From assembly GCA_014238155.1 (NCBI GenBank), contig JABABQ010000021.1:1-64000 (forward strand): a stretch of DNA of 64,000 bases, read 5' to 3'. A program made the position numbers and the translations under genes. Shown piece by piece: positions 1-64,000 of the stretch. This DNA comes from Rhizobiaceae bacterium (GTDB lineage Bacteria > Pseudomonadota > Alphaproteobacteria > Rhizobiales > Rhizobiaceae). How positions within the stretch are numbered: position 1 is the stretch's first letter; each line of letters opens with the position of its first letter. The notes under the pieces were generated by a model. The model was not told the origin of the DNA, ran no database searches, and saw nothing but the letters and a program-made list of their open reading frames with translations.

Positions 1-132
1 ACAGATTTGTCGATACATAGCCAAGCAAAGTTGAGCGCCGTCGCAAGACAGCTCAACGAGCGACCTCGAAAAACGCTGGGATACGAAACTCCCGCTGAGC
101 GTTTCAATGCATGTGTTGCATCGACCCATTGA
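1..132 (+). CDS. IS30-family transposase, C-terminal end (cut by window edge)
   Basis: Frame 1 is open from the first base and ends at TGA 130-132, giving 43 residues. The segment [16 protein letters not shown] is the typical C-terminal block of the IS30/Tra8 DDE transposase integrase core (consensus NxRPRKxLxxxTPxE). These enzymes cut and join the ends of their own insertion sequence. Only the tail is visible, so whether the copy is intact cannot be judged. The inverted repeat of the element should lie close to the stop codon, but I could not fix its boundary. It lies immediately downstream of the TRAP binding-protein gene, where dctQ and dctM partners would be expected. Confidence 0.85.
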
Positions 133-248
133 GACCGCCCCACCTTTCCCAATATCAGGACTTCCCAACGTCAATCACCAAAATCCCACAGTATTCACCG
201 TGTTGGTGACAGACCGGCAATCAACGGTAACATTATCTTGGACCGACC
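133..248. other. Spacer between IS30 end and the TRAP binding-protein gene
   Basis: A non-coding stretch of 116 bases between two convergent genes. It should contain the right inverted repeat of the IS30 element and the end of the thi/TRAP transcript. I see no clear hairpin followed by a T run. Confidence 0.4.
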
Positions 249-1325
249 CTAACTACGGACGGCCAAAAACTTCTGGACCGATTCAGACGACCATTGTTTC
301 AGATGGCTGGAGGCATTGCGGAAACTGTTGACCGCTTCCGCGGTCAATGGATCGCGTGCTTCAAGACTGTCGAGCGCCTCGACAGTTGCAATCCGTGCGG
401 CTTCGATAATGTCAGCTGGATAATCGCGCAGCTGAACACCTTTTTCTTCAACCAGAATTTTCAGGCGCGCCGCATTCATCCATTCAGACTCACCCAGAGC
501 CAGAATATTTTCCGCCGCACACGCGTGTTCAACAATAGCCCGCAGATGCGCCGGCAATTGTTGCAGCGCCACCTTTGAGACAAGCGCCTCACCCGTGCCG
601 TTTGGTTCATGGAAACCCGGCGCATAATAGTATTTTGCGGCCTTGTAAAAACCCATTGCAAAATCACTGGAAGGACCGAGGAACTCGGTTGCGTCGATAA
701 CACCAGATTGCAGTGCGGTGAGAATTTCGCCCGGCGCCAGTGTGACCGGAGAAGCTCCCAGCAGGCGCATAACCTCGCCGCCCAATCCTGGCATGCGAAT
801 TTTCAATCCGCGCAAGTCGGCGACCGATTTCAACTCTTTCTTGTACCAGCCACCCATCTGAAATCCGGTATTGCCGGCCATGAATGGCTTGATACCAAAG
901 GGCTCATACAACTTGTCCCAGATCGCCTGCCCACCGCCGTGGTTGATCCAGGTGATGTGCTCGATTGGTGTCAGACCGAAGGGGCCAGCTGTAAACAATG
1001 GCGCAGCTGAAATCTTACCGCCCCAAAATAGCGCCGCTGTATGGCCCATATGGGCGGCACCACCGGACACTGCGGAAAAAACTTCAAGCGCCGGAACCAA
1101 CTCGCCAGCCGCGTAGAGTTTTACGGTCAGAGCGCCGTCAGACATTTTGGTGATGGAATCGGCCAACCGCTGGGCCGTCACCCCGGGGCCGGGCAGATTT
1201 TTGGGCCAGGACGTGACCATCCGCCATTCGATTTTGGATTGCGCGATTGCCGGTGTGGCCAGTGCCGCCCCAGGTGCTGCCGCTGCGATCAGGCCGAGAG
1301 CGTTGCGTCGATTGAGTTTGGTCAT
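249..1325 (-). CDS. TRAP transporter solute-binding protein (DctP/TakP type)
   Basis: Periplasmic binding protein of a tripartite ATP-independent transporter, 358 aa from ATG 1323-1325. Residues 1-28 form a Tat/Sec-like signal peptide (NRR near the start, cleavage near AIAQ). The mature protein carries the DctP-family blocks GNTGFQMGGWYKKEL, where the Gly/Trp motif and basic residues normally hold the substrate carboxylate, and IDATEFLGPSSD, which matches the Na+/substrate-binding segment of TakP. By family a small carboxylate (2-oxo acid) would be expected. The start lies 4 nt beyond the thiD stop, with GGAA just upstream, so it belongs to the TPP-riboswitch operon and may bind a thiamine precursor; that is inference. 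No DctQ or DctM gene is visible. Longer upstream starts would only run into thiD. Confidence 0.88.
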   Translation of the reverse strand: MTKLNRRNALGLIAAAAPGAALATPAIAQSKIEWRMVTSWPKNLPGPGVTAQRLADSITKMSDGALTVKLYAAGELVPALEVFSAVSGGAAHMGHTAALFWGGKISAAPLFTAGPFGLTPIEHITWINHGGGQAIWDKLYEPFGIKPFMAGNTGFQMGGWYKKELKSVADLRGLKIRMPGLGGEVMRLLGASPVTLAPGEILTALQSGVIDATEFLGPSSDFAMGFYKAAKYYYAPGFHEPNGTGEALVSKVALQQLPAHLRAIVEHACAAENILALGESEWMNAARLKILVEEKGVQLRDYPADIIEAARIATVEALDSLEARDPLTAEAVNSFRNASSHLKQWSSESVQKFLAVRS

Positions 1326-1329
1326 GGTG

Positions 1330-2133
1330 TCAGTTCCAAAATTGGTGAAAGTGATGGACCGGCCCCGCCCCGGATCCGATTTGCAGCGTGTCGGCGGCGG
1401 CAATGGCTTTGGTAATCCATCCTTTTGCCTTGTCGATGGCAGTTGGCATGTCGTCGCCCTTGGCCAGATACGAAGTGATTGCTGAAGACAATGAGCAACC
1501 GGTGCCATGGGTGTTTTTGGTGTCGATAAACGGCCCCTGAAACCAGCTGATCGAACCATCTGCGGCAACATAACAATCGTCGGCCCTGTCACCACCTCTG
1601 TGCCCGCCCTTCAACAAGACGGATTGTGCACCCATGTCGATGAGTTGTTGTGCCTGATCCTGCATCTGCTGATTTGATTGAGCCGGATTGGTTTTCAACA
1701 ACCTTGCCGCCTCGTGCAGGTTTGGCGTGATCAGCTGGGCAATCGGAAACAGATATTTGACGAGTGATAGTTCTGCGTCTTCTGCCAATAAAGGATCGCC
1801 GGATTCAGCCACCATCACCGGGTCCAGCACGATGGCGAATGGCGCATCCTGTTTCAGCCCATCTGCCACGGTTTCGATGATTGCAGGTTGGGACAACATG
1901 CCAATTTTGACAGCATTTATTATCAAGTCGCTGAACACCGCGTTCATTTGGGCGCGGATAAAATCCACCGGAACGTCATGGATGGCGCTAACTCCCAGAG
2001 TGTTTTGGGCAGTCAACGCAGTCAGCACGCTGGCACCATAGACACCACAGGCAGAAAAGGTCTTCAGATCAGCTTGAATCCCGGCTCCGCCACCTGAATC
2101 AGAGCCGGCAATGGTCAGGGCAATGGCGGTCAT
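1330..2133 (-). CDS. thiD: Hydroxymethylpyrimidine/phosphomethylpyrimidine kinase
   Basis: Phosphorylates HMP and HMP-P to HMP-PP, the pyrimidine half of thiamine, in the cytoplasm. The 267-aa protein has the ThiD N-terminal motif AGSDSGGGAGIQADLKTF (ribokinase fold), the central VLDPVM block, and the ATP/anion-hole motif NTHGTGCSLSSAI near residue 210. ATG 2131-2133 overlaps the thiE stop as ATGA, so the two are translationally coupled. A GTG three codons upstream is possible but less likely. It is third in the operon thiM-thiE-thiD-TRAP SBP. Confidence 0.96.
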   Translation of the reverse strand: MTAIALTIAGSDSGGGAGIQADLKTFSACGVYGASVLTALTAQNTLGVSAIHDVPVDFIRAQMNAVFSDLIINAVKIGMLSQPAIIETVADGLKQDAPFAIVLDPVMVAESGDPLLAEDAELSLVKYLFPIAQLITPNLHEAARLLKTNPAQSNQQMQDQAQQLIDMGAQSVLLKGGHRGGDRADDCYVAADGSISWFQGPFIDTKNTHGTGCSLSSAITSYLAKGDDMPTAIDKAKGWITKAIAAADTLQIGSGAGPVHHFHQFWN

Positions 2134-2777
2134 GACAGGCACCTGTTGGTTATCAGCTTCAGCTCGCGGGTTGCAGCCTTCACATCATCAGCCATGAAAA
2201 TAGCCGAAATGATTGCAGCGCCATCCGCACCGTTTTTGAGAACCGCTTCAAGATTGCTCGCGTCAATACCGGCAATGGCGCCAACGGGAAATTTGGGAGC
2301 CACGTGGCGAAAATGAGCGGCGATTGCAGCCCAACCCTGCAGGCCGATATTGGTCGGGTTTTCCTTCGACATAGTTGAATAAACACCGCCAATGCAGGCG
2401 TAGTCGATAAGATCCAGAGGTGCCTGTCTGGCGTGTTCCTCTGTCTTAATCGTCAGCCCGATAATCGCATTTGGACCCAGCAAGCGTCTTGCATCTTTTG
2501 GCGTCATATCCGACTGGCCGACATGAACACCGTCCGCTTCCACGGCCAGTGCCACGTCAACCCGGTCATTGATCAGCAATGGCACGTTATAGCCCGAAAG
2601 CGCCTGTTTGATAGTGACTGCGTTTTCGATCAAGGTGCGGGTATCGCCGTCCTTGTCGCGATATTGCAGCAGGGTAATGCCGCCATCCGCAGCGGCGCGC
2701 GTCAGATCGGCCAGCGATCGGTTGCGAGTGCGATGCGGATCGATGATGCCGTATAGCGAAACGTCACAAGGGTTCAC
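2130..2777 (-). CDS. thiE: Thiamine-phosphate synthase
   Basis: Joins HMP-PP and thiazole phosphate to give thiamine phosphate. The 215-aa protein is full length for ThiE. Family motifs visible are LLQYRDK (phosphate/pyrimidine site), LLINDRVDVALAVEADGVHVGQSDM, IGGVYSTMSKENP and VGAIAGIDASN. The start is GTG 2775-2777, which overlaps the thiM stop (GTGA), so it should be translated by coupling to thiM. Confidence 0.96.
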   Translation of the reverse strand: MNPCDVSLYGIIDPHRTRNRSLADLTRAAADGGITLLQYRDKDGDTRTLIENAVTIKQALSGYNVPLLINDRVDVALAVEADGVHVGQSDMTPKDARRLLGPNAIIGLTIKTEEHARQAPLDLIDYACIGGVYSTMSKENPTNIGLQGWAAIAAHFRHVAPKFPVGAIAGIDASNLEAVLKNGADGAAIISAIFMADDVKAATRELKLITNRCLS

Positions 2778-3541
2778 GACAGTCTGGCCCCCTGCACAAT
2801 GTCGCTTTCATCCAGATTGCTCAAAGCATCAAGGAAATGCGGAACGAATGTTCCCGGCCCACCGGATTTGCGCTCGGCGTGATCTCCGGCCAGCGCAAAC
2901 AATGTCAGGGCCGAAGTTGCCGCCAGTAAATGGTCATCCTCAACCGCGATGAATCCAACTGCCAGTGCTGTCAATGCGCAGCCCATTGCGGTTACCCGAT
3001 CCATTGTCGAGCTGCCGTTTGCAACATACATGCGGCCATCGCTGTTGCGGATCAAATCCAATTTGCCGGTTAACGCGATGGTCGTGTTGGGCCAGTTGTC
3101 GTCATTTTGCGGCTGTTCTGCGTCGATGCCGTAAAGGGTTTCAAACTCTGTGCCATTGCAACGCACCAGCGCCGGATTTTGTTTCAGCAGCCGCAATGCC
3201 AGATTCAATCGCGCCGGTGAGGCCTGAACAAATACCGGATCTAACGCCCAGGGTTTTTTCAGGGTATCGGCTGTTGTCACCGCATGACCTACCGCCTTGG
3301 TTCGATCAGCATCCATCGTGCCGAGATTGATCAGCAAAGCATCAGCCATGCCGACAAAGTCGGCGATCTCCTCCGCAGCAATGGTCATCGAAGGTGTGGC
3401 GCCAGATGCAAGTAAAACATTGGCGGTAAATTGCTGCGCAACGGAATTGGTAATGCAATGGACGTGTGGGCGTGCCTCGCGAAAGCGATTGACGCAATCG
3501 GCAATATCAGTGGCTGTAACTTCGGGTGGTTTTTCGGCCAT
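2774..3541 (-). CDS. thiM: Hydroxyethylthiazole kinase
   Basis: Phosphorylates 4-methyl-5-(2-hydroxyethyl)thiazole, a salvage step of thiamine synthesis. The 255 aa have the ThiM N-terminal block VHCITNSVAQQFTANVLLASGATPSM (residues about 27-52), WALDPVFVQASPAR, NGTEFETLYG and the C-terminal glycine-rich segment around TAMGCALTALAVG. It is the first gene after the TPP aptamer. The Shine-Dalgarno sequence GGAGGGA ends about 5 nt before ATG 3539-3541 and is part of the aptamer closing stem, so ligand binding should block initiation. With ThiE and ThiD it forms a salvage-only set; thiC and thiG are not in the window. Confidence 0.95.
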   Translation of the reverse strand: MAEKPPEVTATDIADCVNRFREARPHVHCITNSVAQQFTANVLLASGATPSMTIAAEEIADFVGMADALLINLGTMDADRTKAVGHAVTTADTLKKPWALDPVFVQASPARLNLALRLLKQNPALVRCNGTEFETLYGIDAEQPQNDDNWPNTTIALTGKLDLIRNSDGRMYVANGSSTMDRVTAMGCALTALAVGFIAVEDDHLLAATSALTLFALAGDHAERKSGGPGTFVPHFLDALSNLDESDIVQGARLS

Positions 3542-3542
3542 C

Positions 3543-3632
3543 CCATTCCCTCCGCCGGCACAATCCGGATCAGGTTCAAAGAGTTGATGTTGCCATCTCT
3601 CAGCCCCGCACGGGCACCTCTATGAGAATAGT
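3543..3632 (-). promoter_or_regulatory. TPP (thi-box) riboswitch
   Basis: Read on the minus strand, the region carries the conserved thi-box cores: GGGGCUGAGAGAUGGC (P2/P3 junction with CUGAGA) and, about 20 nt later, CUUUGAACCUGAUCCGG followed by GCCGGCGGAGGGAAU (P4/P5 and the 3' strand of P1). The 3' P1 strand contains the thiM Shine-Dalgarno, so regulation is probably translational, switched off by thiamine pyrophosphate. Confidence 0.95.
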
Positions 3633-3674
3633 CGTGGTTTAGACCCTGCTTCGCCTTTCGGCAAGGGCAATCTT

Positions 3675-6008
3675 TTATGCAGCTTTGGAGCCACCATCCC
3701 GCGTCGCCGCCTGAATGGTGTCCCACATGGCCAGCGGTGTCACCGGCATGTCGATATGCTGAATGCCATATTCGCGATGCAGGGCATTGACGATGGCGTT
3801 CATTACCGCTGGACCAGCACCGATGGTTCCTGCTTCTCCGGCTCCCTTAATGCCCAACGCGTTGGTTGTGGAGGGAACATTGCGGGTTTCAAAGTGGAAA
3901 TCCGGAAAATCCTCGGCCCTTGGCATGCGGTAATCCATAAAACTTGCTGATACCAACTGCCCATCTTCATCGTAGACCGTCTGCTCCATAATACACTGTC
4001 CGATGGCCTGCACGACGCCGCCATGCACCTGACCGGCAAGCAGCAATGGATTTACCGTGGCACCAAAATCATCGACCATTGTATAACCGACAACTTTGGT
4101 CACACCGGTCTGGGGGTCGATTTCAACTTCACAAATGTGGGTCCCGTTGGGATAGGTGGCTTCGTCCTGAACAAAATCGCCGGTGGCCTGCAAAGCAGCA
4201 TCGCTGGCTGCCGCAATATCTGCAAATGTCATACTGCGGTCGGTGCCAACAATACGCACTTCTGCGTTGATCAGTTCCAGGTCGTCAGCTGCTGCTTCCA
4301 ATTTGTCTGCAGCTACCTGCTTGATCATTTCTGCCAGCGCCTCGCTGCCACGTTTGACAGAAACACCGCCCAGCGGAATTGATCGCGAACCGCCAGTGCC
4401 ACCACCGGCTTCCAGCTCGTCGGTATCGCCCTGACGGACATCGATTGAATCGATGTCGAGGTTCAGGGCTTCTGCAGCAAATTGAGCATAAGCCGTTCTG
4501 TGACCCTGCCCGTTGCATTGAGTGCCGATCAACAAGCTGATCGTGCCATCAGATTTGAGCCCAAGTTTGGCAGGTTCGGACCCTGCAAAAGCACAGGCTT
4601 CGATGTAGGTTGACATTCCAATGCCGCGGAACTTGCCGCTCGCCCTGGCTTGCGCGGCCCTGTCATCAAACTGGTTCCATTCGGCAACCTCCATGCATTT
4701 ATCCAGATGCATGGTAAATTGGCCTGTATCATATTTATGTTTAAATACAGTTGTGTACGGCAGTGCATTTTCAGGGATCGCATTGATTTTCCTGATTTGG
4801 TCCGGGCTCATGTTGCGGTCGCGGGCACACTGATCCACCAGCCGTTCCAGCGCATAGATCGCCTCGGGACGACCAGCCCCGCGATAGGCGTCGGTGGGTG
4901 TTGTGTGGGAATACACGCCGCGAATACCAAACCGGCACGCCTTGATGTCATATATGCCCGTTGCGATGGTGGTGCCAAGTGTCGGAATAAACGGCCCGAA
5001 CGTATGCAGATAGGCACCCATGGCGGCGATCAGATCCACATCCAGAGCCAGAAATTTGCTGTTTTCATCCATCGCCATGCGCATCGTTACAACGTTGTCG
5101 CGGCCATGGGCATCGGTCAGAAAATGCTCACTGCGGTCACCAACCCATTTGATTGGTCTGCCCAGTCGCTTGGCGGCGATCAGAGCCAGAGGATATTCGC
5201 GATATGGAAACACTTTTGTGCCGAAACCACCACCAACATCAGGGGTGATTACCCGCATCTTGTCTTGTTCAATGTTGAGGCAACGGGCAACATTTTCGCG
5301 CATGCCATGCACGCCCTGCGATCCGGTGGTCAGTATGTAGCGGTCTTCTTTGCTGGACCATTCGGCGAGACAGGCGCGCGTTTCCATATAATTGCAAACC
5401 AACCGGTTGTTGATCAGCGTCAACTCAGTAATGTGTTTGGCGTTTTCGAAGGCGGCTTTTGTTTCATCGTGATTGCCCATGGCAAACTCAAAGGCGAGAT
5501 TGTTGGGCTTGTCAGGATAGACCAGTGGTGCGTCGTCCGACAGGGCACCCACAGTGTCCACCACCACGTCCAGCATATCATAATCGACTTCGATTGCCTC
5601 AGCAGCCAGTTGCGCCTGGTCAACGCTATCTGCCACAACAAAAGCGATAGCATCGCCCACATGGCGAACTGTGTCGCGGCACAAAAGCGGGATATCCTTC
5701 GGCGTCACATTGGTGCCGTCAACCTGTTCCAGCAGCGTCTGGCAGCGCAAGTCACTGAAACCTTTCAAATCATTGGCGGTCATCACCAGATGAACACCGG
5801 GCATGGCACGGGCCGTATCAATATCCTCGATGGTGAATGTTGCATGTGCCACCGGTGAGCGCAGCAAACTGGCATGGAGTTCCCCGTCCCGCTTTATGTC
5901 ACTTGTATACTGCCCCTGCCCGGTAATGAACTTTGCGTCCTCCTTGCGGACGACTGATTGTCCCATACCTACTTTTTGACCAAATTTTGGAGGGGTAAAT
6001 GCGTTCAT
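3675..6008 (-). CDS. Molybdopterin-binding large subunit, xanthine dehydrogenase/CO dehydrogenase family (form II CoxL-like)
   Basis: Catalytic large subunit of a molybdenum hydroxylase, about 777 aa from ATG 6006-6008, the usual length. The N-terminal a/b-hammerhead domain (residues about 15-130, with RKEDAKFITGQGQYTSDI) is followed by the molybdopterin domain: PDVGGGFGTK, DAYRGAGRPEA, TQCNGQGH, GGTGGSRSIPLGG and a C-terminal GAGEAGTIGAGPA containing the expected catalytic Glu. The AYRGAGR active-site loop marks form II rather than true CO dehydrogenase (AYxCSFR), so the substrate is unknown. The FAD (CoxM) and 2Fe-2S (CoxS) subunits are absent on both sides, which is unusual. A TTG seven codons upstream is an alternative start. 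A palindrome sits just upstream (6026-6043). Confidence 0.9.
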   Translation of the reverse strand: MNAFTPPKFGQKVGMGQSVVRKEDAKFITGQGQYTSDIKRDGELHASLLRSPVAHATFTIEDIDTARAMPGVHLVMTANDLKGFSDLRCQTLLEQVDGTNVTPKDIPLLCRDTVRHVGDAIAFVVADSVDQAQLAAEAIEVDYDMLDVVVDTVGALSDDAPLVYPDKPNNLAFEFAMGNHDETKAAFENAKHITELTLINNRLVCNYMETRACLAEWSSKEDRYILTTGSQGVHGMRENVARCLNIEQDKMRVITPDVGGGFGTKVFPYREYPLALIAAKRLGRPIKWVGDRSEHFLTDAHGRDNVVTMRMAMDENSKFLALDVDLIAAMGAYLHTFGPFIPTLGTTIATGIYDIKACRFGIRGVYSHTTPTDAYRGAGRPEAIYALERLVDQCARDRNMSPDQIRKINAIPENALPYTTVFKHKYDTGQFTMHLDKCMEVAEWNQFDDRAAQARASGKFRGIGMSTYIEACAFAGSEPAKLGLKSDGTISLLIGTQCNGQGHRTAYAQFAAEALNLDIDSIDVRQGDTDELEAGGGTGGSRSIPLGGVSVKRGSEALAEMIKQVAADKLEAAADDLELINAEVRIVGTDRSMTFADIAAASDAALQATGDFVQDEATYPNGTHICEVEIDPQTGVTKVVGYTMVDDFGATVNPLLLAGQVHGGVVQAIGQCIMEQTVYDEDGQLVSASFMDYRMPRAEDFPDFHFETRNVPSTTNALGIKGAGEAGTIGAGPAVMNAIVNALHREYGIQHIDMPVTPLAMWDTIQAATRDGGSKAA

Positions 6009-6025
6009 AAGGATGTCCCGATTGG

Positions 6026-6043
6026 CCAATTGTCACCAATTGG
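6026..6043. promoter_or_regulatory. Palindrome between divergent coxL-like and DMT genes
   Basis: CCAATTG-TCAC-CAATTGG is a perfect 7-bp inverted repeat with a 4-nt spacer, 17 bases upstream of the CoxL-like ATG and inside the divergent intergenic region (6009-6231). Its symmetry and place suggest an operator, but no regulator is known. Confidence 0.4.
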
Positions 6044-6231
6044 ATGTTGTCACAACTACTGCACCTAAAATTGTGATTTATGCAACAATTGCAAGGGCGC
6101 ACGTCAATCGCCAAACAATTTAATCGTTCAGCCGATTGCACTACGGGGTGCAGGCTGTCAAAACAGGGCGACGAACCAACCGGACAATTTACTTGCTCAA
6201 ACCTTCCCAATATGCCGAACGGTTTTCCAAA

Positions 6232-7128
6232 ATGCCGGGGAACCTCAAAGGAGCTTTGACGCTACTGGTTGCCGCTGCAGGCTTTTCGATCATGGTGGTG
6301 TTGGTCAAGCTTGCTGGCGAAAGGCTGGACGTAACTCAAATCCTGCTGGTCCGTCAGCTGATCATGATGTTGATAGTCATGCCCAGCGTTTTGAACCATT
6401 TTCCCGGCTGCCTCAAAACCAAACGGCTCGACCTTCAGATCATCCGCGTCTTTTTTGCCCTGATTGCCATGTTGTGCGGGTTTTATTCGATCATCCACAT
6501 GCCGCTGGCCGATGCGGTGGCGATTGGTTTTGCCAAGAGCTTTTTCGTCACCATTTTTGCTATCTGGTTGCTCAAAGAAGTCGTTGGAATTCGCCGCTGG
6601 ATGGCTGTCGGCATCGGTTTTGTCGGGGTGATCGTGATGATGCGACCCGGGTTCGACGGATTTGATCCGATTTCGATATTCGCGCTGATCGGCGCCGCTG
6701 GGGCCGGATTGGTGATGGTGATCATTCGTAAATTATCCCAAACTGATCAACCAATTACGACGTTGAGTTATCAGGCGTTTCTTGTGGCATTCTGCGTCGC
6801 CGTTCCAGCGATTTATTATTGGCAGACCCCGACGGCTTTCGAATGGGGTCTGATGGTCGCCATCGGAATTGTGTCCTACGGCGCGCAAATGCTGAATATC
6901 TATGCCTATACGTGGGGCGAGGCTTCGGTGCTGGCGTCGCTCGACTATGTGCGACTGCTCTATGCAACGTTTCTGGGCTGGCTGATCTTTGACACGTTTC
7001 CGGGGCCCTATACGTGGCTCGGCGCGCTGGTCATTATCGCCGCCTCCATCTACACGGTGCATCGCGAGCGCAAAGTCAATACGCGCCTCGCCCGCAGCCC
7101 CGACGGGCGTGGTTTTACCAATACCTGA
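6232..7128 (+). CDS. DMT-superfamily permease (EamA)
   Basis: Inner-membrane transporter of about 298 aa from ATG 6232. Ten hydrophobic segments can be followed, arranged as two EamA repeats of about five each, starting with GALTLLVAAAGFSIMVVLVKLAG; the second repeat begins near ISIFALIGAAGAGLVMVII. Members export or import metabolites, so the substrate cannot be told from sequence. The reading frame is open upstream to TTG 6136, but that adds a charged leader without family support. It is divergent from the CoxL-like gene and convergent with pgi, 15 nt apart. Confidence 0.85.
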   Translation: MPGNLKGALTLLVAAAGFSIMVVLVKLAGERLDVTQILLVRQLIMMLIVMPSVLNHFPGCLKTKRLDLQIIRVFFALIAMLCGFYSIIHMPLADAVAIGFAKSFFVTIFAIWLLKEVVGIRRWMAVGIGFVGVIVMMRPGFDGFDPISIFALIGAAGAGLVMVIIRKLSQTDQPITTLSYQAFLVAFCVAVPAIYYWQTPTAFEWGLMVAIGIVSYGAQMLNIYAYTWGEASVLASLDYVRLLYATFLGWLIFDTFPGPYTWLGALVIIAASIYTVHRERKVNTRLARSPDGRGFTNT

Positions 7129-7143
7129 TGCCGACTTTTTGGC

Positions 7144-8787
7144 TCAGCCCTGGCGCATGGCGTGAAACGCTGCGAGCAATCCTGAAGTCGAGCCGTTGCG
7201 ACCTTCAGCATCGACCTCTCCCTTGACTCCCTTGACCATGGGAAGCAATTCTCCAGCCAGTTCCTTGCCCAGTTCAACGCCCCACTGATCATAGGAATTG
7301 ATGTTCCATATCACCCCCTGCACAAAGACCTTGTGTTCATACAGGGCAATCAGCTGACCCAAAACATGGGGCGTCAATTTGGGATATAGAAATGTGCTGG
7401 TTGGACGATTGCCAGGAAAGGCCTTGTGGGGAACCAGCGCTTCAATCTTGTCTGTTGCAATCCCGGCTTTTTTCAATTGTTGCTCGACTTGCCGGCGTGA
7501 CTTGCCGAGTGCCAGTGCCTCTGTCTGGGCAAAGGCGTTGGCAACCAGTTTTTGGTGGTGATCACCAATTGGATCATTGGCATTGGCTGCAACAAGAAAG
7601 TCAGCGGGAATAATCGATGTGCCCTGATGGATCAACTGATAAAATGCATGCTGCCCGTTCGTCCCCGGTTCACCCCAGACAACGGGGCCGGTTTGGCCAA
7701 CCACGTCGTCTCCATCCAGCGTGATGCGCTTGCCGTTTGATTCCATATCCAGCTGTTGCAAATAGGCTGCAAAGCGGTGCAGATGCTGGTCATAGGGCAG
7801 AACCGCGTGAGTATCATAACCGCATATATTGCGGTGATAGATGCCAATCAGCGCCATCAACAAGGGCACATTTTCTGATGCCTTGGCGGTTTGAAAATGT
7901 TGATCGACAGCGTGAGCCCCACCGAGGAATTCTACAAAAGCCTCCGGTCCCACTGCCAGCATGACCGACAGGCCGATTGCCGACCACACCGAATAACGCC
8001 CACCAACCCAGTCCCAGAAGCCAAAGGCGCGGTCATCACGAATTCCAAAGGCTTTGGTTTTATCCAGCGCCGTGGATAGCGCGGCAAAGTGCGCTTCGAC
8101 TGCTGTTTCACCGCAACGCTCTACAAACCATTCTCGTGCGGTCTGCGCATTGGTCATGGTTTCCTGGGTGGTGAATGTTTTTGAGGCAACAATGAACAAT
8201 GTCGTATCTGCATTCAGACTGGACAACACATCAGCAATGTCTGCCCCGTCTACATTGGACACGAAATGCACGTTGGGGCCATTTTGATAGGGTGTTAAAG
8301 CTGCAGCGACCATCACTGGCCCCAAATCAGAACCACCGATGCCGATATTTACGATATCGGTGAACGGGCCGCCCTGCCCGGCAATTGAGCCATCCCGAAC
8401 GCCCTTTGAAAAAGCCGTCATGCGTTCGCGAACGGCAGTGATTTCGGGCTGCACATTCTCACCATCAACCATGATTGTCGTGCTGGTCAGATCGCGCAAC
8501 GCGGTATGTTGGACGGCGCGATCTTCGGTGACATTGATATGCTCGCCAGAAAACAAAGCCGCGCGACGCCCAGGAAGGTCAGCGGCATCAGCAAGCGCAA
8601 ACAATCCATTCAGCTGATCGACGTTCAGATTGTTTTTTGAATAGTCAAAATGGATTTCACCACACCGGGCAGAGAAATTTTCAAACCTGTTGGGATCCTG
8701 CTCAAACAGTCCGGCGATTGTCTGATCTGTCGTTGCTGCATGCAGGTGCTTCACCTGTTGCAAGGCATCTTGTGCGTCCTGTTTCAT
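7144..8787 (-). CDS. pgi: Glucose-6-phosphate isomerase
   Basis: Interconverts glucose-6-phosphate and fructose-6-phosphate in the cytoplasm. The 547 aa equal the normal length of the long bacterial form. Signatures visible: VNIGIGGSDLGPVM and FIVASKTFTTQET (sugar-phosphate binding SIS domains), FWDWVGGRYSVWSAIGLS, VWGEPGTNGQHAFYQLIHQG with the catalytic Glu/His, and FVQGVIWNINSYDQWGVELGK (PGI signature 2) near residue 485. ATG 8785-8787 is the natural start. Monocistronic as far as can be seen. Confidence 0.97.
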   Translation of the reverse strand: MKQDAQDALQQVKHLHAATTDQTIAGLFEQDPNRFENFSARCGEIHFDYSKNNLNVDQLNGLFALADAADLPGRRAALFSGEHINVTEDRAVQHTALRDLTSTTIMVDGENVQPEITAVRERMTAFSKGVRDGSIAGQGGPFTDIVNIGIGGSDLGPVMVAAALTPYQNGPNVHFVSNVDGADIADVLSSLNADTTLFIVASKTFTTQETMTNAQTAREWFVERCGETAVEAHFAALSTALDKTKAFGIRDDRAFGFWDWVGGRYSVWSAIGLSVMLAVGPEAFVEFLGGAHAVDQHFQTAKASENVPLLMALIGIYHRNICGYDTHAVLPYDQHLHRFAAYLQQLDMESNGKRITLDGDDVVGQTGPVVWGEPGTNGQHAFYQLIHQGTSIIPADFLVAANANDPIGDHHQKLVANAFAQTEALALGKSRRQVEQQLKKAGIATDKIEALVPHKAFPGNRPTSTFLYPKLTPHVLGQLIALYEHKVFVQGVIWNINSYDQWGVELGKELAGELLPMVKGVKGEVDAEGRNGSTSGLLAAFHAMRQG

Positions 8788-8940
8788 GTTCGCTCGCTCA
8801 ACTTGGTTTCCAAACGGTTAATTTTGGCCGGTCATGGCTGCCTTAACCACATTACCGGTTAGGATTTTGTTCATAGTGCTTGTTAGCCCGGAATTCACCC
8901 AATGAAACCAATCTTTGCCCATCTCTTTTTGGAGTTGGCC

Positions 8941-9414
8941 ATGTTTCACCGAATACGCAGCTTTGCTAAATCCACACGTGGCAATGTCGCGTTTATGACG
9001 GCTGGTGCGCTGATGCCAATTTTGACGCTGACGGCCGGTGGACTGGAATTTGCGGAGCGCCAGCGCATTGAAATCTCCATGCAGCATGCAGCTGATACTG
9101 CGGTGATGGCGGCATTCGATAACAGCAAGCGTGGATTTCGCAAAAAAATGCGCCGGGCACATCAATTTTTCGATGCCAATTTTCAACATTCCAATCGGGT
9201 TACGCGGGTCAAAAAACGGCTTGCCGGCAAAGACCTGCGGCAGCGGCTTGTTCTGACCTATCAAGCCAGCGGGCGGGTGCATAGCTTGTTTGGCGAATTG
9301 AACCCATTCACCAACAATATCATAAAAGTGACGTCGCGCGCCGAATTTGTGTATCGCTCTGGTCGCGGACCACGTCTGATCTCTGCGACCTCTTCGCAGG
9401 GCAAGAGCCAATAA
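8941..9414 (+). CDS. TadE/TadG-like pilus-assembly family protein
   Basis: 157 aa from ATG 8941, chosen because GGAG precedes it at a good distance; an ATG at 8902 in frame lacks one. The N-terminus has the TadE/TadG pattern: a short basic leader (KSTRGNVAFM) followed by a single membrane segment (AGALMPILTLTAGG) and then EFAERQRIEISMQHAADTAVMAA, the typical start of the secreted part. Such proteins are minor pseudopilins or Flp-pilus-associated proteins. It is much shorter than TadG with its vWA domain and no other tad/cpa genes are near, so its role is uncertain. Confidence 0.7.
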   Translation: MFHRIRSFAKSTRGNVAFMTAGALMPILTLTAGGLEFAERQRIEISMQHAADTAVMAAFDNSKRGFRKKMRRAHQFFDANFQHSNRVTRVKKRLAGKDLRQRLVLTYQASGRVHSLFGELNPFTNNIIKVTSRAEFVYRSGRGPRLISATSSQGKSQ

Positions 9415-9494
9415 CAATCACTCCCAATTAAAAGTGACTTTCTGCGGCGAACACGGCATATAGATGCCTGTCATTCGCCAGTAGACTGTTTTAA

Positions 9495-12143
9495 ATGCGC
9501 ACAAAATCAACGCCGACAATCAAACTCAAAGACTATAGGCCAGCGATGTTTGGTATTCGCGATGTGCATCTTGATGTCTCACTGGACCCTGAAAAAACGC
9601 ATGTAAACGCGTCTATAACCTTCTTGCGCAGGGACGATACGCCGCCACACGCAGCACTTGTCCTGGATGGCGATGAGCTGAGCCTGACCGGTTTATCGAT
9701 AAATGGTCTCAGTGTTGATCCGAAGGATTACACAGCTACACCGCAGCGGCTCGAAATTCGCAATCTGCCGAATGACCAGATGTTCAAGCTGGATATCCGC
9801 ACCGAACTTGCACCAGCCAGTAACAGCAAGCTGATGGGTTTATATCAAAGCAATGGCGTTTACTGCACCCAGTGTGAAGCAGAAGGCTTTCGCCGCATTA
9901 CCTATTTTCTGGATCGCCCGGATGTGCTGGCCATCTACACGGTTCGCCTGGAGGCTGACCGTGCTTCTTGTCCGCAGCTATTGTCGAACGGCAACCCGGT
10001 CAAGAAAGGGCGCTTGGCAAAGGGCCGTCATTTTGCCATCTGGCACGACCCCCACCCCAAACCATCGTATCTGTTTGCCATGGTTGGCGGTGATCTGGAC
10101 GTCTATAGCGACAAGTTCAAAACCGCTTCGGGCCGCAAGGTGAAACTCAACATCTATGTTGAAAAAGGTAAAGCAGACAGCGCCAAATTCGCCATGGATG
10201 CGCTGAAGCGCTCGATGGTCTGGGATGAGCAAACCTATGGCTGTGAATATGATCTCGACGTTTTCAACATTGTTGCGGTCTCCGATTTCAACATGGGAGC
10301 GATGGAAAATAAGGGCCTCAATGTCTTCAACGACAAATATGTGCTGGCCGATCCGGATGTCGCAACCGACACCGATTACATGCATATTGAAGCGATCATC
10401 GCTCACGAATATTTTCACAACTGGACCGGCAATCGCATCACCTGCCGCGACTGGTTTCAGCTGTGCCTGAAGGAAGGGCTCACTGTATATCGAGATCAGG
10501 AATTTTCCTCCGACCAGCGCTCCCGCCCGGTGCAACGCATACAACAGGTGCGGGGCCTGAAAGGGGGCCAGTTTTCCGAGGATGCGGGACCGCTGGCTCA
10601 CTCGGTGCGTCCGCAGGCTTACAAGGAGATCAACAATTTCTACACCGCAACCGTTTATCAAAAAGGCGCCGAGCTGGTGCGCATGCTGGCCACGCTGGTT
10701 GGACCTGAAGCCTATCGCGCAGGTACCGACCGTTATCTGAGGGACAATGATGGCCGCGCTGCTGTTGTTGAAGACTGGCTTGCTGCATTTGAAGGATCAA
10801 AGGGGATTGATCTGCAACTATTTTCCCGCTGGTATGGTCAGGCTGGAACGCCGCAGCTGAATGTTCAGGAAAAATTCGACCGACGGAAAAAGACTTTGAC
10901 GCTGAGTTTTCAGCAGTCTGTGCCGTCAACGCCGGGTCAGGCCAGAAAACGGGTCGTGCCGATCCCGGTTCGATTTGGCTTTATCAGTAAATCCGGTGAG
11001 CCCGTAACACTGATCAGCCAAAGTCCGGCTGTGCGCGATGACGTCATCGTTGTCGACAAAAAGCGGATGAGCGTAATATTCAAAGAGGTTGCGCAAAAAC
11101 CAGTCGTTTCCCTGTTGCGCGGATTTTCTGCGCCAATTTCCCTCAACTTCAAACAAACTGCCGCCAACAGACTTTTGCGCGCAGCACATGATCCTGATTT
11201 GTATAATCGTTGGGAGGCCCTGAACGGCTACGCCATTGACCTGCTTGTTAAAAATTCAAAATCCAAGGCAACCAATATCCGCGAAGTCGACGCTAAATTT
11301 GTGGATGCAATTGTTCATACTGCCTTCGATGATGGTCTCGACCCGGCCCTGAGAGCGCAGGTGTTAACGCTGCCCAGTGTCCAGGATATTGCCCGGGAAC
11401 TCGGCCGCAATGTCGACCCTGATGTAATCTTCGAGGCCCGCAAGGCCGTGCTGACGGCACTGGGCAAAGCGCTTGGTGAAGAAGGGGTGAACCGACTGGA
11501 ACGCCTCAAGCGGGCGACCGGACGGGCGGCAGATGCAAACCGCGCAGGCGCTCTGCGGGCGCTCAAAAATGCCCTTCTTCCGCTGCTTGTTCAGGCAAAG
11601 CAGAAAGGCGCCCTGGAGTTTTGTGAAAAGCAGTTCCGAAACGCACGCAACATGTCAGACCGCATGGCTGCACTAACCACCCTGGTATTCAATCAGTCCG
11701 ATGCAAAAAAATCAAAATCCGCGCTCGACCACTTCTACAAGCGGTTCCACGACAATCACCTTGTCATCGACAAGTGGTTTTCTGTTCAGGCGATGTTGCC
11801 AGGAGCACGAGGGTTGAACCGCATCAAACAACTGACCCGCCACGAAGCCTTCACGTTGAACAATCCAAACCGTGCGCGGTCGCTGCTGGCGCCTTTTGCA
11901 AATGCCAACATGACGGCATTCCACCGCCCCGACGGCACCGGCTATGAATTTTTTGCAGATCAGGTTCTGGCTCTCGACGAGTTCAATCCGCAAATAGCGG
12001 CCCGATTGCTGACTTTGTTGAATAACTGGAGAATGTTTGACGCCAAACGCAGCGGCAAGGCCAAAAAGGCGCTGCAACGTATCGCTGCATCGGACGGTCT
12101 TTCGCGCGATCTGCAGGAAATTGTGGATCGTACGATTTCCTGA
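9495..12143 (+). CDS. pepN: Aminopeptidase N (M1 metallopeptidase)
   Basis: Cytoplasmic zinc aminopeptidase that trims N-terminal residues from peptides. The 882 aa match the proteobacterial PepN length. The exopeptidase motif GAMEN is at residues 268-272 and the zinc site HEYFH at 304-308, with the third ligand Glu in KEGLT at 327, the exact HExxH-x18-E spacing. The N-terminal beta domain contains the PepN-specific CTQCEAEGFRRITYFLDRPDV block, and the C-terminal helical DUF3458 domain is complete. The PleC-like kinase gene follows after 156 bases in the same direction. Confidence 0.97.
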   Translation: MRTKSTPTIKLKDYRPAMFGIRDVHLDVSLDPEKTHVNASITFLRRDDTPPHAALVLDGDELSLTGLSINGLSVDPKDYTATPQRLEIRNLPNDQMFKLDIRTELAPASNSKLMGLYQSNGVYCTQCEAEGFRRITYFLDRPDVLAIYTVRLEADRASCPQLLSNGNPVKKGRLAKGRHFAIWHDPHPKPSYLFAMVGGDLDVYSDKFKTASGRKVKLNIYVEKGKADSAKFAMDALKRSMVWDEQTYGCEYDLDVFNIVAVSDFNMGAMENKGLNVFNDKYVLADPDVATDTDYMHIEAIIAHEYFHNWTGNRITCRDWFQLCLKEGLTVYRDQEFSSDQRSRPVQRIQQVRGLKGGQFSEDAGPLAHSVRPQAYKEINNFYTATVYQKGAELVRMLATLVGPEAYRAGTDRYLRDNDGRAAVVEDWLAAFEGSKGIDLQLFSRWYGQAGTPQLNVQEKFDRRKKTLTLSFQQSVPSTPGQARKRVVPIPVRFGFISKSGEPVTLISQSPAVRDDVIVVDKKRMSVIFKEVAQKPVVSLLRGFSAPISLNFKQTAANRLLRAAHDPDLYNRWEALNGYAIDLLVKNSKSKATNIREVDAKFVDAIVHTAFDDGLDPALRAQVLTLPSVQDIARELGRNVDPDVIFEARKAVLTALGKALGEEGVNRLERLKRATGRAADANRAGALRALKNALLPLLVQAKQKGALEFCEKQFRNARNMSDRMAALTTLVFNQSDAKKSKSALDHFYKRFHDNHLVIDKWFSVQAMLPGARGLNRIKQLTRHEAFTLNNPNRARSLLAPFANANMTAFHRPDGTGYEFFADQVLALDEFNPQIAARLLTLLNNWRMFDAKRSGKAKKALQRIAASDGLSRDLQEIVDRTIS

Positions 12144-12299
12144 ACTATTCCCGTTGCAAAATTAGCAAGATTTGAGGGTGGACATCGCCTTTTGACTGGA
12201 TTCAAATGAGAGTGATTCGTTTTGCCGCGCTGGGGTAGTTTAGCGGCAGTGATCGGTCAGCAGTTCTCAGTAAACAGTATTAGATTCAGGAGGCATGGA

Positions 12300-14708
12300 A
12301 TGGAGCAGGCGAACGCCAATGGCGTACGCGGCGGCTGGAATGATTCCCAAAACGGTGAATCACATCGGCACGGTCAAAGGCAGACGCATGCCTCTCCGCT
12401 CCTCGCGCTGAGCGGCCATGCAAGACAATTGTCGGCTCCTTTGTGGACCAAGTTTCTTCGCTCCGAAACGCTTCTGCGACGCAGCATCCCGGTTTTAATA
12501 ATTGCCCTGCTGGTCATGGTGGCAGGTGCCAGAACCGGCTCCCTGCTTGGATCAGCCGATCGCCTGCAGGATACCGCACATCAGCAGATTTCGCTGTTCG
12601 CCAATTTTCTGTCGCTCAGGATTGAAACCAACAGCCCGCAGCAAGACATAAATGCCGGACTTCAAGAGCAGACCGCATCGACCTTGCTGAATGAAGCTTT
12701 GACAGGATTGAATCTGCCCGCGGGTCAGGCGGCATACCTGTTCAACCTGCAAGGCAAGCTGGTTGCGCAATCGCCCCACGACCCGGCCTTTGAACGGGTA
12801 AATCTGACCCGCCTTGCCGGTGGCAGCCAATTAATGACCCTGTCAGAGCGTCATGCGGGTGTACGCTCCATCCTTCTGGATGGTGAAAACTCAGCCTACG
12901 CCACGTTGCGCCCGGTGCGACTGAATGGTGAAATTGCGGGGCATTTGATGGTCAGTTGGCTGCATGAGCAGCTCTATGCCAAATGGTACCAGCAGGTCAG
13001 ACTTAACATCACTTTGTTTCTGGCCATAAGTTCCGTGCTTTTGGTCTTTCTGTACGCCTATTTTACCCAAGGGGCACGGGCGCGCGAATCCGACAATCTT
13101 TTCCTGGAAACAAATGCCAGGTTCGATACCGCCCTTGCCCGTGGCCGCTGCGGACTTTGGGACTGGGACTTGTCACGTGGCCGCATCGTCTGGTCGCGAT
13201 CTATGTACCAAATGCTGGGCATGGAACCGACAGACAAATTTATGGGGTATGGTGACCTTGCCCATCTGTTGCATGTCGAAGATCAGGACATGATCGCACT
13301 CGCCAATTCAGCTTTTCAATCGAGTCAGAAGCAAATCGATCACAGATTTCGCATCATGCATTCGTCGGGCACATGGGTGTGGATGCGCATTCGTGCAGAA
13401 CTGGTGCGCTACAAAGGTGCTGATCCGCACCTGATCGGCATCGCCGTAGATATTTCTGAGCAAGAAGCGCTGAAACAGAAAAGCCTCGACGCCGACATCC
13501 GTTTGCGCGATGCAATCGAAAATATCTCGGAAGCTTTCGTTTTGTGGGATTCCAAAAAGCGTCTGGTCATGTGCAACAGCAAATACCAGCAACTTTACAA
13601 ACTTCCCGCCAGCGCCGTCACCAACGGCAATTCACATAACGAAGTCATGGCCCAAAGCCGCAAGCCGAAGGTTCGCCATCAGATCAAAACCGATCGTAAA
13701 CCCGATAAGGGTGTCCAGACATTCGAGGCGCAGATCGATGACGGTCGATGGTTACAAATCAGCGAGCGTCGCACTCAGGACGGTGGCTTTGTTTCGGTTG
13801 GTACAGATATTACCCAGATCAAACGCAATCAGGAGAAGCTGGTCGAGTCCGAACGGCGGCAAATGGCGACCATTGCCGACTTGCGAAAAACCCAGCAGGA
13901 ACTTGAACGTCAGGCTCAAAAGCTGGTCGAATTTGCAGACAATCTCAACGAAGAAAAAATGCGGGCCGATGCCGGTAACAAGGCCAAATCAGAATTTTTG
14001 GCGAACATTTCCCACGAGTTGCGCACCCCGCTGAACGCCATTATCGGATTTTCAGATATCATGCGCAGCAACATGTTTGGCCCGCTTGGGTCCAACAAAT
14101 ACGAAGAATATGCCGATGATATTCATGATTCCGGAAACTTCCTGCTGGGCGTGATAAACGATGTTCTGGACATGTCGAAAATCGAGGCCGGGCGCTTCCA
14201 GCTGCAGCCAGAAACTGTACATTTGCACGAGTTGCTCGACGAGACACTGCGTATCATCAAGGTTCAGGCTGATGAGGCGGAAATCAAAGTCGGGCAGAAA
14301 ATTCCAAAGTCTCTGGAGCTCGTGGCAGACCGTCGGGCTGTCAAACAGATCTTTCTCAATCTGCTGTCAAATGCGGTCAAATTCACCCCTGAAAATGGCA
14401 AGATTGATGTCACGGCCAAAGCTTTGAAAAATGATGTGAACATTGTCATTCGCGACAATGGCATTGGTATTTCACCGGAGGCTCTCGACCGTCTGGGCCA
14501 GCCCTTCGAACAGGTACAGGACCAGTTCACCAAAGATCACAAGGGAAGTGGATTGGGGCTCGCAATCGCGCGTTCATTGACCGCACTGCATGGCGGGACT
14601 TTCAAGATCACGTCGGAACCGGGGAAAGGCACCACCGTATCTGTGCGGTTGCCATTTAAATGCCAGCAGCCCGAATGCGTCTCAACACAAGATGCGGAAG
14701 CTGCTTGA
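12300..14708 (+). CDS. pleC: PAS sensor histidine kinase, PleC/PdhS-like
   Basis: Membrane sensor kinase of about 802 aa. ATG 12300 is preferred because AGGAGG lies 6 nt before it. Order of parts: hydrophobic segment (IPVLIIALLVMVAGA, about residues 63-77), a periplasmic sensor region of about 190 aa, a second segment (ITLFLAISSVLLVFLYAYF), two PAS domains (GLWDWDLSRGRIVWSR and the later FVLWDSKKRLVMCNSKY), HisKA with SHELRTPLNAIIGFSDIM (phospho-His 572), and HATPase_c with the N, G1 and G2 boxes. The H-box is that of the DivJ/PleC/PdhS family acting on DivK and PleD. The position next to pepN and glnE matches pleC in rhizobia as I recall it, so the symbol is inferred from context as well as domains. 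Confidence 0.8.
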   Translation: MEQANANGVRGGWNDSQNGESHRHGQRQTHASPLLALSGHARQLSAPLWTKFLRSETLLRRSIPVLIIALLVMVAGARTGSLLGSADRLQDTAHQQISLFANFLSLRIETNSPQQDINAGLQEQTASTLLNEALTGLNLPAGQAAYLFNLQGKLVAQSPHDPAFERVNLTRLAGGSQLMTLSERHAGVRSILLDGENSAYATLRPVRLNGEIAGHLMVSWLHEQLYAKWYQQVRLNITLFLAISSVLLVFLYAYFTQGARARESDNLFLETNARFDTALARGRCGLWDWDLSRGRIVWSRSMYQMLGMEPTDKFMGYGDLAHLLHVEDQDMIALANSAFQSSQKQIDHRFRIMHSSGTWVWMRIRAELVRYKGADPHLIGIAVDISEQEALKQKSLDADIRLRDAIENISEAFVLWDSKKRLVMCNSKYQQLYKLPASAVTNGNSHNEVMAQSRKPKVRHQIKTDRKPDKGVQTFEAQIDDGRWLQISERRTQDGGFVSVGTDITQIKRNQEKLVESERRQMATIADLRKTQQELERQAQKLVEFADNLNEEKMRADAGNKAKSEFLANISHELRTPLNAIIGFSDIMRSNMFGPLGSNKYEEYADDIHDSGNFLLGVINDVLDMSKIEAGRFQLQPETVHLHELLDETLRIIKVQADEAEIKVGQKIPKSLELVADRRAVKQIFLNLLSNAVKFTPENGKIDVTAKALKNDVNIVIRDNGIGISPEALDRLGQPFEQVQDQFTKDHKGSGLGLAIARSLTALHGGTFKITSEPGKGTTVSVRLPFKCQQPECVSTQDAEAA

Positions 14709-14725
14709 TGCGGTATTTGGTGGAT

Positions 14726-14748
14726 AGCCGCCGCCACGCCCGGCGGCT
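14726..14748. terminator. GC-rich hairpin between convergent genes
   Basis: AGCCGCCG and CGGCGGCT form an 8-bp stem with a 7-nt loop, midway between the convergent pleC-like and EF-hand stop codons. There is no T run, so an intrinsic terminator is only a possibility. Confidence 0.4.
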
Positions 14749-14757
14749 TGTCCAACT

Positions 14758-15240
14758 CTAAAGTTCGTCGCTATTGCGTGAATGACGACGTTTGTGACGA
14801 CGCTCACCATTTCGCCCGCGGCGCATACCTTTGCGACCCTTGCGCATTTCAGACTTCTCGACAAAACCGTCATCATTGCGATCCATCAATGCAAAGCGCT
14901 TCTTGGCCCGATTTTCGATTTCATCTTTGGTGACTTTGCCATCGCCGTTGAAATCCATGCGCTTCAACATACGCGCCGCCCGGCGTTCGTCACGTCCGCG
15001 CTGAATACGGTCTGCCATTTCTGCAACAGAAATTTCGCCATCCTTGTTGCTGTCGGCCTTGTCGAAACGTGTGGAAGCCTGATTGACAAGTTCGTCCAGT
15101 GTCAGCTTGCCGTCTTTATTGATATCAGCTCTCTTCAGGATTTGCCCTTGGCGCCCATGCTTTTGCTGCGCCAGAACGGCGGTGCTTGTCATAGCGGCGA
15201 CGGATGCAGCAGCTATGAAGATGATTGAAGTTTTCTTCAT
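14758..15240 (-). CDS. Secreted EF-hand calcium-binding protein
   Basis: 160 aa with a Sec signal peptide (residues 1-24, cleavage after AVLA). Four canonical EF-hand loops follow: DINKDGKLTLDE, DSNKDGEISVAE, DFNGDGKVTKDE and DRNDDGFVEKSE, each with Asp/Asn ligands at positions 1, 3 and 5 and Glu at 12. The C-terminus is a highly basic Arg/Gly/His tail. A periplasmic calcium sensor or buffer is likely; no partner is known. The ATG is 3 nt after the glnE stop, so it is probably the last gene of the RR-HK-glnE transcript. Confidence 0.85.
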   Translation of the reverse strand: MKKTSIIFIAAASVAAMTSTAVLAQQKHGRQGQILKRADINKDGKLTLDELVNQASTRFDKADSNKDGEISVAEMADRIQRGRDERRAARMLKRMDFNGDGKVTKDEIENRAKKRFALMDRNDDGFVEKSEMRKGRKGMRRGRNGERRHKRRHSRNSDEL

Positions 15241-15243
15241 GTT

Positions 15244-18200
15244 TCAGTCCTTTTCTGACCCAGCCCCCTGGGAATGTGCGGCATAGGTCTTCAACCGCGC
15301 GACAAATATTTGCCGAACCGCACGTCGACTGTCTTTCAGAAATGCTTCGGCCGATTTCATGTCTGGCAGATCAAGCTGCCTGAGCAACAATTCGATCATG
15401 CCTTGAGGCCCATCCTTGGGATGGACTTCACTATCAAGACACAGCCTTAGCACCTGAATGACATTGAGATAATAGGCGTGAGCCTGCTGCAAAGTCACAT
15501 TATCATTCTGTAATTCTAACACCGTAATCTCGCCCAGTGTTTGTGCAGTCGTGGGCTGTTTGTCGACGCGGCTGAACAGAATTTCGGTCTGGGTGAGAAA
15601 TTCGATATCGATCAGTCCGCCTTTGGCAAGTTTAACATCCCAGTCATCGCGGGGGGGGCGCTCTTCATCCATCAATTTGCGCATCTTCAGGATATCATCC
15701 GCCATTTTTGGCAAATCGCAGTCTTTCGTGATGGACTGCCTGATGACCTTGGTGACCTTGTCGGAGAATTTTGATGAAGAGCCAAGGACCCGGGCACGCG
15801 TCAGGGCCAACCTCTCCCACGTCCATGCGCTCTCCTCATAGTGACGTTCCAGCGCCACAAGGCTGGTCGCCAAAGGGCCAGCAGCACCGTGGGGCCGGAG
15901 GCGAAAATCCAGCTCATACACGACGCCCTGGGCCGTCGGAGCGTTCATTGCGGCAATCAACCGCTGAGTAAATCGGCCGAAATATTGCGACGCGTGAAGC
16001 GGTCGGCGACCATCTGATTCGTCCTGATCGGCGGAATATTCATAAATCAGCATGACGTCGAGATCAGAACCTGCTGTCAATTCATGGGTACCGAGATTGC
16101 CCATGCCGACAATTGCGTATTTGGCGCCAGGTACCCTGCCGTGATCTTCAACGAAAACTTTCTCAACCCAGTCTGCCATCGCCAGCAACAGGGTTTCTGC
16201 CAGCAAGGAAAACATTTCTCCCGCTTCCGCCGCCGTCACCGCTCCGCTGATCAGGCGAATACCAACCAAAAAGCGTTGCTCGGCTGCAAAAATCCGCACC
16301 CGGTCAAGACCATCTTCATAGTCACGCGCCTGACCGAGACTGCGGTCGAGAGCCGATTGCCAGAACTTGATATCCGGTTTGATGTCAAAAAATCCCGGCT
16401 CCAGCACACCATCAAAGACATGGGGACGGCGGGTAATTATTCGCGCCAGACGAGGTGCTGCGCTGAGCACCGAAACCAGCAGGTTCAGCAATTTGCCATT
16501 CGCCTGCAGTACCGAAAATAACTGAATGCCTGCTGGCAGACCCTGCAAAAATGTATCAAAGGCCCAGAGGGTTTCGTCGGCCCGGCGGGTTTCCACGAAA
16601 GCTTTCAACAGCGCTGGTGTCAGCGCGGTGAGCTGCTCGCGCGCCGCAGCTGACTGAACCACGGGATGTCGCCCATAATGCCAGCCCTTGACGATGCCAA
16701 TGGTGCGCGATGGCTCTTCAAAGCCCATGGACTGCAGGCTTTCAATGGTGCCGGGATCGTCATCATCGCCGGTAAAGGACAGATTTCCAAACTCCGTCGA
16801 TAATTGATCCCCACTGGCAAACAGTGCTGCATAGTGTGATTCAACCGTTTCAAGATGGGTCACCAGCAAGGTCGAGAACTTCGCCACGGATGCCATGCCA
16901 CAAAGGCGTGCGACCTGCTCCAGACCAGCATCGTCTTCAGGCAATGTGTGGGTTTGGTCGTCGGCAATAATCTGTAATCGATGTTCCACATCACGCAAAA
17001 AGGCGTAACTGATGGCCAGTTCCTCTGCCACCGGTTTTTCGATCCAGCTCTGTTGGTGCAACAGGTTCAGCATCTCAACAGTGCGCTTTTCCCGCAACAC
17101 CGGATTGCGCCCACCGGCAATCAATTGTTGGGTTTGCACAAAAAACTCGATCTCACGGATGCCACCCCGTCCAAGTTTTACATTGTGCCCTGGCACGGCC
17201 ACTTCATTATAGCCGCGGTGGGTCTGGATCTGACGCTTAATCGAATGCACGTCGGCAATCGCCGCATAATCGAGATAACGCCGCCAGACAAAGGGCGTCA
17301 ACTCGTTTAAAAACGCATCACCCGCCTTGGTATCACCGGCCACCACCCGCGCCTTGATCAGGGCAGCACGCTCCCAGTTCTGGCCGCGCGATTCATAATA
17401 ATTGAGTGCGATTGGCAAAGGAATGGCCAGCGGCATGGATCCGGGGTCGGGACGCAATCGCAAATCGGTTCGAAAAACATAGCCCTCCGCCGTGCGCTCC
17501 TGCAGAATACGCACCAGCGACTTGGTCAACCGGACAAACAGTTTGACGCTCTCATCGGGATCGGTGATGGCCTCAACTTCCGGGTCGAAGACAACAATCA
17601 GGTCAATATCGCTGGAAAAGTTCAGCTCTCCCGCCCCGTGCTTGCCCATCGCGAGGACAAAATACCCGCTATCCCGCTCGGGATCATGCGGATGCGGCAA
17701 GACGATTTTATCTTGCTGGTGTGCAGAATGAAGAAGATGGCGGACCACAGCACGAACGGCTGAATCTGCGGTGCGGCTGATGACGCGGCTGACTTTTTCC
17801 CAACTCCACCAACCACCCAGATCTGCCAGACCGCAAATCAATGCTGCCTGTCGCTTGGCCTGCCGCAGCGCGATGCCCAGTCCGGCTTCGTCTTGCAAAT
17901 GAAAATCGTCGGTTTCAATTTGTCCCAGACATAATTCCAGCGCGGTGTCGAAACCGTCCTCATGACACTGCTTGATAATATGCGGAAAATGTCGCGCCAG
18001 ATCGGCAAGATAGGGTGACAGGTCAAAAACCGCCTGCAGGAAACGGACGGTCACCTGTTGGGTATCGAGCGCGGCGGCAAATGCCTTCAGATCTCGTTGC
18101 CCGGCACGCTCGACCCAATCGCCGTACCGCCGCTCTCCGTCTCCCGATCGCCGCGCTTTAATTTCCAGGCGCGGTTTAACGAGCTTGTGAGCCTCGCTGA

Positions 18201-18246
18201 TTGCCATATCGGTTGGTTTGAACCCGGAAAGTTGTTTTTTACCCAT
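15244..18246 (-). CDS. glnE: Bifunctional glutamine synthetase adenylyltransferase/deadenylase
   Basis: Adds or removes AMP on glutamine synthetase in response to PII and glutamine, tuning nitrogen assimilation. The 1000 aa hold the two nucleotidyltransferase domains of GlnE: an N-terminal adenylyl-removase domain with LNFSSDIDLIVVFD (about residues 210-223) and a C-terminal adenylyltransferase domain with ELTAGSDLDVMLIYEY (about 725-740); the paired Asp residues in each bind the metals. Start ATG 18244-18246 is 15 nt after the upstream histidine kinase stop. The EF-hand gene follows after 3 nt. Confidence 0.97.
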   Translation of the reverse strand: MGKKQLSGFKPTDMAISEAHKLVKPRLEIKARRSGDGERRYGDWVERAGQRDLKAFAAALDTQQVTVRFLQAVFDLSPYLADLARHFPHIIKQCHEDGFDTALELCLGQIETDDFHLQDEAGLGIALRQAKRQAALICGLADLGGWWSWEKVSRVISRTADSAVRAVVRHLLHSAHQQDKIVLPHPHDPERDSGYFVLAMGKHGAGELNFSSDIDLIVVFDPEVEAITDPDESVKLFVRLTKSLVRILQERTAEGYVFRTDLRLRPDPGSMPLAIPLPIALNYYESRGQNWERAALIKARVVAGDTKAGDAFLNELTPFVWRRYLDYAAIADVHSIKRQIQTHRGYNEVAVPGHNVKLGRGGIREIEFFVQTQQLIAGGRNPVLREKRTVEMLNLLHQQSWIEKPVAEELAISYAFLRDVEHRLQIIADDQTHTLPEDDAGLEQVARLCGMASVAKFSTLLVTHLETVESHYAALFASGDQLSTEFGNLSFTGDDDDPGTIESLQSMGFEEPSRTIGIVKGWHYGRHPVVQSAAAREQLTALTPALLKAFVETRRADETLWAFDTFLQGLPAGIQLFSVLQANGKLLNLLVSVLSAAPRLARIITRRPHVFDGVLEPGFFDIKPDIKFWQSALDRSLGQARDYEDGLDRVRIFAAEQRFLVGIRLISGAVTAAEAGEMFSLLAETLLLAMADWVEKVFVEDHGRVPGAKYAIVGMGNLGTHELTAGSDLDVMLIYEYSADQDESDGRRPLHASQYFGRFTQRLIAAMNAPTAQGVVYELDFRLRPHGAAGPLATSLVALERHYEESAWTWERLALTRARVLGSSSKFSDKVTKVIRQSITKDCDLPKMADDILKMRKLMDEERPPRDDWDVKLAKGGLIDIEFLTQTEILFSRVDKQPTTAQTLGEITVLELQNDNVTLQQAHAYYLNVIQVLRLCLDSEVHPKDGPQGMIELLLRQLDLPDMKSAEAFLKDSRRAVRQIFVARLKTYAAHSQGAGSEKD

Positions 18247-18261
18247 GTCCCATCATGCCAA

Positions 18262-19632
18262 TCACGCGGAGCGCGGCAAGCAAATTTCTGCACAAAGGCC
18301 CGGTTGGTTGTCACTTAATCTGAATATTCCCGAATGCAGGCTGGCGACAGCCTTGACCAAAGCCAGCCCAAGGCCTGATCCCGGCTTGGTCCTGCTGGCG
18401 TCCAGCCGCACAAATCTTTCTGTCACTGCCTGTTTTTGGTCATCCGGCACACCCGGCCCGTTGTCGCAGACGCTGATGCAAGGCGCGCCGTTTTTCTCAA
18501 ACAGGCGAATTTCGATTTTCGGTTGATCGGCTGACAGCCCATATTTTAGGGCATTGTCCAGCAGGTTGGTCAGTGCCTGGGCGATCAACTCGCGGCTGCA
18601 GTGCGCGGACATGTCTGTTTCAAGACTCAAAACCAACTCAACATTCAATTCGTCGGTGGAGGGTTCAAAGAGTTCGTGTACGTCCTGAAGGATTGGTGCC
18701 AGTTGATGCTGTTCGAATTGAACCGCCCGGGCTCCGGTCTCGACCTGTGAAATCATCAGCAAGGCGTTGAACGTGTTTATCAAGCCGTCGGCGTCTGCGA
18801 TGATATCCTGGATAACACCATCGTCGTGTGGCTTGTCCAATGCAGCTTCCGCCCGATTGCGCAGGCGCGTCAAAGGCGTCTTCAAATCATGGGCAATGCT
18901 GTCGGACATGACACTGACGCCGGTATTGAGCTTTTCCACCCGCTCGATCAGCGCATTCAGACTGGACGACAGGCGGTCGAATTCATCCCCCGAACCAGAC
19001 AGCGGCAACCGCTGGGACAGATCACCGTCGATAATCTGTTGGCTCGACCGTGAGACGGAATCAATATGCTTGAGGGCTCGACGACCGACCAGAAACCACA
19101 GCACCAATCCTGTCAGAACCATGACGACCAACGAATATGTCGACGCCCGACCGACAATGTGCCTGAATCGTTCAGCATCCCCGATGTCGCGCCCCACCAG
19201 CAGGCGCAAACCGCCCGGCAGAATGAAGACTTTTGCAATCGCCTTGCTTTCCTTGTCAGCATCACCGTAGCGCAGGTAATCAAATGGCGGCACCTGCCAA
19301 CCTTCCTTGAGCAGGATTTCGCGATCGAGATCGCGCACATTGCCCGCGATAATGCGCCCTGAAGCGTCGGCAACAAGATACAGATTGGCGCCTGGCTGGC
19401 GGGAACGCCGCTCAATCATCGGAATAAGCTGACGCACACCGCCACGGCGCGACTGTCGGGCAATCTGGGCAATCTCTTCGTCAACGGTAGATTGAATCTG
19501 CGATATTATCAGTCGGCCGGTATTGTAGCTGACATAAGCAATAACGCCGACTGCCAACATGCCGAACAAAATCGTATAGATCAGCGTCAAGCGGACAGCA
19601 GTTGTGTTCAGCAATTGGCGCAATCGGATCAT
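18262..19632 (-). CDS. HAMP-type sensor histidine kinase
   Basis: 456 aa: membrane segment at about residues 12-34, a periplasmic loop of about 130 aa, a second segment (YSLVVMVLTGLVLWFLVG), HAMP (GRRALKHIDSVSRSSQ...), HisKA with SIAHDLKTPLTRLRNRAEAAL (His 248) and HATPase_c with NLLDNALKYG, VCDNGPGVP and GSGLGLALVKAV. It is the partner of the OmpR-type regulator upstream. The stimulus is unknown. Its start is only 15 nt downstream of the palindromic element at 19648-19935, which therefore separates the two genes of the pair. Confidence 0.92.
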   Translation of the reverse strand: MIRLRQLLNTTAVRLTLIYTILFGMLAVGVIAYVSYNTGRLIISQIQSTVDEEIAQIARQSRRGGVRQLIPMIERRSRQPGANLYLVADASGRIIAGNVRDLDREILLKEGWQVPPFDYLRYGDADKESKAIAKVFILPGGLRLLVGRDIGDAERFRHIVGRASTYSLVVMVLTGLVLWFLVGRRALKHIDSVSRSSQQIIDGDLSQRLPLSGSGDEFDRLSSSLNALIERVEKLNTGVSVMSDSIAHDLKTPLTRLRNRAEAALDKPHDDGVIQDIIADADGLINTFNALLMISQVETGARAVQFEQHQLAPILQDVHELFEPSTDELNVELVLSLETDMSAHCSRELIAQALTNLLDNALKYGLSADQPKIEIRLFEKNGAPCISVCDNGPGVPDDQKQAVTERFVRLDASRTKPGSGLGLALVKAVASLHSGIFRLSDNQPGLCAEICLPRSA

Positions 19633-19647
19633 GATGAGGTGCCCTGC

Positions 19648-19935
19648 TAGAGCCGCTCACGATTAAATGGAGCTAATTCTGTTTGTGATTGGCGAGATGA
19701 TCCAGAGGTGAGACGCACACAGCGCGATGCCCTCGCATCGGGCAAGGGCGGCTCGACCCTCGCTTCAACAAATGGGGACGTCCGCCAATCGCAAACCCTT
19801 CGGGAAGGACGCTTTTGCGCGATAACCGGCGCAAAGTCTCTTGGGCGTATGCCCGATACGACCGGCGATACTTTACTTGGTTCTGTCACAAAAGCGCTCC
19901 TTCAGAATGGTTCCATTTAAACGTCAACGGCTCTA
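19648..19935. mobile_element. MITE-like palindromic element inserted in a two-component operon
   Basis: 288 bp bounded by imperfect terminal inverted repeats: 19648-19681 (starts TAGAGCCGCTCACGATTAAA) and 19903-19935 (reverse complement starts TAGAGCCGTTGACGTTTAAA). Inside are two further hairpin arms. The left pairs 19681-19694 with 19783-19796 (14 bp, one mismatch). The right pairs 19804-19817 with 19889-19903 (one bulge). Each arm has a GCCC/GGGC inner stem near its tip. The whole would fold as a three-way cruciform. No transposase or credible gene is inside. The outermost TAG of the right repeat is the stop codon of the response-regulator gene. Confidence 0.75.
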
Positions 19936-20619
19936 ACCAACACTATCAGGCTCGGCCAACCGATAGCCGCGACCACGCACAGTCTGTAAAAGTGCCGTTT
20001 CGAAATCCTTGTCTATCTTGGCCCTCAGACGGGAAATGTGAACATCAATCACATTGGTCTGCGGATCGAAATGTAAATCCCAGACATGCTCCAGCAACAT
20101 AGTGCGGGTGACCAGACGCCCTTCGTTACGCATCAGATATTCCAGCAGGCGGTATTCGCGTGGTTGGAGGACGATTTTTTGGCCGGCCCGTTCTGCACTG
20201 TGACCGATGCGGTCAAGTGACAGGTCTGCAACTGTAACTGTCGTATGGGCGCTGTGGCTTTCAACACGCCGACCGAGAATTTCTACCCGCGCCAACAATT
20301 CGGAAAATGCATAGGGTTTTGAAAGATAATCATCACCTCCAGCGCGAAGCCCGGTGACCCGATCATCTACCTGCCCCAGCGCTGACAGAATTAACACCGG
20401 AGTTTTCATCCCTGCCTGACGCAGGTTGGAGATCATCGTCAATCCGTCCTGTTTTGGCAACATGCGATCCACGATCATTACGTCATAGGCCATTTGGCTG
20501 GCCTGTTTTTCACCGGCTTCGCCATCGCTCACATGAACCGTTTCATGGCCATTTTCATGCAACGACGCTGCAAGCTGCTCGGCCAGCTGCTGATCGTCCT
20601 CGACAATCAAGATATTCAT
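19933..20619 (-). CDS. OmpR-family response regulator
   Basis: 228 aa: receiver domain (acidic ED at 7-9, phospho-acceptor Asp 51 in MIVDRMLP, conserved Lys in LSKPY) and a C-terminal winged-helix DNA-binding domain (QPREYRLLEYLMRNEGRLVTR ... VDVHISRLRAKID ... TVRGRGYRLAEP). It should be phosphorylated by the kinase encoded after the palindromic element. ATG 20617-20619 has GGGGGA upstream; a GTG one codon earlier is also possible. The stop codon TAG lies within the terminal repeat of the inserted element. Confidence 0.92.
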   Translation of the reverse strand: MNILIVEDDQQLAEQLAASLHENGHETVHVSDGEAGEKQASQMAYDVMIVDRMLPKQDGLTMISNLRQAGMKTPVLILSALGQVDDRVTGLRAGGDDYLSKPYAFSELLARVEILGRRVESHSAHTTVTVADLSLDRIGHSAERAGQKIVLQPREYRLLEYLMRNEGRLVTRTMLLEHVWDLHFDPQTNVIDVHISRLRAKIDKDFETALLQTVRGRGYRLAEPDSVG

Positions 20620-20693
20620 CACATCCCCCTTTCATATACATTTGGCTCAAAACATTGGCACATCTGCCTCGTACCTTCTGTAATAACCAAAAA

Positions 20694-20722
20694 CGAGCAA
20701 CGGGCAATTCACCCGTTGCTCG
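20694..20722 (-). terminator. Intrinsic terminator downstream of degP
   Basis: CGAGCAACGGG and CCCGTTGCTCG form a perfect 11-bp stem with a 7-nt loop. On the minus strand the stem is followed by TTTTTGG. It ends the degP (and ccm) transcript about 70 bases after the degP stop and isolates it from the RR gene. Confidence 0.85.
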
Positions 20723-20790
20723 CCGCCTGCTGAAAGTGCGATTTAGGGGAAGGGGAGCGGAGCCTCCTGCACCATCACCAGAACCTCTTA

Positions 20791-22305
20791 TCAGCCATTG
20801 GCGATGGGCAATGCGACAAAGCGGCTGCGCTCACCGGTCTGGACCTGAAACAGGATCGCCTTGCGTTCATCTTCCATTGCTTTGGTCACGGCAAGACCTA
20901 CATCGTTAACCGACTTGGTATCACGACCATTGACCGAGACAATCACGTCTCCCGGCTTCAACCCCTTTTCCGCAGCCGTGCTGCCTGACATCACATCAGA
21001 AATCACAACATTTGCACCCGATTTAGCAATCGAAAGGCCCAGTTCATCGAGTTCAATACCCGCAGATTTCTGCGGTTTATCGACCGGCAATGTGGCTACC
21101 TTATCTGGCTTTGGAAGGCTTCCAAGAGTGACATCCAGGGTCTCGGTTTGGCCATCGCGAAACAGGGTGATCTGAACTTCTTCTTCCGGCTCAAGACCAG
21201 CAATTTCACGGGCCAAGGCCTTGGGACCTTTAATGTCCTTGCCATTGACCTGCAAAATGATGTCGCCTGAACGAATACCACCTTTGAATGCCGGACTGTC
21301 GGCCTGAGTTTCTGCAACAATGGCACCTGAAGCTTTGTCGAGACCGACGGATTCAGCGATATCCTTGGATACCGGCTGAATTTGCACACCAAGCCAACCG
21401 CGAGTGACCGACCCGGACTCGATCAGATCCTTGACAACTTCCTGCGATGTTTTGGCGGAAATCGCAAAGGCGATACCGACATTACCTCCTGAAGGTGAAA
21501 AGATCGCCGTGTTGACGCCGATAACCTCGCCGTTGAGATTGAATGCGGGACCGCCGGAATTGCCCTTGTTAACGGCAGCATCAATCTGGATGAAGTCATC
21601 ATAGGGTCCCGAGCCAATGTCCCGGCCACTGGCAGAAACAATACCGGCTGTCACGGTGCCACCCAGGCCGAAGGGATTACCAACAGCGACAACCCATTCA
21701 CCGACGCGGCTTTTCTTTTCAGCAAAGGACACATAGGTGAACTTGGTTTCAGTTTCGACTTTCAGCACGGCAAGATCAGTTTTCGGATCCGCGCCAATCA
21801 GCGTTGCGTCATGCTCATCACCATTATTTGTGACAACGGTGAACTCAGAACCACCTTTGACGACGTGATGATTGGTGACAATGTAGCCATCATCGGAGAC
21901 AAAGAATCCCGAACCCTGTGACATGCCGAAGCGCCGCGGACCCCGACGTTTGTCATTGCGGCGAGGATTGCCACGCTGACCAAATTCTGGGCCACCACGC
22001 TCGCCGTCAAAGAAACGCCTGAACGGGTGATCTTCGGGCAATTGGTCAAAACCAAAACCTCTGAAATTGAAACCTTTATTATTGGCGGGTTGAACCTTGG
22101 CCTTGACCCGAACGCTGACAACGGCGGGAGAAACTGCTTCAACGACATCGGCAAAGCTTGGTGCCTGCGGCGCTTCAACGCGTACCGCTTCTGCCAGAAC
22201 CGGTGTGATCGGGTTGACGATGCCGCCAACCAGGAAAGCACTTGCCAGCCCGACTGCAGCAACGCCACCGAGAAGTTTGGTTTTTGGGGTAGTTTTGTTG
22301 GTCAT
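20791..22305 (-). CDS. degP: Periplasmic serine protease/chaperone, DegP/HtrA (Do) family
   Basis: Degrades or refolds damaged envelope proteins. About 504 aa from the second of two adjacent ATGs, which has the better spacing to GAGG. A signal peptide or anchor spans residues 10-39. The S1C protease domain has the triad His in TNHHVV (about 147), Asp in TDLAVLK (about 177) and Ser in GNSGGP (about 250). Two PDZ domains follow (from about 285 and 400). A Gly/Arg-rich loop (GERGGPEFGQRGNPRRNDKR) replaces the usual LA loop. It follows ccmH in the same direction, as in other rhizobia, and ends in a strong terminator. Confidence 0.94.
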   Translation of the reverse strand: MTNKTTPKTKLLGGVAAVGLASAFLVGGIVNPITPVLAEAVRVEAPQAPSFADVVEAVSPAVVSVRVKAKVQPANNKGFNFRGFGFDQLPEDHPFRRFFDGERGGPEFGQRGNPRRNDKRRGPRRFGMSQGSGFFVSDDGYIVTNHHVVKGGSEFTVVTNNGDEHDATLIGADPKTDLAVLKVETETKFTYVSFAEKKSRVGEWVVAVGNPFGLGGTVTAGIVSASGRDIGSGPYDDFIQIDAAVNKGNSGGPAFNLNGEVIGVNTAIFSPSGGNVGIAFAISAKTSQEVVKDLIESGSVTRGWLGVQIQPVSKDIAESVGLDKASGAIVAETQADSPAFKGGIRSGDIILQVNGKDIKGPKALAREIAGLEPEEEVQITLFRDGQTETLDVTLGSLPKPDKVATLPVDKPQKSAGIELDELGLSIAKSGANVVISDVMSGSTAAEKGLKPGDVIVSVNGRDTKSVNDVGLAVTKAMEDERKAILFQVQTGERSRFVALPIANG

Positions 22306-22443
22306 CATTTCCTCACAAAATTTGACACATAATTTTGCAGAGCCGTCCGATACAGCACGTCCTGCGCTGGCCTAATATGGCGCAAAGAATGTGATTTTGA
22401 GAGGGCCGTAAAATTAAATCTTCGTAACGCGACCAGGGCTTTA

Positions 22444-22938
22444 TTAATTGCGGTGTTGGCGCAATATCTCTTGCAGCTCGTCTTCATCTTCCCTGGAAAG
22501 CATCGCTGAGCTGGTTGATTTTGGAGATCTGGAGGTTACTCGCCATGCAAGAACTCCTCCGACCAAAAGCAGCAGGACAGGCGTTAGCCACAGAACCGCA
22601 GTATGCCAGGCAAAGACCGGTTTCAGCAGGATAAACTCACCATAGCGGGCAACGAGGAAGTTGCGAATATCATCATCACTTTTGCCGGCCAGCATCTGTT
22701 CGCGGACGATTTCACGTAAATCCCTGGCCACATCAGCGTCGGAATCGCCAATTGATTGATTTTGACAAACCACACAGCGCAATTGCAGAAACAGGACCTT
22801 TGCCCGCGCCTCCATCTGCGGCGACAATCGGGTTTCGGCGGCGGCGGCGGTGGCGGTGGCGGTAGCGGCAACAAAAGCTGGTGCGGTTGGCAATAACAGC
22901 AGCACAAACAGACAGCAGGTAGCGATGCGTTTAAGCAT
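22444..22938 (-). CDS. ccmH: Cytochrome c biogenesis protein CcmH
   Basis: Membrane thioredoxin-like protein that keeps apocytochrome c cysteines reduced for heme ligation. 164 aa from ATG 22936-22938, which overlaps the ccmF stop by 8 nt. A signal peptide is followed by an Ala/Thr repeat, then the CcmH domain with LRCVVCQNQSIGDSDA (redox CxxC motif), REIVREQMLAGKSDDDI, YGEFILLKP and a C-terminal membrane segment (TAVLWLTPVLLLLVGG). Known as cycL in rhizobia. The frame is open further upstream into ccmF, but that is not a real start. Confidence 0.95.
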   Translation of the reverse strand: MLKRIATCCLFVLLLLPTAPAFVAATATATAAAAETRLSPQMEARAKVLFLQLRCVVCQNQSIGDSDADVARDLREIVREQMLAGKSDDDIRNFLVARYGEFILLKPVFAWHTAVLWLTPVLLLLVGGVLAWRVTSRSPKSTSSAMLSREDEDELQEILRQHRN

Positions 22939-24922
22939 GGGAAGCTGACTCGCTTTTCTGTTTGCGGGTCTTTTTACGGCGAGCAGGAGCGCCAATCCGC
23001 AAGCGTCGATCCGACAGAGAAACGGCACCGGCAATGACCATAATCACCGTTCCCAGCCAAATCAGCAGGATCAACGGTTTCCACCAAATGCGCAAAGTGA
23101 CATCGCCGTCCCCCTCAACATCCCCAAGCGCCAGATAGAGCTGGGAAAACCCAAAAGTGTGAATTGAAGCTTCGCTGGTCGGCATCTGGCGAGCCGGAAA
23201 GAATCGCTTCGAAGGCGTCCCAACCGCTACAATTTCGCCGTTTTTGAAAATTGAAATGCGTGCACTTCGTTCCGAATAATTGTCTGCCGTGCGTGAAGCA
23301 TATCCCTCGTGGCGCAAGGTGAACTCGCCGACCACGACGCTTTCAGAAGGCTTCAAAACCGTGATTGTTTCTGTTTCAAAGGCAGTGACAGAGACGATGC
23401 CGAGCAAAGTGACACCAATGCCACAGTGAGCCAGAGCCGTTGCCCAAACAGATCGGGGCAAGCCCGCCATACGACGGGTAGCAATCGCAAACGTCGTCTT
23501 CCTGAATCCTGAGCGCTGGAAGACTTCGGCAAATGACCCGACCATCAACCACACCGCAAGACCAATTCCCAATGGGGCCAGCCATTGGCCTTTTTCGGTG
23601 AATGCGCCGGTCAGAATGACCGCCAGTATGGCGGCGAGAAGGGCAAACATCAGCCGTTGGGAAATGCCCAACAGATCGCCCCGCTTCCAGGCCAGTAACG
23701 GCCCAAAAGGCACGGCAATCAGCAGTGGAATCATCACTAGTCCGAAAGTCAGATTGTAAAATGGTGCGCCGACCGAAATTTTTGCATCGGTGAAGGCTTC
23801 GTAGACCACAGGATATAGCGTGCCGATCAATACCGTTGCTGCAGAAGCAGAAAGAATGAGATTGTTGAAAACCAACGCCCCCTCGCGCGATACAGGAGCA
23901 AACAGCCCACCCGCTTCAAGCCTGGATGACCGCAACACAAACAAAAACAACGCACCACCAACAAATCCGCTCAAAATGGCCAGAATGAACAGGCCGCGTG
24001 TCGGATCACTGGCGAATGTGTGAACCGATGTAAGAACGCCAGAACGCACCAGAAACGTCCCCAGGAGCGACAATGAAAAGGTCAGGATTGCCAGCAATAC
24101 CGTCCAGATTTTCAACGCATCGCGCTTTTCCATCACCAGTGCGGAATGCAGCAAAGCCGTGCCAGAAAGCCATGGCAAAAAAGAGGCGTTTTCGACCGGG
24201 TCCCAAAACCACCAACCACCCCAACCAAGCTCATAATAAGCCCAGTAAGAGCCCATCGAGATGCCGGCTGTGAGAAAGGTCCAGGCTATAAATGTCCAGG
24301 GACGCACCCAGCGAGCCCAGGCAGAATCAATTTTACCGTCAATCAATGCAGCAATTGCAAAGGCAAAGGTGATGGAGAATCCGACATATCCCAGATACAG
24401 CATGGGCGGATGGATGGCCAAGCCGATGTCCTGCAGGATGGGGTTGAGATCCTGACCCTCAAGGGCTGCCGGTTGACGCGCGAAAGGGTTGGATGTCAAC
24501 AAGATAAACAGCAGGAAAGTCGCCAGGAGCCAGGCCTGAACCGCTTGTACATTGGCCCGCAGACTAGGCGGCAAGGCGGACCCAAACAGGCTGACAGCTG
24601 CGGCAAATAACGCCAGAATGAATACCCAGAGCAGCATCGAACCTTCGTGATTGCCCCAGGTTCCGGTAAGTTTGAAGAGAAATGGCATTTGCGAATGGGA
24701 ATTCTGCCAAACATTGACCACCGAAAAGTCGGACACCGCGTAGGACCACATCAGCGCCCCGAATGAGACTGTCACGAAAAACAAGATGCCAAGTGAGCTT
24801 GTATCAGCAGTGGCCATCAACCGACGGTCGCCGCTAAACGTTCCCCATATTGGCACAATGCTTTGAACCACAGCCAAGGCGAATGCCAAAACGAGAGCCA
24901 AATGGCCGAGTTCAACAATCAT
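22931..24922 (-). CDS. ccmF: Cytochrome c heme lyase subunit CcmF
   Basis: Transfers heme from CcmE to apocytochrome c in the periplasm, with CcmH and CcmI. The 663 aa are typical. There are many membrane helices, the TWGNHEGSMLLWVFILALF motif and the tryptophan-rich heme-handling WWD domain GWGGWWFWDPVENASFLPWL near residue 240, plus conserved His residues. ATG 24920-24922 overlaps the ccmE stop as ATGA. Rhizobial name cycK. Confidence 0.97.
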   Translation of the reverse strand: MIVELGHLALVLAFALAVVQSIVPIWGTFSGDRRLMATADTSSLGILFFVTVSFGALMWSYAVSDFSVVNVWQNSHSQMPFLFKLTGTWGNHEGSMLLWVFILALFAAAVSLFGSALPPSLRANVQAVQAWLLATFLLFILLTSNPFARQPAALEGQDLNPILQDIGLAIHPPMLYLGYVGFSITFAFAIAALIDGKIDSAWARWVRPWTFIAWTFLTAGISMGSYWAYYELGWGGWWFWDPVENASFLPWLSGTALLHSALVMEKRDALKIWTVLLAILTFSLSLLGTFLVRSGVLTSVHTFASDPTRGLFILAILSGFVGGALFLFVLRSSRLEAGGLFAPVSREGALVFNNLILSASAATVLIGTLYPVVYEAFTDAKISVGAPFYNLTFGLVMIPLLIAVPFGPLLAWKRGDLLGISQRLMFALLAAILAVILTGAFTEKGQWLAPLGIGLAVWLMVGSFAEVFQRSGFRKTTFAIATRRMAGLPRSVWATALAHCGIGVTLLGIVSVTAFETETITVLKPSESVVVGEFTLRHEGYASRTADNYSERSARISIFKNGEIVAVGTPSKRFFPARQMPTSEASIHTFGFSQLYLALGDVEGDGDVTLRIWWKPLILLIWLGTVIMVIAGAVSLSDRRLRIGAPARRKKTRKQKSESASHA

Positions 24923-25368
24923 TGCTCAACTCCTTCTTTGCCTTTCCAGACGCCCTGCTGTTTGAGTTTTTCAGCCATGTCGGCCGGCATATAGTTTTCA
25001 TCGTGCTTGGCCAGAACAATATCAGCACGAAAAATACCATCTGCAGCAAGTGACCCTTCCGTGATGATCCCCTGCCCTTCACGAAACAGATCGGGCAATA
25101 TTTTGTTGAATTCCACCACTACGGCCTCGTCAGGATCGGTCAGCGTAAATTTGACATTCAGCCCTTCGCCTTTTGTAACCGATCCTTGTTCAACCAGCCC
25201 GAACAGGCGTATGCGCTGACCCGGTTGGACATGCGCCGCCTTCAATTCGCTGGGGCTCATGGCAAACGAGATGCCTGACCTTAAGGCATACATGGAAAGA
25301 CCGATAGCCAGCGCCATCACACAGCCAATTGCTGCTATCCACATCAATCTGTTGGCGCGGCGGCTCAC
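24919..25368 (-). CDS. ccmE: Cytochrome c maturation heme chaperone CcmE
   Basis: Periplasmic heme chaperone that binds heme covalently and hands it to CcmF. 149 aa: an N-terminal membrane anchor, an OB-fold body (IRLFGLVEQGSV, VVVEFNKILPDLFREGQGIITEG) and the heme-binding motif LAKHDENYMP, whose His forms the covalent bond and whose Tyr is the axial ligand. GTG start at 25366-25368 overlaps the ccmI stop (GTGA). Rhizobial name cycJ. Confidence 0.96.
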   Translation of the reverse strand: MSRRANRLMWIAAIGCVMALAIGLSMYALRSGISFAMSPSELKAAHVQPGQRIRLFGLVEQGSVTKGEGLNVKFTLTDPDEAVVVEFNKILPDLFREGQGIITEGSLAADGIFRADIVLAKHDENYMPADMAEKLKQQGVWKGKEGVEQ

Positions 25369-26534
25369 GGACTTTCTCCCTTGCTGCGTGGCAGTTTCAA
25401 TCCAAGCTGAACGGCCTGTTGCTGCAATTGTACAATCACTTCACCTTGATCTGAAAATGCCAGCTGTGCTTTTTTTAGTGCAACCTGTGCTTCATCCTTT
25501 TTACCCAGCACGGCGTAGGAACGAATAAGTCGGGTCCAACCGGGCAAATCCTGCGGATTATCCTCAAGGCGCGACGCCAGATTTGCTACCATGCCTTCAA
25601 TCATCTCAGCACGATCTGCCGCAGACAGACCGGCTGCGTCCTGCACCTGTTCGGCGCTCGGTCCTGCCAGTGTGTTGGGAGTTGTTTGAGGGTCCGGCAA
25701 TCCAAGTTTGCCACGGATTTCCTTTTGCTTTCGGGCGGTCATCAATTGCCATTGTTGATCGTTGACACGCAGCGTCGCGAGACTGACCCAGCGGGCCAAA
25801 GCTTGTTCAAGTTTACCCTCCTGCTCCTGCGCAATTGCCAGATAGAACCCGGCCTTGGCAAGATCGGGTTTGGACTTCAACGCCTGTTCAAACAGTTGCC
25901 GGGCCCGGACCGACACGATGTTGTCACCAGCAACCGTCAGCGCTTCACCAAGATCCGCCAGCCGTTGCGGGGTCGCGCCTGAAATGCGGATAATTTCCTG
26001 CAATGCGCGGGCTCGATCCATGGGGCGGTTCATGCGGCCATAAACCTCGGCAAGCACCGACCAGCCCTGAGCATCATCGAGATTTTTGGCCAGATGTCGT
26101 TCGGCAACCAGCACCATTTCGTCAACAGAACTGCTTTCCAGATTTGTAGCTGCCCTTGCATGGAGCGGTTGGTCGGGCTGGCCAGGCGACCCGGTGTGAA
26201 GATAAGTCGCGATTGCAATAACCGGCACTCCGATCAACGCGATTAAGCTTGCCCCAATTTGCGGAAATCGCCCCGATGAAATGGGCGAGGATTTTTGACT
26301 TTCAGTGCGTGCCTGCTTGAGGATTCGGCGGGATATTTCAGCTTTTTCCTGAGCCAGAGACTCAACAGCCGCCTTATCGGAGGCCACCTTATTTTCCAGT
26401 TCATTCAGCTGACCTACATAGATATCCATTGGCTGGGCGTCGTTGGAAGATTGCTCAATCCTGCGCGCCAGGGGCAACAGAATGCTCAGCACCGCAATGG
26501 CCAACATAACAATGCTGATGATCCAGAAAAACAT
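25365..26534 (-). CDS. ccmI: Cytochrome c biogenesis protein CcmI
   Basis: Apocytochrome c chaperone of the heme-lyase complex. The 389 aa begin with MFFWIISIVMLAIAVLSILLPL (membrane segment 1), then a leucine-zipper-like cytoplasmic loop, a second membrane segment (GASLIALIGVPVIAIATYLH), and a periplasmic TPR domain from about residue 130 (ERHLAKNLDDAQGWSVLAEVYGRM and repeats). It opens the ccmI-ccmE-ccmF-ccmH run. Rhizobial name cycH. ccmABCDG are not in the window. Confidence 0.93.
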   Translation of the reverse strand: MFFWIISIVMLAIAVLSILLPLARRIEQSSNDAQPMDIYVGQLNELENKVASDKAAVESLAQEKAEISRRILKQARTESQKSSPISSGRFPQIGASLIALIGVPVIAIATYLHTGSPGQPDQPLHARAATNLESSSVDEMVLVAERHLAKNLDDAQGWSVLAEVYGRMNRPMDRARALQEIIRISGATPQRLADLGEALTVAGDNIVSVRARQLFEQALKSKPDLAKAGFYLAIAQEQEGKLEQALARWVSLATLRVNDQQWQLMTARKQKEIRGKLGLPDPQTTPNTLAGPSAEQVQDAAGLSAADRAEMIEGMVANLASRLEDNPQDLPGWTRLIRSYAVLGKKDEAQVALKKAQLAFSDQGEVIVQLQQQAVQLGLKLPRSKGESP

Positions 26535-26613
26535 AGGTCCTAATTAACCACCGTTTTGGCAGTTGCAATGCACTTGTTCATCAAATCAATGAGAATGCTT
26601 CACATTTCGACGC

Positions 26614-27039
26614 TTATTGCACCAAACGCCACGAACCGCCCTGCCGCCGGCAGGCCGTGCCGTTGATCTGCTCATTCTTCGATTTTTTCACCAGAAAATG
26701 AGAAAAGCGTCGGCAACTGGATTGCCCGACTCGAAATGGTTGAGTGACCAACACGCTGCCGGACACGTCATCAGATTCATTGCCCCATTTAACCGGTTTG
26801 CCCGGTTCGCCGAATTCCAAGGCCTGTAACTCTGCTGTGGATAAGGCACCGCGTTGTGTGTTTGACAGATCACGACCAAATTCTTCATCGGACTGGAAGG
26901 CCAGCGCGCTGCTGTTATTGCTGATTGAATTGTCGCCGGAATTGACCGTGTGACTGGACTTCGCCGCAGTACACCCTGCCAACAAGGCGCAGACGATCAA
27001 CAGAACATTTTTGTTTAAAGTTGATGACACGCAATTCAC
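26614..27039 (-). CDS. Surface-antigen-like lipoprotein (RT0821/Lpp0805 type)
   Basis: 141 aa from GTG 27037-27039; no ATG is available, and starts further upstream would run into feuQ. The leader NVLLIVCALLAGC carries a lipobox (LAGC), so the protein should be lipidated. The C-terminal part has the pattern WGN...GSV...G.SSCRRFSHFL...INGTACRRQGGSWR, similar to the 17-kDa surface-antigen/RT0821 outer-membrane lipoprotein domain with its conserved CR and GTACR motifs. Function is unknown. It follows feuQ after 19 nt. Confidence 0.65.
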   Translation of the reverse strand: MNCVSSTLNKNVLLIVCALLAGCTAAKSSHTVNSGDNSISNNSSALAFQSDEEFGRDLSNTQRGALSTAELQALEFGEPGKPVKWGNESDDVSGSVLVTQPFRVGQSSCRRFSHFLVKKSKNEQINGTACRRQGGSWRLVQ

Positions 27040-27058
27040 CTGTGATCCAAATCCACAA

Positions 27059-28456
27059 TCATTTAGTACTGGTTGAAAGTTTTGGCAAAACAATGACAGC
27101 CTTTAATCCCCCGGTTTCAGAATCTTCCAATTTGAAGCTTCCTCCGTATTCGGTAGCTATATCAGCCACAATAGCCAGTCCCAAGCCTGAGCCCGGCTGG
27201 GATTCATCCAAACGGATTCCGCGTTTTAACGCACTGTCTTTCTGTTCTTGGGACAGGCCCGCCCCATCGTCCTCAACTTCAATTTGAAGTTGGCTGACAC
27301 CGTTTGCTTCGACCGGCAGGTCATGGACACTGACAAGCACCGAATTCCTCGCAAAACGGGAAGCATTTTCCAGCAAGTTGCCAAAAATTTCCTCCAGATC
27401 CTGCTGTTCACCGCGAAAAATGATGTCCTCATCGCATTGGAGGATTTTGAATTCTGTTTCAGGCACCAATCGCTGCATCACTCGCAACAATTTTGACAAA
27501 ATGGGAAATACTTCTGTGCGGCTGACTATGACATCGCGTTGGGCGGCAATGCGTGCTCGATCCAGATAGGTCTGCACCTGAGACTTCATCAGATCGGCCT
27601 GTTCCGCGATCAGTTCTGACTGATCGGCATTGGGCGAACGAACCTCGTTGACGATCACGGCCAGTGGCGTTTTGAGCGCATGCGCGAGGTTGCCGACCTG
27701 AGTACGGGCTCGCTCAACTATCGACCGGTTAGTGGTGATCAGCGCATTTATTTCATCCACCAGTGGCTGGATTTCTGCGGGATAGAAATCATCAAGCTGC
27801 TGACTTTGTCCCTGGCGCACGTCATGCAAGGCGTCTGTAGCATCCGCTACTGGGCGCAATCCAAGGCGAATAAGAAAAAACATGACCAGAATTGTCCCGG
27901 CACAGTAAAGCAAGAAATACTGGATCAGTGTACGGTTGAATTTTGCAACTGACATGTCCACATCACGGGTGTTGCCGGTTACCCTGAATTGAAAAAGCGT
28001 TTCATCTTCATCCAGGGTAAGCTGTGTTTCAAGCTGCATCAGAACTTCGCCAGAAGGATCGGCGACGATTGAAACGCGCCTGAAATCTGCATCAAACGGG
28101 GTGGTAACCTCGGCGGGAAGTTCGGCCAGATTGCCGGAAAACGACGCCGAATGAGCAATCGGTTTTTGCGGACTATCAGTCCTTGCAATTGTCCAGAACC
28201 AACCTGATGAGAGTTCCACAAAACGCGGATCACCAAAATCTGGCGAGCCGCTCAAGTTGCCCTCCTGATCGATTTCAATCACCGACATGAGATTTTGCAT
28301 GTAGGCATGCAACAATTGCTGGAAGTTTCGTCGCTCATTGTTGAGCACCATGGTTGACAGGATCACGCCGGTTATCAGCAGTGCCACAGATGTCCACACA
28401 GCAACCAACGCTAACAGGCGAAAGGCTAGCGAATTGGGCAGATACCGGGACAGCAA
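27059..28456 (-). CDS. feuQ: Sensor histidine kinase FeuQ
   Basis: 465 aa, PhoQ-like: membrane segments at about 12-35 and 177-198, a periplasmic sensor of about 140 aa between them, HAMP-like linker, HisKA with VGNLAHALKTPLAV (His 259) and HATPase_c (FGNLLENASRFA, EDDGAGLS, GSGLGLAIVADI). The TTG start lies 7 nt after the feuP stop; no ATG occurs before the first membrane helix. In rhizobia FeuPQ controls cyclic glucan export and osmotic or iron adaptation, held in check by the periplasmic peptide FeuN. The assignment rests on domains plus the neighbouring feuP and a FeuN-like gene. Confidence 0.8.
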   Translation of the reverse strand: MLSRYLPNSLAFRLLALVAVWTSVALLITGVILSTMVLNNERRNFQQLLHAYMQNLMSVIEIDQEGNLSGSPDFGDPRFVELSSGWFWTIARTDSPQKPIAHSASFSGNLAELPAEVTTPFDADFRRVSIVADPSGEVLMQLETQLTLDEDETLFQFRVTGNTRDVDMSVAKFNRTLIQYFLLYCAGTILVMFFLIRLGLRPVADATDALHDVRQGQSQQLDDFYPAEIQPLVDEINALITTNRSIVERARTQVGNLAHALKTPLAVIVNEVRSPNADQSELIAEQADLMKSQVQTYLDRARIAAQRDVIVSRTEVFPILSKLLRVMQRLVPETEFKILQCDEDIIFRGEQQDLEEIFGNLLENASRFARNSVLVSVHDLPVEANGVSQLQIEVEDDGAGLSQEQKDSALKRGIRLDESQPGSGLGLAIVADIATEYGGSFKLEDSETGGLKAVIVLPKLSTSTK

Positions 28457-28462
28457 ATCGAA

Positions 28463-29113
28463 TTACGCCCGGTAGCCAAGTCCGCGCACGGTCTCGATGA
28501 TCTCGGGAAACAATTTTTTACGCAATCGACCGACAAACACTTCAATCGTATTGGAATCCTTGTCGAAATCCTGATCGTAAAGATGCTCGATCAACTCGGT
28601 GCGCGATACAACCTCACCTTTGTGGTGGATCAGGTAGGAGAGCAATCGAAATTCATGGGAAGTTAGTTTGACCGGCTGATCTTTGTAGGTCACGCGCGAT
28701 TGTTTGGTGTCCAGGCTGACATCGCCGATGACAATTTCAGAACTCGCGTGCCCTGCCGCACGCCGGATCAATGCACGCAGACGCGCCAGCACTTCTTCGG
28801 TGTGAAAAGGTTTAGCGACATAATCATCGGCACCAGCATCAATTCCGGCGACCTTGTCGCTCCATCTGTCGCGGGCGGTCAGCATCAATACCGGCATATC
28901 CCGACCATCGCGTCGCCAGTTTTCCAGAACGGTAACACCATCCATTTCAGGCAGGCCAATATCCAGGATGACGGCGTCATAAGGCTCGGTATCCCCGAGA
29001 AAATGCCCTTCTTCTCCGTCAAACGCCTTGTCGACCACATAGCCTGACTCCTCCAGCATATTTACCAGCTGACGGTTCAGGTTTTCATCATCTTCTACAA
29101 CAAGGATGCGCAT
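28463..29113 (-). CDS. feuP: Response regulator FeuP (OmpR family)
   Basis: 216 aa: receiver domain with acidic pocket VEDDE, phospho-Asp 51 (ILDIGLPEMDG) and KPFH, then a winged-helix domain (TSHEFRLLSYLIHHKGEVVSRTELIEHLYD, ending TVRGLGYRA). The PhoP-like length and immediate pairing with a PhoQ-like kinase fit FeuP. ATG 29111-29113. The small periplasmic FeuN-like gene lies 71 nt upstream in the same direction. Confidence 0.82.
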   Translation of the reverse strand: MRILVVEDDENLNRQLVNMLEESGYVVDKAFDGEEGHFLGDTEPYDAVILDIGLPEMDGVTVLENWRRDGRDMPVLMLTARDRWSDKVAGIDAGADDYVAKPFHTEEVLARLRALIRRAAGHASSEIVIGDVSLDTKQSRVTYKDQPVKLTSHEFRLLSYLIHHKGEVVSRTELIEHLYDQDFDKDSNTIEVFVGRLRKKLFPEIIETVRGLGYRA

Positions 29114-29184
29114 TATTTCGGGTCCCCAATCTGAGCTGCAGATTTAGATTAGCGGTAAATGGCACATAAGACGAGTGGCAGAAC

Positions 29185-29430
29185 CTATTTGGAAACGACA
29201 AATGTTTTGCGCTTGGGCGGTCCGTTGGCCGGCTTGATCAATAATTTGATGACGCATTTTCCACCACGCGCCGACACGCTTAGAATGCGGCCACCCTTCG
29301 ATGCAGCAAGGCTCGAGGCCCGCGAACTACAGGATGCGGCCTCGGCCTGAACTGGCAGCAAGGTGGAACCGCATAACAGGCCTGCGGCAAGGGCCAAATG
29401 GATAATCTTGGTAGGAACAAGTGTTTTCAT
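29185..29430 (-). CDS. Small periplasmic FeuN-like protein
   Basis: 81 aa from ATG 29428-29430 with a clear Sec signal peptide (hydrophobic core IHLALAAGLLCG, cleavage after AEA). The mature part of about 50 aa holds two Cys that could form a disulfide (ASCSSR and GGKCVIKLL) and the motif GGRILSVSARGGKC. Its size, export signal and place just upstream of feuP match FeuN, the small periplasmic protein reported to restrain FeuQ in Sinorhizobium. Homology is inferred from context, not shown by alignment. Confidence 0.65.
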   Translation of the reverse strand: MKTLVPTKIIHLALAAGLLCGSTLLPVQAEAASCSSRASSLAASKGGRILSVSARGGKCVIKLLIKPANGPPKRKTFVVSK

Positions 29431-29479
29431 GTGACGGTCATAGCAAGTTTCGTGTGAACGCGACATGAACAGTTTTGTT

Positions 29480-29743
29480 TCAATTTACGCAAAGAGCAAG
29501 CCAACCGGCATTATGTAGTTTAATTGCCCTTATCGTTGCATCTGAATCCAAATCCGACCAGTTGATCGGACCAAAAGCCTGACAGGAAAAGTCAGTCGCG
29601 ACGGAATCCGTCATCCTTGCGCAACTGGTGAGCATCAACATCACCAGAAATACGCCTGCGCCGCGCCAGATGCAGTTTTTCCAAAAACCTTCTGGATATG
29701 GCGCGTTGTTCGTCGGCAATCTGACGGCGGATTTTGTGTTCAT
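29480..29743 (-). CDS. Outer spanin (Rz1)-like lipoprotein, phage remnant
   Basis: About 87 aa if it starts at ATG 29741-29743; a start near 29641 is also possible. VFLVMLMLTSC gives a hydrophobic stretch with a lipobox-like LTSC. The C-terminus (SCQAFGPINWSDLDSDATIRAIKLHNAGWLALC) follows the pattern C.xF.PI.WS..D...I..HN..W..LC common in small lipoproteins of alphaproteobacterial phage lysis cassettes. It overlaps the preceding gene in another frame, the usual arrangement of Rz and Rz1. Confidence 0.5.
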   Translation of the reverse strand: MNTKSAVRLPTNNAPYPEGFWKNCIWRGAGVFLVMLMLTSCARMTDSVATDFSCQAFGPINWSDLDSDATIRAIKLHNAGWLALCVN

Positions 29744-29819
29744 GTATCCACCGCCTGATCCGACGCAGCGCAGCCAGAAGCAAGCGCAGCATATGCATAA
29801 ACGAGACAATTGCTGACAC
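29592..29819 (-). CDS. Inner spanin (Rz)-like protein, phage remnant
   Basis: 75 aa from GTG 29817-29819, 4 nt after the stop of the holin-like fusion. A short hydrophobic N-terminus (IVSFMHMLRLLLAAL) is followed by a charged helical region and the end DVDAHQLRKDDGFRRD, resembling the tails of small phage genes found between holin and Rz1-like lipoprotein genes. In lysis, spanins bridge the inner and outer membranes. Its order after a holin fragment and overlap with a lipoprotein frame support the call; sequence alone is weak. Confidence 0.5.
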   Translation of the reverse strand: MSAIVSFMHMLRLLLAALRRIRRWIHEHKIRRQIADEQRAISRRFLEKLHLARRRRISGDVDAHQLRKDDGFRRD

Positions 29820-29823
29820 GTCA

Positions 29824-30528
29824 TCAATCGATCATGCTGGTCGCGCTGACCCGACCGACCACCGCCACCAGCGATCCGCCAACCGCCGCCAGTTGCAGAG
29901 CGACGTCGATGAACGCAGTTTGAGTTGCATCATCAATTTCGATGTCGAATGCAGAAGCTGCAGCTGCAATCAAGGCGACAATTGAGCCCCAGATGGTCCG
30001 CGCGTCACACCAGGCCGCTCCAAATTGTGGTCCTCGGAGCCCATCCGGGTCTTCTGAAGAAAACACCTGCCCGACCGCACCATTGGGCCATTCCAACCGA
30101 CGGCGAGAACTAATCCAGACCGGCCTTTCGAGACTTGTATGAAGTGCCAGCAATCCGGACTGGCCTTCAATCATCACCTCGCGGGCATCAGCGTAGGTTT
30201 CTGCAACCAGGGCAATATTGCCCACCGGACGCGACGCGAAGCAGTGATCTCCCAGCGCCATAGCGCGCGTCCATTCCGCACCGGCGCGGGTTTTCCCGGC
30301 ACCGCGTCCACCAAGCAGCAACCAATTGGTCCAGCTCGACGGTTCGGGCAATTGATGTGACCGTGCATAAACCGGCCAGCGGCGAAAAAGATGTTCCTTT
30401 ATATGGTTATTTGCCAGCCTCAGCAGGTGCGGAAACTTCCCCTGTATCCACAAGATCTTTAACCAGTTGGGTAAGCTGGCGATCAAGCTCCTGGCTTCCA
30501 CCTGAATTGGATCGGGAGAAAACTTCAT
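29824..30528 (-). pseudogene. Phage/GTA large terminase N-terminus fused to a holin C-terminus by deletion
   Basis: Open frame of 234 aa. Residues 1-175 are the start of a gene-transfer-agent-type large terminase: RSLIASLPN, WTNWLLLGGRGAGKTRAGAEW (Walker A at about 73-80), NIALVAETYADAREVMIEG and DGLRGPQFGAAWCD. The family continues with CDE (Walker B Glu), the rest of the ATPase and the nuclease domain, but here the text changes at CDA to RTIWGSIVALIAAAASAFDI...VGGSLVAVVGRVSA, a pattern typical of small phage holins. About two thirds of the terminase and everything between it and the holin are missing. The ATPase can no longer be complete, so I treat it as a deletion relic. Confidence 0.75.
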
Positions 30529-30811
30529 TCGAACCGCCGGAGTGATAATTGTGATTTTTCCCAGCTGGGCCGCCCAGCTTAACGCTCACCGCAGCAATTG
30601 ATTCCAAAGTCTTGGCAAGAATTGCCAAGGCCCTGGCAGCCTGTTCGACATCGCCGGCACCACCTTCGCTGTGAAACCTGTCAAGCTGCTGGCCAAATAT
30701 GACCACCAACTTGGTGTGCAGATCCTGCGCCGTGGTATTTTTATCTCGCACCGAGGATGGATCACCTTCACGCTGCTCAGCCGAATGCTCCCCGGCGGGT
30801 TGCTCGTTCAT
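30407..30811 (-). CDS. Small-terminase-like (GTA gene 1-like) protein
   Basis: 134 aa from ATG 30809-30811. The middle (HTKLVVIFGQQLDRFHSEGGAGDVEQAARALAILAKTLESI) and the end (LDRQLTQLVKDLV) resemble the small protein encoded just upstream of the large terminase in rhizobial gene transfer agents, regarded as the small terminase. It overlaps the terminase start by about 120 nt, which is long; either the terminase fragment starts later or the overlap is genuine. It is probably useless without the rest of the packaging machine. Confidence 0.5.
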   Translation of the reverse strand: MNEQPAGEHSAEQREGDPSSVRDKNTTAQDLHTKLVVIFGQQLDRFHSEGGAGDVEQAARALAILAKTLESIAAVSVKLGGPAGKNHNYHSGGSNEVFSRSNSGGSQELDRQLTQLVKDLVDTGEVSAPAEAGK

Positions 30812-30937
30812 GGTTCTGATCCGTTTGAAAATTGAAGAATTGCCGAGGTCAAAATACAAAAAATCGGCCCCTGGACCGCTTATTTACCCACCTCTTCGAT
30901 TATGCGCTGAAGCTACAGCAAGAGCGTTACGCAGTCA

Positions 30938-30968
30938 AGGATTATTTTCCTATTTGGCAAATAATCCT
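30938..30968 (-). terminator. AT-rich hairpin at the 3' end of the UPF0260 gene
   Basis: AGGATTATTT and AAATAATCCT pair perfectly (10 bp, 11-nt loop). The hairpin covers the last bases of the UPF0260 stop codon on the minus strand. There is no long T run, so it is a possible terminator or 3'-end protector. Confidence 0.45.
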
Positions 30969-31461
30969 ATTCCTTGTTCACCCAATCAACCAGATGGTCT
31001 TCGTATTGCTCGACGCCTATGCCGTCTTCCGGAATGGTTCGTCCCCGGACACTGACACCGGCCTGGTGCACTGAGTTGGCGTCTCCGGAGATCAACGGAT
31101 GCCACTCTGGCAGATCATTGCCCTCTTCCAAACGACGATAGGCGCAGGTCGGTGGCAACCAATGGTATTTGGCAATGTCCTGCGGTTCGAGTTTGACGCA
31201 ATCAGGCACCGTTTCAAAGCGATTTTCATAATCCTTGCAGCGACAACTAGTGCCATCAAACAAGGTGCAGGCGATGTTGGTGAAGTGGATTTCTCCCGTG
31301 TCCCAGTCTTCCAGCTTGTTGAGGCAACAACGGCCACAACCGTCACACAGGCTCTCCCACTCTTCGACAGACATCTGTTGAAGTGATTTAACTTCCCAAA
31401 ACCGGGAAATAATGGCGTTCACGATATATTCCAAATTATCGACATAAACTTGCTCAAGCAT
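30967..31461 (-). CDS. UPF0260/YcgN-family cysteine cluster protein
   Basis: 164 aa. The block [36 protein letters not shown], the [16 protein letters not shown] segment, [13 protein letters not shown] and WHPLISGD are diagnostic of the YcgN/UPF0260 family. The Cys residues (CxxCxxCC, CxC, C) form the family's presumed iron or zinc cluster site. The biochemical role is unknown. It is divergent from the penicillin-binding protein gene, with 82 bases between the starts. It separates the phage relic from housekeeping genes. Confidence 0.92.
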
Positions 31462-31543
31462 GATAAATGTTAGAAAAAGAACAGCGGCAGTGCATTTCGC
31501 CCTCGCCCAACCTCAACCATGAAGCGGAGCCTGCGTAAAGCCC

Positions 31544-33742
31544 ATGCGCGATCCATTCGCCCCAAGGAAGAAATATTCCGCCAGCAAGTGGCTGATGAAC
31601 GTCGATTCATGGGTTGACGATGGAATGTACCGATTCAAGTCAGGCGGTGGCGAAAGCTGGGAAAGCCTGACAATTTTCTTTCGAAAATTTCGGGTTTACG
31701 GCCTCAAAAAGGCATTTGTCGAAGTGGCCTGTGAGGGGTTTACTTTGGGGGTTGTCGGCGCAATTTTGATGCTTGCACTGGCCAAACCTGCTTTTGAAGA
31801 AACCGACAAAAACTGGCGCGCCAATAAGCAATATGCAGTTTCGTTTCTGGATCGATTCGGCAATGAAATCGGTAAGCGTGGCATTCTTCACAATGATGCC
31901 GAACCAATTGATGCCCTGCCCGATCACTTTATCAAGGCAGTTATGGCAACAGAAGACCGCCGGTTTTTCGAGCATTTCGGCATCGATTTTCTGGGCCTGG
32001 TTCGGGCGATGGTGGAAAATGCCCGGGCCAATTCCGTTGTTCAGGGTGGGTCCACCATCACCCAACAGCTGGCGAAAAACCTGTTTTTGACAAATGAACG
32101 CACGCTGGAACGCAAAATCAAGGAAGCGTTTTTGGCGCTCTGGCTGGAATATAATCTCAGCAAGGAAGAAATTCTAAAACTCTATCTCGACCGCGCCTAT
32201 ATGGGTGGCGGCGCTTTTGGGGCGGCCGCGGCGTCTGAATTTTATTTCAAAAAAAGCATTCGCGATGTCAACCTGGCGGAAGCGGCTATGATGGCAGGCC
32301 TCTACAAGGCGCCCGCCAAATATGCCCCTCATGTCAATCTTCCGGCAGCGCGCGCGCGGGCAAATGAAGTTTTGACCAATATGGTTCAGGCAAAATTTAT
32401 GACCGAGGGACAGGTCATCAATGCCCGCCGCAATCCTGCCAGTGTGGTTGAACGTGATAAGTCCGACGTACCGGACTATTTCCTTGATCACGCATTTTTA
32501 GAGGTCAAGGAACTGGCCGCCAGCTTGCCGACCAATACGCTTGTTGTCAAAACCACCATCGATCCGAGCCTGCAAACGGCTGCTGAAGACGCGGTGCTGT
32601 CGCATCTGCGCCAGTACGGCGACGACTACGGCAGCAATCAGGGGGCCATGGTTGTGTTGGAAAATGGTGGCGCTGTGCGGGCGCTGGTTGGCGGCAGAGA
32701 CTATGGAGAAAGCCAGTTTAACCGCGCCACACAGGCCCGCCGTCAGCCCGGCTCGACTTTCAAACCCTATGTCTACGCCTATGCCGTCGAACAAGGTTAT
32801 CACCCTAATCAAACGGTCAGCGGAGCCGGAATAACAATCCGTGGCTGGACACCGCAGAACTATGGCGGTCGCCGCTTTGGCAATGTCTCACTGACCACGG
32901 CGCTGGTAAAATCCATCAATACGGTGCCGGTTCGAATTGCCGCCCGTCTGGGACGTCAACCGATCGTTGAACTGGCTTACCGCATGGGCGTTGAATCACC
33001 GTTGACTGCCGAACCGGCCATGCCATTGGGCACCAACGAAATGACCGTAATGGAGCAGGCAACAGGCTACGGAGTGTTCATGTCTGGGGGCTATTCCACC
33101 AACCGACATTCAATTCTCCAAATTGCTGATGCCAGTGGCACAATCCTTTTTGATCACAAAATAGATGGCCCCAAGGCTGAACGGGTTATTTCTGAAGACG
33201 CCACACGATCGATGAACCAGATGCTATCGCAGGTTCCCGAATGGGGTACCGGACGCCGCTCTAAGCTTGAGGGCATCAAAACAGCCGGGAAAACGGGTAC
33301 AACCCAGGCCTATCGAGACGCTTGGTTTGTTGGTTACACCGGCAATTTCGTTGGGGCCGTTTGGTTTGGAAATGACGATTACAGTCCGACTAAAAGACTG
33401 ACCGGGGGACGTCTGCCAGCCATGACCTGGAAAAAATTCATGACCTATGCACATCAGAATATCGATTTGCGTCCCCTGCCTTTCGTCGAACCTGAGAAAC
33501 CCAAAAAACCGAAAGCCGCCAAGGTTGCAAGCGCCGATAAACCGGCAGATATTCCTGTCGATGTAATACGACAAAAACCGCTCTCTCTGGAAACCACCAG
33601 ATTGTTGCGCCAGCTGGAGTTGGACATGAAGAATGCTCCAAGCCTGAGGACCCAGCGAGTGACCCGCGCATCCACGCAACCTGTTGACAATTCGCACGAT
33701 AACGCGGCAAACCCGACAATTCAGGTCGTTCAGAATCGATGA
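31544..33742 (+). CDS. Bifunctional penicillin-binding protein, class A (PBP1)
   Basis: Polymerises and cross-links peptidoglycan from the inner membrane. 732 aa: cytoplasmic N-terminus of about 60 aa, one membrane segment (GFTLGVVGAILMLALA), a GT51 glycosyltransferase domain with the catalytic-Glu motif ATEDRRFFEHFGID and QGGSTITQQLAKNLFL, then a transpeptidase domain with the SxxK active site QPGSTFKPYVYA, SxN in KSINTVP and KTGTTQ. The tail is Lys/Pro-rich and disordered. No OB insert is apparent, unlike PBP1a (mrcA). DUF1214 and DUF1254 genes follow. Confidence 0.94.
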   Translation: MRDPFAPRKKYSASKWLMNVDSWVDDGMYRFKSGGGESWESLTIFFRKFRVYGLKKAFVEVACEGFTLGVVGAILMLALAKPAFEETDKNWRANKQYAVSFLDRFGNEIGKRGILHNDAEPIDALPDHFIKAVMATEDRRFFEHFGIDFLGLVRAMVENARANSVVQGGSTITQQLAKNLFLTNERTLERKIKEAFLALWLEYNLSKEEILKLYLDRAYMGGGAFGAAAASEFYFKKSIRDVNLAEAAMMAGLYKAPAKYAPHVNLPAARARANEVLTNMVQAKFMTEGQVINARRNPASVVERDKSDVPDYFLDHAFLEVKELAASLPTNTLVVKTTIDPSLQTAAEDAVLSHLRQYGDDYGSNQGAMVVLENGGAVRALVGGRDYGESQFNRATQARRQPGSTFKPYVYAYAVEQGYHPNQTVSGAGITIRGWTPQNYGGRRFGNVSLTTALVKSINTVPVRIAARLGRQPIVELAYRMGVESPLTAEPAMPLGTNEMTVMEQATGYGVFMSGGYSTNRHSILQIADASGTILFDHKIDGPKAERVISEDATRSMNQMLSQVPEWGTGRRSKLEGIKTAGKTGTTQAYRDAWFVGYTGNFVGAVWFGNDDYSPTKRLTGGRLPAMTWKKFMTYAHQNIDLRPLPFVEPEKPKKPKAAKVASADKPADIPVDVIRQKPLSLETTRLLRQLELDMKNAPSLRTQRVTRASTQPVDNSHDNAANPTIQVVQNR

Positions 33743-33786
33743 GTGACACCCCTTTCAACGCGTGTTGATGGAGCGCTGACAGTCTC

Positions 33787-34449
33787 GTGCGTGCATTTGG
33801 CGAACTATTTGCAATTCTGTTTGTTGGTCTGTTTGTCGGCGGTGTGTTGGCCTGGTTGTCGATTCAAAAAAACCATGGCTTTGGCACGTTGACGATTGGT
33901 CAATGGACCGCCTGGCCGCAGGCTGGCAGCATCAATGCCGACCCCTATTCCAAAGCCAAAGTTGCCGCAGATGGCGACGTGCCACTTGGTGCGGCAGAGG
34001 GCATTGCCTTTCATTCCATCACCGACCAACGCGGCAACGCATTACGCCGCAATTGCCAATATAGATTGTCGGGAATGACACCCCCTGCCCGATTGTGGAC
34101 CCTGGCCGCCCACGATCTCAACGACCGGGCGCTGTTCAGGTCAGATGGTCGGCCCAGCAATCTTGTGTCACGGGAGCTGTTGCGGGAAAGCAATGGACAG
34201 TTTGAGATTTTTGCCGGACCCGAACTGGCATCAAAGAACTGGTTGGAGGTCAGCGGCGACGGCGACGGCGGCGGCGGCATAGGCGTCGTGAGCGACGACG
34301 GCAGCAGTGGCGGCGACCAAGGCAGTCGTAGAGGGCGGGACGAGCTCTTCAAACTGATATTGCGGCTATATGACAGCCCCGTTACCAGCGCCGGTCGCGA
34401 GGCCGATGCCACCATGCCCACCGTCACATTGATTGCGTGCAAATCATGA
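33787..34449 (+). CDS. DUF1214-domain membrane protein with low-complexity insert
   Basis: 220 aa from GTG 33787. An N-terminal membrane segment (LFAILFVGLFVGGVLAWLSI) is followed by a DUF1214 domain: NCQYRLSGMTPPARLWTLAAHDLNDR and the C-terminal LILRLYDSPVTS. Between NWLEV and ELFKLILRLYD about 30 residues of Gly/Asp/Ser (GDGDGGGGIGVVSDDGSSGG) come from a GGC/GAC triplet tract at about 34255-34340. Relatives join these parts directly with a short glycine loop. Function is unknown. It overlaps the DUF1254-like gene by ATGA. Confidence 0.75.
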   Translation: MRAFGELFAILFVGLFVGGVLAWLSIQKNHGFGTLTIGQWTAWPQAGSINADPYSKAKVAADGDVPLGAAEGIAFHSITDQRGNALRRNCQYRLSGMTPPARLWTLAAHDLNDRALFRSDGRPSNLVSRELLRESNGQFEIFAGPELASKNWLEVSGDGDGGGGIGVVSDDGSSGGDQGSRRGRDELFKLILRLYDSPVTSAGREADATMPTVTLIACKS

Positions 34450-35021
34450 AACGATCATTCTACGTCCTTTCCGTCGCATTTGTGTTGGCCGGCATCGTCC
34501 ATATTCTCATCGTCCTGCTGATCCCCAATTACGCGGCAAGAGATGCCTGGGCCAAACTCGAACAGGTCGCAGCTCCGTGGAGTTTTAGCATTGTGGCACT
34601 GCCCGGCCAATCTAATGAAATATTGCCCCTGGTCGATCCAGCCTTTGGAATCGCGGCATGCCGGTTTGACCTCTCACAAGCCCCGCTTTGGGTTTCCGCC
34701 GAGGGCCAACTGGCGTTCTGGAGCATTGCGATATTCGATCGGCAGGGGCGGAATATCTACAGTTTCAACGACAGAACCGCGATCGAACGGCAATTGTCGC
34801 TGATTGTGGTCGATCCGGTTCAAATGGCGCAGTTAAGAAAAAACCCGCCCGCCAGTGTCGATAAGGCTGTGCTGGTCGAAACCAATACTGCAGAGGGATT
34901 TGTGCTGATCCGGGCCCTGCAGGAAAACCAGAGCTGGGCTGCCCCAGTTCTCCAATTTCTGACCAGCGCAAGGTGTGAGCGCTTTCTCAATGACGCGGCT
35001 GCACGACAACCCGCAGGCTGA
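34446..35021 (+). CDS. DUF1254-domain membrane protein
   Basis: 191 aa from ATG 34446, which overlaps the DUF1214 gene stop (ATGA). An N-terminal membrane segment (FYVLSVAFVLAGIVHILIVLLI) precedes a DUF1254-like domain (DPAFGIAACRFDLSQAPLWVSAEGQLAFWSIAIFDRQGRNIYSFNDRTA). In other bacteria DUF1254 and DUF1214 occur in one polypeptide; here they are separate and probably form a heteromer. The role is unknown. Confidence 0.8.
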   Translation: MKRSFYVLSVAFVLAGIVHILIVLLIPNYAARDAWAKLEQVAAPWSFSIVALPGQSNEILPLVDPAFGIAACRFDLSQAPLWVSAEGQLAFWSIAIFDRQGRNIYSFNDRTAIERQLSLIVVDPVQMAQLRKNPPASVDKAVLVETNTAEGFVLIRALQENQSWAAPVLQFLTSARCERFLNDAAARQPAG

Positions 35022-35107
35022 ACAATACTCAGATGAGCCGATCATGCGACCATTGCAGAAGCGCTGGTCTCAGTCTTGGACCGAAATTTATGTCTTCCGG
35101 CTCACAA

Positions 35108-35148
35108 TTGGCGCGAATTTTTCCGGCATGACGGAAAAACTGCGCCAA
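35108..35148. other. Long stem-loop in the DUF1254-MFS spacer
   Basis: TTGGCGCGAATTTTTCCG pairs with CGGAAAAACTGCGCCAA (about 16 of 18 positions, 6-nt loop). It lies in a 253-base gap (35022-35274) with no convincing gene; a 91-codon frame across it has no recognisable features. It could be a transcript end, a small-RNA element or a degenerate repeat unit. Confidence 0.5.
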
Positions 35149-35274
35149 CGTTTCACCTGTATGACATCTATCTCCGCTAGGGGTCGACGTGTGCCTGTTT
35201 ATCAACCTCAATCGTTGAATGTCAGCACCGAATCTGTGTATCTGCGGTAACCAGCCACCAAGCCAATTGATCCT

Positions 35275-36438
35275 ATGTTGAGCCGAAAAATTACGGCGCT
35301 CTTTCCGTTTTTGCTCCTGCTGTTTTGCAGCACGGTTTGTTCTGCAATGATCGTGCCTTTCATGGGCTTCTTTCTTGTTGAAGGATTGGGTTACCAGCCT
35401 TGGATAATTGGTGTCTATTCGGCGCTTGCCGTTTGCCTGACAATAATTGCAAATCGCCAATTTGCCCAACGCATTGATAATGGCGCCCGGGTGTTTCCCC
35501 TGGTTGGTTTGGCCGCGTTCGGCTATGTCCTTGCCGTATTCAGCCTCTCGCTTTCGCCGAAACTTTGGACGGTTTTGACAATAGGCGTCTTTGGTTTTGG
35601 AGTTGGTTCGAGCGCAATATCCACAATGTTCAGCCTTGGTGGAAATTTGGCTGAAAGCCACGAGATTGAACGCAGTCGCTTTAACTCTTACATGCGAGCC
35701 ACCACTTCGACGGCATGGATGATTGGTCCTGCTTTGACGTTTCTGATCGCATATCAGGTCAGGGTTGAGGCGGTGTTCGTTGCTGCGCTGGGGATTTCGC
35801 TGATCTGGGTTTGTCTTTGGTGGTGGACCTTGCCACGCGATATAAGGGCGGAGGCCAAGGTCGCATCTGGCGGGACAGAACAAAATAGGGCTGGCTCAAG
35901 TGGATTGTGGCTGGCTGCGGCATTCGTTTTTTGTCTTTCTTTGGCACATTCGCTGACGTTTTCAGCACTTCCTCTATTCTACGTTCAGGAAGTGGGCTTG
36001 CCAGGATTTGCTCCCGGAGTCGCGTTCAGCATCAAAACCTTTGTCGAAGTTATCGCCATTTTCGCAACCCCGATGGTTATTGCGCGCTTTGGAATGAAAC
36101 GAGCTCTATTGGCAACAGCGTTTCTTGCGGTTGTCACGATCCAGATTCTGGCATCCGTACAATCCTTTCCCCAAATGCTCGCCGGGGCCGCTTTGGAAGG
36201 TCTCTACTACGGTTTTTATGCCAGCTTGGGAATCAGCTATGTCCAGTCTTTTGCCCATCATCAGCCGGCGCGCGCGACCGCCATTTATTGGAATACCCTG
36301 ATGGTGAGCGGTTTGCTGGCCGGTCCGGCCGTTGGATTCATTGCCCAGGCCTACGATTTTCAAACAGTTGTACAAGTTGCTTCCGCAGTAGCCCTGTTTT
36401 CAGCTGTGGTTTTGATGGCCGGACGCGGCAAAACCTGA
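35275..36438 (+). CDS. MFS transporter, sugar-efflux (Set)-like
   Basis: 387 aa with twelve predicted helices in two halves, joined by a short cytoplasmic loop (RDIRAEAKVASGGTEQNRAG). The first helix (LFPFLLLLFCSTVCSAMIVPFMGFFLVEGLG) and the pattern SRFNSYMRATTSTAWMIGPAL with the Arg before helix 5 resemble the SetA/SetB sugar-efflux group of the major facilitator superfamily. Substrate unknown. There is no operon partner. Confidence 0.8.
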   Translation: MLSRKITALFPFLLLLFCSTVCSAMIVPFMGFFLVEGLGYQPWIIGVYSALAVCLTIIANRQFAQRIDNGARVFPLVGLAAFGYVLAVFSLSLSPKLWTVLTIGVFGFGVGSSAISTMFSLGGNLAESHEIERSRFNSYMRATTSTAWMIGPALTFLIAYQVRVEAVFVAALGISLIWVCLWWWTLPRDIRAEAKVASGGTEQNRAGSSGLWLAAAFVFCLSLAHSLTFSALPLFYVQEVGLPGFAPGVAFSIKTFVEVIAIFATPMVIARFGMKRALLATAFLAVVTIQILASVQSFPQMLAGAALEGLYYGFYASLGISYVQSFAHHQPARATAIYWNTLMVSGLLAGPAVGFIAQAYDFQTVVQVASAVALFSAVVLMAGRGKT

Positions 36439-36479
36439 TGCCTTGCACGACCCAATTGTGATGCAAATTCCCAGTATGG

Positions 36480-36495
36480 TTAACAGATTGCTAAC
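36480..36495 (+). promoter_or_regulatory. Possible CtrA-like site upstream of the DUF2336 gene
   Basis: TTAACAGATTGCTAAC fits the CtrA consensus TTAA-N7-TTAAC with one mismatch (CTAAC), 48 bases before the DUF2336 start. One-mismatch matches arise by chance roughly once every few kilobases, so this is weak. Confidence 0.25.
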
Positions 36496-36542
36496 ACTTG
36501 CAGGTCCATAATTGGCGCAGATAAAGCTCTGGAACGCGCCTT

Positions 36543-37682
36543 ATGCAAACTGCTCGTATGGAAACTTCATCCCAACCCAGACACCCGATGCGCGTCAGTG
36601 AGCATCGCAGCAAAGATGACATGATCATTCTGGCCACCCACCGGTTTTGCGATATCGATAGCCATAACCGATTGTCGCTGGGCCAGTTTACCGAAGCTTT
36701 TAATCTTCTGGTTGGCCAGGTTACGTCTGCCACGCGCCAGATTATTGCGCGGCGACTGGCCCACAGCACATTTACACCCCGCTCTGTCGCGCTGTATCTG
36801 GCAATGGAACCGTTCAGTGTGGCAATGCCTATTCTGGCCCATTCACAGGCTCTGGGGCAGTTGGACCTGCTGCGACTTGTTGATCGCCTGGATATCGAAT
36901 ATGCCCGTGCGATTGCAACACGGCTGGATGTCGGTCCAAGCCTTCTGCAGCATTTGAAAACCCTCGGTGATGATGATGTGCAGATTGCGCTGGAAGACAA
37001 TGATGCGCTGATGGGCAATCTGGAAACCCGCAGTGCCGATGCGCTGTTCGTTGAAATCGATGCCCGGGAAAATCGTGCAGGGACTTCAACTCAGTCCGGT
37101 CCGGAAAAAGCTGGAACACGGGTTCAGCCAATTGCCAAAGCACCACCTGCCCCCGCGCCCATAAACGCCGCCGAACACGCCTTGCTTGCCGCAGCCGATC
37201 GCGGCAGAAACATTAAAATGCCACCCATGGCCAGGCCCATGGAAAACGAATTTGACTTCGGCAAGGCTTTTGAAAAGGCGGCCAGAGCCCGCAGTCATCA
37301 GGCCATGGCGGTGTTGATGCAAAAACGTTTTAATTTGGCCCTGGCAACCGCCCATCAGGTTTTACAAGACAAGACGGGCGACACGCTGGCGGTACTGCTC
37401 AATGCCGCTGAAGTGGAACCAGCTCTTGCCAACCGTATTCAGCTGCTAACTCACGCAAATATAGGCTTATCTGCACCCAATGCCCGCAGAGCGCTAAACT
37501 TCTATGCCAAACTGAATAGTGGTTCGAGCCGCGCGGCCATTGAACAGTGGCCAAAAGCCAAAGATCCACAAATCCACCACGAACCTCATTTGGAAAGTGG
37601 TCGTGAGCGGCGCGCCGATGTCAATACCGGTAGCAGCAAGCCGGAACAGAGCACGGCGCAGCCGATACAAGCTGCCGGTTAA
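36543..37682 (+). CDS. DUF2336-domain protein
   Basis: 379 aa, cytoplasmic. The N-terminal two thirds show the helical DUF2336 pattern (LATHRFCDIDSHNRLSLGQFTEAFNLLVGQVTSATRQIIARRLA ... HSQALGQLDLLRLVDRLDIEYARAIATR), followed by a Pro/Ala linker and a second DUF2336-like helical region (FEKAARARSHQAMAVLMQKRFNLALATAHQVLQ). The C-terminus is polar. The family is restricted to Alphaproteobacteria and has no firm function. The exact start is uncertain because several in-frame ATGs follow. Confidence 0.82.
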   Translation: MQTARMETSSQPRHPMRVSEHRSKDDMIILATHRFCDIDSHNRLSLGQFTEAFNLLVGQVTSATRQIIARRLAHSTFTPRSVALYLAMEPFSVAMPILAHSQALGQLDLLRLVDRLDIEYARAIATRLDVGPSLLQHLKTLGDDDVQIALEDNDALMGNLETRSADALFVEIDARENRAGTSTQSGPEKAGTRVQPIAKAPPAPAPINAAEHALLAAADRGRNIKMPPMARPMENEFDFGKAFEKAARARSHQAMAVLMQKRFNLALATAHQVLQDKTGDTLAVLLNAAEVEPALANRIQLLTHANIGLSAPNARRALNFYAKLNSGSSRAAIEQWPKAKDPQIHHEPHLESGRERRADVNTGSSKPEQSTAQPIQAAG

Positions 37683-37703
37683 AACCACTCAAGTCATCAT
37701 AAT

Positions 37704-38039
37704 TCAGGTTTCGGGAAGAAAATTTCGACCCTGCCGGTCTTCGATCTCCACCACCCATATATCCGGATCGAACGACCGTTCCCTGGCAATTTTCTCGTCA
37801 ATGTCGGTAGTTTCAACGTCACTCATCAGACATTCAAACTGCCGTTGCTGAGGGCCGGTTGAACTATAGTCGGCCTGCGGCGCAGGTCCAAACAGTGAAT
37901 TGGCACCTTGCAGGTTGTTGACGATCACGAATATCGCCCCGGCCTCGGCGGCCCCCTTATGGATGACGGTTGAAAAAGCGCCCTCCAACTGGCATCGGCG
38001 GATCAGCGCTGACACCCAAAAATCCGAAGTTACCCGCAT
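37704..38039 (-). CDS. DUF1491-family protein
   Basis: 111 aa. The start MRVTSDFWVSALIRRCQLEGAF, the middle GAAEAGAIFVIVNNL and the end DPDIWVVEIEDR are the recognisable blocks of DUF1491, a small cytoplasmic alphaproteobacterial family of unknown function. It is last in the divJ-PG_binding-DUF1491 run, 15 nt after the previous stop. Confidence 0.88.
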   Translation of the reverse strand: MRVTSDFWVSALIRRCQLEGAFSTVIHKGAAEAGAIFVIVNNLQGANSLFGPAPQADYSSTGPQQRQFECLMSDVETTDIDEKIARERSFDPDIWVVEIEDRQGRNFLPET

Positions 38040-38054
38040 GGCGGTGCCAAGGTA

Positions 38055-38834
38055 CTAGCCTTGGACATAGGCACCAATGTCACGCAGTTTGTTGAGCACC
38101 AGATCAGACGGCTCACCTGTGATCTTCATGCCATAATCCAACTGAAAGCGCTGGATGGCCGTGGCGGTTTGCTGGCCCATTTGACCATCGACAATCAGGT
38201 CATCATATCCATAAGCTCGCAATCCGGCCTGAATACGGGCAACGAGCCCATCGACGGCCTCGATCGGACTTGCCGCAGAAACCTTGACGGTTTTGACTTT
38301 GGTGACATTCTCGACCACCTGATTGGCTGATGGCACAGGAACTTCCTGAGGCCGTGAGGAAGCCGACATCAAAACCTGCGTCAGTAAACGCAGACTGACT
38401 TTGCCGTCCTGCGACAGGCTGTGGTCATTTTGGAAATCTTCAATTGCCCCTTTGGTGCGTGACCCATAGAGCCCATCCAGTTTGCCACCATAATAACCGC
38501 GCACGGAAAGTGCCGTTTGAACCTCTCTGAGCAATTCCCCGGACTGCTCTTCAGAAAGTGTCTGAGTGGCAACCCGCCTTACCTTTACAGGTGTTTTGGC
38601 CTTGGCCAGGTCGTTTGACCGGGTCGATGCATCATTGTCCAAAGTCCGCGTCGCAAATAACGGTGCAGGATGTTTGCCCGGCTGATACCAGATGGCATTC
38701 ACGCAAATTGAACCCATGACTGCAACAGACAATGCTGCTGCGGCGCACAATCGCGGGTGGCACATCAGTGCATCAACAACTTGAAAAATACGGGACGGTT
38801 TTTGGATGAGACGTTCAGGCTGATACGCGTGCAT
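38055..38834 (-). CDS. Membrane-anchored peptidoglycan-binding-domain protein
   Basis: 259 aa: one membrane segment (LCAAAALSVAVMGSICV), then two PG_binding_1 domains, one at about residues 105-155 (LLREVQTALSVRGYYGGKLDGLYGSRTKGAIEDFQ) and one at about 195-255 (IQAGLRAYGYDDLIVDGQMGQQTATAIQRFQLDYG). No enzymatic domain is seen. It should bind the cell wall from the periplasmic side. The start overlaps divJ by 20 nt, so a cell-cycle or envelope link is possible. Confidence 0.88.
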   Translation of the reverse strand: MHAYQPERLIQKPSRIFQVVDALMCHPRLCAAAALSVAVMGSICVNAIWYQPGKHPAPLFATRTLDNDASTRSNDLAKAKTPVKVRRVATQTLSEEQSGELLREVQTALSVRGYYGGKLDGLYGSRTKGAIEDFQNDHSLSQDGKVSLRLLTQVLMSASSRPQEVPVPSANQVVENVTKVKTVKVSAASPIEAVDGLVARIQAGLRAYGYDDLIVDGQMGQQTATAIQRFQLDYGMKITGEPSDLVLNKLRDIGAYVQG

Positions 38835-40665
38835 GACGATCTCCTTTGCTGACGATGGTGGTTACTAACGGGGAGGGTGTTGTGGGGATCGAGCTTTGGC
38901 TCAAATGAACCAGTTGGCTCGCATGATCTGTCGGAACGGGTTTGGAAGCTAAAGATGCAAGCGGCAGTGTGACTGTAACGTCGGTGCCGGCTCCTTGCTT
39001 GCTTTTGATGTCGAACTTGCCGCCATGCAGCGCGACCAATCCTTTGACAACCGAAAGGCCAATGCCGCTGCCTTCAAATTTTCTCTGGTGGCCAGAATCG
39101 GCCTGAATAAAGGGCTGGCCAATACGCGAAAGGAAGTTTTGATCAATGCCAATGCCTTCATCTTTCATACGAATGCGCAGCGACCGGCCAAATTGCTTGG
39201 CGCTGAGCACGACCTTGCCGCCTTCCGGCGTAAACTTGATTGCATTTGAAAGCAGGTTGATCAGAATTTGCTGACAGGCTCGCTTGTCAGCGCTGATATC
39301 CGGCAATGTAGCGTTGATATTGCAGGTTACATTTACACCGCCTTTCAGCGCCATCGGCTGCAGCATCGCGATCGTTGCATCGGCAATCTCACGCATTGCA
39401 AACGTGCTGAGAGACAATTCGTATTTACCGGCCTCAATCCGCGACATATCAAGCATATCGTTGACGACATTCAACAAATGGCGGCCCGAATCTTGTATCA
39501 ACGACACATATTCGCGATGTTTTTCATGCGGCAGACGGCCAAATAATTCCTGATCAAGGATGTCGGAAAAACCGATTATGGCATTCAGCGGCGTGCGCAA
39601 TTCATGGCTCATCGTCGCCAGAAAATGCCGTTGGGCTTCATTCAGCTCACTGGCCGATGCGTGTGCCCTTTCCAGATCATCTTCCAGAGCTTTCAAGCTG
39701 GATACATCACGCATTGAGCAAATTGCTTCGGCCTGTCCACCGTCCTTGTTGCGGTCGGCGCGGCAGCGGATTTCGACTTGCTTCCACAGACGGGCTTCAC
39801 TGCCGGAAACACGAATCCGAATGTGTTGCAGCTGTTCTCTGTTCTGCTGTACGGCGTCTGACAAAGCTTTCAACAAGATGACACGATCTTGAATGTGCAC
39901 TTTGTTGAGCAATCCGGAGTCCAGCAGATCCTTGCTGGAAACACCGAGCAACTCGCGTGCCGCCGGGGTTGCAAAAAGCGTAGACCCGTCCGCGCCATGG
40001 CGGGTGATCAACTCATTGCTGTGCCGGGAAAACAAATCAATCCGCTTGGATTCCCGCGCCAGATTTCGGGCGTTTTGCGACAGACGGTTTTGAATGCGCA
40101 ACGCCGTCACCAATGCATAGGCGACACCCGGCATTGCAAACCATTGCATTGAGCCAAACTGTTCAAGGAGACCGACTGAATAATGCAGCGCTGCGAAAAC
40201 AGAAGTTGCTGCCCAGATCCCGATTGCGGCAGTCGTCATCAAAGCGATGCCCAATCTGATTGGCGATTTGCATCGCCACAGCACCGTTTCCAGCGGTAAA
40301 ATGCCAAACAGGATGATCAAAGGTGATTGAGTTGCGCCGGTAGCGCCAACCAACACGGCAAGAAAAATGGTCACAATGAAGAGTGTGGCCCGCTTGCCCA
40401 TCTCCAACTTGCCGTTGCGTGACACCAAAACTGCCAACAAGAGCGGTGACCCCAACAGAGCCAAAATGAACACATCAATTCCGCTGAGATTGTCTTTAAG
40501 CACCAGAGCAGCTGGAATGAGCGACAAGCCAATCATTCCGGCAATCGCATGGTGTTTAATGAAGTGGGCATGTTCCTTGAACTCCTCACAACCGGACGGA
40601 ACCGACGCATGTACCCATGGGGCCGTCATGTCATGCAATGACAAATTCGGAAACGAGAGACGCAA
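38815..40665 (-). CDS. divJ: DivJ-like PAS sensor histidine kinase
   Basis: 616 aa: a multi-helix membrane domain (residues about 40-200), a PAS domain (SRHSNELITRHGADGSTLFATPAARELLG), HisKA with MSHELRTPLNAIIGFSDILDQ (His 354) and HATPase_c (INLLSNAIKFT, MKDEGIGID, GSGIGLSVVKGL). The H-box and the polytopic N-terminus fit DivJ, the kinase of DivK, in contrast to PleC. The TTG start at 40663-40665 is preferred because GAGGAA sits 5 nt before it; ATG 40629 has no such site. A PG_binding gene follows, as I recall next to divJ in related genomes. Confidence 0.78.
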   Translation of the reverse strand: MRLSFPNLSLHDMTAPWVHASVPSGCEEFKEHAHFIKHHAIAGMIGLSLIPAALVLKDNLSGIDVFILALLGSPLLLAVLVSRNGKLEMGKRATLFIVTIFLAVLVGATGATQSPLIILFGILPLETVLWRCKSPIRLGIALMTTAAIGIWAATSVFAALHYSVGLLEQFGSMQWFAMPGVAYALVTALRIQNRLSQNARNLARESKRIDLFSRHSNELITRHGADGSTLFATPAARELLGVSSKDLLDSGLLNKVHIQDRVILLKALSDAVQQNREQLQHIRIRVSGSEARLWKQVEIRCRADRNKDGGQAEAICSMRDVSSLKALEDDLERAHASASELNEAQRHFLATMSHELRTPLNAIIGFSDILDQELFGRLPHEKHREYVSLIQDSGRHLLNVVNDMLDMSRIEAGKYELSLSTFAMREIADATIAMLQPMALKGGVNVTCNINATLPDISADKRACQQILINLLSNAIKFTPEGGKVVLSAKQFGRSLRIRMKDEGIGIDQNFLSRIGQPFIQADSGHQRKFEGSGIGLSVVKGLVALHGGKFDIKSKQGAGTDVTVTLPLASLASKPVPTDHASQLVHLSQSSIPTTPSPLVTTIVSKGDRHARVSA

Positions 40666-41012
40666 TACAATTCCTCGATATATGGACGTGACGCACTAAA
40701 CTTGACTGCACTGTCGCACAGGGGATTTAACGGAAAACTAAACATGACGATCTCAGCGGACATTTGCGTGAAAAATCATCGTATCAGTCCATTGTTTGAA
40801 CGAGTTTGGTGAACAAATGCTTTCATTCGTCGGTGCTGGAGCCCAATGCACCCATAACGACCGTTAAACAGCTCACATTTGTTGCCAAATGCTTAAGCCG
40901 ATGGCAAAATTTGAACGAATTGGAAAAACCAAACGCTTTAATCCAACCTGCCGATTGCAGGCAGCCAAAAGAGACCCTAATTAGAGCGAAACCGATCACC
41001 GGAATTTCGACT
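40666..41012. other. Divergent control region between divJ and sufE
   Basis: 347 bases without a credible gene; the frame upstream of sufE is open but unlike any SufE leader. At 40727-40741, TTAACGGAAAACTAA resembles a CtrA box (TTAA-N7-TTAA, one mismatch), 62 bases before the divJ start. TTTGAACGA occurs twice, near 40796 and 40911. No hairpin terminator or RNA gene is seen. Confidence 0.4.
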
Positions 41013-41447
41013 ATGGACCGCCCTCTTTCACTCGACGTTGATATCGATGAGATTATTGAAAATTTCTCTTTCCTCGACGATTGGGAGGACCGCTACGGCT
41101 ATCTCATCGAGTTGGGCAATGCTCTGGTGCCGGTAGCGCCAGACGAAATGACCGACGCTACCAAGGTTCAGGGTTGCGTCAGCCAGGTCTGGCTGATCAG
41201 CCACTACAACGACGGCAGGCTTTATTTTCGGGGCGCGTCTGATGCCCATATCGTGCGCGGGTTGGTGGCCGTGGCGCTCTCAATCTTTTCGGGCAAGACA
41301 CCGCAGGAGATTTCCCAGCTCGATGAACAGCAAACATTTCGGGCCATCGGTCTGGCCGAACACCTTACCCCACAGAGATCAAATGGGCTGAAATCGCTGG
41401 TCGGGAAAATCAAAGCCACCGCCGTGGCCACTCTGGCCCGGATTTAG
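41013..41447 (+). CDS. sufE: Cysteine desulfuration protein SufE
   Basis: Accepts sulfur from the SufS cysteine desulfurase for Fe-S cluster assembly. 144 aa from ATG 41013. The active-site Cys 55 lies in TKVQGCVSQVWL, and the family blocks DWEDRYGYLIELG, FRGASDAHIVRGLVAVALSIFSGKTPQEI and LTPQRSNGL are intact. The suf operon itself is not here. The stop codons of sufE and the DUF6456 gene interlock tail to tail (41444-41447). Confidence 0.95.
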   Translation: MDRPLSLDVDIDEIIENFSFLDDWEDRYGYLIELGNALVPVAPDEMTDATKVQGCVSQVWLISHYNDGRLYFRGASDAHIVRGLVAVALSIFSGKTPQEISQLDEQQTFRAIGLAEHLTPQRSNGLKSLVGKIKATAVATLARI

Positions 41448-42298
41448 AGCCGTTGGCCGTGGTCAGTCCCGTCAATCGTTCGTTTTGAAGCAATCCGATA
41501 TTCGGGCCGTCCGGCATTGGTTCCGTAAAATTGTGCCAACAACTGCAAACCGGTCCGCAACATCAGCTTGGCCGATCGCGGTGGCCAGTTCAGTTCGCGC
41601 TCAACCATTTGTAGCCCCTTCAGGTAGCAACACACGTCCGTCAGCACGTTGGCCAGATCTGGTCCGACCGATCTGAGTGCCCCGTTATATCGCTGACGGG
41701 CGTCCAGTGCCGCATCTGACAACTCAACACACCCACCGCTGCCGCTGGTCTTATTAATCGCCAGCGCCGGTGCTCGCCAGTTGGATGTCACCGATGCTGC
41801 CAGTTGTGCACGAGTGAAGTCCCTACGCAATACTTCTCCGGCACGAAACTGGGCTTCGCTCAACCACGGCTGACCATCTTTTCCCGTATGGGTGCGCAAA
41901 CGCGACAATGGCGATTCGTTTTTATTGCGCGAAACCTTATGTCGAGCGCCGTCGATCACGATGCTTTCTTCAACCATTTCGCGATGCTGACTTTGGAATT
42001 CAACCTCAGAACCCGATGCCGCCTGTTCGCGTTTGAACCGGCTATATCCAGCCTGCGTCATGTTGCAGGCCTCATCGGATATGGTAACCAGATCATCGTG
42101 CAATAATCGACTTAAGACCAATTGCGTTGTGACAATCTTTAACCGTGGCAATGTCGAGTGCACCATCAGGAGTCGGCCTTCCCGGGGATCACCAAAAACG
42201 CTGAAATTTGCCTCGCGAGCTGACGACAGGAATTTTAGCAGGCGAAGATCCTGCTTTGCCTGGTTTGATTTTACCTTGTTCAATTTTGTCTCCGTCAA
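41444..42298 (-). CDS. DUF6456-domain protein
   Basis: 284 aa. The C-terminal half has the DUF6456 pattern: NESPLSRLRTHTGKDGQPWLSEAQFRAGEVLRRDFTRAQL, WRAP, then ALDARQRYNGALRSVGPDLANVLTDVCCYLKGLQMVERELNWPPRSAKLMLRTGLQLLAQFYG, which looks like a helix-turn-helix of the sigma-like type. The N-terminal part (VLSRLLHDDLVTISDEACNMTQAGYSRFKRE) resembles a small winged helix. It is probably a DNA-binding protein of unknown target, co-transcribed with the DnaA-domain-IV-like gene 11 nt upstream. Confidence 0.8.
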   Translation of the reverse strand: MTETKLNKVKSNQAKQDLRLLKFLSSAREANFSVFGDPREGRLLMVHSTLPRLKIVTTQLVLSRLLHDDLVTISDEACNMTQAGYSRFKREQAASGSEVEFQSQHREMVEESIVIDGARHKVSRNKNESPLSRLRTHTGKDGQPWLSEAQFRAGEVLRRDFTRAQLAASVTSNWRAPALAINKTSGSGGCVELSDAALDARQRYNGALRSVGPDLANVLTDVCCYLKGLQMVERELNWPPRSAKLMLRTGLQLLAQFYGTNAGRPEYRIASKRTIDGTDHGQRL

Positions 42299-42309
42299 TG
42301 ATTATAAGG

Positions 42310-42948
42310 TTACTCACCAGCAAGTCCTGGTGTCGCATTGCGATATTCAAGCTCAAGGCGACGCGCCTGATGGCGCGGTTGTTTTGAACATAGCGCGACC
42401 GCGTTGCGTGCTTCGACCAACAGCGATTCCAACTGATTGATCAGAACATCAAAGGCCAGGTCGTCGCGCTTGTCTTCCACCAGCGCGCAGGCATAGGAAA
42501 CCGTTGTTCGGTCACGCCGAAAATGCAGCCCGATTTCGGTCAACATCAGGCTGAAAGTCGTGTGGCACAAATACATGGCGATCTGCCGGGCCAGCGCCAC
42601 GTCTGCACCACATCGCGTCCGCGCCTGAAAACTGTCGAGTGGTATATCCAGCGCAAGTGCAACAGTCTGTTCACAAAGGCTGCACAGAGAATCGCGAAAA
42701 AGATGGGCACGTGCGAATTCGATGACAGGCGAACGATTGCCATCATACAATTCGCTGCCGGGCGACCCAGCCTCCCTGTTCTCCCCGGAATCCTGGCCGT
42801 AATCCTGAGTGCAATTTGTCTTTGAGCGACGGTCGACCAGCCCGCAGATGTCCAGTCTCGCCTCCTGGCCCTTTCGAATTCGGTGCAATTGGTCTTCCAG
42901 ATTGCAACGTAACCCAGGTGTGCTGGACGTGTTTTTTAGTTTCCTCAT
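42310..42948 (-). CDS. Helix-turn-helix protein with a DnaA domain-IV-like fold
   Basis: 212 aa. Residues about 120-165 (ALARQIAMYLCHTTFSLMLTEIGLHFRRDRTTVSYACALVEDKRDD) match the C-terminal DNA-binding domain of DnaA, whose signature ends RDHTTVxHA. No AAA+ ATPase domain is present, so it is not an initiator. The family is common in Rhizobiales beside DUF6456 proteins. A 28-bp palindrome lies 21 bases upstream and may be its operator. Confidence 0.82.
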   Translation of the reverse strand: MRKLKNTSSTPGLRCNLEDQLHRIRKGQEARLDICGLVDRRSKTNCTQDYGQDSGENREAGSPGSELYDGNRSPVIEFARAHLFRDSLCSLCEQTVALALDIPLDSFQARTRCGADVALARQIAMYLCHTTFSLMLTEIGLHFRRDRTTVSYACALVEDKRDDLAFDVLINQLESLLVEARNAVALCSKQPRHQARRLELEYRNATPGLAGE

Positions 42949-42969
42949 GGACGCAGGCTCCCTTTATCA

Positions 42970-42997
42970 GATAATAGGACTATATTCCTATTATCTG
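42970..42997. promoter_or_regulatory. 28-bp palindromic operator candidate
   Basis: AGATAATAGGA-ctatat-TCCTATTATCT is a perfect 11-bp inverted repeat with a 6-nt centre, 21 bases upstream of the HTH gene start. It is AT-rich and the centre can also read as a -10 element (TATAGT on the minus strand). It looks like an operator for a dimeric regulator, perhaps autoregulation. Confidence 0.6.
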
Positions 42998-43160
42998 AAG
43001 CGGGGATAAATAAGTATCTTTTTATGCACTCACAGCTTTTTGCGGCGAACTTATTACCGTCAAACGGTCAATTTGTCCGGTCTATTTGAAAGTTGGGCGC
43101 TTTGGTGGCCGCAAAAAGTGCTGCGACCTGCGGTGAACTGAAGTTCAAACGCCTCTCTTG

Positions 43161-43583
43161 CTATCGGTTATCCCGGCGTCGACCCAGTCCCATCTTTTTT
43201 GCCAGTTGCGAACGCTTCTCGGCGTATCCGGGTGCAACCATGGGATAGTCCAGCGGCAATCCCCATTTTGAACGATATTCTTCCGGCGTCATGTTGTATC
43301 GCGATTTCAGGTGGCGTTTCAATGACTTGAACCGCTGCCCATCCTCCAGACAAATAATATAATCATGACTGATCGATTTCTTGATCGGAATTGGAGGCTT
43401 GAGCGATGAAGATGCCGCACTTTCGCTTCCACCATCCAGTCCCGACAACGTGGCATGCACGCTCTCAATGACGAGATGAAGTTCGGACACCGGGATGGGA
43501 TTTTTATCCAGGAATGCACAAACCAGATCGGTGGTGTATTCCAATATCAACGGTTCTCTTTTATCTAAGCTCTCTATAACCAA
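43161..43583 (-). CDS. MucR/Ros-family transcriptional regulator
   Basis: 140 aa. The DNA-binding core YIICLEDGQRFKSLKRHLKSRYNMTPEEYRSKWGLPLDYPMVAPGYAEKRSQLAKKMGLG is full MucR. Zinc-site positions are Cys and the first His (RHL), but the second His of the Ros finger is Arg (KSRYN), as in MucR variants thought to manage with fewer zinc ligands. The N-terminal oligomerisation part (LILEYTTDLVCAFLDKNPIPVSELHLVIESVHATL) is present. The start is TTG at 43581-43583 behind AAGGCGAG. MucR proteins silence AT-rich genes for surface polysaccharides and cell-cycle functions; the AT-rich leader here suggests autoregulation. Confidence 0.9.
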   Translation of the reverse strand: MVIESLDKREPLILEYTTDLVCAFLDKNPIPVSELHLVIESVHATLSGLDGGSESAASSSLKPPIPIKKSISHDYIICLEDGQRFKSLKRHLKSRYNMTPEEYRSKWGLPLDYPMVAPGYAEKRSQLAKKMGLGRRRDNR

Positions 43584-43973
43584 AATACGTACTCGCCTTC
43601 ATGATGAATTCTTATTAATATTTATTCAAGCGACGACAAACCGGGATCTTAATTTGCAAAGAACCCTAGTTTTTTCTAATTTTGGATTAATACTATTTGT
43701 TTCATATAGTCTGTCAAATTATATTGTTGCCTATTATTGGATAATATTGTTCTACCTATAGTTGTAATGTTTTTCCCATCTCCACCGATGAGTGCACTCC
43801 GAGCCGTTCGTCCGCCCAACCCAACAGAGGCAGGCCCGGTGTAGCTATATTACAAAACTGTGTGTGCGCTGCGGCTTGACTATTGAACTAGCCCCGGTTT
43901 CACGTCCATAAATGACGTGCGGCGATGTCCCTGATGTTGTTGCATGAATTCTGCACACTGGGAGAGGGTGTCA
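43584..43973. other. AT-rich divergent control region between mucR and mnhE
   Basis: 390 bases. The half next to mucR (43584-43770) is strongly AT-rich, with runs such as TTATTAATATTTATT and TTATTGGATAATATTG, fitting MucR/H-NS-like binding. The half next to mnhE is GC-richer and should hold the promoter of the antiporter operon; a TTGACT hexamer is at 43876, but no convincing -10 is spaced from it. No gene or RNA is recognised. Confidence 0.45.
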
Positions 43974-44468
43974 ATGATGCGAGCTATAGTACAGATCCTG
44001 GGTCTGTTTGCTTTGTGGCTCATCATGTCTGGAGTTTACCAGCCGCTGATCATCATTTTTGGCGCCATATCATCAATCCTGTGCGTGTGGATAATTTCCC
44101 GACTGGGACTAGTCGATGACACGGCGATTTTACAACGTTTTCGTTTGTTTGCCGGTTTGCGCTATCTTTTCTGGCTGACAGTTGAAATTGGCAAAGCGGA
44201 TTGGGCAGTGTCGAAAGTAATTCTGGCGAAAGTCATGCCCAAGCAACAGCGGTTAATTGGTGTTGCAGCTCGGCAAAAATCAGACATTGCAAAAGTAGTG
44301 TTTGCCAATTCCATAACCATCACACCCGGCACGGTCACAGTGGAAACAGAATCCGATCATCTGATTGTGCATGCGCTGACAGACGACGCAGCAGACATGG
44401 CAGGATTGGAAGATATGGGTGCCCGCGTCTGCGCTCTGGAACACCCGGAAAAACGTGAGGCGTCGTGA
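43974..44468 (+). CDS. mnhE: Mrp antiporter subunit E
   Basis: 164 aa from ATG 43974 (GAGAGGG upstream). Two N-terminal helices (IVQILGLFALWLIMSGVY, PLIIIFGAISSILCVWIISRLG), a third segment (LRYLFWLTVEIGKADWAVSKVIL), and the MnhE C-terminal domain with FANSITITPGTVTVETESDHLIVHAL. This subunit is needed for assembly of the hetero-oligomeric Na+(K+)/H+ antiporter. First gene of a ten-gene operon. Confidence 0.93.
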   Translation: MMRAIVQILGLFALWLIMSGVYQPLIIIFGAISSILCVWIISRLGLVDDTAILQRFRLFAGLRYLFWLTVEIGKADWAVSKVILAKVMPKQQRLIGVAARQKSDIAKVVFANSITITPGTVTVETESDHLIVHALTDDAADMAGLEDMGARVCALEHPEKREAS

Positions 44469-44782
44469 TCATGTTTTCCTTTATCAGCCTCCTGATATTC
44501 CTTTGCATGGCGATCCTGATGGTCCGCTTGTTTGCCGGTCCGACTTTGTATGACCGGGTGCTGGCTCTCAATACATTTGGCAGTTGTACCGTATTGTTGA
44601 TTGGAACCGTGGGCTTCCTGGCCGGTCGTCCGGATTTTCTCGATATCGCCCTCTTGTATGCATTGATCAATTTCGTTGGCACGATCGCAGTATTGAAGTT
44701 CTTCAGATACCGTCGTTTGGGGGATGCCGTAGAAGACGCCGACTCCATCATGGCACCCGAGCCAGAGGAGCCAGCGAAATAA
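44465..44782 (+). CDS. mnhF: Mrp antiporter subunit F
   Basis: 105 aa with three helices: FISLLIFLCMAILMVRLFAGP, then YDRVLALNTFGSCTVLLIGTVGFL, then FLDIALLYALINFVGTIAVLKF. The RLFAGPTLYDRVLALN motif and the Asp in DIALLYALINF are MnhF hallmarks. GTG 44465 overlaps the mnhE stop; ATG 44471 is an alternative. Confidence 0.94.
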   Translation: MIMFSFISLLIFLCMAILMVRLFAGPTLYDRVLALNTFGSCTVLLIGTVGFLAGRPDFLDIALLYALINFVGTIAVLKFFRYRRLGDAVEDADSIMAPEPEEPAK

Positions 44783-45228
44783 TGATATCTGTGTTGGTCG
44801 ATATCCTCTCGTGGACGAGTTTCATCGTTGGTGGATTCTTTTTGTTCGTTGGCTCGCTGGGCATGGTTCGCCTGGTGGACTTCTGGGCCAGGCTGCACGC
44901 TGCCTCGATCATTGATTCTGCCGGCGTCGGACTAATTCTGCTGGGCATGATGCTGCAGGGTGGAGTGTCGCTTGTAACTGCAAAATTGGCTCTGATCGTA
45001 TTGTTTTTGTTTATCACTGGCCCAACCGCCTCCCATGCCGTCGCCAATGCTGCATTCATGTCAGGTTCCCGCCCCCACGACATGGTCGAAGACGTAACCG
45101 CAACAGTCCCACCCAAACCAAACAAGGGCAAACCAAACAAGGGCAAACCCAAAAAAGCCAAAGCCGCCTCATCCGCCAAATCGTCAAATACTGCCAAAGC
45201 AAGCAAAACAATCAGAAAGAAAACCTGA
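44782..45228 (+). CDS. mnhG: Mrp antiporter subunit G with Lys-rich tail
   Basis: 148 aa from ATG 44782, overlapping the mnhF stop (TAATG). Three helices with the MnhG motif GSLGMVRLVDFWARLHAASIIDSAGVGLILLGMML and FITGPTASHAVANAAF. After residue 110 a cytoplasmic tail holds a tandem repeat (NKGKP twice, from a 12-bp DNA repeat) and many Lys/Ala/Ser residues, longer than in most MnhG proteins. Confidence 0.93.
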   Translation: MISVLVDILSWTSFIVGGFFLFVGSLGMVRLVDFWARLHAASIIDSAGVGLILLGMMLQGGVSLVTAKLALIVLFLFITGPTASHAVANAAFMSGSRPHDMVEDVTATVPPKPNKGKPNKGKPKKAKAASSAKSSNTAKASKTIRKKT

Positions 45229-45782
45229 TGGAGTTAGTTCTCACCAGCCTGTTGTTTTTTGCGCTCATAGCCACGGCCATCGCCATTGCATTGGTGCGCC
45301 GATTGTTTGCTGTTGTCATGCTTGCCGGAGTGTTCAGTCTGCTGGCCGCCATGTTGTTTGTGTTGATGGATGCGGTTGACGTGGCCTTCACGGAAGCCGC
45401 GGTTGGGGCCGGGATCTCAACAGTTTTGATGCTTGGAACCATCGCCCTGACAGCCCGCAGCGAAAAGCAACCCTCAAGTTATTCGCTCGTACCATTGGTG
45501 ATCGTCGTCCTGACGGGTCTGGTGTTGATCTACGGCACTTTGGACATGCCAAACTTTGGCGCTCCTGATGCACCGGTTCAACAACATGTAGGCCCCGACT
45601 ACATTCGTAAAACACCGCAAGACATTCATGTTCCCAACGTTGTAACGGCAGTGCTGGCCAGCTATCGCGGCTATGACACATTAGGTGAAACCACGGTTGT
45701 TTTCACGGCAGGTCTGGGCGTGATTTTGTTGATCAGCGGCCTGGGACGTCGGCCGCGACGCCGAAAACGGGGGGACGATTGA
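45228..45782 (+). CDS. Free-standing MbhD-MbhE protein (MrpA C-terminal domains, DUF4040)
   Basis: 184 aa, five or six helices. Residues 25-75 (LAGVFSLLAAMLFVLMDAVDVAFTEAAVGAGISTVLML) are the MbhD/DUF4040 domain with its conserved Asp and Glu. Residues 133-170 (HVPNVVTAVLASYRGYDTLGETTVVFTAGLGVILL) are the MbhE domain. In standard MrpA both are fused to the C-terminus of a NuoL-like protein; here they form a separate subunit, as in membrane-bound hydrogenases and some Mrp-like systems. ATG overlaps the mnhG stop (TGATG). Confidence 0.88.
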   Translation: MELVLTSLLFFALIATAIAIALVRRLFAVVMLAGVFSLLAAMLFVLMDAVDVAFTEAAVGAGISTVLMLGTIALTARSEKQPSSYSLVPLVIVVLTGLVLIYGTLDMPNFGAPDAPVQQHVGPDYIRKTPQDIHVPNVVTAVLASYRGYDTLGETTVVFTAGLGVILLISGLGRRPRRRKRGDD

Positions 45783-46219
45783 TGGATCACCACCTGATAT
45801 TGCGCGTCATCACCAAAATCCTGGTAGCGCCGATCCTGCTTTATGGCCTTTATGTCCAGTTTCACGGCGACTTTGGGCCGGGCGGCGGGTTTCAGGCCGG
45901 CGTGATTTTTGCCGTTGGTTTTATTCTTTTTGGGATTGTCTTTGGCCTGCGTCGCCTGCGCCGGATTTTCCCCGATTATGTTGTTCACCAACTGGTAGCG
46001 CTCGGCGTGCTCCTCTTTGCGGGGACCGGCATTGTCAACATGGCACTGGGCGGCAATTTTCTTGACTATAATGTGTTGGGCGAAAAGGGATATCAGGGCC
46101 AGCACTGGGGCATTATCGCGGTTGAGCTGGGCGTCGGCGTAACCGTATTTGGCGTGATGATGGCGATCTTCTACTCGTTTGCCGGCCGTCCACCTTCTCT
46201 CGATGACAAGGAGTGGTAG
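45782..46219 (+). CDS. mnhB: Mrp antiporter subunit B
   Basis: 145 aa from ATG 45782, overlapping the previous stop. Four helices; the MnhB motifs LYGLYVQFHGDFGPGGGFQAGVIFAVGFILFG and LGGNFLDYNVLG are clear. The GPGGGFQ loop lines the ion path in Mrp structures. Confidence 0.95.
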   Translation: MDHHLILRVITKILVAPILLYGLYVQFHGDFGPGGGFQAGVIFAVGFILFGIVFGLRRLRRIFPDYVVHQLVALGVLLFAGTGIVNMALGGNFLDYNVLGEKGYQGQHWGIIAVELGVGVTVFGVMMAIFYSFAGRPPSLDDKEW

Positions 46220-46648
46220 GTGATGGCAATCGAGTTTGACCTCGACTTCATCTTTGGTCACATCAACTACTGGTTGTTTGTCATCTTGATGCTGACGGGC
46301 CTGTATATTGTTGTGGCTCGGGGCAATTTGCTCAAAAAGATTGTCGGGCTGAACTTGTTTCAGGCGGCCGTCTTTATGCTCTATATTTCGATGGGGAAGA
46401 TCAGTGGTGGCACTGCGCCGATCTTAACCGATAATCCGGATGAAATTTATTCAAACCCGCTACCCCATGTACTGATTCTGACAGCGATTGTGGTCGGCAT
46501 TGCAACCACGTCGCTGGGTCTGGCCCTGATTGTGCGCATCAACGAGTCTTACGGAACCATTGAGGAAGACGAGATACTCGAACTGGATCGCCAGAAAAGC
46601 CAGGCAGAAATCGACCAAGTGGCGAAGGAGGCATCACGCAGTTCATGA
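46220..46648 (+). CDS. mnhC: Mrp antiporter subunit C (NuoK-like)
   Basis: 142 aa, three helices resembling NuoK: YWLFVILMLTGLYIVVARGNLLKKIVGLNLFQAAVFMLYISMG, and the third helix LPHVLILTAIVVGIATTSLGLALIVRI. The TDNPDEIYSNPLPHVLILTAIVVG block is diagnostic for MnhC. The start is GTG 46220 directly after the mnhB stop, or ATG 46223; AAGGAG lies upstream. Confidence 0.95.
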   Translation: MMAIEFDLDFIFGHINYWLFVILMLTGLYIVVARGNLLKKIVGLNLFQAAVFMLYISMGKISGGTAPILTDNPDEIYSNPLPHVLILTAIVVGIATTSLGLALIVRINESYGTIEEDEILELDRQKSQAEIDQVAKEASRSS

Positions 46649-48177
46649 TGTCACTCGTCGAAAATCACGCCGCCATTCTGGTGGTGCTTTTGCCATTGGT
46701 TGCTGCTCCGCTGGCGATGCTATTTGGCAACCGCAGCGTCGCATTCCTGCTCAGCCTCGCCGCTTCGATCGGGTCGTTTCTGTTATCGATTTACCTGTTG
46801 ATGCTGGTCAAGGACGGCGCGGTGCTCTCCTATCACATTGGCGGATGGGCTCCGCCACTTGGTATTGAATATCGCATAGACGCCGCCAACGCGCTGGTTC
46901 TGTTGATCGTCGCGGCAATCAGCCTGGCGGTCCTGCCCTATGCCCGCACCAGCATTGAAAAGGAGATCGCCGAGAAGAACCACACGCTTTTCTATGCCTG
47001 TTTCATGCTGTGCTTTACCGGATTGATGGGTGTTACGATTACCGGCGACGCCTTCAACGTATTTGTGTTTTTAGAGATCTCGTCCCTGTCAACTTATGTG
47101 CTGGTTGCTTTGGGGGCCGAAAAGGATCGCCGCGCCTTGTCTGCCGCCTATGATTACCTGGTGTTGGGGACAATTGGCGCAACTTTTTTCGTCATCGGTC
47201 TGGGCCTGATCTACATGGCCACCGGAACGCTCAACATGGTTGACCTGTCGGAGCGACTGGCTTCGATGGAAGGCAATCGCACGGTGCGTTCGGCCTTTGC
47301 CTTTATCGTCATCGGCATGGGGTTGAAGCTGGCAATCTACCCGCTGCATCGCTGGCTCCCCGGGGCCTATACCTATGCGCCTTCCGCAGTCTCGGCATTT
47401 CTGGCGGCCACGGCTACAAAAGTCGCCATCTATGTCGTCATCAGATTTATGTTCTCGGTGTTTTCGATCAAATTCGGATTTGAACAGGATACCCTGAAAT
47501 ATATCTTCTTCCCGTTCGCGGTGATTGCCATGTTTGCGGCCTCTTTCATCGCGGTATTCCAGATCAATGTGAAACGCATGCTGGCTTATTCAAGTGTTGC
47601 GCAAATTGGCTACATGTTGCTCGGCATCGCGCTGTTCAGCGCTACCGGATTGAGTGCAACCCTGGTTCACCTGTTCAACCATGCTGTGACCAAAGGTGCG
47701 CTGTTTTTAGCTGCCGGGGCGATCATTTATCAGATCGGCTCTCCATTGATGGCCAACATGTCGGGACTTGGCAAAAAAATGCCATGGACCTGTGCGGCGA
47801 TTGTCGTGGGTGGTCTCAGCTTGATCGGTGTGCCGGGCACAGTTGGATTTGTATCCAAGTGGATATTGTTGATGGCAGCGCTTGAAGCCGGACTTTGGCC
47901 GGTCTCGTTGATGATCGTTTTGTCGTCGCTGATCGCTGTCGTTTACGTCTGGAAATTTGTTGAAGTTCTGTATCTGGAACCCCTCCCCAAGGACAGTCAG
48001 GCAACAGAAGCCCCCATATCGTTGCTGGTTCCCATGTGGTGCTTGATACTTGCAACTCTGTGGTTCGGGTTTGATGCAGACTTCACCGTTCATGTATCTG
48101 ATATTGCAGCTCAATCCCTGTTTGATGGCAGATTTGCACAGGACGCAATAATCATGGGAACGGAGGGGCGGCCGTGA
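46645..48177 (+). CDS. mnhD: Mrp antiporter subunit D, first NuoL/MrpD-type protein
   Basis: 510 aa, about fourteen helices. Proton-path residues are present: Glu in FVFLEISSLSTYVL (helix 5) and Lys in MGLKLAIYPLHRWLPGAYTYAP (helix 7), followed by Lys in ATATKVAIYVV. It is the closest to MrpD of the three NuoL-like proteins in the operon. ATGA overlap with mnhC and GTGA overlap with the next gene. Confidence 0.92.
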   Translation: MMSLVENHAAILVVLLPLVAAPLAMLFGNRSVAFLLSLAASIGSFLLSIYLLMLVKDGAVLSYHIGGWAPPLGIEYRIDAANALVLLIVAAISLAVLPYARTSIEKEIAEKNHTLFYACFMLCFTGLMGVTITGDAFNVFVFLEISSLSTYVLVALGAEKDRRALSAAYDYLVLGTIGATFFVIGLGLIYMATGTLNMVDLSERLASMEGNRTVRSAFAFIVIGMGLKLAIYPLHRWLPGAYTYAPSAVSAFLAATATKVAIYVVIRFMFSVFSIKFGFEQDTLKYIFFPFAVIAMFAASFIAVFQINVKRMLAYSSVAQIGYMLLGIALFSATGLSATLVHLFNHAVTKGALFLAAGAIIYQIGSPLMANMSGLGKKMPWTCAAIVVGGLSLIGVPGTVGFVSKWILLMAALEAGLWPVSLMIVLSSLIAVVYVWKFVEVLYLEPLPKDSQATEAPISLLVPMWCLILATLWFGFDADFTVHVSDIAAQSLFDGRFAQDAIIMGTEGRP

Positions 48178-49658
48178 CTCCGGAAAACCTGATCCTGACG
48201 GCGCTGGCGCTACCTCTTGCTGCCTCCATTGGCTGTTTAATATTCGCCAAACAACCCAATCTGCGCGATGGGCTGACACTGCTTGTCTCCATTGCCCTGC
48301 TTGGGACCGTTATAGCCATCCTGCAGCAGTTTCAGTCGGGACAGGTGATCGAAGCCAGCTGGTGGAATTTTAACCCCGGTATCGCCATCGCTTTCAAGAT
48401 TGAACCCCTTGGTCTGATCTTCGCACTGGTCGCGTCGTCGCTGTGGATTGCAACCCATGTCTACGGGGTTGGCTACATGCGCGGCAATAACGAGAAGAAG
48501 CATGCCCGTTTCTTCGCCTGTTTTGCCTTTGCGATCTTTGCCACAATGGGAATTGCCTTCTCGGCCAACCTGCTGACCTTATTTCTGTTCTACGAATTAC
48601 TGACGATTTCCACCTACCCGCTTGTGGCCCATAAGGAGACCCCCGAAGCAAAGGCCGGTGGGCGCACATATCTGGGCATCCTGATGAGCACCAGTATCGT
48701 CTTTCTGCTGACGGCCATCGTCTGGACCTATGTCATTACCGGTACGATGGACTTTACGCCGGGCGGCATTCTGACAGACAAGACCGAAGCCGGTTTTCTG
48801 GCCATATTGCTGGCTCTGTTCGCCTTTGGCATTGGTAAGGCGGCGCTGATGCCGTTTCACCGCTGGTTGCCCGCAGCTATGGTGGCGCCAACTCCGGTCA
48901 GCGCCCTGCTCCACGCAGTGGCGGTTGTGAAGGCCGGTGTGTTTTCGATGCTGAAGATCGGTGTCTACATTTTCGGCATCGACAATCTGGCCAATACCGG
49001 CGCGTCTCAATGGCTGATGTGGCTGGCGGCCTTTTCAATTCTGGCTGCGTCGCTGATCGCCATGCAACAGGATAATTTGAAACGCCGACTGGCCTATTCC
49101 ACTGTCAGCCAACTTTCCTACATCACATTGGGGGTTGCCCTCGCCTCATCCATGGGAGCTATCGGTGGTGGATTGCACATCGTCACCCATGCCTTCGGCA
49201 AGATCACATTGTTCATGTGCGCCGGGGCGATATATGTGGCGACCCACAAGACAGAAATAAGTCAGATGCGCGGGCTGGGAAGAGCCATGCCCTTTACATT
49301 CATTGCATTTGGGGTCGGTGCACTCAGTATTATCGGGCTTCCACCGCTCGGTGGCTCATGGAGCAAATGGCTGTTGATGGTCGGAGCAGCTGATGCTGGT
49401 CAGCAAGTCATGATAGGTGTTTTGATGCTGAGTTCCGCGCTGAACGTTGCCTATCTCCTACCGATTTTTGCGCGCGGCTTTTTTGACGGCTCAATCAAGT
49501 CCGACGCCGACAGCAAAAGCTTCCGTGAAAATCTTAAAGAGGCACCAATCCTGTGCGTCCTGCCACCCTGCATCACCGCGGCTGGATGTCTGGTTTTGTT
49601 TTTCTATGCCGGGAAGATTGAAGAATTCCTCGCCCCCATCGTATTGGGAGGATCATAA
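48174..49658 (+). CDS. Second NuoL/MrpD-type proton-translocating subunit
   Basis: 494 aa, about fourteen helices, GTG start overlapping mnhD. Glu in LFLFYELLTISTYPLVAHKETPEA, Lys in GIGKAALMPFHRWLPAAMVAPTPVSALLHAVAVVKAG and a conserved HIVTHAFGKITLFM region identify an active antiporter-like subunit. It may take the place of the NuoL-like part of MrpA, whose C-terminal domains are encoded separately at 45228. Confidence 0.88.
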   Translation: MTPENLILTALALPLAASIGCLIFAKQPNLRDGLTLLVSIALLGTVIAILQQFQSGQVIEASWWNFNPGIAIAFKIEPLGLIFALVASSLWIATHVYGVGYMRGNNEKKHARFFACFAFAIFATMGIAFSANLLTLFLFYELLTISTYPLVAHKETPEAKAGGRTYLGILMSTSIVFLLTAIVWTYVITGTMDFTPGGILTDKTEAGFLAILLALFAFGIGKAALMPFHRWLPAAMVAPTPVSALLHAVAVVKAGVFSMLKIGVYIFGIDNLANTGASQWLMWLAAFSILAASLIAMQQDNLKRRLAYSTVSQLSYITLGVALASSMGAIGGGLHIVTHAFGKITLFMCAGAIYVATHKTEISQMRGLGRAMPFTFIAFGVGALSIIGLPPLGGSWSKWLLMVGAADAGQQVMIGVLMLSSALNVAYLLPIFARGFFDGSIKSDADSKSFRENLKEAPILCVLPPCITAAGCLVLFFYAGKIEEFLAPIVLGGS

Positions 49659-49660
49659 TC

Positions 49661-50002
49661 ATGGCCGATAAGTCAAACGACAATCTGGGGCCCATTGGCA
49701 AGGCTTTGACAAAGCTCGAACAGCCTGATGTCATCATGAAAATGATCTACGGTCTGGCCGGGTTCTGCGCCCTGCTGTTGATCGCCGATTTCTTCCACTT
49801 GCGCCATGGCAAGTTTGAAAGCGAAGACCTGATCGGCTTCTATGCCTTTTTCGGTTTCCTGGCATTTGCATTCATCATATTCGCCACCAAGGTCCTCAAA
49901 AACATTATTGGACGGCGTGAAGACTATTACGCGCCGCACGTTATCGACACTGAAGACTATCCAGAGGACGAGCTGGATGTGAAGGAGCACGGCGATGCCT
50001 GA
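49661..50002 (+). CDS. Small membrane protein of the Mrp-like operon
   Basis: 113 aa with two helices (MIYGLAGFCALLLIADFFH and LIGFYAFFGFLAFAFIIFATKVL) and an acidic tail ([17 protein letters not shown]). It is not a standard Mrp subunit. It starts 2 nt after the second NuoL-like gene and overlaps the third, so it is very likely part of the complex. Function unknown. Confidence 0.8.
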   Translation: MADKSNDNLGPIGKALTKLEQPDVIMKMIYGLAGFCALLLIADFFHLRHGKFESEDLIGFYAFFGFLAFAFIIFATKVLKNIIGRREDYYAPHVIDTEDYPEDELDVKEHGDA

Positions 50003-51728
50003 GTTCCTGCAACCCTATCTGCAATCGCCGGTCTATCTTTTTGTGCTTGGAGCGTTGGTTCTGCCACTGTTGCCGAAGGGTAATATTCGGGCGGTGGTAA
50101 CACTAATTGTGCCTGTTCTAAGCGGCATTCTGATCTGGAATGCGACGCCGGGACTGCACGGCATGACGACGCTTGCGGGCATCGAAGTTACCCTGATGAG
50201 GGTCGACAAATTGTCGGTCATTTTTGGCCTGATCTTCTCGACGGCCGCATTTCTCGCCGCCATCTATGCCTGGCACGTAAAGGACTGGGTGCAACAGATT
50301 GCCACCCTTCTCTATGCCGGCACCGCCATCGGGGCGGTATTTGCCGGCGACCTGATTTCATTGTTTGTCTATTGGGAAGGCACAGCCCTGGCATCGGTAT
50401 TTCTGATCTGGGCACGGCGCACAAAAGGTGCCTATGCAACCGGCATGCGTTATCTGATCATTCAGATTGGTTCCGGTGTCATATTGATTGCCGGTATTGC
50501 CCTGCATTACCGGGCCACTGGTTCCATCGCGTTTGACCGTCTGACCGGCACCGGCCCCGAGAGCTGGGGACTGGGTACCTGGTTCATTTTCATCGCCTTC
50601 GGCATTAAATGCGCTTTCCCGCTAATGCATAACTGGCTGCAGGATTCCTATCCTGCTGCCACTGTCACAGGCACGGTGACCCTGTCGGCATTCACTACAA
50701 AAATGGCAGTCTACTGTCTGGCGCGGGCATTCCCGGGCACCGAAATGCTGGTCTATATCGGCGCGATAATGACCTTGTTTCCGATATTCTTTGCTGAAAT
50801 CGAAAATGATTTGCGGCGTGTCCTGGCCTATTCATTGAACAACCAGTTGGGTTTCATGGTTGTCGGCGTTGGCGTCGGTACCGAACTGGCACTGAACGGA
50901 ACAGCCGCCCACGCATTTTGCCACATCCTTTACAAAGCGCTTTTGTTCATGTCCGTGGGAGCCGTTTTGTACCGAACGGGCACCTCCAAGGCTTCAGAAC
51001 TGGGCGGCCTCTACCGAACGATGCCGCTGACCATGATTTTCTGCATCGTCGGCGCGGCATCAATTTCTGCGTTTCCGCTGTTTTCCGGCTTTGTCTCAAA
51101 ATCACTGATCCTCGATGCCGCTGCCGAGAACCGATATCCATGGGTCTGGGCGGCGCTGGTTTTTGCCTCTGCCGGAGTGCTCAGCCATTCCGGCATCAAA
51201 ATCCCGTATTTCGCGTTTTTCTCCCACGACAGCGGCAAACGACCCAAAGAGGCACCAACTCATATGCTGATCGCCATGGGCCTGACCGCATTTGCCTGTA
51301 TTTTTGTCGGCGTTTTCCCGTCAACACTTTACGCCCTGCTGCCTTATGAGGTGGATTATCAGCCCTACACCACAGCCCATGTTCTGGCGCAACTGCAATT
51401 GCTTGTGTTTGCACTCCTGGCCTTTGCCCTGTTGATGCGATACGGCTTCTTTCCTGCCGAAACGCGCACCATCAACCTCGACACAGACTGGTTGTATCGC
51501 AAACTCGCACCCAGCGTGTTCGGGCTGGTCATGGCGGTAATCCGCACTGTGTGGAACGAACTGGCACGCGGTGCCGGACACTCCCTCAATGCCGCGCAAT
51601 TGCTGTTGCGGCGCCTGTATGGCCCGGGTGGACGCTTTGAGCATGTTCAGCCAACCGGCGCCATGGTGTTGTGGCTTGCCATCCTTTTGGGCGCCGCTCT
51701 GGCGGTCAATCTGATCAGCCTCACATAA
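49995..51728 (+). CDS. Third NuoL/MrpD-type proton-translocating subunit
   Basis: 577 aa, about fifteen helices. Glu in [20 protein letters not shown], Lys in [26 protein letters not shown] and Lys in [14 protein letters not shown] keep the ion-path residues, though HNW and WEGTA differ from the MrpA/MrpD consensus and are typical of this third paralogue. The C-terminus has an added amphipathic helix region and a final membrane segment. Last gene of the operon. Confidence 0.88.
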
Positions 51729-51811
51729 GCCCCTGTCCCCGGTGTCGGCACAACCGCTTGTTATTGGTTTCCCGGCCACTTAAGTGGGGATTGGAAAGTA
51801 GGAGAACGGTC

Positions 51812-52225
51812 ATGCCGAAATTACAGAAAACAGACGCCGAGTGGCGTCAGGAACTCACCGACGAGCAATATCGTGTGTTGCGTCAAGAAGGCACCGAACG
51901 GGCATTCACCAGCCCGCTGAACAACGAAAAACGCGACGGCATGTTCACCTGTGCAGGCTGTGGCAAGCCGTTGTTTGAAACCCAGACCAAATTTGATTCC
52001 GGTACCGGCTGGCCAAGCTTCTATGCGCCCACCGATGCAGACAGCGTAACCGAACATTCTGATCGTAAACTGTTCATGAAACGCACCGAAGTCCGTTGCG
52101 CAGATTGTGATGGTCATCTTGGCCATGTTTTTCCCGATGGACCGGCACCGTCAGGGCTTCGCTATTGCATGAATGGCGCAGCTTTGCAGTTTGACCCATC
52201 CGACGATTCCGACAAGGACGCATAA
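51812..52225 (+). CDS. msrB: Peptide-methionine (R)-S-oxide reductase
   Basis: Reduces the R form of methionine sulfoxide in oxidised proteins. 137 aa from ATG 51812 with AGGAGA upstream. Zinc is held by CAGC and CADC; the catalytic Cys lies in [12 protein letters not shown], and the substrate pocket blocks [10 protein letters not shown] and [12 protein letters not shown] are intact. Only the start at 51812 gives a normal MsrB. The S9 peptidase starts right at the stop codon. Confidence 0.96.
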
Positions 52226-54307
52226 GTGACATTTGATCTTGGTAAGCTTGCAGCTCCCAAAGCTGAACAACGCCGCAGCACGTCCAACCATCATGGTATT
52301 GAATTGGTGGACAATTATGCCTGGCTGAAGGCTGATAACTGGCAGGATGTAATGCGTGACCCTGACCTGTTGCCGCAGGATATTCGCACCTATCTGGAAG
52401 CCGAAAACGACTATTATTCAGCCTTGATGGCCGATACATCAACACTGCAGGATACGTTATTTGAAGAGATGAAGGGACGCATCAAGCAGGACGATTCCTC
52501 GGTGCCGGCACCCGATGGTCCCTATGCTTATTCAAGTCGCTATGAAGAAGGCAAGGAATACCCCCTGTTCATTCGCACAGAACGCCAGGGCAGCGAGGAA
52601 GAAATCCTTTTTAACGGACCAGAAGAAGCCGCAGGAACTGAGTATTTTTCGCTTGGCTTGATGAGTCATTCTCCGGACCACAAAAAGCTTGCATGGAGTG
52701 TCGACAATAACGGGTCCGAGTACCACCACATGCGCATCCGCGACCTGGAGAGTGGAACCGACAGCGACGAACTTATCCGCGATGTCGGCAGTTTTCAGTG
52801 GTGCGGTGACAGTCAAAGCTTCGTCTACGTCAAGGTCGACGAGAACCATCGCCCCAACGCCGTCTATTACAAGCGCCCCGGACAACCGGCCGAGCTAATC
52901 TTTGAAGAAGCCGATCCACGTTTTTACGTTGGCATCGGCAAGTCTTTGGACGGCAAATGGATGACCCTGCATACCGGCCAAAATGATGAAGACGAGGTGT
53001 GGATATTCCCTGCCGACGCGCCATCAAAGGACATGACTCTGGTTTGCCCGCGTCGTGCTGGTCACGAATATGGTGTCGATCTGCATGGCGACACTCTCTT
53101 CATCACCACCAATTCAGGCAATTCCGAAAACTTCAGAATTGTGACCGCAACTGTTGACGCGCCGCACGAACAGCACTGGGTAGAAATCCTGCCCCATCGC
53201 AGTGATGTCCTGCTGGTATCGACGTTTGCTGTAAAACATCATCTGGTGCGCCTCGAGCGTGAAAACGCCCTTCCCCGCATTGTCATTCGTGAATTGGCAA
53301 CCGGCGAGGAACACACCGTTTCGTTTGACGAAGAAGCCTATTCACTGGGCGCTGGCTCAGGCTATGAATTCGATACAACGACTATCCGCTTTTCCTATTC
53401 CTCACCGTCAACACCGGCTCAGGTCTGGGACTATGAGATGGTGAACCGGGACCGGGTGTTGCGCAAGCAACAGGAGATCCCGTCCGGTCATGATGCCTCA
53501 GACTACGTGGTGCGCCGCCTGCAGGCCCCCACCGAAGATGGCGAATTGGTGCCATTGACCGTCCTCCATCACAAAGACACGCCAATTGATGGTACCGCAC
53601 CCTGCCTGCTTTATGGCTACGGTTCCTATGGTGCCGGCATGCCAGCTGGCTTTTCGCACAACCGATTAAGCCTGGTGGATCGGGGATTTGTCTATTGCAC
53701 CGCCCATATCAGAGGTGGCGATGAAAAGGGGCGCAATTGGTATGAGCAAACCAAGAAAGCCGGTAAGCCCAAAACCTTTAAAGACTTCATTGCCAGCGGA
53801 GAACATCTCGCTGCAGAAGGCTTCACGTCCAGCGGGCAGATAGTTGCGATGGGTGGTTCAGCCGGTGGCCTGTTGATGGGCGCTGTGGTCAATATGGCAC
53901 CAAACCTGTTTTCCGGGATCATTGCCCAGGTTCCATTTGTTGATGTGCTCAATACGATGCTGGATGCCTCTTTGCCTCTGACACCGGGCGAATGGAGCCA
54001 ATGGGGCAATCCGATTGAAAGCAAACAGGAATATCAAATCATCGCCAACTATTCGCCCTACGACAATGTGCATGAACAGGCCTACCCGCCGATCTTTGCC
54101 CTGTCGGGACTGACCGACCCTCGGGTGCAATATTGGGAACCATCAAAATGGGTCGCCAAACTACGCGAAGTCACAAACGGCAATTCGCCGATCTTGCTGA
54201 AGACAAATATGGGGTCCGGCCATTTTGGTAAAACCGGCCGTTTTGCCTATCTTGAAGAAGTCGCGCTGGTCTACGCCTTCGCACTGAAAGTGGCGAACAA
54301 GGTTTAG
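52226..54307 (+). CDS. ptrB: S9 prolyl oligopeptidase family protease (oligopeptidase B type)
   Basis: Cuts short peptides, by family after basic residues. 693 aa from GTG 52226, directly following the msrB TAA. The N-terminal beta-propeller domain (VDNYAWLKADNW ... ) is followed by the catalytic alpha/beta hydrolase with nucleophile Ser in AMGGSAGGLLMG, Asp in LSGLTDPRVQYWEP and His in NMGSGHFGKTGR. The pattern YGSYGAGMPAGFSHNRLSLVDRGFVYCTAHIRGGDEKGRNWY is typical of protease II. Cytoplasmic, since no signal peptide is seen. Confidence 0.92.
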   Translation: MTFDLGKLAAPKAEQRRSTSNHHGIELVDNYAWLKADNWQDVMRDPDLLPQDIRTYLEAENDYYSALMADTSTLQDTLFEEMKGRIKQDDSSVPAPDGPYAYSSRYEEGKEYPLFIRTERQGSEEEILFNGPEEAAGTEYFSLGLMSHSPDHKKLAWSVDNNGSEYHHMRIRDLESGTDSDELIRDVGSFQWCGDSQSFVYVKVDENHRPNAVYYKRPGQPAELIFEEADPRFYVGIGKSLDGKWMTLHTGQNDEDEVWIFPADAPSKDMTLVCPRRAGHEYGVDLHGDTLFITTNSGNSENFRIVTATVDAPHEQHWVEILPHRSDVLLVSTFAVKHHLVRLERENALPRIVIRELATGEEHTVSFDEEAYSLGAGSGYEFDTTTIRFSYSSPSTPAQVWDYEMVNRDRVLRKQQEIPSGHDASDYVVRRLQAPTEDGELVPLTVLHHKDTPIDGTAPCLLYGYGSYGAGMPAGFSHNRLSLVDRGFVYCTAHIRGGDEKGRNWYEQTKKAGKPKTFKDFIASGEHLAAEGFTSSGQIVAMGGSAGGLLMGAVVNMAPNLFSGIIAQVPFVDVLNTMLDASLPLTPGEWSQWGNPIESKQEYQIIANYSPYDNVHEQAYPPIFALSGLTDPRVQYWEPSKWVAKLREVTNGNSPILLKTNMGSGHFGKTGRFAYLEEVALVYAFALKVANKV

Positions 54308-54339
54308 GCGGTAATTTCGGTATCAAATATTCTGATTCA

Positions 54340-54371
54340 TTCTGGCGGGACCACTTTTTGCCCCGCCAGAA
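54340..54371. terminator. Hairpin between convergent S9 peptidase and AGCS genes
   Basis: TTCTGGCGGG and CCCGCCAGAA form a perfect 10-bp stem with a 12-nt loop, in the 74-base gap between two converging stop codons. A bidirectional terminator is plausible, though the flanks carry no T run. Confidence 0.55.
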
Positions 54372-54381
54372 AGCGACAATG

Positions 54382-55743
54382 CTAGAAAGGATTGTCTTCT
54401 GATTTTCCTCTGGACTCAAAGAATTCTTTGGTGATTTTGAACACCAAAGGACTGAGCAATGCCAGAGCAACGAGGTTTGGAATGGCCATCAGGGCATTCA
54501 GCGTATCCGCTAACAACCATACAAATCCCAGTTTCAGTGTAGCTCCAACCAGGGCGGCCAAAGACCAGACGGCGCGGAATGGCATGATGATTTTCACACC
54601 AAACAGATATTGCAACGAACGCTCGCAGTAATAACTCCAGCCAAGAATCGTCGTGAATGCAAAGACGGTCAGTGCAATCGCGATGATGTAACCACCAAAC
54701 CCGGGTAGCGCGAGGTCAAATGCATGAGATGTCAGTGCAGCACCAGTTTCGCCACTCGTCCATGCGCCAGTTGATATAATTGCCAAAGCGGTAAACGAAC
54801 ACACGATAATCGTATCAATGAATGTTCCAAGCATCGCAACCAGACCCTGACTGACCGGACCCTTCGTGGAAGCCGCCGCGTGAGCAATCGGGGCAGAACC
54901 CAGACCGGCTTCGTTTGAAAACACACCGCGCGCCACACCAAAGCGAATGGCAGCCCATACTGCGGCTCCGGCAAAACCACCGGTTGCTGCGGATGGCGTA
55001 AACGCATGCGTAAAGATCAGGCCGATGGCACCAGGAATTCCGTCGATATTGATAATCAACACAATCATGGCCGCCAAAATATACGCAATTGCCATGAATG
55101 GAACCAGCTTGCCGGCAACGTCAGAAATACGTTCAATGCCACCCAGCAGAACCGCACCGACCAGAACGACAAGAACAACACCAGTAACCCATTCAGGAAT
55201 GGCAAAATTGGCATTTAGCGCATTGGCGATCGAATTGGCCTGCACCATGTTGCCGATGCCGAAGCCGGCAATTCCTGCAAACAGGGCAAAGCAGACTGCC
55301 AGCCATTTCCAGTTATCACCAAGTCCGTTTTTGATGTAATACATCGGACCACCGACATGTTTGCCACGTTCATCGGTTTCCCGAAAGCGAACGGCAAGAA
55401 CAGCCTCGGCATATTTGGTTGCCATTCCAACCAATGCAGTCATCCACATCCAGAATACCGCACCCGGGCCACCCAGGAAAATCGCTGTCGCGACACCCGC
55501 GATATTCCCGGTGCCGATGGTCGCGGCAAGCGATGTCATGAGTGCGTTGAACGGACTGATTCCCGAATCATCCCCGGGAATGCGCCCCTTCCAGAGCAGA
55601 TCAAATCCGAATGGGATCTTGATGATTGTTAACAACTTGAGCCCGAATGTCAGGTAAAATCCAACGCCAAGTATGAGAACCAGCATTGGTACGCCCCACA
55701 CGATACCATTTATCCAGCCGACAAAGTTTGTAAGTGCTTCCAT
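54382..55743 (-). CDS. Na+:alanine/glycine symporter (AGCS family)
   Basis: Imports alanine or glycine with sodium. 453 aa, ten to eleven helices. The AGCS signature GVARGVFSNEAGLGSAPIAHAAA (family motif GxxRGxFSNEAGxGSAP) is at about residue 275, and TSLAATIGTGNIAGVATAIFLGGPGAVFWMW near residue 70 forms the substrate and Na+ site. The start ATG 55741-55743 follows AGGAGGGG. A tandem glycine riboswitch in the leader points to glycine as the physiological substrate. Confidence 0.95.
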   Translation of the reverse strand: MEALTNFVGWINGIVWGVPMLVLILGVGFYLTFGLKLLTIIKIPFGFDLLWKGRIPGDDSGISPFNALMTSLAATIGTGNIAGVATAIFLGGPGAVFWMWMTALVGMATKYAEAVLAVRFRETDERGKHVGGPMYYIKNGLGDNWKWLAVCFALFAGIAGFGIGNMVQANSIANALNANFAIPEWVTGVVLVVLVGAVLLGGIERISDVAGKLVPFMAIAYILAAMIVLIINIDGIPGAIGLIFTHAFTPSAATGGFAGAAVWAAIRFGVARGVFSNEAGLGSAPIAHAAASTKGPVSQGLVAMLGTFIDTIIVCSFTALAIISTGAWTSGETGAALTSHAFDLALPGFGGYIIAIALTVFAFTTILGWSYYCERSLQYLFGVKIIMPFRAVWSLAALVGATLKLGFVWLLADTLNALMAIPNLVALALLSPLVFKITKEFFESRGKSEDNPF

Positions 55744-55748
55744 ATTCC

Positions 55749-55789
55749 CCTCCTAGAGGATGGTATCCGCACGTCTAATACCTGCGGAT
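55749..55789 (-). promoter_or_regulatory. Putative expression platform of the glycine riboswitch
   Basis: Two hairpins lie between the aptamers and the symporter start: ATCCGCA/TGCGGAT (55765-55789) and CCTC-TAG-GAGG (55749-55759). The second would fold the Shine-Dalgarno GGAGG into a stem, so control of translation initiation is possible. Confidence 0.4.
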
Positions 55790-55861
55790 CTGTTGATAAA
55801 CGCAGGAAATCTTTGGGAATTCTGTTGAATTTTGGCACGACAGAAGCCCGCAAGAAAACTC

Positions 55862-56060
55862 GCGACCCCATCTGTCGTTGGACCTGAGAGATGCAAGCTG
55901 TACTCAGCTCTTACTCCTTGGGTGACGAATTGCTTCCACAATTCAGTCTTTCCAGATTGTCCCGCATCAGACCCAGTCCGTTTACCTGAGAGTTTCTGGG
56001 GCGATTGCTCCTTCGGTGCCGTTCATCTGGGAACGGGCTCTCCCGGTGCCTGATCTCCAA
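55862..56060 (-). promoter_or_regulatory. Tandem glycine riboswitch
   Basis: On the minus strand two aptamers follow each other. The first contains GGGAGAGCCC, ACGGCACCGAAGGAGCAA and AACUCUCAGGUAAACGGAC. The second contains CUGGAAAGACUG, GUCACCCAAGGAGUAAG and CAUCUCUCAGGUCCAACGACAG. The cores CACCGAAGGAGCAA and CUCUCAGGUAAA-GGAC are those of the gcvT element. A linker of about 10 nt joins the aptamers. The leader continues about 118 nt to the symporter start. Confidence 0.93.
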
Positions 56061-56097
56061 ATATACATCTCTGGAGAGGACGAGGCAGTCTTAGCGT

Positions 56098-56128
56098 TTA
56101 TTCCCGATCAGGACAAGATATAAGTCAA
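56098..56128 (-). promoter_or_regulatory. Possible promoter of the riboswitch-AGCS transcript
   Basis: Minus-strand TTGACT (56123-56128) and GAATAA (56098-56103) are spaced by 19 nt, about 40 nt before the first aptamer. The spacing is longer than ideal, so this is a weak prediction. Confidence 0.3.
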
Positions 56129-56252
56129 TTGTGGGGATAACTGTATCAATGGCCGTCGGCATCGGTCTAATGAAATCAAATTGCCTGACATGGTTTGGAT
56201 CGCCTCGCACGGCGATTCAGCACGGCAGGCGTGGCCAAGTCTAACCCCTCCG

Positions 56253-56549
56253 TCACTCAGCGACCAGATCATAGTGCTTAATTGTACGCGACTCGACCAG
56301 CTCGGCTTCCGCCGGGTCGATATGCGGATTTTGATAGTCTTCACCAACAAAAGCTTTGAGGAAGTCCAGGCTTTCCCACACCATCACAAAACTAAACTCC
56401 CGCGGAGTATCTGGCCTCGACGCACCGGGCAACACCGACACGATGCCGTTGGTCTGCTTCATCAGCGGAATTGCGGTTTCGTAGAAAAACCGGGCAAATT
56501 CGACTTCTTTGCCAGGTCTCGTTGTCACCTGAAAAATGCGCATGATCAT
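56253..56549 (-). CDS. ABM-superfamily (antibiotic biosynthesis monooxygenase-like) protein
   Basis: 98 aa from ATG 56547-56549, with GGAGAA 7 nt upstream. One ferredoxin-like ABM domain: MRIFQVTTRPGKEVEFARFFYETAIPLMKQTNGIVSV, FVMVWESLDFLKAFVGEDYQNPHIDPAEAELV. Such proteins are small dimers that oxidise quinols, degrade heme or serve unknown roles; no catalytic residues allow a choice. It lies downstream of sodB, beyond the sodB terminator. Confidence 0.8.
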   Translation of the reverse strand: MIMRIFQVTTRPGKEVEFARFFYETAIPLMKQTNGIVSVLPGASRPDTPREFSFVMVWESLDFLKAFVGEDYQNPHIDPAEAELVESRTIKHYDLVAE

Positions 56550-56668
56550 GACTTTGTTCTCCTTTTTGCACCCGGCCCACACCCGCCCGTTTCAACAAAC
56601 CGTAGGGCCGGTCGCAGCATGCTAACACAGTCTTGAAGTGCGCGATCTGCAGGTTTTTTTAGCAAAAA

Positions 56669-56695
56669 AAGGGCTCCACAATCCGTAGAGCCCTT
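56669..56695 (-). terminator. Intrinsic terminator of sodB
   Basis: AAGGGCTC and GAGCCCTT form an 8-bp stem with an 11-nt loop. On the minus strand the stem runs directly into TTTTTTT and lies 27 bases beyond the sodB stop, a classical rho-independent terminator. Confidence 0.88.
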
Positions 56696-56721
56696 ACAAA
56701 AACCAACAATTTGTCGGGCGC

Positions 56722-57324
56722 TTAGCCCTTGGCTGCAGCATACATTTCAGCCACATAATCCCAATTGATCATGTTATCGACAAATGCTTCCAGATAGGCC
56801 GGACGAGCATTGCGATAATCGATGTAATAGGAGTGTTCCCATACGTCGCAGCCGAGGATCGGGCTGGCGCCGTGGACCAGCGGGTTCTCGCCGTTTGGTG
56901 TTTTTGATATTTCCAGTTTGCCGTCTTTGACCGATACCCAGCACCAGCCTGAACCGAACTGGGTCATGCCTGCAGCGACGAAATCGGCCTTGAATTTGTC
57001 ATAACCGCCAAGATCGGAATCAATTGCTGCCTGCAGATCGCCCGGCAAGGACGTGCCACCGCCATTTGGTGCCATCCAGTTCCAGAAATGAATGTGATTA
57101 TAATGTTGGGCAGCGTTATTAAACAGACCGGCATTGGAGCCGTGGCTGGCGACAACTATTTCTTCCAAAGACATGTCGGACATGCCGGCAGCTTCGGCCA
57201 GCTTGTTGCCATTATCGACATAGGCCTTGTGGTGTTTGTCGTGATGATATTCGAACGTTTCCGCTGACATATAGTCGCCCAACGCATCATAAGCATAGGG
57301 AAGATCAGGAAGGGTAAAAGCCAT
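56722..57324 (-). CDS. sodB: Superoxide dismutase, Fe/Mn type
   Basis: Converts superoxide to oxygen and hydrogen peroxide in the cytoplasm. 200 aa. The four metal ligands are His in EYHHDKHHKAYVDN (about 27), His in AAQHYNHIHFWNW (about 74-79), and Asp and His in DVWEHSYYIDYRN (about 160-164). The N-terminal FTLPDLPYAYDAL is typical. The AAQHYNHxFFW Gln position favours iron (SodB), but the metal cannot be fixed from sequence. Single gene with its own terminator; the aminotransferase ends right at 57353, only 28 bases from the sodB start. Confidence 0.95.
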   Translation of the reverse strand: MAFTLPDLPYAYDALGDYMSAETFEYHHDKHHKAYVDNGNKLAEAAGMSDMSLEEIVVASHGSNAGLFNNAAQHYNHIHFWNWMAPNGGGTSLPGDLQAAIDSDLGGYDKFKADFVAAGMTQFGSGWCWVSVKDGKLEISKTPNGENPLVHGASPILGCDVWEHSYYIDYRNARPAYLEAFVDNMINWDYVAEMYAAAKG

Positions 57325-57352
57325 TTAAGGTCTCCTCAAAAGTACACATTTT

Positions 57353-58216
57353 TTAAGCGGCAAGTGCATGTGCAAATTGCCAATATAGTTCCCGCGCTTT
57401 GGCCGCGATCGGTCCCGGTTGCAAGTCGCGATCTTCGAATTTTGTAATCGGCATCACCTTAGACATGTTGCCGGTTGCAAAAATTTCGTCCGCCTCTTCA
57501 AAATCAGAGACTTTCAATGTTGTCTGTTGCACGTCATAACCGGCTTCGTCCAGCAACGATATTACCCGATGACGGGTAATTCCTGACAAAAAAGTTCCAT
57601 TTGGCGCCGGTGTATAGATCACACCGTCTTTGACCATGAAAATATTGGCCGTCGCCAGTTCGGCAACATTGCCGAGCATGTCCAGCACAAGCGCATTGCC
57701 AAAACCGCGGCCCGCTGCTTCCGTCAGCGCCCGGGCATTGTTTGGGTAGAGACAGCCTGCCTTGGCATCCAACGGCATGCATTCCTGGGTCGGGCGGCGA
57801 AATGGCGACAAGGTAACGCTGAACCCGGTTGGTGCGGCCATCGGCGTGACATAAATTGAAATGATGAATTTGGTAGATTCCGGCAATGGCGCAACGGCCA
57901 TCGGGCTGCCGTGAGTCGCATAATACATCGGTCGGATATAAAGCGCCGCATCGTCGGGAAATTTCGCCACCCCTTCTTTACACAACGAATAAATTTCTTC
58001 CGCCGACTTTGTCGCCTGCAACCCAAGCGCCGCAGCGGAGCGATTGACCCGCTCACAATGCAAATCCAGATCGGGTGTTACTCCCTCAAAGGCGCGGGCT
58101 CCGTCAAACACGCTGGAGCCAAGCCAGAAAGCATGTTCGCGGGCGCCGACCACAGGAACATTGCCCTCATGCCAGGCGTCATCTTTGTAGGTCCATGTGT
58201 CGCTAAAATCGGTCAT
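57353..58216 (-). CDS. Class-IV PLP aminotransferase (branched-chain aminotransferase-like)
   Basis: 287 aa, branched-chain or D-amino-acid transaminase fold. Visible are FWLGSSVFDGARAFEGV (substrate loop), YIRPMYYATHG, the PLP Lys in DAKAGCLYPNNARALTEAAGRG, and GNVAELATANIFMVKDGVIYTPAPNGTFLSGITRHRVI, which binds the cofactor phosphate. The family produces or consumes Val, Leu and Ile. The short length and GCLYPN in place of GNYANS suggest a subgroup that may not be the main IlvE. It precedes sodB in the same direction. Confidence 0.85.
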   Translation of the reverse strand: MTDFSDTWTYKDDAWHEGNVPVVGAREHAFWLGSSVFDGARAFEGVTPDLDLHCERVNRSAAALGLQATKSAEEIYSLCKEGVAKFPDDAALYIRPMYYATHGSPMAVAPLPESTKFIISIYVTPMAAPTGFSVTLSPFRRPTQECMPLDAKAGCLYPNNARALTEAAGRGFGNALVLDMLGNVAELATANIFMVKDGVIYTPAPNGTFLSGITRHRVISLLDEAGYDVQQTTLKVSDFEEADEIFATGNMSKVMPITKFEDRDLQPGPIAAKARELYWQFAHALAA

Positions 58217-58322
58217 CCATCAATACATCGTGAAATTGAACATTTTTGCACTTTCGCCCAAAGCCCAACTTGACGCAATGATCAACCTGCGTTCCAGTGT
58301 GTGAAATTTTGGAGAGATTGAA

Positions 58323-58994
58323 ATGCACAGCGCCTACGTCTTTGATGCCTATGGAACCCTGTTTGATGTCCACGCGGCTGTCCGCAAGCATGCCGACGCT
58401 GTGGGCCCAGATCATGCACAATTATCCGATGCGTGGCGTGCCAAACAGTTGGAGTTCACCTGGACACGCACAATGATGGGTCGCTATCTGGATTTCTGGG
58501 AACTTACAAAGCAAGCGCTCGACTATGCGTTTGACAAATTTCCTGATGCAGACAAGAGCTCCAAAAACCTGTTGCTCGATGCTTATTGGGAGCTTGACTG
58601 TTTTGCCGAGGTGCCCGCCGTGTTGCGGGCTTTGAAGGAAGCTGATGTCCACACCGGTATCCTGTCCAACGGATCCTCGGGTATGTTGGAAGCTGCTGTG
58701 AAATCCGCCGGCATTACCGATCTCGTAGACAACGTGATTTCAGTCGACCGCATAAACACGTTCAAGGCGATGCCGGAAGTTTACCAAATGGTGGTTGACG
58801 ATTTCCGCCTTTATCCCGATGCGGTGTCTTTTCAATCATCGAACCGCTGGGACGTCGCCGCAGCAGCCAATTTCGGCTTTCGCGCCGTTTGGTGCAATCG
58901 CGGCAATCAGCCAGACGAATACAAGGACATGTCGCCTGAACTGGTGCTGGCTGATTTAAACGGCCTGATTAGCCCAAATGGCAAGCCCGTTTGA
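58323..58994 (+). CDS. Haloacid dehalogenase, type II
   Basis: 223 aa, HAD superfamily class IB-like: nucleophile Asp in YVFDAYGTLFDVHAAV (about residue 8), SNGSSGML (motif 2), Lys in INTFKAMPEVYQ (motif 3) and SSNRWDVAAAANFGFRAVWCNR with the Asp of motif 4. These match L-2-haloacid dehalogenases, which hydrolyse 2-halocarboxylates to hydroxy acids; physiological substrates may be other small acids. ATG 58323 follows GGAGAGA. Confidence 0.92.
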   Translation: MHSAYVFDAYGTLFDVHAAVRKHADAVGPDHAQLSDAWRAKQLEFTWTRTMMGRYLDFWELTKQALDYAFDKFPDADKSSKNLLLDAYWELDCFAEVPAVLRALKEADVHTGILSNGSSGMLEAAVKSAGITDLVDNVISVDRINTFKAMPEVYQMVVDDFRLYPDAVSFQSSNRWDVAAAANFGFRAVWCNRGNQPDEYKDMSPELVLADLNGLISPNGKPV

Positions 58995-59002
58995 GGCTGG
59001 GT

Positions 59003-60514
59003 CTAAAAACCGCGCTTCAAACTGCCGAGAATACCTCGCACAAGGGCACGACCGAGTGACGTGGCTATCGATCGTGTGATCGACTTCACCGCTGCTTCGC
59101 CGACCGACTGGCGCGACGAACGGCGGGTGCGGCCCCTGGAGCGGTTTTGTTTCAACCGCTTCTTTTCTTCATCCTCACGCTGGCGTTGCTCTTCCTCGGC
59201 CCGGGCTTTTTCCTCGGCCCGTTTCGACAGAATTTCAAAGGCGGATTCGCGATCCAATCCCTTATCATACTGACCGTAAACCGGGCTGTTATTGATAACG
59301 CTGCGCCGTTCTTCCTTGGTCAGCGTTCCCAACCGCGACTGTGGCGGCCGGATGAGAGTGCGCTGCACCATGGAAGGCACTCCCTTTCGTGCGAGCGTGG
59401 AAACCAGTGCTTCACCAATGCCGAGATTTGTGATTGTTTCCATGGCATCAAAATCGGGGTTGGGGCGAAATGTTTCAGCCGCTGTCTTCACCGCCTTTTG
59501 CTCGCGTGGCGTATAGGCGCGCAATGCGTGTTGCACGCGGTTGCCCAATTGCGCCAAAACCCCATCAGGCACGTCCAGCGGGTTCTGGGTGACAAAATAG
59601 ACGCCCACTCCTTTTGAACGGATCAGCTTGACCACCTGTTCGACCCGCTTGACCAGAATCTTGGGCGCGTCATCAAACAACAGATGTGCTTCGTCGAAGA
59701 AAAACACCAGTTTCGGCTTATCGGGATTGCCGACTTCAGGCAGTTCCTCAAACAATTCTGACAACAACCAAAGCAGGAAAGTTGCGTATAGGCGCGGCGA
59801 CATCATCAATTTGTCAGCCGCCAGAACGTTGATCGATCCACGACCATCGCGCGTGGTCCGCATCAAATCAGCAATTTCCAGCGCCGGTTCACCGAAGAAA
59901 TGATCGCCGCCTTGCTGTTCGAGCACCAAAAGCGACCGCTGGATCGCTGCCACCGACTGCTTTGACACATTGCCAAGTCGCCGAGATATTTCCCCGGCCC
60001 GGTCAGCAATATTCGTCAGCATTGACTGCAGGTCTTTCATGTCGAGCAGCAACAGACCCTCTTCGTCAGCAATGCGAAAGGCAATATTGAGCACTCCTTC
60101 CTGGGCATCGGTCAGATCCATCAGCCGCGACAGCAACAGCGGTCCCATTTCAGAAATGGTGGTGCGGATTGGATGCCCCTGCTCTCCAAACAGGTCCCAG
60201 AAAATCGCAGGAAAATCCTGATACTCATAATCTTCCAGCCCGATGTCCTGTGCCCGTTTCTCGAGAAAATCCTTGCCCTTGCCGGCCATGGCCAGACCAG
60301 CGAGGTCGCCTTTAACGTCAGCGCAAAAAACCGGAACGCCGGCGTTTGAGAACCCTTCGGCCAAAATCTGCAGGGATACAGTTTTACCCGTACCGGTTGC
60401 GCCGGTGATCAATCCGTGGCGATTGGCCAGTTTCAGACTGAGATATTCGGGCTTCTGCAACTTATCGTCGGGGGTACGACTGGTCCCCAGATAGATTTTA
60501 CCTTCTTCAAGCAT
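59003..60514 (-). CDS. HerA-like/DUF853 ATPase (YjgR family)
   Basis: 503 aa. P-loop [16 protein letters not shown] at about residues 34-49, [13 protein letters not shown], the Walker B-like [16 protein letters not shown] near 268 and an arginine-rich C-terminus with a long charged coiled coil ([31 protein letters not shown]). DUF853 proteins are HerA/FtsK-like ATPases with no established process. The gene converges with the HAD gene (8-nt gap) and diverges from the TIGR03808 gene. Confidence 0.93.
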
Positions 60515-60660
60515 TTTGCGGCTTCTCGCTGGATATCACTGAATAGCTTATAGAACCGACGGCAAACGGGCGCAATTGACTGGGCGGCAAGTTTTGTCCT
60601 GATTGGCACGACAAATGCAGGACTTACCTGATTATGGCTTCACATGTTTCAGGTTGGCAC

Positions 60661-62049
60661 ATGAATAGACGGAAATTTTTGACAGGTTTAACGGGAGCGG
60701 GTCTGATTGTGCCCACAATCGGCACACTTTCCGCCACGGATGCGCTGGCCAAGACGGCGGGAGCGCAGAGCGTAGATCTGCGCGGTTCGCTCGACGCTTC
60801 ACAGTTTGGGGTGCGTCCGGACGCCCATGATGACCAAAGCCAGTTGTTGCAAAGGGTGCTGGACAAGGCGGCGGTCGAAGATAAGCCGGTATTTCTGCCC
60901 CCCGGCACCTATGTCGTATCCAATATCAACCTGCCCTCCCGTGCCCGCCTGATGGGCATTTCTGGCACGTCGCGCATTGTCTATGGTGGACAAGGCGCTT
61001 TGTTGTCCGGCACAGGTTGTGAACTGATTGAACTCATAGGCATTACGCTGGATGGTGCCAACCGTCCGTTGGGCGATGAGTTTGCCGGGTTGCTCAACGC
61101 CCGCGCCTGTCCGCAGGTTCAAGTTGAAAACTGCTATTTCCAGGGCAGCCGGGGTTCGGCGATCTTTCTCGATACTTGCGGTGGACGTGTTGAAAGAACC
61201 CGCCTGTCCGGTGCTGACGGGGTTGCTGGCCTGTACAGCGTCAACGCTACCGGACTGTCGATTCAAAACAATCATGTTACTGACTGTTCCAATGGCGGCA
61301 TTCTGGTGCATCGCTGGAAAGTTGGCGAGGACAATACAATCGTTACCGGCAATCGCATTGAACGCATCGCAGCGCGGCGCGGCGGCACTGGTCAGCAGGG
61401 AAATGGCATCAACCTGTTTCGCACCGACGGGGTGATGGTTTCCAATAATCACATATCGGATTGCGCATTTTCGGCGATCCGTGCCAACAGCGCCAGCAAT
61501 GCTCAAATTACCGGGAATACCTGCTTGCGCTCGGGTGAAACCGCGATTTACAGCGAATTTTCGTTTCAAGGGTCGTTGATAGCCAACAATCTTATTGACG
61601 GCGCAACGATGGGTATTTCGATGGCAAATTTTAACGAAGGCGGTCGCTTGTGCGTCTGTGCCAACAATCTGATCCGCAACATGCACACTGACGGTCCCTA
61701 TGAGGCAGAAGTAGCAGGTTTCGGCATCGGCATTGCGGCCGAGGCTGATGCCAGTGTTACCGGAAATGTCATTGAAGGCGCCCCGAAATTCGGCATTGGG
61801 CTGGGCTGGGGACCTTATCTGCGCAATGTAATTGCCGCCAACAACATTATTCGTGATGTTGGCGAAGGCATTGCAGTGAGCGTTGTGAAAGGCGCCAAAT
61901 CGACCTCGATTACCGGCAATGTCATCAACATGGCAAAACAAGGTGGCATTATTGGCCACGAATGGAACAAGCCGGTCACGCAGGATTTGGCAATGGGGCC
62001 TCGAAATCCATATCCGCATCTGACCATTGAGCGTAACGTCGTGAGCTGA
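60661..62049 (+). CDS. TIGR03808-family Tat-exported repetitive protein
   Basis: 462 aa from ATG 60661, where the Tat motif NRRKFLTG begins (twin Arg, hydrophobic GLTGAGLIVPTIGTLSATDALA). The rest is a right-handed parallel beta-helix of about ten coils with the repeat ...I.GN.I......GI... (for example ITGNTCLRSGETAIYSE and VTGNVIEGAPKFGIGLG). TIGR03808 is a rhizobial family of periplasmic proteins with a pectate-lyase-like fold, with no proven activity. The frame extends upstream to 60634 without benefit. Confidence 0.93.
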   Translation: MNRRKFLTGLTGAGLIVPTIGTLSATDALAKTAGAQSVDLRGSLDASQFGVRPDAHDDQSQLLQRVLDKAAVEDKPVFLPPGTYVVSNINLPSRARLMGISGTSRIVYGGQGALLSGTGCELIELIGITLDGANRPLGDEFAGLLNARACPQVQVENCYFQGSRGSAIFLDTCGGRVERTRLSGADGVAGLYSVNATGLSIQNNHVTDCSNGGILVHRWKVGEDNTIVTGNRIERIAARRGGTGQQGNGINLFRTDGVMVSNNHISDCAFSAIRANSASNAQITGNTCLRSGETAIYSEFSFQGSLIANNLIDGATMGISMANFNEGGRLCVCANNLIRNMHTDGPYEAEVAGFGIGIAAEADASVTGNVIEGAPKFGIGLGWGPYLRNVIAANNIIRDVGEGIAVSVVKGAKSTSITGNVINMAKQGGIIGHEWNKPVTQDLAMGPRNPYPHLTIERNVVS

Positions 62050-62149
62050 CCCAGCGCTGGCCTGCACAAGAACGTGTATTGCGACGATCGACCTATTGGC
62101 ACCATATTTACTGCGATAATCGCAGGATTATTCTTGTTGGGTTGGTGAT

Positions 62150-62887
62150 ATGTTGCAAATATTTCGAAGATTCCTACTTCTGGTGGCTACTATATTCATC
62201 GTCCCGGCGCTGGTTCACTTTGCTGTTTGGTCGATGCGGGACCAGCCTTCAAGTTGGCGCCATGCGGATTGGTCGAGTGCTGGAATTCTTCCCGCAGCTG
62301 CCAATGACCAACCTGCCAGGATATATCTCATGTCGGCCCGCACCGGTAGATATAAGGGAGCATTTGCAACCCATTCATGGTTGGTTCTGAAACCTGAAGA
62401 TGCATCCCGTTATGATCGTTATGAAGTTGTCGGCTGGGGCCGCCCGGTGCGCCACAACGCCTATGATGCCGACGGGCGATGGTATTCCAACAGCCCCAAG
62501 GTCGAAAAACTTATCGAGGGCGACAAGGCCGCGAAGTTGATCCCCGATATTGAACAGGCCATCGCCAAATACCGCTGGCAAAATAACGGCGATTACAAAA
62601 TTTGGCCGGGACCCAATTCCAATACATTTGTGGCCAGCATCATTCGGACGGTCGACGGGTTTGATGCCAGCACACCTTCAACGGCGATTGGTCGCGACTA
62701 TCCCGATGACGGAAACTGGATTCGCTATGATCAAACAGGCGCGCTGCGCCTTTCGGCTGGTGGTTACGCCGGTCTGGTGGTTGGAATGGAAGACGGGCTG
62801 GAACTGAATTTCCTGGGGTTGGTTGTCGGTATCAACCCGGCAAAGCTGGAAATCAAAATCCCCGGATTTGGCAGTTATCGACTGTAA
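62150..62887 (+). CDS. DUF3750-domain protein
   Basis: 245 aa: N-terminal membrane anchor (FLLLVATIFIVPALVHFAVW), then the DUF3750 domain: IYLMSARTGRYKGAFATHSWLVLKP, YDRYEVVGWGRPVRHNAYDADGRWYSN, KLIPDIEQAIAKY and the hallmark WPGPNSNTFVASIIRTV. This last motif places it near LepB/NlpC-like periplasmic hydrolase folds, but no function is proven. ATG 62150, 100 bases after the TIGR03808 stop. Confidence 0.88.
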   Translation: MLQIFRRFLLLVATIFIVPALVHFAVWSMRDQPSSWRHADWSSAGILPAAANDQPARIYLMSARTGRYKGAFATHSWLVLKPEDASRYDRYEVVGWGRPVRHNAYDADGRWYSNSPKVEKLIEGDKAAKLIPDIEQAIAKYRWQNNGDYKIWPGPNSNTFVASIIRTVDGFDASTPSTAIGRDYPDDGNWIRYDQTGALRLSAGGYAGLVVGMEDGLELNFLGLVVGINPAKLEIKIPGFGSYRL

Positions 62888-63077
62888 GGTTTGTTTTTCC
62901 AGACGATATTCACCTGACACTGTAGCTGCATGAATGCCAGGCACCCCGACAATCATGTGTTCGGCATCCCCAACGACCACTGCACAATGATTTGATCGGA
63001 TCCTGCCAAACCAATATCGCATTTGGTTTGTAACTTGGGGTGTAACAAGTCGTCACCCGGGTTTGATCAGACGACTG

Positions 63078-63115
63078 AGCCGCACTTCGCGGGAGTAGAT
63101 GAACGAAGTGCGGCT
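63078..63115. terminator. Strong hairpin between DUF3750 and thiolase genes
   Basis: AGCCGCACTTCG pairs with CGAAGTGCGGCT (12 bp, 14-nt loop) in the 272-base gap between converging genes (62888-63159). There is no T run on either side. Likely a shared transcript end, or a repeat unit. The rest of the gap shows nothing recognisable. Confidence 0.5.
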
Positions 63116-63159
63116 TCCCTCTAACTCAACCTACCCGCATCGCGGGAACGCATCCCCGG

Positions 63160-64000
63160 TTATTTGATGCGTTCCAGCACCGAGACATAATTTGCGACAG
63201 CGGCACCGCCCATGTTGAAAATGCCACCCAATTCCGGATTGTTTATCTGAATGCCTTCCGGTGCAGAATTGGTCAGCTGCATGGCGGTCAACACGTGCAT
63301 GGAAACACCGGTGGCCCCAATCGGGTGCCCCTTGGCTTTCAGGCCACCTGACGGATTGATTGGCAATTTGCCGGTCTTTTGTGAGTCGCCATCCAATATC
63401 ACCCGTGCCCCCTGCCCCGGCTCCGCGAGACCCATTGCTTCATATTCGATCAGTTCAGCGATGGTGAAACAGTCGTGGGTTTCAACAAATGACAGGTCCT
63501 GAATTTCCAACCGGGCATCAGCCAAAGCTTTCGACCAGGCCGTGGCACAGCCTTCGAACTGCAATATATCGCGCTTCGACATGGGTAGAAAATCCTGAGC
63601 GTGGGCCGTAGCACGGAATGCTACGGCTTTGCTCATGCTCAAAGCCGATTGGGTATCGCTCAGTACCAACGCGGCGGCCCCGTCAGAGACCAGCGAACAG
63701 TCGGTTCGTTTTAATGGCCCGGCGACGAACGGATTTTTATCACTTTCTGCACGGCAAAAATCATAGCCCAGGTCTTTTTGCATCTGGGCAAAGGGATTGC
63801 CCGCACCATTCTTGTGATTCTTGGCGGCAATCGCAGCCAGGGCATCCGACTGGTCGCCATGGCGTTGGAAATATGCCTGAGCAATATTGCCAAACACGCC
63901 GGCAAACCCTGCTGGTGTGTCACCATCTTCAGGCAGATAGGAAGCTTTTAGAAGATTGGCTCCAATTTCCGGACCCGGTGTTGTCGTCATCTGTTCTGCA
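63160..64000 (-). CDS. Thiolase/acetyl-CoA acetyltransferase, SCP2 type (5' end outside window)
   Basis: 280 codons are visible; the frame stays open through the window edge (AEQ before the internal Met at 63988-63990), so the N-terminal third with the nucleophilic Cys is missing. Present are the second-domain motifs: CSLVSDGAAALVLSD, the active-site His in VETHDCFTIAELIEYEAMGL, GGLKAKGHPIGATGVSM with the catalytic His, and NMGGAAVANYVSVLER. This matches the SCP2-type thiolases that act on acyl-CoA in lipid metabolism rather than classical PhaA. Confidence 0.9.
   Translation of the reverse strand, partial: AEQMTTTPGPEIGANLLKASYLPEDGDTPAGFAGVFGNIAQAYFQRHGDQSDALAAIAAKNHKNGAGNPFAQMQKDLGYDFCRAESDKNPFVAGPLKRTDCSLVSDGAAALVLSDTQSALSMSKAVAFRATAHAQDFLPMSKRDILQFEGCATAWSKALADARLEIQDLSFVETHDCFTIAELIEYEAMGLAEPGQGARVILDGDSQKTGKLPINPSGGLKAKGHPIGATGVSMHVLTAMQLTNSAPEGIQINNPELGGIFNMGGAAVANYVSVLERIK

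What the first reader, a model, noticed from the sequence alone, without database searches (positions are those of the whole stretch)
249..3632. TPP-riboswitch thiamine salvage operon that includes a TRAP-type binding protein
The TRAP solute-binding gene starts 4 nt after thiD, behind thiM-thiE-thiD and a clear thi-box. The earlier genes are coupled by GTGA and ATGA overlaps, so all four should be under TPP control. Known precursor importers are mainly ABC (ThiYXZ, ThiBPQ) or ECF/YuaJ types; I know of no TRAP system under a TPP riboswitch. The protein looks like TakP (2-oxo acids), so a carboxylated or hydroxyethyl thiazole precursor is a guess.
Basis: partly seen in the sequence, partly recalled or inferred. 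Interest (0 to 1): 0.72.

Follow-up and report, generated by a model that had tools for sequence, protein, structure and literature searches.

The report
Vitamin B1 operon's orphan TRAP receptor
Many alphaproteobacteria that cannot make the thiazole half of vitamin B1 carry, in a vitamin-B1-controlled salvage operon, a periplasmic binding protein of a class known mainly for organic acids; it is a good candidate for the missing receptor that captures that half from outside.

Summary
In detail: a TPP riboswitch (RF00059, 69.2 bits) is followed by thiM-thiE-thiD and, 4 nt after thiD, by a DctP-type TRAP solute-binding protein (SBP). All 26 close orthologues found in 100 relatives lie directly behind thiD; 24 of the 26 loci have a TPP riboswitch. 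The thi-linked SBPs form one clade (37 of 52 rows, 100/100), and 62 of the 80 best loci in named genomes are thi-adjacent. The SBP is an orphan: no DctQ/DctM was found in those 26 loci; in one other family (2 loci) DctQM lies divergently beside a riboswitch-SBP-thiM-thiE operon. Full ThiG (thiazole synthesis) occurs in 1 of 37 SBP holders against 13 of 28 non-holders, ThiM in 36 of 37 against 7 of 28. Pyrimidine is covered in 34 of 37 holders by ThiC or ThiY. The pocket keeps TakP's carboxylate arginine and cation glutamate, but its wall is changed. Best reading: a TPP-controlled receptor for the thiazole moiety, most likely 2-carboxythiazole (cHET), served by a permease encoded elsewhere. Ligand and permease are untested.

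The parts
3530..3631 (-). TPP riboswitch aptamer (RF00059); its 3' end carries GGAGGGAATGGG and runs 12 nt into thiM (ATG at 3541), so control of translation initiation is the likely mode
   Evidence: 69.2 bits, full length; junction sequence. Mode of control is inferred.
2774..3541 (-). thiM, hydroxyethylthiazole kinase
   Evidence: PF02110 E 1.4e-57; NF006830 above its cut-off, TIGR00694 below its own
2130..2777 (-). thiE, thiamine phosphate synthase; GTGA overlap with thiM
   Evidence: PF02581 E 1.6e-56; TIGR00693 above cut-off
1330..2142 (-). thiD, HMP(-P) kinase; ATG at 2133 gives the ATGA overlap with thiE
   Evidence: PF08543 E 1.6e-94; TIGR00097 above cut-off
249..1325 (-). orphan DctP/TakP-type TRAP solute-binding protein with conserved N-terminal Arg-Arg (R6 R7), last gene of the operon as far as visible
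   Evidence: PF03480 E 3.1e-44; nearest solved structures 4pet, 7ug8, 5cm6, 2hzk; AlphaFold2 pLDDT 91.0; clade of 37 thi-linked SBPs at 100/100

Best explanation
The operon salvages vitamin B1 precursors when TPP is low. The TPP riboswitch controls thiM-thiE-thiD and, by tight coupling, an orphan periplasmic TRAP receptor related to TakP-like 2-oxo-acid receptors. The receptor captures the thiazole moiety from outside, most likely the carboxylated form cHET, whose ring nitrogen and 2-carboxylate can mimic the chelating alpha-oxo-carboxylate that TakP binds through an arginine and a cation. It hands the ligand to a DctQM permease encoded elsewhere (directly beside it in one family). ThiM then phosphorylates the thiazole, ThiD supplies HMP-PP, and ThiE joins them. 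Shown here: operon, riboswitch, conservation, single clade, orphan state, lack of ThiG in holders, retained arginine and cation glutamate with a changed pocket wall. Inferred: the ligand, the permease partner, co-transcription and the mode of riboswitch control.
For: Linkage: 26 of 26 close orthologues in 100 relatives lie at most 400 nt from a thi gene on the same strand. Of 29 class-level loci examined (L104-L132), ten are thi-linked. In named genomes 62 of the 80 best loci are thi-adjacent, 63 with L251, where an IS110 transposase intervenes; thiM is found in 60 of these 63. TPP riboswitch at gathering score in 24 of 26 relatives' loci and in 8 of the ten thi-linked class-level loci. In L134 the order is riboswitch-thiM-SBP with a 4-nt overlap; in L136 and L140 the SBP is the first gene behind the riboswitch. 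One clade, 37 thi-linked against 15 other rows, 100/100. Thiazole side: full ThiG in 1 of 37 holders against 13 of 28 non-holders, Fisher p 2e-5 without correction for kinship; within the window's family alone 0 of 14 against 13 of 28 (same rows). ThiM 36 of 37 against 7 of 28, p 4e-10. Pyrimidine is covered by ThiC (6 of 37) or ThiY (30 of 37), 34 of 37 with at least one; the window's own genome has a second, weaker TPP element before ThiX-ThiY-like genes. L133 carries the SBP in front of ThiZ-ThiX-ThiY-TenA-like genes, so ThiY's role is already taken there. Ligand type: TakP residues R177 and E214 kept in 37 of 37, Q156 in 29, E240 in 28, while wall positions change (I47 to P in 36, P243 to G in 37, Y99 to L or F in 34, V245 to G or A in 36). 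PMC5899164 (passages): E. coli uses cHET at sub-picomolar levels, use in Ostreococcus needs ThiM, cHET-P is a ThiE substrate, and the thiazole transporters have 'unknown sequence identity'.
Against: No binding data. No permease found in the operon in 26 of 26 relatives, and no DctM that goes with the SBP everywhere was identified: in G082 three of its four DctM genes lie beside an SBP of their own and the fourth was not resolved, and in G013 most of those readable do too (by eye). Nine of 37 carry K at 240 and 8 of 37 S or N at 156, so the cation site is not strictly kept. TakP's carboxylate tyrosine Y100 is F in 32 of 37, the window's included. One holder (G401) has ThiG and ThiC. The holders in family f57 lack ThiC and ThiY, so their pyrimidine source is unknown. 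15 of 28 non-holders lack full ThiG too, and 7 of 28 have ThiM without this SBP, so the link is not a rule for all thiazole auxotrophs. Shared ancestry inflates the p values, and a few genomes are incomplete (G005 77%, G007 61%).
Confidence: 0.6

Rival explanations
1. The receptor binds neutral hydroxyethylthiazole (HET), a thiamine breakdown product, rather than cHET; the retained arginine and glutamate serve structure or a water/ion network. (Overlaps with the best explanation in being thiazole uptake.)
For: ThiM is classically a HET kinase and is present in 36 of 37 holders. Y100 is F in 32 of 37 and E240/Q156 vary, which weakens the carboxylate site.
Against: R177 and E214 are invariant in 37 of 37. 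The nearest solved relatives whose titles name a ligand hold 2-oxo acids or lactate.
Confidence: 0.17
2. The receptor is still a 2-oxo-acid receptor that was captured by the thi operon, e.g. to match TPP supply to 2-oxo-acid use.
For: Fold and core residues are TakP-like. TPP enzymes act on 2-oxo acids (general knowledge).
Against: The clade shares residues absent or rare in the 15 outgroup rows: H123 37/37 against 1/15, N242 37/37 against 1/15, G243 37/37 against 1/15, L216 36/37 against 0/15, P47 36/37 against 1/15. The association follows ThiM presence and lack of ThiG. The window's genome and three other holders looked at (G001, G002, G012) also have separate TakP-like SBPs without thi genes nearby.
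Confidence: 0.1
3. The receptor binds thiamine itself, or a pyrimidine vitamer (HMP, AmMP, FAMP).
For: The operon also contains thiD and usually thiE, and most holders lack ThiC as well (31 of 37). A thiamine importer such as ThiB was not searched for in the holders.
Against: ThiY for pyrimidine is present in 30 of 37 holders and even in the same cluster in L133. Four holders have ThiC (in G097 as two fragments) and lack ThiY, yet keep the SBP. Thiamine is cationic and would not suit the invariant R177 (inference).
Confidence: 0.1
4. The SBP works not with a TRAP permease but by passing ligand to the ABC pair ThiX-ThiZ, which it sometimes precedes. (A rival for the partner, not for the ligand.)
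For: thiZ, thiX, thiY and/or tenA matches follow the SBP in 9 of 80 named loci (L230, L233, L234, L237, L239, L243, L253, L255, L256). The f57 holders, which lack ThiY, are the ones with DctQM beside the SBP.
Against: ThiY itself is matched in 8 of these 9. No TRAP-type SBP is known to dock on an ABC importer (recalled). Seven of 37 holders show no ThiY.
Confidence: 0.08

Closest known systems
TakP (Rhodobacter sphaeroides, PDB 2hzk/2hzl) and relatives 7ug8, 4pet, 5cm6, 4yic
   Same: Fold (2hzk_A: TM 0.87 by query, 34% identity; the 14 best chains 1.3-2.1 A over 316-332 columns); invariant R177 and E214
   Different: Wall residues changed in most (I47P, Y99L/F, Y100F, P243G, V245G/A, W215F); no DctQM in the operon; in a TPP-riboswitch thi operon
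ThiXYZ (ABC importer of pyrimidine vitamers, ThiY = NMT1/THI5 SBP)
   Same: Periplasmic receptor under TPP control for a B1 precursor; present in 30 of the same 37 genomes
   Different: ThiY is PF09084, this protein is PF03480; different transporter class, different half of B1 (inferred)
ThiW / ThiU, listed as HET transporters (PMC6593275, passages)
   Same: Predicted thiazole import
   Different: The SBP matches only DctP in Pfam at E 0.001; not a ThiW-like membrane protein
ThiV, CytX, ThiT, ThiBPQ, YkoEDC, ThiPerm, OMR1, PnuT (other listed B1/vitamer transporters; PMC10881298 and PMC6593275, passages)
   Same: B1-related uptake
   Different: None is of the TRAP class (recalled)
Orphan TTT receptors (Bug proteins, AdpC; PMC5812351, passages)
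   Same: Receptor gene without a membrane partner nearby
   Different: Other transporter family; no vitamin-riboswitch control mentioned in those passages

Membership tests
TRAP solute-binding protein, DctP family (PF03480) | Whole-domain match to the DctP profile | tested here: met
   E 3.1e-44, residues 50-320; fold confirmed; NF037995 above its cut-off, TIGR00787 below its own
TRAP solute-binding protein, DctP family (PF03480) | Export signal and periplasmic location | tested here: inconclusive
   R6 R7 in 37 of 37 before an Ala/Leu-rich stretch; export itself not tested
TakP 2-oxo-acid receptors | Carboxylate arginine R177 and cation glutamate E214 | tested here: met
   37 of 37, numbering by the 2hzk alignment, roles from PMC1839085 passages
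TakP 2-oxo-acid receptors | Remaining cation/ligand residues Q156, E240, W215, Y100 | tested here: inconclusive
   Window: Q156 and E240 kept, W215 is F, Y100 is F. Clade: Q 29/37, E 28/37, F215 34/37, F100 32/37
TakP 2-oxo-acid receptors | Binds 2-oxo acids | not testable with these tools
   needs a binding assay
Complete TRAP transporter | DctQ and DctM encoded with the SBP | tested here: not met
   0 of 26 relatives' loci; 2 of the ten thi-linked class-level loci have divergent DctQM; the window contig ends 248 nt after the SBP
TPP riboswitch RF00059 | Full-length covariance-model match above the gathering score | tested here: met
   69.2 bits, model 1-105
ThiY / NMT1 SBPs | PF09084 domain | tested here: not met
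   only DctP found at E 0.001
Thiazole (HET/cHET) transporter | Transport or binding of HET or cHET | not testable with these tools
   inferred from linkage, lack of ThiG and pocket residues only

The most novel reading that the evidence does not exclude
A single, mainly alphaproteobacterial clade of orphan TRAP receptors has been re-tuned from 2-oxo acids to carboxythiazole (cHET), using the thiazole nitrogen and 2-carboxylate as a pyruvate mimic bridged by a cation (or, in 9 of 37, a lysine), placed under TPP-riboswitch control, and made to borrow a general DctQM permease. It would be the missing high-affinity thiazole importer and, as far as my searches show, the first TRAP-class vitamin-precursor receptor.
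Probability: 0.4. Interest if true: 0.78.

Novelty: new variant of a known kind. Interest (0 to 1): 0.66.

Why it matters
cHET is a B1 precursor used at sub-picomolar levels, but its importers had 'unknown sequence identity' in 2018 (PMC5899164, passages), and in a gut survey the HET transporter ThiW was found in only 64% of HET auxotrophs (PMC6593275, passages). A conserved, riboswitch-controlled receptor in many alphaproteobacteria gives a concrete protein to assay. It would also extend the TRAP substrate range to a vitamin moiety, and it poses the question of how an orphan TRAP receptor finds its permease.

Tried and rejected
Partner permease by homology: the f57 DctM (L140) was searched in 37 holders. 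Of the 35 holders outside f57, 24 have a listed match of 51-64% identity, four of these covering only about 360 of 439 residues (G001, G002, G005, G011); the other 11 have weaker ones. I fetched 19 of these DctQM loci: 16 have an SBP of another kind near the DctQM, two (G087, G100) show no match to either of my two SBP queries beside it within about 5.5 kb, and one (G010) starts at a contig end. In the DctM tree the two SBP-less ones do not group with the f57 pair. Of five such places scanned for RNA families (G000, G073, G088, G100, G128; G100 with 1.5-kb flanks only), none has a TPP riboswitch at gathering score; G087 was not scanned. Suggestive only.

DctQM just beyond the contig end in the window's genome: considered; made unlikely by the 26 relatives, not excluded for this strain.

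Riboswitch on the SBP alone or an internal promoter: no support above chance. Spacing to the gene before the SBP, measured by script in 33 thi-linked loci: three values are clear measuring errors (-211, -214, -1071) and were set aside; the other 30 lie between -20 and +65 nt (start codons chosen by script).

Occurrence outside Alphaproteobacteria: a sample of 398 genomes of the phylum gave five with a match at E 1e-105 or better, own included; one, G616, is marked only as same phylum (50%, tandem SBPs, no thi match in the 1.5-kb flanks). One thi-linked named record is a metagenome bin labelled Gammaproteobacteria (L237), possibly misbinned.

Literature: searches combined B1 terms with TRAP or transporter terms in an open-access library; some concerned thiMED and cHET, 47 TakP, 82 orphan SBPs. 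One search found nothing, one paper, one paper (PMC2864759, listing only, not opened); some searches listed 15 of 16, 15 of 200 and 12 of 81 papers. None of what I saw reports a TRAP SBP in a thi operon. I read only passages of PMC9870897, PMC5899164, PMC10881298, PMC1839085, PMC3766115, PMC6429828, PMC12442306, PMC5812351 and PMC6593275. The one 'TRAP' in PMC3766115 is the tryptophan attenuation protein. Its supplementary regulon tables and the 2002 comparative-genomics paper on thiamin (recalled) were not seen, so absence in print is not proven.
Full report
What is there. The minus strand of 249-3631 holds a full TPP aptamer (RF00059, 69.2 bits), then thiM, thiE, thiD and a DctP-type SBP. 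The aptamer match runs 12 nt into thiM; its last bases carry a Shine-Dalgarno-like GGAGG just before the ATG, which suggests control of translation start (inferred). thiM/thiE and thiE/thiD overlap by 4 nt (thiD read from the ATG at 2133), and the SBP starts 4 nt after thiD. No permease gene is seen in the 248 nt that remain before the contig ends.

Recurrence. In 101 genomes (own plus 100 relatives) the SBP search at E 1e-80 or better hit 52 genomes. The matches split into a close group of 27 (54-100% identity, own included) and a group at 49% or less. All 26 other close matches lie at most 400 nt from a thi gene on the same strand, thiD being the neighbour; thiM is in 25 of 26 loci (L092 starts inside thiD), and no DctM or DctQ match was found in any of the 26 fetched loci of 9-16 kb. 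thiE was matched in 23 of 26 (not L086, L092, L094). Rfam finds the TPP riboswitch at gathering score in 24 of 26; L086 has none and L092 is cut.

Across the class. In 385 sampled genomes, 36 including the own one matched at E 1e-100 or better. Of the 29 loci that came with this call besides the own one (L104-L132), ten have thi genes beside the SBP; the other 19, at 47-54% identity, do not, and many of them have DctM nearby. Gene order differs among the ten: mostly thiE-thiD-SBP, but thiM-SBP in L134 and SBP-thiM-thiE in L136, L140 and L141. In L133 the SBP is followed by an ABC ATPase, an ABC permease, a ThiY-type and a TenA-type gene. In L136 and L140 (family f57) a DctQ-DctM pair lies divergently beside the riboswitch-SBP-thiM-thiE operon. 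The TPP riboswitch was found at gathering score in 8 of these ten; L137 is cut by its contig start and L141 has none.

Named genomes. Of the 80 best loci from named genomes (capped at 80), 62 are thi-adjacent, 63 with L251, where an IS110 transposase sits between SBP and thiM. thiM is matched in 60 of the 63 (not L230, L239, L262). One of the 63 (L249) has a DctM about 3.8 kb away on the other strand. The 17 others are L250 and L272-L287; ten of these have DctM near the SBP, as TakP-like systems do. Thi-linked members include Ahrensia sp. R2A130, Roseibium aggregatum, Pannonibacter phragmitetus, Pseudovibrio, Chelatococcus composti, Sneathiella chungangensis and Pacificispira spongiicola.

One clade. 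A tree of 52 SBPs puts the 37 thi-linked ones on one side of a 100/100 branch, with 15 others outside (the 15 were chosen by me from the fetched loci and include one long branch, L102). Residues that mark the clade: S39, P47, H123, L216, N242, G243.

Thiazole logic. I compared 37 holders with 28 non-holders. The non-holders are all genus or family relatives, while 23 holders come from other families, so the sets are not matched. Full-length ThiG (E below 1e-90): 1 of 37 against 13 of 28; weak ThiG hits (E above 1e-6) were not counted. Within the window's family alone it is 0 of 14 holders against 13 of 28. ThiC: 6 of 37 (G097 in two fragments) against 12 of 28. ThiM: 36 of 37 against 7 of 28; the miss, G416, has its contig start 1.3 kb upstream of the SBP. 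ThiY: 30 of 37 against 7 of 28. In 34 of 37 holders ThiC or ThiY covers the pyrimidine half; the exceptions are G009, G248 and G427. Four holders (G080, G082, G097, G289) have ThiC but neither full ThiG nor ThiY, so thiazole is what they need, and they keep the SBP; in G082 thiC lies downstream of the SBP on the same strand. The window's own genome shows neither full ThiG nor ThiC, but has ThiX-ThiY-like genes behind a second TPP element of 47.1 bits, below the gathering score. Fisher p values ignore kinship.

Pocket. TakP binds pyruvate by R177 (salt bridge), Y100, and a cation held by E214, E240, Q156 and the W215 carbonyl; its hydrophobic wall includes Y99, F40, V97, V245, A212, A213, P243, T153 and I47 (PMC1839085 passages). 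Numbering coincides with the window SBP at these places in the 2hzk alignment (read by eye). In the 37 thi-linked SBPs R177 and E214 are invariant, Q156 is kept in 29 and E240 in 28 (K in 9), while I47, Y99, Y100, P243 and V245 are replaced by P, L/F, F, G and G/A in most. The outgroup also departs from TakP at several wall positions. The AlphaFold2 model (pLDDT 91.0) matches TakP-family structures best. This fits a carboxylate ligand of other shape and bulk. cHET, with its phosphorylated forms, is the only B1 vitamer in the lists I read that carries a carboxylate; that its N3 and carboxylate could mimic an alpha-oxo acid is my inference.

Permease. None was found with the SBP outside f57. In G082 three of four DctM genes sit beside an SBP of their own and one was not resolved; in G013, with about a dozen, most readable ones do too (by eye from ORFs). 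Two holders, G087 and G100, have a DctQM of the f57 kind with no match to my two SBP queries beside it. Sharing a permease with another TRAP system is the simplest idea, unproven.

Novelty. No paper seen in searches or 83 places a TRAP receptor in a TPP operon (several listings were capped), and the transporter lists I saw do not name the class. The parts are known kinds; their combination, its breadth and the orphan state appear new.

Noticed in passing
window 55964-56055 (-): Glycine riboswitch aptamer (RF00504, 58.7 bits); genes behind it not examined.
   Followed up: no
window 3675-6029 (-): A xanthine/CO dehydrogenase-like large subunit gene (name is my reading of the sequence) lies just upstream of the riboswitch and has a match in 18 of 26 relatives' loci, L069-L086. 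Conserved neighbourhood, relation to B1 unknown.
   Followed up: partly
L294 (G427) and L295 (G248): DctQ-DctM pair divergent from a TPP-SBP-thiM-thiE operon, the only case found with a TRAP permease right beside a thi-linked SBP; these genomes show no ThiC, full ThiG or ThiY.
   Followed up: partly
SBP position 240 in L090, L093, L094, L133, L134, L137, L138, L139, L143: Lysine in place of the cation-binding glutamate in 9 of 37, with S or N for Q156 in 5 of the 9. A lysine amine may replace the metal ion.
   Followed up: partly
L175 (G014, 0.9 Mb genome): A reduced-genome relative keeps thiM-thiE-thiD-like ORFs but showed no candidate for the SBP.
   Followed up: no
G017, G022, G032 (non-holders): ThiM lies within 100 nt of a ThiY homologue and no SBP match at E 1e-80 was found, a possible alternative solution for thiazole uptake.
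   Followed up: no
L251 6303-7247: IS110-family transposase between the SBP and thiM.
   Followed up: partly
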